Notes under the pieces: generated by a model
Databases searched by the model: none
What the model was told of the DNA's origin: nothing
What the model saw: only the letters and a program-made list of their open reading frames with translations
Shown here: positions 1 to 22,401 of the stretch, piece by piece
Layout: each line of letters starts with the position of its first letter
Numbering within the stretch: the stretch's first letter is position 1
Made by a program: the position numbers and the translations under genes
Virus record (IMG/VR): IMGVR_UViG_3300008116_000367
Span: 1 to 22,401 of that record
Source: a virus
Reading direction: 5' to 3' (one strand)
DNA: 22,401 nt

Positions 1-23
1 GCTACAACGAAACACTTAATTAA

Positions 24-47
24 AAATGGGGTGGCCGCACCCCATTT
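24..47 (+). terminator. Hairpin with AT flanks, repeat unit 1
   Basis: TGGGGTG (27-33) pairs perfectly with CACCCCA (38-44) around a GCCG loop. Three more A-T pairs (24-26 with 45-47) extend it to 10 bp. The A-rich 5' and T-rich 3' sides resemble an intrinsic terminator, though the T run is only three long. It lies just after a possible tail of an upstream ORF ending at 19 and before the SD of the next gene. A near copy of the stem recurs at 2633-2648. It could instead be an mRNA processing or leader element. Confidence 0.6.
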
Positions 48-82
48 CAATGCGGCAAACACAACTACATAAGGAGAAGCAA

Positions 83-1600
83 ATGTTTAGCACACAAAAC
101 TACGACGGCCAAGAACGTTGGTCGTGGATGATGACGTTATCCGAGGTCTTGGCTCGTGTCGGTAGCTGGGGCAAGAACATCTACCACATCCACGGTGACG
201 AGTTCACACGCATCAAAGACCCACGCACAAACTGGATGGCCAAGCGCCCCATACTTTCCAAGCGTGACTACAACGACATGGTGTCGCGTCGTTGGTACTA
301 CGATCAGTATCGCAAGTATGAGTTTCACCCTGCGGTCAAAGCCGCTGTGCTTATCGCACCGCCTGCTGACTGGCATCGACTTGTGCTTGAGCTGCCGCAC
401 GTCGCAGAGACAGACCCGACACGCATTGCTTACACTCGTGACAATCGTGACGGTCTGGCTGACAAGCAACTGGTCACAACCGTCGGCAAGTATTTGCATC
501 GACACTTCCCTGTACTACCCGACCATGTGATACGCGACTTGACTGCGCGCTACGCTTCACCGCATGAGTTCAAGATCAGCCGTGACATGCAAGAGATGGT
601 TGACCTACTGCATCGGGGTCCGACATCGTGCATGGTGTGGAGTGATGGCGACGACAACGTGCGCTGCGCTGACGGCGTTTACCGTCATCCATACGAAGTC
701 TATGATCCTGCGCTGGGTTGGGGTCTGGCTGTGCGGTTGAACGGCAGCAGCGTAGACGGTCGGGCTCTGGTGTGCGAGCAAGGAGGCGTGAAGTTTTTCG
801 TTCGTACATACAAGCGTGGCACTGACTATTCCTACGCTGACGAGGCGCTGCATCACTGGCTTGAGTCGCAAGGCTACAGCAAACGGGACGGTTATCCGTA
901 CGGCACGAAGCTGCGGTATCACGCACTCAAGACCAACTGGGGCGACGACGGTGTGCTTGCACCATTCATCGACGGCACTAACCGGTATGTAGACATCGTT
1001 GACGGTGTGTTGAAGATTGTGCGTGACGGTGCGTGGCTATGCGACAACACCGACGGTCGGGCAAGCGAGCAGAGCCACAACTACACATGCTGTCCTGACT
1101 GTGACAGCCAAGTTGACGAAGAAGATCTCGTGTCAACGTATGAGGGCGACGGCGACTCGGTGTGTGAGTCTTGCATCGACAACAATTACTACTATGCGTA
1201 CGGTCGTCGCGGGTATGAGTACTACGTCCACAGCGATGACATGATTGAGTGCCGTGGCAACTACTACCATGACGCGTACCTGTCCGACAACAACATTGTC
1301 GAGCTTGAGGGTGGTGAGTATGAAGAAATGGACTACGCGATCAACATCGACGGTTACTGGTACAGCACTGATGACGAAGACGTTGTGCTATGCGTAGACA
1401 ACGACGAGTACGCTATCGCCAACGAAGGGTGCTGGGAGTGTGACCACACCAACCAGTGGTACAGCTATGACGTTGACCCCGTGGTCATGTGTGTGATCGA
1501 CGACAGACGCAGCGTCAACATACACCCCGACCACATTGACCAGTACGAAGCAGACATCGCCATTGACACTGACGCAACTCTCACAATCGAAGGAGCTTAA
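83..1600 (+). CDS. Tyr/Asp-rich phage protein with Cys pairs
   Basis: Function unknown. The chosen ATG lies 6 nt after AAGGAG (71-76); an earlier in-frame ATG at 26 lies inside the hairpin and has no SD, so the product is 505 residues. The first two thirds are mixed and show no motif I recognise. The last third is very rich in Asp, Glu and Tyr. Cysteines at about 336, 337 and 340, then at 361 and 364, form a CxxC-x20-CxxC arrangement like a zinc ribbon. After this come loose repeats of the pattern Tyr-x-Ser/His-x-Asp-Asp followed by Val/Ile-x-Cys. No signal peptide or membrane segment is seen. The acidic tail suggests a protein-binding role or DNA mimicry, but that is inference. It is followed four bases later by the broken peptidase gene, probably in one transcription unit. 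Confidence 0.75.
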   Translation: MFSTQNYDGQERWSWMMTLSEVLARVGSWGKNIYHIHGDEFTRIKDPRTNWMAKRPILSKRDYNDMVSRRWYYDQYRKYEFHPAVKAAVLIAPPADWHRLVLELPHVAETDPTRIAYTRDNRDGLADKQLVTTVGKYLHRHFPVLPDHVIRDLTARYASPHEFKISRDMQEMVDLLHRGPTSCMVWSDGDDNVRCADGVYRHPYEVYDPALGWGLAVRLNGSSVDGRALVCEQGGVKFFVRTYKRGTDYSYADEALHHWLESQGYSKRDGYPYGTKLRYHALKTNWGDDGVLAPFIDGTNRYVDIVDGVLKIVRDGAWLCDNTDGRASEQSHNYTCCPDCDSQVDEEDLVSTYEGDGDSVCESCIDNNYYYAYGRRGYEYYVHSDDMIECRGNYYHDAYLSDNNIVELEGGEYEEMDYAINIDGYWYSTDDEDVVLCVDNDEYAIANEGCWECDHTNQWYSYDVDPVVMCVIDDRRSVNIHPDHIDQYEADIAIDTDATLTIEGA

Positions 1601-1603
1601 ATC

Positions 1604-2624
1604 ATGACAACCAAACAACGCCAACAATCCATGCTCATGCACGTGCTGCACACCGCACTGTCAATGAAGCGGCCACACAACACCGAGTCGGTTATCAACT
1701 TCACGCTGTGGTTGATGGACACACTACCTGAGCATGTGCGTGACAACCCCGCGCTTGTGTTCTGCGATGAGGTCAACAACCTGCACGTTGACATGCGCAC
1801 GGAAACTACACACAAGTCCTTATTCGTTGCACACGTTGACACTGTGCACCGCACCGAGGGCAAGAACAAGATACGCAAAACCAAAACCGTTCGACCGAGC
1901 TATTGCCTTTGACCGACGGGGTATCGACAGCGTTATCACGCATCAGGCATATGGTCGCTGCTGCTCCAACGAGTTCGGCACTGCACTTGCTGACGCATTG
2001 ATGGAGGGGTGCGAGCACTTGATGATGTTGACCGACGACACCGGCATATACACTGACACCGCTGAGTTCGTTGACATCATCCCCGAGTGCACCAACATCT
2101 CGGTCGGCTACGACCACGAGCACAGCCAGCAAGAGTCTCTTTCTCTTGTTCACTATCAACAACTCTCTTCTGCCGTTCTTGTTATTGACTGGGATGCCTT
2201 GCCTGTCAAGCGTGACCCTACGCAGCCAGACCCAACCGATCGGTGGGGAATGTACAACTGGCGTGGCACCAGCCAGAGTTCGTACAGCGCGTTTGACTCT
2301 GCGTGGTGGGATGATGACTACACCTACGACAAGCATGGCTACACCGTGTACCCGACACATTCCGCAACCGGCAGCTACGAGCGCTGGCGCGAGGATATTT
2401 ACAGCGACCTGCTAGACTTTAAGTACGGCTACACGCAACCATTACTAAAACGTATTGCCGACTTGGCATACCCAGACGACCCTGATCTGGCTATGCGGCA
2501 TATGAACCACAAGATGCTTGACGAGAAAGACATCGACGACTTCATCGCTGTGATTGACGACATGGACGAGACAGAAGCGGAGTTCTGCATGCTCGACCTG
2601 TTCGACATGATGCACGTTGCTTAA
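1604..2624 (+). pseudogene. Zn metallopeptidase (M20/M28/M42-like), gutted and frameshifted
   Basis: Two pieces of one peptidase lie in different frames. The first (1604 to about 1888) starts at ATG and contains HVDT at residues 77-80, the first metal-binding segment of co-catalytic zinc peptidases. The second (about 1890-2624, next frame) opens with FDRAIAFDRRG, then has TDTAEF and EHSQQE, which match the dimer and C-terminal metal-ligand part of M28/M42-type enzymes. The middle segment, which in the family carries the bridging Asp and the catalytic Glu-Glu, is absent. The join falls next to a tandem AAAACC (1877-1882, 1883-1888). Read as it stands, the first frame stops at 1912 after 102 residues. 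I infer an internal deletion whose length is not a multiple of three; assembly error or an unusual recoding event are the alternatives. The intact form would be a cytoplasmic peptidase. The last codons precede the second hairpin. Confidence 0.75.
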
Positions 2625-2632
2625 ACCACAAC

Positions 2633-2654
2633 GGGGTGGAGACACCCCATTTTT
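2633..2654 (+). terminator. Rho-independent-like terminator, repeat unit 2
   Basis: GGGGTG (2633-2638), loop GAGA, CACCCC (2643-2648), then ATTTTT. This is a compact GC stem with a T run, as expected of an intrinsic terminator closing the unit that starts at 83. The T run leads directly into the SD AAGGAG (2655-2660) of the next gene. Stem sequence and layout copy the hairpin at 24-47. Confidence 0.7.
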
Positions 2655-2666
2655 AAGGAGAAGCAC

Positions 2667-3116
2667 ATGGACAAACAACGCATTTACGACGCCATGCTAA
2701 TCAAGGCGTTTCGTTCCGACGTATTGATGGGCACGTTGAATTATTGGTTGAAGGTGTATGACATAGACTTGATCAGAGACAAGCACCTGTACAAACGCAT
2801 ACCTGAGTATCTGTATATGGGTAAGCGCGTGCAGGAAATGGTGGGCGACTACATGAAGCCGTTAGCTAACAGGTTGTGGGATACGGAAAGAAAAGACGAC
2901 ATCAAGACGCTAGACTGGATGCAACGTGTTGAGTGTATAAAAAGAAAGGAGGTGAAACCAAAAAACGAAGAAACAACGAAAGAAAATAGAGACAGGCTCA
3001 ACTTGCAACGCATGAACAAACTTGTGGTTGAGAACATACGCGCAGAGAAGCGTAGCAACCAGTGGAGCGTTACAAAAGGTAAACCAACAAGCCGTTATGG
3101 AAGGAGAACCAAGTGA
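2667..3116 (+). CDS. Basic, Lys/Arg-rich phage protein
   Basis: A 149-residue protein of unknown function. The ATG follows AAGGAGAAGCAC (2655-2666), the recurring SD of this genome. The N-terminal half looks helical, with aromatic residues. From about residue 70 the chain becomes strongly basic and hydrophilic and ends in a Gly-Arg-Arg-Thr-Lys tail, which could favour nucleic-acid contact, although no domain is recognised. The stop overlaps the GTG start of the next gene (GTGA), so the two are translation-coupled. It is the first gene after the terminator-like hairpin. Confidence 0.7.
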   Translation: MDKQRIYDAMLIKAFRSDVLMGTLNYWLKVYDIDLIRDKHLYKRIPEYLYMGKRVQEMVGDYMKPLANRLWDTERKDDIKTLDWMQRVECIKRKEVKPKNEETTKENRDRLNLQRMNKLVVENIRAEKRSNQWSVTKGKPTSRYGRRTK

Positions 3117-3367
3117 GCATGAAACCAGTAGCATGGATAAAAGAGCGAGAGCTAAAGTACATGCAAGCAGTAGCAGAGCATGGTGCGACAGAGTGGAGAA
3201 CCAATCTGGGCTTGCAGCCCGAGGAGGGTGACGTGCCGTTGTACTTAGCGCGTGAGTGGGTTGGGTTGACACCTGAAGAAGCAAAAGAAATATCACTAGC
3301 TAACAGGCCGTACGTTATCGACATGATAGCCGCGCTCGAAGCCAGACTTAAGGAGAAGAACACATGA
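3113..3367 (+). CDS. Small phage protein with EWVGLTPE motif
   Basis: An 84-residue protein of unknown function. A GTG start is preferred because AAGGAG (3101-3106) stands 6 nt before it; ATG two codons later is possible. The C-terminal half carries Arg-Glu-Trp-Val-Gly-Leu-Thr-Pro-Glu-Glu and ends Leu-Lys-Glu-Lys-Asn-Thr. The same motif and ending occur in the gene at 7022-7252, so the two are partial paralogs. This Trp-Val/Ile-Gly-Leu-Thr motif is common in small proteins of proteobacterial phages, but I know of no assigned role. The last codons contain the SD of the next ORF, and the stop overlaps its ATG. Confidence 0.75.
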   Translation: MSMKPVAWIKERELKYMQAVAEHGATEWRTNLGLQPEEGDVPLYLAREWVGLTPEEAKEISLANRPYVIDMIAALEARLKEKNT

Positions 3368-3513
3368 CTTGGAAAGAAAAGAAGGAGCGAGAACAGAAAC
3401 GTACGAAAACGCAGCAAGAAACGCTACGTCAGCAACGTGCGTTGCACGACACATTCTGGGGAAACAAACCCCCGACTAACCACAAGGAGAAGCAAGATGC
3501 CAAAACTGTTTGA
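3364..3513 (+). CDS. Small Lys/Gln-rich hypothetical protein
   Basis: A 49-residue ORF starting at ATG in an ATGA overlap with the previous gene, with AAGGAGAAG (3350-3358) as SD. The product is hydrophilic and rich in Lys, Arg, Glu and Gln in its first 25 residues, consistent with one charged helix, followed by a short segment with Phe-Trp-Gly. Its 3' end encodes the SD of the next gene and overlaps that gene's start by 17 nt. No function recognised. The SD and spacing favour expression, but the ORF might serve mainly to couple translation. Confidence 0.5.
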   Translation: MTWKEKKEREQKRTKTQQETLRQQRALHDTFWGNKPPTNHKEKQDAKTV

Positions 3514-3673
3514 AGTACCACGCAACACACGCATCCGTTTGTCTGACGACACGGAGCTAAACTTTCACCACATCGACGGTATGTATTCGTTATGTGTGGA
3601 TGACAACGGCGACATACGTCACATCGCCGCTTTTGAAGACGTAGAGATTGTTAACAAGGAGCAAGAAAAATGA
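3497..3673 (+). CDS. Small hypothetical phage protein
   Basis: A 58-residue protein. The ATG at 3497 is chosen over an in-frame ATG at 3437 because AAGGAGAAGCAAG (3484-3496) directly precedes it. The chain begins Met-Pro-Lys-Leu-Phe-Glu-Val-Pro and alternates polar and hydrophobic residues, suggesting a small beta-rich fold; no motif identifies it. The stop overlaps the ATG of the next gene (ATGA). Confidence 0.65.
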   Translation: MPKLFEVPRNTRIRLSDDTELNFHHIDGMYSLCVDDNGDIRHIAAFEDVEIVNKEQEK

Positions 3674-3888
3674 AGAAAGCACTACTGAGTATTTGGGTAT
3701 CTTATGTAGCGATTGCGTTCATTTACATGGAGGTGAACGTATTTAATTGGTCTTCTACCATGCGCTTTGCCCTGCTGGCCGGGGCTTTCGTCGTCTGGAT
3801 GTGGAACGAGATCATGGTGCTACACGATGACTACCCCCTTCCGGATACGCCGCGTATCACGCCCACACTAGGAGATAAAGATGAGTAA
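3670..3888 (+). CDS. Small two-span membrane protein
   Basis: A 72-residue protein with two hydrophobic segments at about residues 4-20 and 31-48, a short Asn/Trp-containing loop between them, and an acidic, proline-rich tail. The positive N-terminus (Met-Lys-Lys) suggests an inner-membrane protein with both ends in the cytoplasm. It overlaps the previous gene by ATGA and is followed by another tiny membrane ORF. No holin or spanin signature can be claimed, though a lysis or superinfection-exclusion role is conceivable. Function unknown. Confidence 0.65.
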   Translation: MKKALLSIWVSYVAIAFIYMEVNVFNWSSTMRFALLAGAFVVWMWNEIMVLHDDYPLPDTPRITPTLGDKDE

Positions 3889-3991
3889 CGACTGGAGAGA
3901 TGATGAATATGACATCTACGATGCCATCGGTACGGCCTGTGCTTTTCTGCTGGCAGCGCTGCTCGTACTGCTATATGAGGGGTATTTGTAG
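3881..3991 (+). CDS. 36-residue single-span membrane miniprotein
   Basis: ATG at 3881 follows AGGAGATAA and overlaps the end of the previous gene by 8 nt. The product has an acidic N-terminal stretch (Asp-Trp-Arg-Asp-Asp-Glu-Tyr-Asp) and a run of about 17 hydrophobic residues rich in Leu and Ala (about 16-32), so a single membrane helix is likely. It is the last gene before the promoter at 4011-4039. The SD and the membrane segment are the only support; function unknown. Confidence 0.5.
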   Translation: MSNDWRDDEYDIYDAIGTACAFLLAALLVLLYEGYL

Positions 3992-4000
3992 TTGTATTTA

Positions 4001-4016
4001 TGTCAAGCGCTTGACA
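4001..4016. promoter_or_regulatory. Perfect 16-bp palindrome over -35 box (operator candidate)
   Basis: TGTCAAGCGCTTGACA is a perfect inverted repeat with no mismatch. Its right end is the TTGACA -35 hexamer of the promoter that follows. A dimeric regulator bound here would block sigma factor. The regulator is unknown; the helix-turn-helix proteins encoded at 5728 and 14317 in this window are candidates by inference only. Confidence 0.6.
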
Positions 4017-4039
4017 ACCTTTCCTACTTATTTTATGGT
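4011..4039 (+). promoter_or_regulatory. Sigma70-type promoter
   Basis: TTGACA (4011-4016), a 17-nt spacer, then TATGGT (4034-4039). The -35 is consensus and the -10 matches four of six positions. The expected start near 4046 would put the SD AAGGAGG (4048-4054) almost at the 5' end of the mRNA that begins with the gene at 4062. It sits in one of the few real intergenic gaps of the left arm. Confidence 0.6.
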
Positions 4040-4061
4040 TTCTTTTCAAGGAGGAAATTCT

Positions 4062-4313
4062 ATGGATAAAACCATTGTTTCTAACGATGCTGCACGCCGC
4101 GTTCCGTATGACACGGGCAAGGTAAAGATCGGCATGTTTTACGAACCGCCCAAGAAGTCTATGGAGGATCACGAGTTGATACTTCAGAATGCTTTGCTGG
4201 GCTTGGAAGAACAGAAAGAGCCAGTTGTGCATAAGATCGTAGCGGCACTGCCTGCTACGCTGATGTTCGCTGTCGCTTTCATTGCCTACATTCTCATTCT
4301 TTTCAGGAGTTAG
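4062..4313 (+). CDS. Small phage protein with C-terminal membrane helix
   Basis: An 83-residue protein. The ATG is set by AAGGAGG at 4048-4054; the longer in-frame ORF from 3900 overlaps the previous gene and the promoter and is rejected. The N-terminal half contains Arg-Arg-Val-Pro-Tyr-Asp-Thr-Gly-Lys-Val, a sequence type I associate with small phage proteins of unknown role, followed by a polar helix. Residues about 60-81 form one hydrophobic helix ending in Phe-Arg-Ser, which suggests a tail-anchored membrane protein facing the cytoplasm. It is the first gene behind the palindrome-overlapped promoter. Confidence 0.7.
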   Translation: MDKTIVSNDAARRVPYDTGKVKIGMFYEPPKKSMEDHELILQNALLGLEEQKEPVVHKIVAALPATLMFAVAFIAYILILFRS

Positions 4314-4315
4314 CC

Positions 4316-4924
4316 ATGCCTGACTTGCACACAGAAATGCAAAAAATAGCAGAAAAAATACAACCAAAGGAGAAGCAAGTGAACACTGAACTCAAAGGCA
4401 CGATCAGTAAGTGGGCTTCTGACGACACGCAAGAGCCCGATGTCAAACACCGTGTGGGGCATAGGTTCGCCCCTACCAACAACGTATCGCGTGAAACCTT
4501 CTACGCGGTACGAGATAACCCCGGCAAGATACACTCCGAGATTGTGAGGATACTTGAGGCTAAGGGGTTTAATCCGACGTCTGTGGGCTCACTGATGGCG
4601 CAGATGGTCAACTGCGGTATGGCAGTTAGGGATGAGCTAGGCCGCTACACCGCGACGCAGCAAGAGTACACGCCGATCAGGAATGTGGCGTCTTCGAAAA
4701 AGAAGAAACCCAAGACCAAGCCCGACACCAAGCGGCCATACGTCAGGTCAGGCAAGTACGCCAAGACCGGCATCGCCGCGTTGCAGACGCAAGCTGAAGT
4801 GGTGGCGGCAGCAACACCAGCACCCACGAAGAAGTTCGACCCCTCTTCTTTACTATCAACTCTTTCTTTCCCCCAAGTGATGGCGTTGTACAAACAAATC
4901 AAAACCATGTTAGGAGAAGCATAA
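4316..4924 (+). CDS. Winged-helix-like phage protein with basic linker
   Basis: 202 residues if started at ATG 4316 (SD CAGGAG), or 181 from GTG 4379, which has the genome's favoured SD. Residues about 55-115 (Ser-Arg-Glu-Thr-Phe-Tyr onward, ending Leu-Gly-Arg-Tyr-Thr-Ala-Thr) look like a small winged helix: predicted helices, Thr-Ser-Val-Gly-Ser-Leu in the recognition position, and a short wing. A Lys-rich linker follows (about 127-150, Lys-Lys-Lys-Lys-Pro-Lys-Thr-Lys-Pro), then an Ala/Thr/Pro stretch and a C-terminal helical segment that may mediate oligomerisation. DNA binding is inferred from fold-like features and basicity, not from a named family. It is close behind a membrane-protein gene and coupled to the next gene. 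Confidence 0.65.
   Translation: MPDLHTEMQKIAEKIQPKEKQVNTELKGTISKWASDDTQEPDVKHRVGHRFAPTNNVSRETFYAVRDNPGKIHSEIVRILEAKGFNPTSVGSLMAQMVNCGMAVRDELGRYTATQQEYTPIRNVASSKKKKPKTKPDTKRPYVRSGKYAKTGIAALQTQAEVVAAATPAPTKKFDPSSLLSTLSFPQVMALYKQIKTMLGEA
4367..4378 (+). promoter_or_regulatory. Extended SD inside an ORF, alternative GTG start
   Basis: AAGGAGAAGCAA stands directly before an in-frame GTG at 4379, within the gene that can also start at ATG 4316. The sequence matches the SD used before about a dozen other starts in this window, so the shorter product may be the main one, or both may be made. Confidence 0.55.
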
Positions 4925-5178
4925 TGGACGAATTCAAAACGCTTGACGAGTACATGGTCGAGGTTCATGCAACTGCGGCAGAAGTCTGTGATGTTTTGGA
5001 CGGGATCGATCCGGCCATCCAGACGGCGGCACTGACTAAAATCTTGGGCGACTTGGTGTTCTCGGCGGTCAAGGCAGGGGTGTTTGCCTCACTCGATGAA
5101 GCGCTGCACCACTACAGCGACGGTGTGCGCGCCATGTACGACGACCTAGATACCCACTTTAGTAGGACACAACAGTGA
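4924..5178 (+). CDS. Small acidic hypothetical protein
   Basis: An 84-residue, acidic, mostly helical protein with no recognised domain. The start ATG follows TAGGAGAAGCATA (4911-4923), and its first base is the last base of the previous stop codon. The sequence has amphipathic stretches (Ala-Ala-Leu-Thr-Lys-Ile-Leu, Ala-Val-Lys-Ala-Gly-Val-Phe) suggesting a compact helical bundle or dimer. The stop overlaps the GTG start of the next gene. Confidence 0.65.
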   Translation: MDEFKTLDEYMVEVHATAAEVCDVLDGIDPAIQTAALTKILGDLVFSAVKAGVFASLDEALHHYSDGVRAMYDDLDTHFSRTQQ

Positions 5179-5345
5179 GATACTGGGTCTATGACGAGGA
5201 CGGGAAGCTGTTTAGGAAATTTGACAACCGGGAAACCGCGATCAAGTTCCTGCTTCCCAACTGGAAGCTGGTGATCAAACCAGCAGATAAACCACCAAAA
5301 CCCGAGCCACCGAGCCCGGACACACACGGAGAAGCAAGATGGTAA
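5175..5345 (+). CDS. Small protein with Pro-rich tail
   Basis: A 56-residue ORF starting at GTG in a GTGA overlap. No strong SD is seen, so it probably depends on coupling. The first 35 residues contain Tyr-Trp-Val-Tyr-Asp-Glu-Asp-Gly and Lys-Leu-Phe-Arg-Lys-Phe, consistent with a small beta-hairpin and helix. Residues 37-50 are Lys/Pro-rich. Its last codons (Gly-Glu-Ala-Arg) encode the SD of the next gene. Function unknown. Confidence 0.55.
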   Translation: MRYWVYDEDGKLFRKFDNRETAIKFLLPNWKLVIKPADKPPKPEPPSPDTHGEARW

Positions 5346-5584
5346 ACAACGTAAAAGCATTTCCCAATATGACCAACCAGACTGGCATGGACTTGCGGGA
5401 TTACTTCGCGGCGAAGGCGATGCAAGCGTTTATTGTGCGTAAAGACTTTGAATTTGAGTCTTATGTGTGGGAAAACGCGTACGATATAGCTGACGCAATG
5501 ATAAAAGCAAGGGGGACAAAACCAAATGAGCATCAAACACAAAGCGCACCGACTCGCGGACAACCTTCTGATCCTTCCTCGTAG
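5339..5584 (+). CDS. Small phage protein (RDYFAAKAMQ type)
   Basis: An 81-residue protein whose ATG follows ACGGAGAAGCAAG (5326-5338). Residues about 17-55 (Met-Asp-Leu-Arg-Asp-Tyr-Phe-Ala-Ala-Lys-Ala-Met-Gln, later Tyr-Asp-Ile-Ala-Asp-Ala-Met-Ile-Lys-Ala-Arg) match a helical pattern I recognise from many small proteins of proteobacterial phages and prophages with no known function. The C-terminal 20 residues are polar and probably disordered. It overlaps the next gene by 59 nt in another frame. Confidence 0.65.
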   Translation: MVNNVKAFPNMTNQTGMDLRDYFAAKAMQAFIVRKDFEFESYVWENAYDIADAMIKARGTKPNEHQTQSAPTRGQPSDPSS

Positions 5585-5735
5585 TGAGGATGACATCGAG
5601 GCGGCTAGGCTGTTACGCAAGATGGCCGAGGTCTACGACGTAGCTGCTGAGATGGTCTTTGCCAGAACAGATGCACACAGTCGGGCGGCATACGCTGAGA
5701 TGATTGACTTGATCAAGGGGAAAAGCAGTGAGTAA
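5526..5735 (+). CDS. Small helical hypothetical protein
   Basis: A 69-residue, charged, helix-rich protein. AAGGGGG (about 5510-5516) serves as a slightly distant SD. No motif identifies it; the pattern of Leu and Ala at heptad-like spacing (Ala-Ala-Arg-Leu-Leu-Arg-Lys-Met-Ala) suggests a helical hairpin. It overlaps genes on both sides: 59 nt upstream and 8 nt downstream. Confidence 0.55.
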   Translation: MSIKHKAHRLADNLLILPRSEDDIEAARLLRKMAEVYDVAAEMVFARTDAHSRAAYAEMIDLIKGKSSE

Positions 5736-5985
5736 AGCCGTCTTGATGAAGATACAGCGTAGGCGAACGGTAGAGAAAGAAACCAAACTGTTTAAGTACC
5801 TGATGGATAAGTACACGCTGCGTACCGACGCAGACTTGGCGACATTTCTCTGCTGTTCCAAGACCATAATCAGCATGACACGTAACGACCATCGGGCGTT
5901 AAGCCCGCGGTTAACACTAACCATCTACGACAAAGCGCAACTGACCATTGAGGACATACGCGCTTGGGCAAAGGAGTATGTGTAA
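5728..5985 (+). CDS. Helix-turn-helix DNA-binding protein (Cro/XRE-like)
   Basis: An 85-residue protein starting at GTG, overlapping the previous gene by 8 nt. Residues about 34-52 (Asp-Ala-Asp-Leu-Ala-Thr-Phe-Leu, turn, Ser-Lys-Thr-Ile-Ile-Ser) fit a helix-turn-helix, and the following Leu-Ser-Pro-Arg-Leu-Thr-Leu-Thr-Ile-Tyr and Ile-Glu-Asp-Ile-Arg match the helices after the HTH in small XRE-type regulators. A basic N-terminus adds to the case. Such proteins act as repressors or Cro-like switches. The palindrome at 4001-4016 is a possible target, by inference only. Confidence 0.65.
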   Translation: MSKAVLMKIQRRRTVEKETKLFKYLMDKYTLRTDADLATFLCCSKTIISMTRNDHRALSPRLTLTIYDKAQLTIEDIRAWAKEYV

Positions 5986-6086
5986 TGGATACGTTCACAG
6001 CAATTATTTGGGCATCTGGTCTGTTCATTGGACTTGGCTGCGTGTTGTTTGGCGTGGCTGCGTCTTTCTGGTATTGGACGAGGTAA
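5985..6086 (+). CDS. 33-residue single-span membrane miniprotein
   Basis: ATG overlaps the previous stop (TAATG) and follows AAAGGAG (5971-5977). Nearly the whole product is one hydrophobic helix, about residues 5-29, rich in Gly, Ala, Phe and Trp, ending Tyr-Trp-Thr-Arg. The size and position resemble the other tiny membrane ORFs at 3670 and 3881. Function unknown. Confidence 0.5.
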   Translation: MDTFTAIIWASGLFIGLGCVLFGVAASFWYWTR

Positions 6087-6089
6087 TTC

Positions 6090-6404
6090 ATGGCTGACAC
6101 CCCGGAAGCCAAAGTTAAGAAACAAGTGAGGAAATTACTCGATGATTTACCGGCTTATTATTTCTTTCCTGCTACCCATGGTTATGGGCGCAGTGGGGTT
6201 CCTGACATTATTTTTTGTTACAAGGGAGTATTTGGCGCGATTGAGTGCAAGGCAGGTAAAGGACAGCTTACTGCACTTCAGGAACGAGAAATAAAGTGGA
6301 TTGAAGACCACGCGGGGTTTACGTTTGTAGCACGTGAAACAAACCTTGAAGAACTAAAGGAGAAGCTGATATGGATGACAAAGAAGATTTCATCCGGAGA
6401 ATGA
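6090..6404 (+). CDS. VRR-NUC domain nuclease
   Basis: A 104-residue single-domain protein of the VRR-NUC branch of the PD-(D/E)XK nuclease superfamily, related to Holliday-junction resolvases and to the nuclease domain of FAN1. The core is visible: Gly-Val-Pro-Asp (Asp39), then Ile-Glu-Cys-Lys (Glu52, Lys54) and the conserved Gln59 in Gly-Lys-Gly-Gln-Leu, followed by the helix Gln-Glu-Arg-Glu. Stand-alone phage VRR-NUC proteins of this size are common and are thought to cut branched DNA in a metal-dependent way during replication or packaging. The length is normal and all core residues are present. The 3' end overlaps the next gene by 34 nt and carries its SD. Confidence 0.85.
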   Translation: MADTPEAKVKKQVRKLLDDLPAYYFFPATHGYGRSGVPDIIFCYKGVFGAIECKAGKGQLTALQEREIKWIEDHAGFTFVARETNLEELKEKLIWMTKKISSGE

Positions 6405-6646
6405 ACTCACTGGATGACGAGTCGCGGATGCACTTCAAAGACATCATAGAAACACTGGTGCGCTGCTATGGCCCGTACAAGGATGGTCGTGCGCTTGTGC
6501 TGTTTGTTGGTGACGACAGTCCGGCGGCCTGCGCCATGACGTTGAACTGTGACGACATGGAGGCGTATAACCTGATCCAAGACGTACATAACTACTTTCA
6601 TTTCTTAAACATAAAAGACGCACCAGCGAAGGAGAGATTCAATTGA
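6371..6646 (+). CDS. Small acidic hypothetical protein
   Basis: A 91-residue acidic protein of unknown function. The ATG follows AAGGAGAAGCTGAT (6357-6370), which lies inside the nuclease gene. The middle contains a hydrophobic strand-like segment, Arg-Ala-Leu-Val-Leu-Phe-Val-Gly, and a later helix, Met-Glu-Ala-Tyr-Asn-Leu-Ile, suggesting a small alpha/beta fold. The stop overlaps the TTG start of the next gene. Confidence 0.65.
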   Translation: MDDKEDFIRRMNSLDDESRMHFKDIIETLVRCYGPYKDGRALVLFVGDDSPAACAMTLNCDDMEAYNLIQDVHNYFHFLNIKDAPAKERFN

Positions 6647-6855
6647 ACAGAGAAGACGTTATCAGGATGGCTAGGGAGGCTGGTGGTGATGATTGGGGAA
6701 TCTTTCGGGATTTCATGCCAGAGATCGAACGCTTCGCCGCCCTAGTCGCAGCAGCCGAGCGCGAGGCGTGTGCAAAATTCATTGAAGACCATGATCCAAG
6801 CGACCATTTAGCGGCAACTATTGCAGCTGTGATTCGCTCAAGGGGGCAGGAATGA
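6643..6855 (+). CDS. Small phage protein (MNREDVIRMAREAG type)
   Basis: A 70-residue helical protein starting at TTG, with GAAGGAGAG about 10 nt upstream. The opening Met-Asn-Arg-Glu-Asp-Val-Ile-Arg-Met-Ala-Arg-Glu-Ala-Gly and the later Phe-Ala-Ala-Leu-Val-Ala-Ala-Ala-Glu-Arg-Glu-Ala-Cys-Ala form a pattern widespread among small proteins of proteobacterial phages. No function is known to me. It overlaps both neighbours by 4 nt. Confidence 0.7.
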   Translation: MNREDVIRMAREAGGDDWGIFRDFMPEIERFAALVAAAEREACAKFIEDHDPSDHLAATIAAVIRSRGQE

Positions 6856-7025
6856 TAAAGCTCTTTGACTTTTTGGCTGGCGTTCTTTGGTGTTTGTTTG
6901 CACCAACGGGTTGGTTATGCAAGCTGTGTAAACATCCATTCAGGACGCAGTGGAAAGAGAAAAGCGTAGGTTTGTACGACCAATGTGTCGTGTGCGGAAC
7001 GCTGATAAAAAAGGAAAAGAAATGA
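6852..7025 (+). CDS. Zinc-ribbon miniprotein with hydrophobic N-terminus
   Basis: A 57-residue ORF starting with ATG in an ATGA overlap. The first 20 residues are hydrophobic (Phe-Asp-Phe-Leu-Ala-Gly-Val-Leu-Trp-Cys-Leu-Phe-Ala), so it may sit at the membrane. CxxC at 23-26 and CxxC at 45-48 form a zinc-ribbon-like pair. The tail is Lys-rich. It ends in an ATGA overlap with the next gene. Function unknown; metal binding is inferred from the Cys pairs. Confidence 0.6.
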   Translation: MIKLFDFLAGVLWCLFAPTGWLCKLCKHPFRTQWKEKSVGLYDQCVVCGTLIKKEKK

Positions 7026-7252
7026 CTGACCGTGAACCAGTAATCATTGAGAAAGCATGTTGGGAGCGCGGGTGCGCTTGTTACGACCATCGTGTTGACG
7101 AGGGAGTGAAGGTCACGTTGGCGCAGCGCGAATGGGTTGGGCTGACCCCAGAAGATAAACGTATGGCTGGCATCCCTTTGCACACAAACCAGATAAGTAT
7201 CTCGGATGCGTTTGATGTAATTGAGCGGATACTGAAGGAGAAGAACACTTGA
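7022..7252 (+). CDS. Small phage protein with EWVGLTPE motif (paralog)
   Basis: A 76-residue protein from the ATG at 7022 (ATGA overlap). An in-frame start at 6950 would run deep into the zinc-ribbon gene and is rejected. It has a Cys-rich N-terminal part, then Gln-Arg-Glu-Trp-Val-Gly-Leu-Thr-Pro-Glu-Asp and the ending Leu-Lys-Glu-Lys-Asn-Thr, both shared with the gene at 3113. The last codons encode the AAGGAGAAG SD of the DNA polymerase gene, and the stop overlaps its TTG start. Function unknown. Confidence 0.7.
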   Translation: MTDREPVIIEKACWERGCACYDHRVDEGVKVTLAQREWVGLTPEDKRMAGIPLHTNQISISDAFDVIERILKEKNT

Positions 7253-9204
7253 GCAAACCTTACAAACGCATACTGACCATCGACTTTGAAACACGGTGGG
7301 ACAGTAAAGACTACACGCTATCCAAACTAACTACCGAGGAGTACATACGCGATGATCGGTTCAAAGCTTTCGGCGCTTGCATACATGAGTTCGGCACAGA
7401 CAAAGCAACCCAGTGGTATCGACACGACGAGTTGCCTAGAATTCTTTCTCTCTACGATTGGTCTAGTACTGCCGTGCTCGCTCATAACGCTCAGTTTGAT
7501 GTGTCTATTTTGGAATGGGTTTACGATATTCATCCTGCCTTTATTTTTGATTCTCTCAGTATGGCCCGTGCTCTCAGGGGTGTGGAAGCTGGAAACTCAC
7601 TGGCAAAACTCGCAGAAGAGTTTGAACTACCGCCCAAAGGACGCGCCGTACACAATACAGATGGCATGGAAGAAATAAGCTGGGAGGTAGAGAAAGAACT
7701 GGCTGACTATTGCAGGCACGACGTGTTCCTGTGCGAAGAAGTATTCAAGCGACTGTACGCAGGCTACCCCAAGTCTGAGTTACGCTTGATCGACATGACG
7801 TTAAAGATGTACACCCGCCCCACGTTGCAGCTTGACAGCCGCATGCTGGAGAAAGCCATAGAAGAAGAAAGGGAAAGTCGTGAGAAGCTTTTGGAGAAGC
7901 TTAATGTTACAGATGCGGAGCTTGCTAGTAACCCTAAATTCGCGGAGCTTCTGGCTTCGCTGGGCTGTGAACCGCCTTATAAGAAGAGCAAGACGACGGG
8001 TAAGCAGACGCTGGCACTTGCAAAAAACGATGCCTTGTTCCAAGCATTACTCAATGGTGAGCGAGAAGACGTTCGACTCTTGTGTGAGGCACGACTGCGA
8101 GTCAAGTCTACAACTGAGCGCACACGAGCGCAGCGTTTCCTTGATATATCTGAACGAGGCGCGCTACCCGTCCCGCTCGCCTACTACGGTGCCAAGTCAG
8201 GACGATGGACAGCATCAAAAGGCAGTGCAATAAACATGCAAAACCTAAAGCGTGGCTCGTTCCTGCGCAACGCGATCATGGCTCCCGTAGGTAGTGTCGT
8301 GGTAGCTGGTGACTTGTCGCAGATCGAGCCTCGTGTGCTGGCTTGGATGGCTGACTACGATGATCTTTTGAACATCTTCAAGTCCGGCGAGGATGCGTAC
8401 GCCCAGTTCGGCTCCCAGATGTTTAACATCCCCGGCTTGACCAAAGAGAGCCACCCAGACCTGCGTCAGTCAGCCAAGTCGGCGTTGCTGGGCTGCGGTT
8501 ATGGGCTAGGCTGGGCGAGCTTCGCTGCGCAGCTTCTGGTGGGCTTTCTGGGGGCTCCTCCGGTGCGGTACGACGCAGCCTTTGCCAAGAAGCTGGGCGT
8601 GACTCGGGCATACATCGACAAGTTTCTGGAGTGGGAGGACAATGTTGTCAAACTGGAAGCCATACCCCACACCTGCACAACTAAGGAACTCTTGGTACAT
8701 GCAGTAGCATCTAAGAAGATCATCGATATTTATCGGGCAACGGCGTACCCGGTCAAGGCGTTCTGGGACATGTGCTCTGACCTTCTGGTCAGGAGTCTTG
8801 TTGGTGGCGAAGAGTTCCGGTATAAATGTGTGGTGTTCCGCAAGGGCGAGATCGCGCTGCCCAACGGTATGAAGCTGCTTTACCCTGACCTGCGGCAGGA
8901 CAAAGAAAAGAACTGGGTGTACGGCGAGGATGAAACCAAGCTTTACGCCGGTAAGATCACGAACAATATCATTCAGGCGCTGGCAAGAATTGTCATGACT
9001 GATGGCATGTTACGTGTAAACCAACGCTATCCAGTGGTGGGAACTGTTCACGATGAGTTGTGGGCTATCGCACCAGAGGAAGAAGCGCAAGAAGCAAAGC
9101 AGTGGGTGTGGGAACAGATGGTAATGGAACCCTCTTACATGCCGGGGATTCCGTTGAACTCAGACGTTGGGTATCACCAACGCTATGGCATGGCTAAAAA
9201 ATAA
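7249..9204 (+). CDS. polA: Family A DNA polymerase with 3'-5' exonuclease
   Basis: The phage replicative polymerase, 651 residues, starting at TTG behind AAGGAGAAGAACAC (7235-7248). The N-terminal 3'-5' exonuclease shows Asp12-Phe-Glu14-Thr, His-Asn-Ala-Gln-Phe-Asp84 and Tyr154-x-x-x-Asp158. There is no 5'-3' nuclease domain, as is usual in phages. The polymerase domain has motif A (Asp355-Leu-Ser-Gln-Ile-Glu360), the O helix (Arg406, Lys410, Tyr418) and motif C (Val-His-Asp-Glu near the C-terminus). All catalytic acidic residues are present. The residue equivalent to Phe762 of E. coli Pol I is Leu414; metagenomic and biochemical work links this variant to slower, more accurate synthesis and possibly to temperate phages. 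The symbol marks the family only. A metallopeptidase and a Cas4-like nuclease follow in the same unit. Confidence 0.95.
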   Translation: MSKPYKRILTIDFETRWDSKDYTLSKLTTEEYIRDDRFKAFGACIHEFGTDKATQWYRHDELPRILSLYDWSSTAVLAHNAQFDVSILEWVYDIHPAFIFDSLSMARALRGVEAGNSLAKLAEEFELPPKGRAVHNTDGMEEISWEVEKELADYCRHDVFLCEEVFKRLYAGYPKSELRLIDMTLKMYTRPTLQLDSRMLEKAIEEERESREKLLEKLNVTDAELASNPKFAELLASLGCEPPYKKSKTTGKQTLALAKNDALFQALLNGEREDVRLLCEARLRVKSTTERTRAQRFLDISERGALPVPLAYYGAKSGRWTASKGSAINMQNLKRGSFLRNAIMAPVGSVVVAGDLSQIEPRVLAWMADYDDLLNIFKSGEDAYAQFGSQMFNIPGLTKESHPDLRQSAKSALLGCGYGLGWASFAAQLLVGFLGAPPVRYDAAFAKKLGVTRAYIDKFLEWEDNVVKLEAIPHTCTTKELLVHAVASKKIIDIYRATAYPVKAFWDMCSDLLVRSLVGGEEFRYKCVVFRKGEIALPNGMKLLYPDLRQDKEKNWVYGEDETKLYAGKITNNIIQALARIVMTDGMLRVNQRYPVVGTVHDELWAIAPEEEAQEAKQWVWEQMVMEPSYMPGIPLNSDVGYHQRYGMAKK

Positions 9205-9214
9205 GGAGAAGCGT

Positions 9215-9556
9215 TTGAATAGAGCAAACAGAGCACGCAAAGCACCGCTGCAACCAATACCCCGCAGCATACGGGTAGGCAAGAAACGGTACTCAATCGA
9301 TGTAGTTGAAACCATGCTGAACAAAGGCGAGATGGCGCGAGTCTACCCAGCCGAGCGACGCATGCAGATTGCCCAGCGCAGCAACATCAGCGGCAAGAAG
9401 TTCAAGCCAGAGCAGATCATGGACTCGTTCTGGCACGAGGTAGTTCACGCTATTCTGGTAGACATGGAAGAGTACGAGCTTAATCGTAATGAACGATTCG
9501 TTACTGCGTTTGCAAATCGATTGACCAAAGCCATCAAGTCAGCGAGGTTCGAGTGA
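9215..9556 (+). CDS. Small HExxH zinc metallopeptidase-like protein
   Basis: A 113-residue protein. The TTG at 9215 is chosen because AAGGAGAAGCGT (9203-9214) precedes it; ATG 9167 lies inside the polymerase gene and would only add translated SD. After a basic N-terminus comes His74-Glu-Val-Val-His78, then Glu93 in the next helix as possible third zinc ligand, which resembles gluzincins such as ImmA/IrrE. Phage proteins of this compact type are often annotated as metallopeptidases, with unknown substrates. ImmA-type enzymes cut repressors, so a regulatory role is possible but unproven. It overlaps the next gene by 4 nt, and so is probably co-expressed with the polymerase and the Cas4-like nuclease. 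Confidence 0.75.
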   Translation: MNRANRARKAPLQPIPRSIRVGKKRYSIDVVETMLNKGEMARVYPAERRMQIAQRSNISGKKFKPEQIMDSFWHEVVHAILVDMEEYELNRNERFVTAFANRLTKAIKSARFE

Positions 9557-10218
9557 ATAAAGTCGTCTGGTCGCATAGCTCTTTGAAAGACTATGAAGGG
9601 TGCCCCCGCCGTTACCACGAAGTAAAGGTACTGAAGAAGCACAAGTTTCAGGAAACCGAAGCTACGCTGTACGGCACAGCACTACACAAAGCAGCAGAAG
9701 ATTACGTCCGTGACGGCACGCCGTTGCCGCAACAGTTCGAGTTTGTCAAAGATGTGTTGGACTCATTGAACAGAAAGCCCGGACGTAAGCTGTGCGAACA
9801 CCAGATGGCGCTGACCGTTGACCTTAATCCATGCGGCTGGAGCGACCCGGCTGTGTGGGTCAGGGGCATAGCTGACTTGTTGATTCTTGATGACGATAAC
9901 CTGACTGCTTGGATTGTGGACTACAAGACAGGCAGTAACAGATACCCAGACCGTGAGCAGCTAAAGCTGATGGCACTGATGGTGTTTGCGCATTTCCCGC
10001 ACATTCGCAAAGTGAATGCTGCGCTGCTGTTCGTAGTAAAAAACGATCTGGTCAAGTACAGCATGACTGTGGACGAGGCCGATCAAGCTTGGTGGGAATA
10101 CCGAGAGCGTATTGCTCGCATCGAGCAAGCGCACGATACGGGGGTGTGGAACCCGCGTCCTTCGCCGCTATGTCCTTGGTGTCCCGTGACTACTTGTGAA
10201 AACCATCCGAGAAACTAG
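9553..10218 (+). CDS. Cas4/RecB-like PD-(D/E)XK nuclease with Fe-S cysteines
   Basis: A 221-residue nuclease starting at GTG (GTGA overlap). The core shows His45 in Tyr-Gly-Thr-Ala-Leu-His, Asp108 in Arg-Gly-Ile-Ala-Asp, Asp123-Tyr-Lys125 and Gln136, the full RecB/Cas4 catalytic set. Cys17 near the N-terminus plus Cys207, Cys210 and Cys215 near the C-terminus match the four ligands of the 4Fe-4S cluster of Cas4/AddB-type nucleases. Phage Cas4-like proteins are exonucleases that process DNA ends in replication or recombination; no CRISPR is visible, so an adaptation role is not implied. It lies between polymerase and SNF2 helicase, consistent with recombination-linked replication. Confidence 0.88.
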   Translation: MNKVVWSHSSLKDYEGCPRRYHEVKVLKKHKFQETEATLYGTALHKAAEDYVRDGTPLPQQFEFVKDVLDSLNRKPGRKLCEHQMALTVDLNPCGWSDPAVWVRGIADLLILDDDNLTAWIVDYKTGSNRYPDREQLKLMALMVFAHFPHIRKVNAALLFVVKNDLVKYSMTVDEADQAWWEYRERIARIEQAHDTGVWNPRPSPLCPWCPVTTCENHPRN

Positions 10219-10227
10219 GAGATACGT

Positions 10228-10482
10228 ATGTTTAATTGTGGCTGTGAAGTAGATTACATCAGCATTGATTTCAACAGTAAAGTAGGCACCGCGTATTTTT
10301 CAGAAATGCGCTACCCTGACATGGGGAAAACGATACGTGCTTTTCTTGCCATAGACGACGAAATAAAGGCAATCGACACGTACGTCGATGGCAAAGTTGA
10401 CACACGATACTTGTACATTCCTGCTGTAAACGAATGGCAAGCTTTCCCACCGTTCAAATCTGTTTTTGGAGAAGTGTCATGA
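10228..10482 (+). CDS. Small hypothetical protein
   Basis: An 84-residue protein of unknown function with AGGAG about 7 nt before ATG. The N-terminus has Cys-Gly-Cys at residues 4-6; the rest alternates hydrophobic and polar residues and appears beta-rich (Tyr-Ile-Ser-Ile-Asp-Phe, Thr-Arg-Tyr-Leu-Tyr-Ile-Pro). No known motif. The 3' end carries the SD of the following gene, and stop and start overlap (ATGA). Confidence 0.65.
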   Translation: MFNCGCEVDYISIDFNSKVGTAYFSEMRYPDMGKTIRAFLAIDDEIKAIDTYVDGKVDTRYLYIPAVNEWQAFPPFKSVFGEVS

Positions 10483-10709
10483 CACGCGATTACAAAAAAG
10501 AATACGCCGAGTTCCACGGCAAGCCAGAAGAGATCAAGAAACGTGCAGAGCGTGTCAAAGCACGACGCATGCTGGAGAAGACCGGAACCGTACACAAGGG
10601 CGACGGCAAGGACGTTGACCACAAGAAGCCGCTGCGTGCTGGCGGCACTACAACGAAGTCAAACCTACGTGTTCGTAGCGTAAAGTCAAATAGGGGAGAT
10701 AACAAATGA
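10479..10709 (+). CDS. HNH-like small nuclease family protein
   Basis: A 76-residue basic protein. ATG 10479 is preferred: TTGGAGAAG lies 6-8 nt upstream and it overlaps the previous stop, whereas the in-frame ATG at 10434 has no SD. The C-terminal half carries Asp45-Val-Asp47-His48-Lys-Lys-Pro-Leu, then Gly-Gly-x-x-x-x-x-Asn62-Leu-Arg-Val and Asn71-Arg, which follow the Asp-His...Asn...Asn order of HNH nucleases but lack the zinc cysteines of classical members. Proteins of this exact pattern are frequent in phages and often annotated HNH endonuclease. Activity is unproven. It is coupled to the next ORF. Confidence 0.7.
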   Translation: MTRDYKKEYAEFHGKPEEIKKRAERVKARRMLEKTGTVHKGDGKDVDHKKPLRAGGTTTKSNLRVRSVKSNRGDNK

Positions 10710-10870
10710 ACTTTGATGAGTGGTGGGAGTCCCTCAGTGAAGCAGAGAAACGCTTTCTAGGTATACATAACGCCCGCTATTGCTGGTTAGAGGGGCACAA
10801 AGAGGGATACAAGAAAGGGTGCGAAGACACTCGTGATGTAATGGGAGAAGCAGATGCAAATAGTAGATAA
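10706..10870 (+). CDS. Small hypothetical protein
   Basis: A 54-residue ORF with ATG overlapping the previous stop (ATGA) and AGGGGAG about 6 nt upstream. The sequence is rich in Trp, Glu and aromatic residues (Phe-Asp-Glu-Trp-Trp-Glu near the start; Tyr-Cys-Trp-Leu-Glu-Gly; His-Lys-Glu-Gly-Tyr-Lys-Lys-Gly-Cys), consistent with two short helices. It overlaps the helicase gene by 17 nt and contains its SD. Function unknown. Confidence 0.55.
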   Translation: MNFDEWWESLSEAEKRFLGIHNARYCWLEGHKEGYKKGCEDTRDVMGEADANSR

Positions 10871-12416
10871 CAAAGCTTTGCTGTTCAAGACGCGCAGCCC
10901 GGACAAGTACCGGGTTATTCCTAAACACAAAATCGTAAACGAATATGACGATGGTTCGGCAGAGATTGCAGTTTACTGGGGGCTCGACGAGGCGCGTGTT
11001 CTTAAAAATCTTGGCGTCAAGGACGTTCCGTCTCCCATCACAAGGCGGTATGCTTGGCCGGGTAGATACAAGCCGATGGCGCATCAGATTGAAACAGCGG
11101 CGTTTCTTACCCTCAATAAGAAGGCGTTTGTATTCTCGGAACCGGGCACTGGTAAGACCCTCTCTGCACTTTGGGCGGCGGATTACTTAATGACTCGCGG
11201 CGATGTGCGCCGCTGTTTGATTCTTTGCCCGCTCTCGATCATGCACAGTGCGTGGATGGGCGACTTAAATAGCAGCATCATTCATCGCTCTGCCATCGTG
11301 GCGCACCACGCGCAAGCTAGTCGGCGCATAGAGATGGTTCAGCAGAACTACGAGTTCGTCATCGCCAACTACGACGGGCTGAACCTAATCGCTGACGAGA
11401 TTCGCAATGACGGCAGGTTTGATCTCATCATCGTGGACGAGGCCAACGCGTACAAGACCATGACGACCAAGCGTTGGAAGACGCTGAACTCACTGGTTAC
11501 TTCAACGACGCACCTGTGGATGATGACGGGTACACCCGCGTCGCAGTCGCCTGCCGATGCGTACGGGCTGGCAAGGCTGGTCAACCCCAACGGTGTGCCT
11601 AAGTTTTTCACCGGCTGGCGCGATAGGGTCATGAACAAAGTGACCCAGTTCAAATGGGTAGCCAAGCCCAACGCGGCGCAGGATGTTCATGATGCCTTGC
11701 AGCCAGCCATACGGTTTACCAAAGAGCAGTGCCTTGACTTGCCGCCGGTGATAACCATGACGCGTGAGGTGCCGCTGACCCCGCAGCAAGCCAAGTACTA
11801 CAACCTGTTGAAGGAGCGCATGCTGGTGCAGGCTGCTGGCGAGACGATCACGGCGGTGAACGCCGCTGCTGGCGTGTCCAAGCTACTCCAAATATCTTGC
11901 GGTGCAGCATACACGGACGACAAGGAAGTGGTGGAGTTCGACTCGGCTCCGCGCTTGTCAGTCTTGGAAGAAATACTCGAAGAGACAAGCCGCAAGGTTA
12001 TCATCTTCGCGTTGTTCAGAAGCACCATCGACACCGTTCACACCTACTTGACCAAGAAAAACATCAGTGCGGAGTGCATACACGGCGATGTCACACCAAC
12101 TAAACGCGCAGACATAATCCGACGCTTCCAAACAGAGCCTGACCCGCGAGTCTTGGTCATGCAGCCGCAGGCTTCAGCGCATGGAATTACGTTGACTGCC
12201 GCTGACACGGTGGTGTTTTATGGTCCGTTAATGTCGGTTGAGCAATATACGCAGTGCATAGCACGCGCTGACCGTAAAGGTCAAGACTCCGACAAGGTAA
12301 CAGTTGTCCACATTCAAGGTAGCCCGATCGAAAAGAAAATGTTTAAAGCTTTGCAAGAGAAGGTTACAGACCACGCGCTCCTGACGGAGCTTTTCACAAC
12401 AGAAATAAATAATTAA
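10854..12416 (+). CDS. SNF2-type superfamily 2 DNA helicase/translocase
   Basis: A 520-residue ATP-dependent DNA translocase. ATG follows GGGAGAAGCAG. The N-terminal 70 residues are specific to this protein. The helicase core then shows the Q-motif-like His77-Gln78, Walker A Glu-Pro-Gly-Thr-Gly-Lys-Thr (96-102), motif II Asp195-Glu-Ala-Asn198, motif III Thr-Gly-Thr-Pro-Ala-Ser (225-230), and in the second RecA domain His-Gly-Asp-Val-Thr (about 410-414) and motif VI Gln467 through Arg-Ala-Asp-Arg-Lys-Gly-Gln477. This motif VI form is typical of SNF2 proteins. The box II reading DEAN instead of DEAH is a mild variant. Compact phage SNF2 helicases are thought to remodel forks or help recombination. 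Neighbours support a replication role. Confidence 0.92.
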   Translation: MQIVDNKALLFKTRSPDKYRVIPKHKIVNEYDDGSAEIAVYWGLDEARVLKNLGVKDVPSPITRRYAWPGRYKPMAHQIETAAFLTLNKKAFVFSEPGTGKTLSALWAADYLMTRGDVRRCLILCPLSIMHSAWMGDLNSSIIHRSAIVAHHAQASRRIEMVQQNYEFVIANYDGLNLIADEIRNDGRFDLIIVDEANAYKTMTTKRWKTLNSLVTSTTHLWMMTGTPASQSPADAYGLARLVNPNGVPKFFTGWRDRVMNKVTQFKWVAKPNAAQDVHDALQPAIRFTKEQCLDLPPVITMTREVPLTPQQAKYYNLLKERMLVQAAGETITAVNAAAGVSKLLQISCGAAYTDDKEVVEFDSAPRLSVLEEILEETSRKVIIFALFRSTIDTVHTYLTKKNISAECIHGDVTPTKRADIIRRFQTEPDPRVLVMQPQASAHGITLTAADTVVFYGPLMSVEQYTQCIARADRKGQDSDKVTVVHIQGSPIEKKMFKALQEKVTDHALLTELFTTEINN

Positions 12417-12492
12417 AGAAAGGGGGTTGCGTTCCAAAACAATCCGCAGTAATCTGTCAAACCCTAGACAAATACAACTACTGGAGAAGCAG
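12417..12492 (+). other. Short intergenic leader
   Basis: A 76-nt gap between the helicase stop and the next start. It ends in the SD CTGGAGAAGCAG (12481-12492). A very weak promoter-like pair can be drawn (TTGCGT, 17 nt, TAATCT), but both boxes match poorly. No hairpin with a T run is seen. An in-frame ATG at 12427 would translate through the gap but lacks the favoured SD. Confidence 0.4.
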
Positions 12493-12897
12493 ATGTCAGA
12501 TGAAATGGTTCCGCTCGACAAGCTTGCGAAGATATATCGCAAGATCAAAGCGGAGATCGACGCGCTGACGCAAGAGTACGACACTAAGATCGAACAACTC
12601 AAAGCGCAACAAGACGAACTCCGCTTTGCAATGAAAGACCAGATGAAGGCGCTTGGCGTCAAGTCTGTTAACACCGCCTTCGGTACCGTGACTATGGTGC
12701 ACAAGACACGCTATAGCACAGACGATTGGGACTCGTTCAAGAAGTTCATCATCGAGAACGACGTCGTTGATCTTCTGGAAAAGCGTATTGCGCAAGCCAA
12801 CATGGCGCGGTTCCTTGAAGAAAATCCCGGCAGTGTACCGCCCGGATTAAACGCGTTCTCGGACTTCGAAATCCGAGTTACTAAACCTTCCAAATAA
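12493..12897 (+). CDS. Coiled-coil phage protein of replication module
   Basis: A 134-residue protein. The ATG at 12493 has the recurrent SD immediately before it. Residues about 8-55 form a charged coiled coil (Lys-Leu-Ala-Lys-Ile-Tyr-Arg-Lys-Ile-Lys, Glu-Gln-Leu-Lys-Ala-Gln-Gln-Asp-Glu). Then comes a small domain with Ser-Val-Asn-Thr-Ala-Phe-Gly-Thr-Val, Asp-Trp-Asp-Ser-Phe and Pro-Pro-Gly-Leu-Asn, a pattern I recognise from phage proteins next to SSB and recombination genes. Some relatives are annotated loosely as Gp157-like or Gam-like; I do not assign either. The position between SNF2 helicase and candidate SSB suggests an accessory DNA-metabolism role. Confidence 0.7.
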   Translation: MSDEMVPLDKLAKIYRKIKAEIDALTQEYDTKIEQLKAQQDELRFAMKDQMKALGVKSVNTAFGTVTMVHKTRYSTDDWDSFKKFIIENDVVDLLEKRIAQANMARFLEENPGSVPPGLNAFSDFEIRVTKPSK

Positions 12898-12907
12898 GAG
12901 CCCCTAT

Positions 12908-13867
12908 ATGTCAAATGTGACCCTATTTAACCCTTCGCAAGTCCCTGCATTCGCACGCAACAACGAGTTGTCCGACACTGCCAAAGCACTGACCGGCAGC
13001 ATGACGGGCGGCATCAAGCGCATCTCCATCAAGGGCGGTGTATTCCGTCTGGTAGCTTCCGGCAAAGAACTGGCGGCTATTGATGAGCGTTACTTGGATG
13101 TCATCGTCGTCAAGGCAGCGCCCAAAGTCAGCCGTATCTTCTACGCAAGCAGCTACGATTCTGACAACCCCGCACCGCCTGATTGCTGGTCAAACGATGG
13201 CGAGCGCCCAGACCCAACTGCACAAAACAAGCAAGCGCCTTCTTGTGTGAACTGCCCGCAGAACCAAGCCGGTTCTGGCAACGGTAACAGTCGTGCTTGC
13301 CGGTATCAGCAGCGTCTGGCCGTGGTGCTGGCGAATGCTCCCGATGGTGATGTGTTGCAACTGACGTTGCCTGCTACGTCGATCTTCGGCAAGGAAGATG
13401 GCGACAAGCGTCCGCTGCAAGCTTACGCACGGTTCTTGGCGTTGCAGAACCCGCCGATCAACCCGGAGCAGATCGTCACCCGTATGCGCTTCGACACCAA
13501 GTCCGAGTCACCCAAGCTTTTCTTCCAGCCCATGCGCTGGTTGACGGAGGACGAGTACAACATCGTGTCGCAGCAGACGGACTCTGACGATGCCAAGCGC
13601 GCAGTCATCATGACTGTAGCGCAAGCGGACGGTGTATCCAAAAGCCCCGCGCTCGCCTTACCGGGCAAGCCACCCGCTGTTCAAGATGAGGGGGACGAAG
13701 AAACGGAAGAAGCACCAGCACCCAAACCCAAAGCTGCGAAGAAGAAAGCGGCGGTGATGGACGAGGATGCAGAGCCCGAAGTTCGCAAAGAAGAAGCCAA
13801 GCCTTCGGCAGTTCCTGCCAAGAAGTCCAAGCTGGCTGACATCGTGGACGACTGGGACGACGAGTAA
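12908..13867 (+). CDS. Candidate ssDNA-binding protein with Cys cluster and acidic tail
   Basis: A 319-residue protein. Residues about 35-235 form the folded part; it contains Cys93, Cys113, Cys116 and Cys131 in a Cys-x19-Cys-x2-Cys-x14-Cys arrangement that could bind zinc. A long linker (about 250-305) is rich in Ala, Pro, Lys and Glu, and the chain ends Ile-Val-Asp-Asp-Trp-Asp-Asp-Glu. A flexible linker plus an acidic, aromatic-containing tip is the hallmark of ssDNA-binding proteins that recruit partners, as in bacterial SSB and T7 gp2.5. I do not see a diagnostic OB-fold motif, so SSB function is inferred from the tail, the neighbours and similarity in layout to phage proteins placed in replication modules. 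The SD is weak. Confidence 0.6.
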   Translation: MSNVTLFNPSQVPAFARNNELSDTAKALTGSMTGGIKRISIKGGVFRLVASGKELAAIDERYLDVIVVKAAPKVSRIFYASSYDSDNPAPPDCWSNDGERPDPTAQNKQAPSCVNCPQNQAGSGNGNSRACRYQQRLAVVLANAPDGDVLQLTLPATSIFGKEDGDKRPLQAYARFLALQNPPINPEQIVTRMRFDTKSESPKLFFQPMRWLTEDEYNIVSQQTDSDDAKRAVIMTVAQADGVSKSPALALPGKPPAVQDEGDEETEEAPAPKPKAAKKKAAVMDEDAEPEVRKEEAKPSAVPAKKSKLADIVDDWDDE

Positions 13868-14053
13868 AGCTACGGGGGAAAGCGGATGCTGTGAACCGAG
13901 TGCGGATGCACGGCGCTTGCAGACGCAGCGAGTACCCCACCCAACAGCCCAGCCGGAGGTGGCGCATATAACACCGGCAGCGGGGGCTGGCTAATCCTTT
14001 CAGGTGTTGTAGCTCCCGGTCAGTGACCCCGCATCTTACACAGGAGAACTCTT
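13868..14053 (+). other. GC-rich, possibly structured intergenic region
   Basis: A 186-nt gap in an otherwise packed genome, visibly richer in GC than its flanks. CCAGCC (13949-13954) pairs with GGCTGG (13985-13990), enclosing GGTG (13958-13961) paired with CACC (13972-13975). The octamer GCGGATGC occurs twice near its 5' end. No convincing ORF with SD covers it: a 26-codon GTG ORF and an open frame without start are present but unsupported. It ends with AGGAGAA before the next ATG. Possible roles are a small RNA, an untranslated leader, a replication origin element, or a gene remnant. Confidence 0.5.
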
Positions 14054-14317
14054 ATGCCATTTGACGGAAAGACGTACGATCCAGAACGTGACAAAGAGCG
14101 TTTGAAAACGCAACTGTTCAACGTCTGGCGGTTAATGAAAGACGGTCGTTGGAGAACACTTGAACAAATATCAGTCAAGGTCGGATGCCCTGAAGCAAGT
14201 GTGAGTGCAAGACTGCGTGACTTTCGCAAACGTAAGTTTGGTAGCCATATAGTTGAGCGTGAGTACGTGCAGCGAGGGCTGTTTAAGTACCGCTTGATTG
14301 TCAACGAAGATACCTAA
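14054..14317 (+). CDS. Winged-helix-like DNA-binding protein
   Basis: An 87-residue basic protein; ATG follows ACAGGAGAA. Residues about 17-65 (Leu-Lys-Thr-Gln-Leu-Phe-Asn-Val-Trp through Ser-Val-Ser-Ala-Arg-Leu-Arg-Asp-Phe-Arg-Lys) fit a winged helix, with Ala-Ser-Val-Ser-Ala-Arg-Leu as recognition helix and the strand His-Ile-Val-Glu-Arg as wing. Similar short proteins occur near replication genes of proteobacterial phages. It may act as regulator or origin-binding protein; this is inference. It overlaps the next gene by one base (TAATG). Confidence 0.7.
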   Translation: MPFDGKTYDPERDKERLKTQLFNVWRLMKDGRWRTLEQISVKVGCPEASVSARLRDFRKRKFGSHIVEREYVQRGLFKYRLIVNEDT

Positions 14318-14598
14318 TGGCTTACTCCCAAAAAATAATTGACGCCGTTGCAGCAGCGCCTAAGACGTCCGGCAACCAACTTGGTCGCTGGGCAATTTAC
14401 TTGGACTTTCCTGTAACGAAGATCGCCTACGCGCTAGGGGTCACGCGTCAGACCGTATACAACTGGTTCATCGGCAAGACGGAAGTGTTTGTTGCTTACG
14501 AAGAGCGCGTTGAACTTCTTTTAAAAATTATGCAGTCGTCCAAAACGGCTGACGAAGCATGGAGAAAAATATGTCAAGCATACGGCCTGAAACCCTAA
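14317..14598 (+). CDS. Helix-turn-helix DNA-binding protein
   Basis: A 93-residue protein starting at ATG in a TAATG junction, without its own strong SD, so coupling is likely. Residues 33-53 contain Thr-Lys-Ile-Ala-Tyr-Ala-Leu-Gly-Val-Thr-Arg-Gln-Thr-Val-Tyr-Asn-Trp, a textbook HTH of the XRE/homeodomain-like kind. The rest is helical and may dimerise. Its position directly upstream of the primase-helicase operon suggests transcription control or replication initiation, without direct proof. Confidence 0.75.
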   Translation: MAYSQKIIDAVAAAPKTSGNQLGRWAIYLDFPVTKIAYALGVTRQTVYNWFIGKTEVFVAYEERVELLLKIMQSSKTADEAWRKICQAYGLKP

Positions 14599-14768
14599 CT
14601 GATCGTGAGTTGTTGAGCGGCGCTTTACTGGCGTTTGAACCTGATACCGGCATGCCCATCGAGTGGCAGAAGGAATTGATTCGTCGGCTGGCTTCTTTCT
14701 TGGAGAACGGTGCGGTTCGCCCCACTGATTTGAAAGACTCCCCAGACCAACTGCGCCTGTTCGATTAA
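14571..14768 (+). CDS. Small phage protein (LTDRELLSGA type)
   Basis: A 65-residue helical protein. ATG 14571 is preferred to ATG 14559 because GGAG (14562-14565) is correctly spaced only for the former. It contains Leu-Thr-Asp-Arg-Glu-Leu-Leu and Glu-Trp-Gln-Lys-Glu-Leu-Ile-Arg-Arg-Leu, a combination seen in many small phage proteins of unknown function. It overlaps the preceding HTH gene by 28 nt and is 17 nt from the primase gene. Confidence 0.6.
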   Translation: MSSIRPETLTDRELLSGALLAFEPDTGMPIEWQKELIRRLASFLENGAVRPTDLKDSPDQLRLFD

Positions 14769-14785
14769 AACAACAAAGGATCAAA

Positions 14786-17677
14786 ATGACCCCGCTTGAG
14801 TTTCTTGCGGTTGTTTTGCCGTCTCCAGAAAACGGGCTGTACTGTGCCTGTGAGATGACGGACAAAAAGGAGCACATCTTTGTTGAAGATATTGCCGACT
14901 TCTACCCGAAGGTTGACTCGTGGGTTGAAAACAAATGCAATGTCTACTTTGCGCTGGCTACTTTTGACGAGAAGGTAGCCAAGATAAAGGGCAACAAAGA
15001 CAGACGTACCATTCCCAACTCGCGGTTTATCAAGTCGTTGTTTCTGGACTTGGACGGCTACGAGACAAAGAAGGCTGCTGCACAGGCGCTAAACGATTTC
15101 ATGGCAAAGACCGGGCTTGACCTGCTTGGTACACCGTATATCGTTTCGTCTGGCGGCGGTCTGCATTGCTATTGGCCTTTCACAGAAACCATCGATGTCA
15201 ATGTCTGGCGTCCTGTGGCCGAGAATTTCAAACGCCTGTGCAAGCAGGAAGCACTGCGCATCGACAACACGGTGACGGCTGACTCGGCAAGGATTTTGCG
15301 CATACCCGAGACATTCAACTTCAAAGCCAAATACGACACGCCGCGTCAGGTGCGCATACTGGCTGAGGGCGACACGTTTGATTTTGAAATACTGGCCGAG
15401 CACATCCGCTCCCAGTTAACGGCGTTGCCAGCAGCCGTGCCCAACAACGTCATCGAGCTACCCGGCGTACGTCCAACAGCGCCTACGGCTACAGCGGTCA
15501 AGTTGTTTGAGAACAGCGTGACTAAGTTCAGGACGATTATCGAGAAGACCCGTGCAGGGACGGGCTGTGGGCAACTCGCATACTACCTTGAGAACGCGCA
15601 GGAAGACGGCATGGAGCCGATCTGGCGCGGGATGTTGTCGATCGCACAGAAGTGTGAAGAGGCCGACAAGGCAGTGATCTGGCTGTCAGAAAAGCATCCG
15701 TACGATGTCGATCGGATGAACACCAAGCTGCGGGAGATTAAAGGACCCTATCCCTGCACGAAGTTCGATAGCGAAAACCCCGGCATCTGCACAAGCTGCC
15801 AGCACTGGGGCAAGATCACAAACCCGCTGGCACTGGGCAGGGAGACGGCTGTCGAGGTTCAGGCACGGGAGATCGATGTCCAGATCGATCAGGAAGTCAA
15901 ACGCATCCTGCGTCCGGAAGCGCCCAAGGGGTTTGCCTACGGAGCCAACGGCGGCACGTTCATGGAGCGCGACGATGAGGATGCTGACGGCAACAAGATC
16001 AAGCGCCAGATCATGCTCTTGCCATACGACCTGTTTCCGGTGGACATCCTGAACCAGAACGGCGAACACACGGTACACATGCTGGCCAACCGCAAGGAGG
16101 GGGCGCAGACCATCACGTTCCCGCAGAAGTGTGCCGTTAGTAAGGAAGAAACACTGAAGCATCTGGCCACGCAAAACGTCATCGCAGCGTTCGGGGCAGG
16201 CAACGACAAGAACCTGTTCGACTATGTGCGGGCATGCACCGAGAAGCTATCGACGGAGAAAAGCCCGATCAAGGTACCGGCCAACTACGGCTGGCAGGAT
16301 GATGGCTCGTTTGTGTACGCAGGGCGTATCTACTTCAAAGGCGGCAGCGTGCAGGTGCCTATGCCGGGGCTGGAGAACATTGTCATGAACACGCAACCTA
16401 CGGGCGACATCAATGCGTGGCGGCAGTTTGTGAACTTGCTTATCAAGAAGAAAATGTGGGATCACCTGACCATCCTGATGATGGGGATGGCGGCTCCCCT
16501 GATGCGCTTCACCGGCATCTACGGGCTTACCGTACACCTCGGCTCCACGGAGTCAGGCACGGGTAAAACGCTGGCACTGGAGGGTGCTGCGTCAGTCTGG
16601 GGGCATCCTGTGCACTACCGCACAGGCAAGGGCACATCCCCGGTGGCGATGCAGCAACGGCTAGGCTTGCTAAATAGCTGCCCCCTGATCACGGACGAGA
16701 TCACCGCCAAGAACCGCAAGGACTTTGAGTGGTTCCCCGAGTACCTGCTGGACAAAACCGAAGGCCGTGGCAAGGAGCGTATGGAGTCGGGAGCCAACCG
16801 GGAACGACTTAACTTGTCAACTTGGCAAACACTTTCCTTCATGTCGTCCAACACGCACGCAGTGGACTACCTGACCGGGGGAAGAAAGCACGCCTCCGAG
16901 GGCGAACTGCGCCGCCTGTTAGAGTTCATCATGGATCAAGAACTGTCATGGGAGCCACATGAGATTGAGATCATTAAGTCGCTATCGTCCAATTACGGAG
17001 TCGCTGGTGAAATGCTTGTCCGGTTTATGGTTGACCACGCGGAAATGCTGGCGCAGCTTGTTCCGCAGGTAGTTACGCAGATGTACAAGGAGTTCGGCGC
17101 AACCAACGACGAGCGTTTCTGGATGGCGGGTATTGGCGTAACAGCCGCCTGCTGCGTTGTCGCGTCGGACAAGCATGCTGGCATCGTCAACGTCCCGGTC
17201 GAGCCGATCATGGATGCGCTAAAGAAAGTGGTGAAGTTCATGCGCGCCAGCATAAAGGCCGGAAGCCGCACAGCCGAGGATGTGCTGAACTCGTTTACGC
17301 GGGAGTACTACGGCAACTTCATCATCGTCAAGTTCACAACCAACGAAGGGATACTGGCTGAGTTGGGGCACGGCGGGGTCATTGACGCATCGACTACACG
17401 CTCTCAGATTATGGGGCGCATCGAGCACGGCGTGACACCGGGGTTTGTGGACTACTACATTGAAGAGCGGCTGTTAAAAGCGTTCTGCTCATCCATGAGC
17501 TTTGGCTACTCGGACTTCAAGCGCAAGCTGGAGGAACTATTTGCGGTCACGTATATGCCGAAGAAAGACATGATGGCCAGAACCAAAGGTCCCCAGATGC
17601 GTGTGCCTGTGCTGAAGATCACCCGCCGCATAGATGAAGAAGAAATTACAAATCAAGTATCCTTGGCAGCAGCTTGA
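14786..17677 (+). CDS. Bifunctional AEP primase and AAA+/DUF927-like helicase
   Basis: A 963-residue replication protein. The N-terminal archaeo-eukaryotic primase fold shows Leu-Asp-Leu-Asp (87-90), Ser-Gly-Gly-Gly-Leu-His-Cys-Tyr-Trp (122-130) and Ser-Ala-Arg-Ile-Leu-Arg-Ile-Pro-x-Thr-Phe-Asn-Phe-Lys (about 167-180), the Asp-x-Asp, His and basic motifs of phage AEP primases. Cys324, Cys335, Cys338 and His340 may bind zinc. The C-terminal ATPase has Walker A Gly-Ser-Thr-Glu-Ser-Gly-Thr-Gly-Lys-Thr (586-595), Walker B Leu-Ile-Thr-Asp-Glu (634-638) and a sensor-like Met-Ser-Ser-Asn (686-689), resembling DUF927-type helicases. It would make primers and unwind DNA at the phage fork. SD is AAAGGATC. 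It is the last large rightward gene, and the next small ORF overlaps its end. Confidence 0.88.
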   Translation: MTPLEFLAVVLPSPENGLYCACEMTDKKEHIFVEDIADFYPKVDSWVENKCNVYFALATFDEKVAKIKGNKDRRTIPNSRFIKSLFLDLDGYETKKAAAQALNDFMAKTGLDLLGTPYIVSSGGGLHCYWPFTETIDVNVWRPVAENFKRLCKQEALRIDNTVTADSARILRIPETFNFKAKYDTPRQVRILAEGDTFDFEILAEHIRSQLTALPAAVPNNVIELPGVRPTAPTATAVKLFENSVTKFRTIIEKTRAGTGCGQLAYYLENAQEDGMEPIWRGMLSIAQKCEEADKAVIWLSEKHPYDVDRMNTKLREIKGPYPCTKFDSENPGICTSCQHWGKITNPLALGRETAVEVQAREIDVQIDQEVKRILRPEAPKGFAYGANGGTFMERDDEDADGNKIKRQIMLLPYDLFPVDILNQNGEHTVHMLANRKEGAQTITFPQKCAVSKEETLKHLATQNVIAAFGAGNDKNLFDYVRACTEKLSTEKSPIKVPANYGWQDDGSFVYAGRIYFKGGSVQVPMPGLENIVMNTQPTGDINAWRQFVNLLIKKKMWDHLTILMMGMAAPLMRFTGIYGLTVHLGSTESGTGKTLALEGAASVWGHPVHYRTGKGTSPVAMQQRLGLLNSCPLITDEITAKNRKDFEWFPEYLLDKTEGRGKERMESGANRERLNLSTWQTLSFMSSNTHAVDYLTGGRKHASEGELRRLLEFIMDQELSWEPHEIEIIKSLSSNYGVAGEMLVRFMVDHAEMLAQLVPQVVTQMYKEFGATNDERFWMAGIGVTAACCVVASDKHAGIVNVPVEPIMDALKKVVKFMRASIKAGSRTAEDVLNSFTREYYGNFIIVKFTTNEGILAELGHGGVIDASTTRSQIMGRIEHGVTPGFVDYYIEERLLKAFCSSMSFGYSDFKRKLEELFAVTYMPKKDMMARTKGPQMRVPVLKITRRIDEEEITNQVSLAAA

Positions 17678-17825
17678 GAAAGGTCAGGGGTTCTTCGTGC
17701 CTTGTTTAGACCCGGAGGCCGTCATACAAGACGGCCTCCGTAAGGCAATTGGCGCACGCAAACTACACGCTAAAGCCAGAGTAGGGGTCAAGGACGGTAA
17801 GCTCGGAGTGTGGTTTCATCTGTAG
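17634..17825 (+). CDS. Small phage protein (YPWxxLExGQGFFVP type)
   Basis: A 63-residue basic protein overlapping the primase end by 44 nt in another frame. The stretch Lys-Tyr-Pro-Trp-Gln-Gln-Leu-Glu-Lys-Gly-Gln-Gly-Phe-Phe-Val-Pro-Cys-Leu and the later Lys-Ala-Arg-Val-Gly-Val-x-x-Gly-x-x-Gly-Val-Trp-Phe match a small protein pattern I recognise from phages of Proteobacteria, with no known role. No good SD is seen. The gene contains a perfect 11-bp inverted repeat (17713-17740), and its last 38 nt overlap the 3' end of the leftward giant gene. Confidence 0.65.
   Translation: MKKKLQIKYPWQQLEKGQGFFVPCLDPEAVIQDGLRKAIGARKLHAKARVGVKDGKLGVWFHL
17713..17740. repeat. Perfect 11-bp inverted repeat at convergent junction
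   Basis: CGGAGGCCGTC (17713-17723) pairs with GACGGCCTCCG (17730-17740) around a 6-nt loop. It lies within the small ORF at 17634, 36 nt after the primase stop and about 48 nt beyond the stop of the leftward gene. Neither side carries a T run, so it is not a classical terminator, yet it is placed where transcripts from both directions would need to end. Confidence 0.6.
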
Positions 17826-20800
17826 CTCGCAGGAAGTTCTCAGCCAGCTTGTTTTGCGCAGTGTCGATCCGCTTCAAAATCTCGTCCTTCTGCTCCGCAG
17901 ACAAGCGTGGGGCAATCTCTACCTGCCGTCTGGCTTTGGCAAGCTCGCCCAACTTCTGCTGCACTGAGCCCGACACCGATGCTGCTGCGATGCGGTTGAT
18001 GTACTCTTCCATGAACTCCTTGGCATCTTCTTTCCTGCCTTGCTGGAGCATGCGCTCGTAGGTGCCCTTGGCTTGCTGAACCTCTAGCATGCGGGCGTAG
18101 GCTGCGTCTAACGTACCGCGTCCTTCTACTGGCTGGAACAAGCCGCCGATGAAAGGCATTTTGCTGACCTTGGTGGACGGCTTCTCGTACGGTGCCTCGG
18201 CGTTCAACAGCGGATTGGCAAGCGACACCAACGCAATACCCAGACCGCCTGTGTACCCCCGGATTAAATAGTCCAGCTTGATCGGGCTCAAACCTGCATC
18301 GCCAGTAATGGAGCCAAGCATCTTGGATAGCTCTGTGGTGCTTTCTCTGGCACGCTCACTGGGGGTCATGGTGTGAAGTTCGCGCTGGGACTCGATGTCG
18401 CCACCAAAGAACGACTTGCCCAGATAGACTTCCGTCGCAGGCTTAATCGCTTGCGGTAGGCTAAACGGGTTGGACAGCATAACCAGCTTGGTCATGCCCT
18501 TGGTCACATCCTTGTTGCGCTCGTCGTCAGCCGCTAGGTTGTAAACCGCCTCCGGCAAAGACTTGAACAGGTAGCCCAATTCAAACGGCACGGGGATGCG
18601 CAGCGGCTCGTCAGCAAACGGCGTGGGCAAGAACCAGTTACCCAGACGCTCTTCCGGCTTGGCTTTCTTGTACGCTTCGTCATCTTCCATCATCATGGCG
18701 TAAGCCAGCGTACCAACGGCCATCAGCGTGCCACGTGCCAGTAATTTCTTTCTGATCTCAAGCTGTTGGTCATACGGCATCTTGCCTTTAAAAGCACGGT
18801 ACAGAACATCCAGACCTTGAATCTGTGCGTTAAAGAAGGGGATCAATACCGACAGCATCTGCATGCTGGGCGAGACGCCCCGGCGGCTAAAGTTCATGGA
18901 CTCCAGCGTGCGCAGATACGCCTGCATCTCGGACATGCCTTTGTTTAGCGAGTCCCTGTACAGCACCGCACGAGTAGCTGCGTCGCCTTGCAAAGCAAAG
19001 GCATCCGCCCGAGCCATGATCTTTTGCCAGCCGGTCTTGCCCATAGAGATTTCTTTTAAGAACTTCTCCATGTCGCCTTTATCGCCGGTGAAGACGTTGC
19101 TCGATATTGCGCCTGCCTCCATCAGCTTCTTCTCGGCTTCGCTGCGTCCGGCCACCATACTAGCTAACTCTTTCATGGAGTTCAGCACGGGCACACCGTC
19201 AACCCCTGTAGTCATCCATGCAGTCATTGGGTCGCGGATTGCCTGCTTGATCGCATAGGCCGGGTTACGCGTTACGAACTTGCGCAAAATGTCTGCTGGC
19301 ATACCCAACATGCGCACTGCTGCCGGTATTGTTGTCTTGATACCTTCCATGCCCTTGACGATCAGCGATGCAGGGATGCCGTACAAGTCTGTGTCGATGA
19401 CGACAAAGTGATCTTCGCCCTTGTGTTTGAAGCGTACGGTGTTCGGTCCTGCGGGGCCAGTACCTTTACCTATCGTGCTGGCAATACCCATCTTGTTCAG
19501 AATAAACGCGGACTCCTTAACGGCCTGATTGCGCAGTGCCATTTCGGTCAACAGGAACGTGTTCTGAACAGAGCTTGTAAAGATTGGCAAAATCTCTGTG
19601 CTGTCACCAACCAGTTCTTTAAGCTGCGGCTCGTCCTTGATATTTCCAATCCGCACCGGGTGTTCGCTGTCAATCATCAGCTCAATTTCGCCCGTACCTT
19701 TATTGATACGGTAGAACGGCACGTACGTTATCTTCTTAAGTTCTGCTACCTTGTCTTTCGACATGGTGCCAGTCTGAACAAGTAAATCCAACATGCCGTG
19801 GTTGTACTGTTGGTACAAGTCCATAGCCTTATCAAACATCGCCTTGTCTTCAGGGCGGCTATCAAGCAGCTTCTTGATTTGGTTGTACTCAGCCGCTGCT
19901 TTGCTGGGGTTAGCAAAATTCAGTTTGTTCCAGCCTACTTGCTTGGCGCGTTCTCCTGCCACCAGCGCGGTCAGAATGGCTTCTTTCTCCGTGTCGTTAC
20001 CGATCTTGGACTTGGCAATAGCGTCGGCCACCTGCATCATGTTGACGCCCGGAGTGCTCTTGTAGACGTACTCGGTGCCGCGCTTGGTTTCTTCTTTCAC
20101 CAAACGCACAGGACCATTAGTCAAGAACTGACCGGCAAACTGACTGCGCTGTTCACCAAAACGTAGGTAGTACTCGGCCTGTTCGCCTTCCAGCGCCTTG
20201 ATCTTCTCTGCGTCCATGCCTTTCTTAAAGGCTTCAGACAACGCAGCGTAGCGGTCAACAAACTGCACACGGCCTGTTAGCCCAAGGAAGTTGGCTTTTA
20301 AGCGATCAACTTGGGTTGGGTTCTTGGCAACAAACGACGGCGCAATTGACGACTCTTGCCGCGCAGACTTAAACGAAAAAATACCGGGCTTGTCTTCTTG
20401 TACGCCAACGTCTTTGGGCGCATAGCGCGGGCGCTCTTCCACCACAGTGAACTCGGCGTTCAGTATGCGGTTTGGCGCATTCAAGGTGCCAAGTCTTTCC
20501 GTTATGTGCGCGTAACTTTCTGGCGCAATAGCGTCAATTATTTTGTTTAGTTTACGATTTGTAGCAAGCAGCGCTTCTTCAGTACGCAGTGTATCGTACT
20601 GGCTTTGCAAAAAGTCGTGTATAACGTCGTCGATAGCGGGTTTTTCATCAGGAGCAAGGTATTCTTCAGCATATTCCTTGTTGTAATAATTTTGCACCGC
20701 GCGTGTGCCAAACTGGTCGTTTATGGCCCGAATAAAATGTTGTATTTTTTGCGTGGCTATCGGATCTTTACGCATAGTGCCTTGCCCGTCAGGCAGTGCG

Positions 20801-22401
20801 ATAGCGTCACGATCTTTAAAATCAACGTGAAGTACGTCCGTGTCAATTTTTGCATCGCGCAGCGCTGATCTAATTGCGCTTAGTATGCGGTTGGGAGCGC
20901 GGGCTTTAAACTCTTCAAACGGATCGTTTGTGCTTCCGATGTCTTCCGAATCGGGCAGGATAACGTCTAACGCGGCGGTTTCATTTGTAAGATCAATCCG
21001 ACCAACACGTACTTTTCCGTTAACAGTTATCTGTTGATTTGTTTCGCTACGACCAGAACTGTATGCGCGAATCTCATCGATATACGTGTTATTGCCTGCG
21101 TTAAGTACTGTGTTTTCTGTGCCGTATGTCAGCAAGGTGCCAACTTTCAACAGTTTAGTAGCATCAATGTTCGTGTCACTAAACATTGCCAGTCGCTTAA
21201 CTGTGCGCAGTTCTGGCAAGTTGATGCTGGTGCGGCTGTACGCGGTTACGTCGTTTGCGGCCTTAAGCGTTTCCCATGTGGTAGTAAAGTCTTTTCCACC
21301 AATTGACGTTTTAAGTTCGTCAGTAGGTTTGACGTCGCTTCTAAGGTCCAAGTAGTCCATGAACCAGTAGCCGTTGTCATATGCTTTATACAACTGCTGC
21401 GTAATTTTTTTAGTTGCCGCTTGCACTACGCTCTCGGGTATATCGCGGCTACCGTATCCAAAAGTATTTCTAAACTTAAGCTGCCGCTTGACGCCTTTTT
21501 CGTCTACATTGCGCTCGGAGTTCACCACGTTGCCAAAATTAGAAAAATCTTCTGGCGTAAGTTCTTGGTCAGAGAACATCTTGATTAGCGTTTCTTTACG
21601 GTCCATTTCTTCTACAAATGCACGACCGTCTTTAAAGCCTTTATCTAATATAAAAGCTTTGGCTAGTTGCTGATGTTTTTTGCTTAACGCTTGGTTAGGT
21701 AAGTTGCCGCGTATTTCTCCGATCTTACTTGTACCATCCATACGAACTGCAACTTCAGGCTTGCCGTTTTCGTAGTAGATGTAGAAGTCGCCATTTTTTA
21801 TTTGGGACTCGGCAGTTGAGACTGAACCGCCAGTACACCACGGCGTGTTTGCCGCGCCTGCGTTAAGCGCAACAGCGTCTTCGTATTTGTTAGACTGTGC
21901 AAACTTTTGCCAACCATCTTTGCGTCTGTTGGCGCTGGCATTTGCGTCAGCATTTGTTTGCAGTCCCCCAAGAAACGCGTCTTTCAACGACTTGCCTTTA
22001 CGCAGCTCTTCAATAACAGCGTTGGCAGACTCGCGGCCAACAACGGCCACGGGGTGCTTGTTGTTATCAGACAGGTTGACAATCTTTAATCTACCATCAC
22101 GGCCAGATATAACGCCATACTTAGACGCAGCTTTAGCCACCAGTGCTTGCTCTGCTAACGTATAAGAAGGGTTTGCGGTCAAATAAATTGCTAGTTCAAG
22201 CAAAGCATTGTTGCGTGCTTTATTTACGGCACGGGCTTCTTCGTTGGCGATGTGTGGACTTTTCATCGCATCGTATGCGGCCAGTGTGCCTACGTCTGCT
22301 TCAACAAAGTGCAACGGGTTTTCTGGGTCGTACACGTTGCCGTCAGACATCGTAGCGGCAGTCTTGTAATCTAGCTTGCTTGAGTCTACTTGAGCAACAA
22401 A
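17788..22401 (-). CDS. Giant polyvalent/internal virion protein, LPD38-like C-terminus (partial)
   Basis: The frame is open to the right edge, with 17 more codons before the Met at 22350, so the N-terminus lies outside the window; at least 1,537 residues are seen (numbering from that Met). Residues about 160-220 hold Thr-Pro-Trp-Cys-Thr-Gly-Gly followed by Gly-Asp-Phe-Tyr-Ile-Tyr-Tyr and Val-Ala-Val-Arg-Met, a Trp-Cys-Thr domain seen in phage polyproteins. Residues about 370-450 have Leu-rich, LRR-like repeats. From about 700 on, and clearly near 1000-1300 (Asn-Pro-Ala-Tyr-Ala-Ile-Lys-Gln-Ala-Ile-Arg-Asp-Pro), it resembles the large polyvalent protein domain LPD38. The C-terminus is charged and helical. 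Such proteins are packaged or injected with phage DNA. Virion location is inferred. It is the only leftward gene. The 5' half looks more AT-rich than the 3' half. Confidence 0.8.
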   Translation of the reverse strand, partial: FVAQVDSSKLDYKTAATMSDGNVYDPENPLHFVEADVGTLAAYDAMKSPHIANEEARAVNKARNNALLELAIYLTANPSYTLAEQALVAKAASKYGVISGRDGRLKIVNLSDNNKHPVAVVGRESANAVIEELRKGKSLKDAFLGGLQTNADANASANRRKDGWQKFAQSNKYEDAVALNAGAANTPWCTGGSVSTAESQIKNGDFYIYYENGKPEVAVRMDGTSKIGEIRGNLPNQALSKKHQQLAKAFILDKGFKDGRAFVEEMDRKETLIKMFSDQELTPEDFSNFGNVVNSERNVDEKGVKRQLKFRNTFGYGSRDIPESVVQAATKKITQQLYKAYDNGYWFMDYLDLRSDVKPTDELKTSIGGKDFTTTWETLKAANDVTAYSRTSINLPELRTVKRLAMFSDTNIDATKLLKVGTLLTYGTENTVLNAGNNTYIDEIRAYSSGRSETNQQITVNGKVRVGRIDLTNETAALDVILPDSEDIGSTNDPFEEFKARAPNRILSAIRSALRDAKIDTDVLHVDFKDRDAIALPDGQGTMRKDPIATQKIQHFIRAINDQFGTRAVQNYYNKEYAEEYLAPDEKPAIDDVIHDFLQSQYDTLRTEEALLATNRKLNKIIDAIAPESYAHITERLGTLNAPNRILNAEFTVVEERPRYAPKDVGVQEDKPGIFSFKSARQESSIAPSFVAKNPTQVDRLKANFLGLTGRVQFVDRYAALSEAFKKGMDAEKIKALEGEQAEYYLRFGEQRSQFAGQFLTNGPVRLVKEETKRGTEYVYKSTPGVNMMQVADAIAKSKIGNDTEKEAILTALVAGERAKQVGWNKLNFANPSKAAAEYNQIKKLLDSRPEDKAMFDKAMDLYQQYNHGMLDLLVQTGTMSKDKVAELKKITYVPFYRINKGTGEIELMIDSEHPVRIGNIKDEPQLKELVGDSTEILPIFTSSVQNTFLLTEMALRNQAVKESAFILNKMGIASTIGKGTGPAGPNTVRFKHKGEDHFVVIDTDLYGIPASLIVKGMEGIKTTIPAAVRMLGMPADILRKFVTRNPAYAIKQAIRDPMTAWMTTGVDGVPVLNSMKELASMVAGRSEAEKKLMEAGAISSNVFTGDKGDMEKFLKEISMGKTGWQKIMARADAFALQGDAATRAVLYRDSLNKGMSEMQAYLRTLESMNFSRRGVSPSMQMLSVLIPFFNAQIQGLDVLYRAFKGKMPYDQQLEIRKKLLARGTLMAVGTLAYAMMMEDDEAYKKAKPEERLGNWFLPTPFADEPLRIPVPFELGYLFKSLPEAVYNLAADDERNKDVTKGMTKLVMLSNPFSLPQAIKPATEVYLGKSFFGGDIESQRELHTMTPSERARESTTELSKMLGSITGDAGLSPIKLDYLIRGYTGGLGIALVSLANPLLNAEAPYEKPSTKVSKMPFIGGLFQPVEGRGTLDAAYARMLEVQQAKGTYERMLQQGRKEDAKEFMEEYINRIAAASVSGSVQQKLGELAKARRQVEIAPRLSAEQKDEILKRIDTAQNKLAENFLRATDETTLRAYRP

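Follow-up and report, generated by a model that had tools for sequence, protein, structure and literature searches.

A catalytic-centre gap in a phage zinc peptidase gene, very probably introduced during assembly

Does the phage behind IMG/VR virus record IMGVR_UViG_3300008116_000367 encode a zinc peptidase without its catalytic centre, or has the record lost a piece of an ordinary gene? In this 22,401-base record, analysed over its whole length and here called the window, the translations of the open reading frames reveal one peptidase gene at positions 1604-2624, present as two halves in different frames. A preliminary description of this DNA had recognised here a single zinc peptidase which lacks its catalytic middle and changes frame at the join, and our profile comparisons bear this out.

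The 5' part of this M28/M20-like gene (plus strand, 1604-1888, codons 1-95) carries the first zinc-ligand motif, HVDT, and is identical to L001:1353-1637 in the sister contig G001. Seven out-of-frame residues after ...HVDTVHRTEGKNKIRKTKT close the open reading frame that contains it (1604-1912, 102 aa). After position 1888 the second half (FDRAIAFDRRG...YTDTAEF...DHEHSQQE...) continues in another frame to 2624; this 3' part (plus strand, 1889-2624), which includes a C-terminal extension, is identical to L001:1811-2546 except for one base, at 2274. Against the profile of the phage family PHROG 4191, the N-terminal half matches positions 3-75 (E 1.2e-5) and the C-terminal half positions 149-261 (E 5e-39). 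As the halves match only these two stretches, the middle of the profile, approximately positions 76-148 (about 73), is missing from the window copy.

The flanking HVDT and TDTAEF/EHSQQE segments are intact, as the preliminary description had stated, and lie in open frames. HVDT, an instance of the first-ligand motif HxDT, is found in the window and in the sister, and the downstream Asp/His ligand motifs YTDT and DHEHS are also present in the window. Absent from the window are the bridging Asp motif GADD(G/K)AG and the GEE motif with the catalytic Glu and a zinc-ligand Glu, while the sister and all relatives have both. The protein translated from the window as written would be inactive, because the Asp of ADDGAG and the glutamates of GEE are missing.

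The relatives of the window were found by an IMG/VR search. One of them is the sister contig G001 (IMGVR_UViG_3300008117_000106), which matches window positions 252-22401 (22,150 bp) with a single mismatch, apart from an additional 173 bases at 1888|1889. Alignment of the window to the sister therefore defines the missing part as exactly 173 bp, that is, 57 codons plus 2 bases. The join falls within the predicted interval of 1885-1890, so the location of the gap was anticipated correctly, while its expected size of 60-80 codons was a slight overestimate. In the sister the peptidase is one unbroken 397-aa open reading frame, starting at L001:1353, in which the 173 bases account for residues 96-152 and a portion of residue 153. 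Both missing motifs lie inside this segment, as ...GDVLGADDGAGVAM... (ADDGAG) and ...QGEEKGGIG... (GEE). The sole mismatch in 22 kb, at window position 2274, is also inside the peptidase gene: the window has C, giving a Gln codon, and the sister has A, giving Lys, which is also the residue in L002.

In its intact form the gene is an unremarkable representative of a phage peptidase family that is already known. The sister protein matches PHROG 4191 in a single stretch from position 3 to 261 (E 4.5e-69) and shares its motifs with phage peptidases from podoviruses of Klebsiella, Pectobacterium and Vibrio and from Rhizobium phage Pasto. Where these relatives from phage records match, their identity does not exceed about 50%, and the C-terminal extension of the sister protein, approximately 125 aa, shows little similarity to them. 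Beyond the phage family, the intact sister scores 24.0 against Pfam M28 (PF04389), above the gathering score of 21.3, and 29.9 bits against the M20B peptidase T-like model TIGR01883 (PDB 3rza, 3gb0), far below its cut-off of 274 bits. In a profile of 11 members, HxDT, GADDxAG and GEE align with those of the tripeptidase 3rza (E 1.5e-6). The alignment of these 11 members shows that H77, D79, D107, D108, E133, E134, D209 and H231 are invariant, and likewise T80; H77, D79 and T80 belong to HxDT, D107 and D108 to the bridging Asp motif, E133 and E134 to GEE, and D209 and H231 to the downstream ligand motifs. We assign them as zinc ligands and catalytic Glu on the basis of what is established for the M20/M28 families. 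Compared with M28/M20 enzymes, the window copy is without the Asp that bridges the metals and without both glutamates. The close relatives have no solved structure, and an AlphaFold model of the intact sister from the 11-row alignment reached a mean pLDDT of 42.7.

Intact copies, which the preliminary description had proposed looking for, occur in the sister and in every relative that we examined. In each of the 17 further contigs covering the region (L002-L018), DDGAG and GEE are encoded in the frame of the flanking sequence, and L002 (G002), approximately 80% identical, keeps the segment at the same place. A scan of genome contigs gave one weak match only. None of the relatives has the short form, and the 1888|1889 junction of the window was found in no other IMG/VR viral contig, in a scan that may leave out the window's own record.

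These comparisons bear directly on whether the split could be a working arrangement, with the two halves produced separately or through frameshifting, or with the missing segment provided in trans. Both flanking motifs are intact and in open frames, as such an arrangement would need. However, a search of the rest of the window for the 173-bp segment did not find it, which also disposes of a translocation within the window and leaves no sign that the segment is supplied otherwise, as had been suggested. Furthermore, a frameshifted fusion would lack the ADDGAG Asp and the GEE glutamates that are invariant in the family, the short form is shared with no relative, and the 50 codons upstream in the second open reading frame are the first half read out of frame. 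We regard a functional split as extremely improbable and nearly excluded.

The junction itself speaks to the mechanism proposed in the preliminary description, namely deletion between short direct repeats at a tandem AAAACC. This tandem (plus strand, 1877-1888), which encodes Lys-Thr-Lys-Thr in frame, does lie at the join. However, it is unchanged in the intact sister, and is thus not a scar of the event; L002 has the tandem too, reading AAAACCAAAACCA at this place. The other breakpoint has no AAAACC, the microhomology of the window junction is 0, and the longest word common to the two breakpoints within 15 bp is 4 bases. With no bases shared between the breakpoints and the tandem retained in the undeleted gene, a repeat-mediated deletion is unsupported.

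A real hole would lead one to expect few others like it in near-identical contigs, except in dispensable genes. On this premise we surveyed all near-identical pairs among the contigs retrieved and identified 11 distinct N-free drop-outs of 49-173 bp in the group, one in the window and 10 (49-152 bp) in other contigs. Besides the 173-bp event at window 1888|1889, they comprise losses of 152 bp in L043 (window 6332-6483), 122 bp in L044 (window 7167-7288), 129 bp in L043 (window 10318-10446) and 113 bp in L045 (window 12896-13008), all four of which are present in the window, and six in G004 relative to G005 (65, 108, 119, 49, 112 and 85 bp). Mismatches beside the 129-bp event leave its 30-base junction word without an exact match, but its gap is plain in the alignment. 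The events in G004 were given their direction from the reading frames and, in the case of the 65-bp event, also from the third contig L003.

No deleted form occurs in more than one contig, and in each case one to three other contigs carry the complete sequence. The lengths show no bias towards multiples of 3, which account for 2 of the 11, a share that chance would give (probability of 2 or fewer, 0.23). Microhomology over the events is 0-4, mostly 0, a near-random distribution (mean for random junctions 0.69). The genes affected include some that a phage would hardly spare: the L044 drop-out removes the 5' end of a DNA polymerase gene, the L045 drop-out the 5' end of a gene for a 319-aa protein near the helicase, and the 119-bp drop-out of G004 part of an SNF2-type helicase. 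It is unlikely that a viable phage would lose these. In near-identical pairs from other metagenomes we found 0 events in 52.9 kb of pairwise alignment, compared with 20 in 139.7 kb in this group, a count that includes redundancy and, as the pairs overlap, is not an independent rate. The holes in this group, which are clean, N-free, 49-173 bp long, each confined to a single contig, independent of frame and spread over several near-identical contigs, resemble false deletions from short-read metagenome assembly.

One of the G004 drop-outs also lies in the peptidase gene. In L018/G004 (3300008107; locus L036, position 9008) the gene lacks 65 bp near its 3' end and has a frameshifted C-terminus, while G005 and L003 carry the 65 bp.

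The main alternative is a real, recent and private deletion in part of the phage population, in which illegitimate recombination cut out 173 bp and so abolished an accessory peptidase. In its favour, a junction as clean as this must be carried by some molecule or read; the peptidase is plausibly dispensable, its PHROGs category being 'other' and not a core phage function; and the G004 lineage is a second one that is broken in this gene. On the other hand, G004 has five more clean drop-outs besides that break, similar holes occur elsewhere in the group, replication genes included, the breakpoints in the window share no microhomology and have no nearby repeat of more than 4 bp, and the gene is intact in all other relatives, whose catalytic residues do not vary. 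We therefore consider a real deletion unlikely. Quite improbable, too, is its extension, in which the deletion is real and forms, together with the 65-bp break in G004, a repeated loss of an accessory peptidase in closely related freshwater phage populations.

We conclude that, very probably, the missing 173 bp are an artefact of assembly, or of read joining, in this record and the phage population has the intact 397-aa gene. This is the best explanation because a near-identical sister has the full gene and because contigs of the group show similar clean, private holes, including in replication genes. Assembly, or an earlier joining of read pairs, would have skipped the 173 bp and abutted both sides without Ns. 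False joining of non-overlapping read pairs, or gap closure without Ns, would give such a pattern, and a processing step of this kind presumably lies behind the hole; we infer that the window and the contigs with drop-outs stem from one group of assemblies. The end of contig G003 at window position 1865, 23 bp short of the join, hints at a place that is hard to assemble.

Several observations weigh against an artefact. G001 is the only contig of the exact strain with the 173 bp, so that window and sister stand one against one. The 22 kb of the window contain no second drop-out, and its lone single-base difference from the sister lies in the same gene. Moreover, a de Bruijn assembler alone makes no homology-free junction; a chimeric or falsely joined read, scaffolding or a real molecule is needed. 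Taken as a whole, the preliminary interpretation is partly supported: among the options it listed, loss of bases in assembly is the one best supported by the intact near-identical sister and the private drop-outs of the group.

The peptidase gene follows a gene for a 506-aa protein (plus strand, 80-1600) which matches gp004 of Rhizobium phage Pasto in BLASTP (E 6e-13, 23% identity). In Pasto (MT708545.1) the order is the same, gp004 followed by the zinc peptidase gp005, and the two genes may form a conserved unit. The 506-aa protein has CxxC pairs (CCPDC, CESC). Further along the window, positions 14786-17677 encode a probable primase-helicase of 963 aa that contains a DUF927 domain, and positions 17788-22350 on the minus strand, convergent with the replication genes, encode a protein of 1520 aa in which Pfam recognises an LPD38 domain (E 3.8e-32) and which may be a large component associated with the virion.

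For the reading of genes from this group of contigs our results call for caution, since clean, N-free losses of approximately 50-170 bp mimic pseudogenes and catalytically dead enzymes. Comparison with near-identical contigs resolves most cases of that kind.
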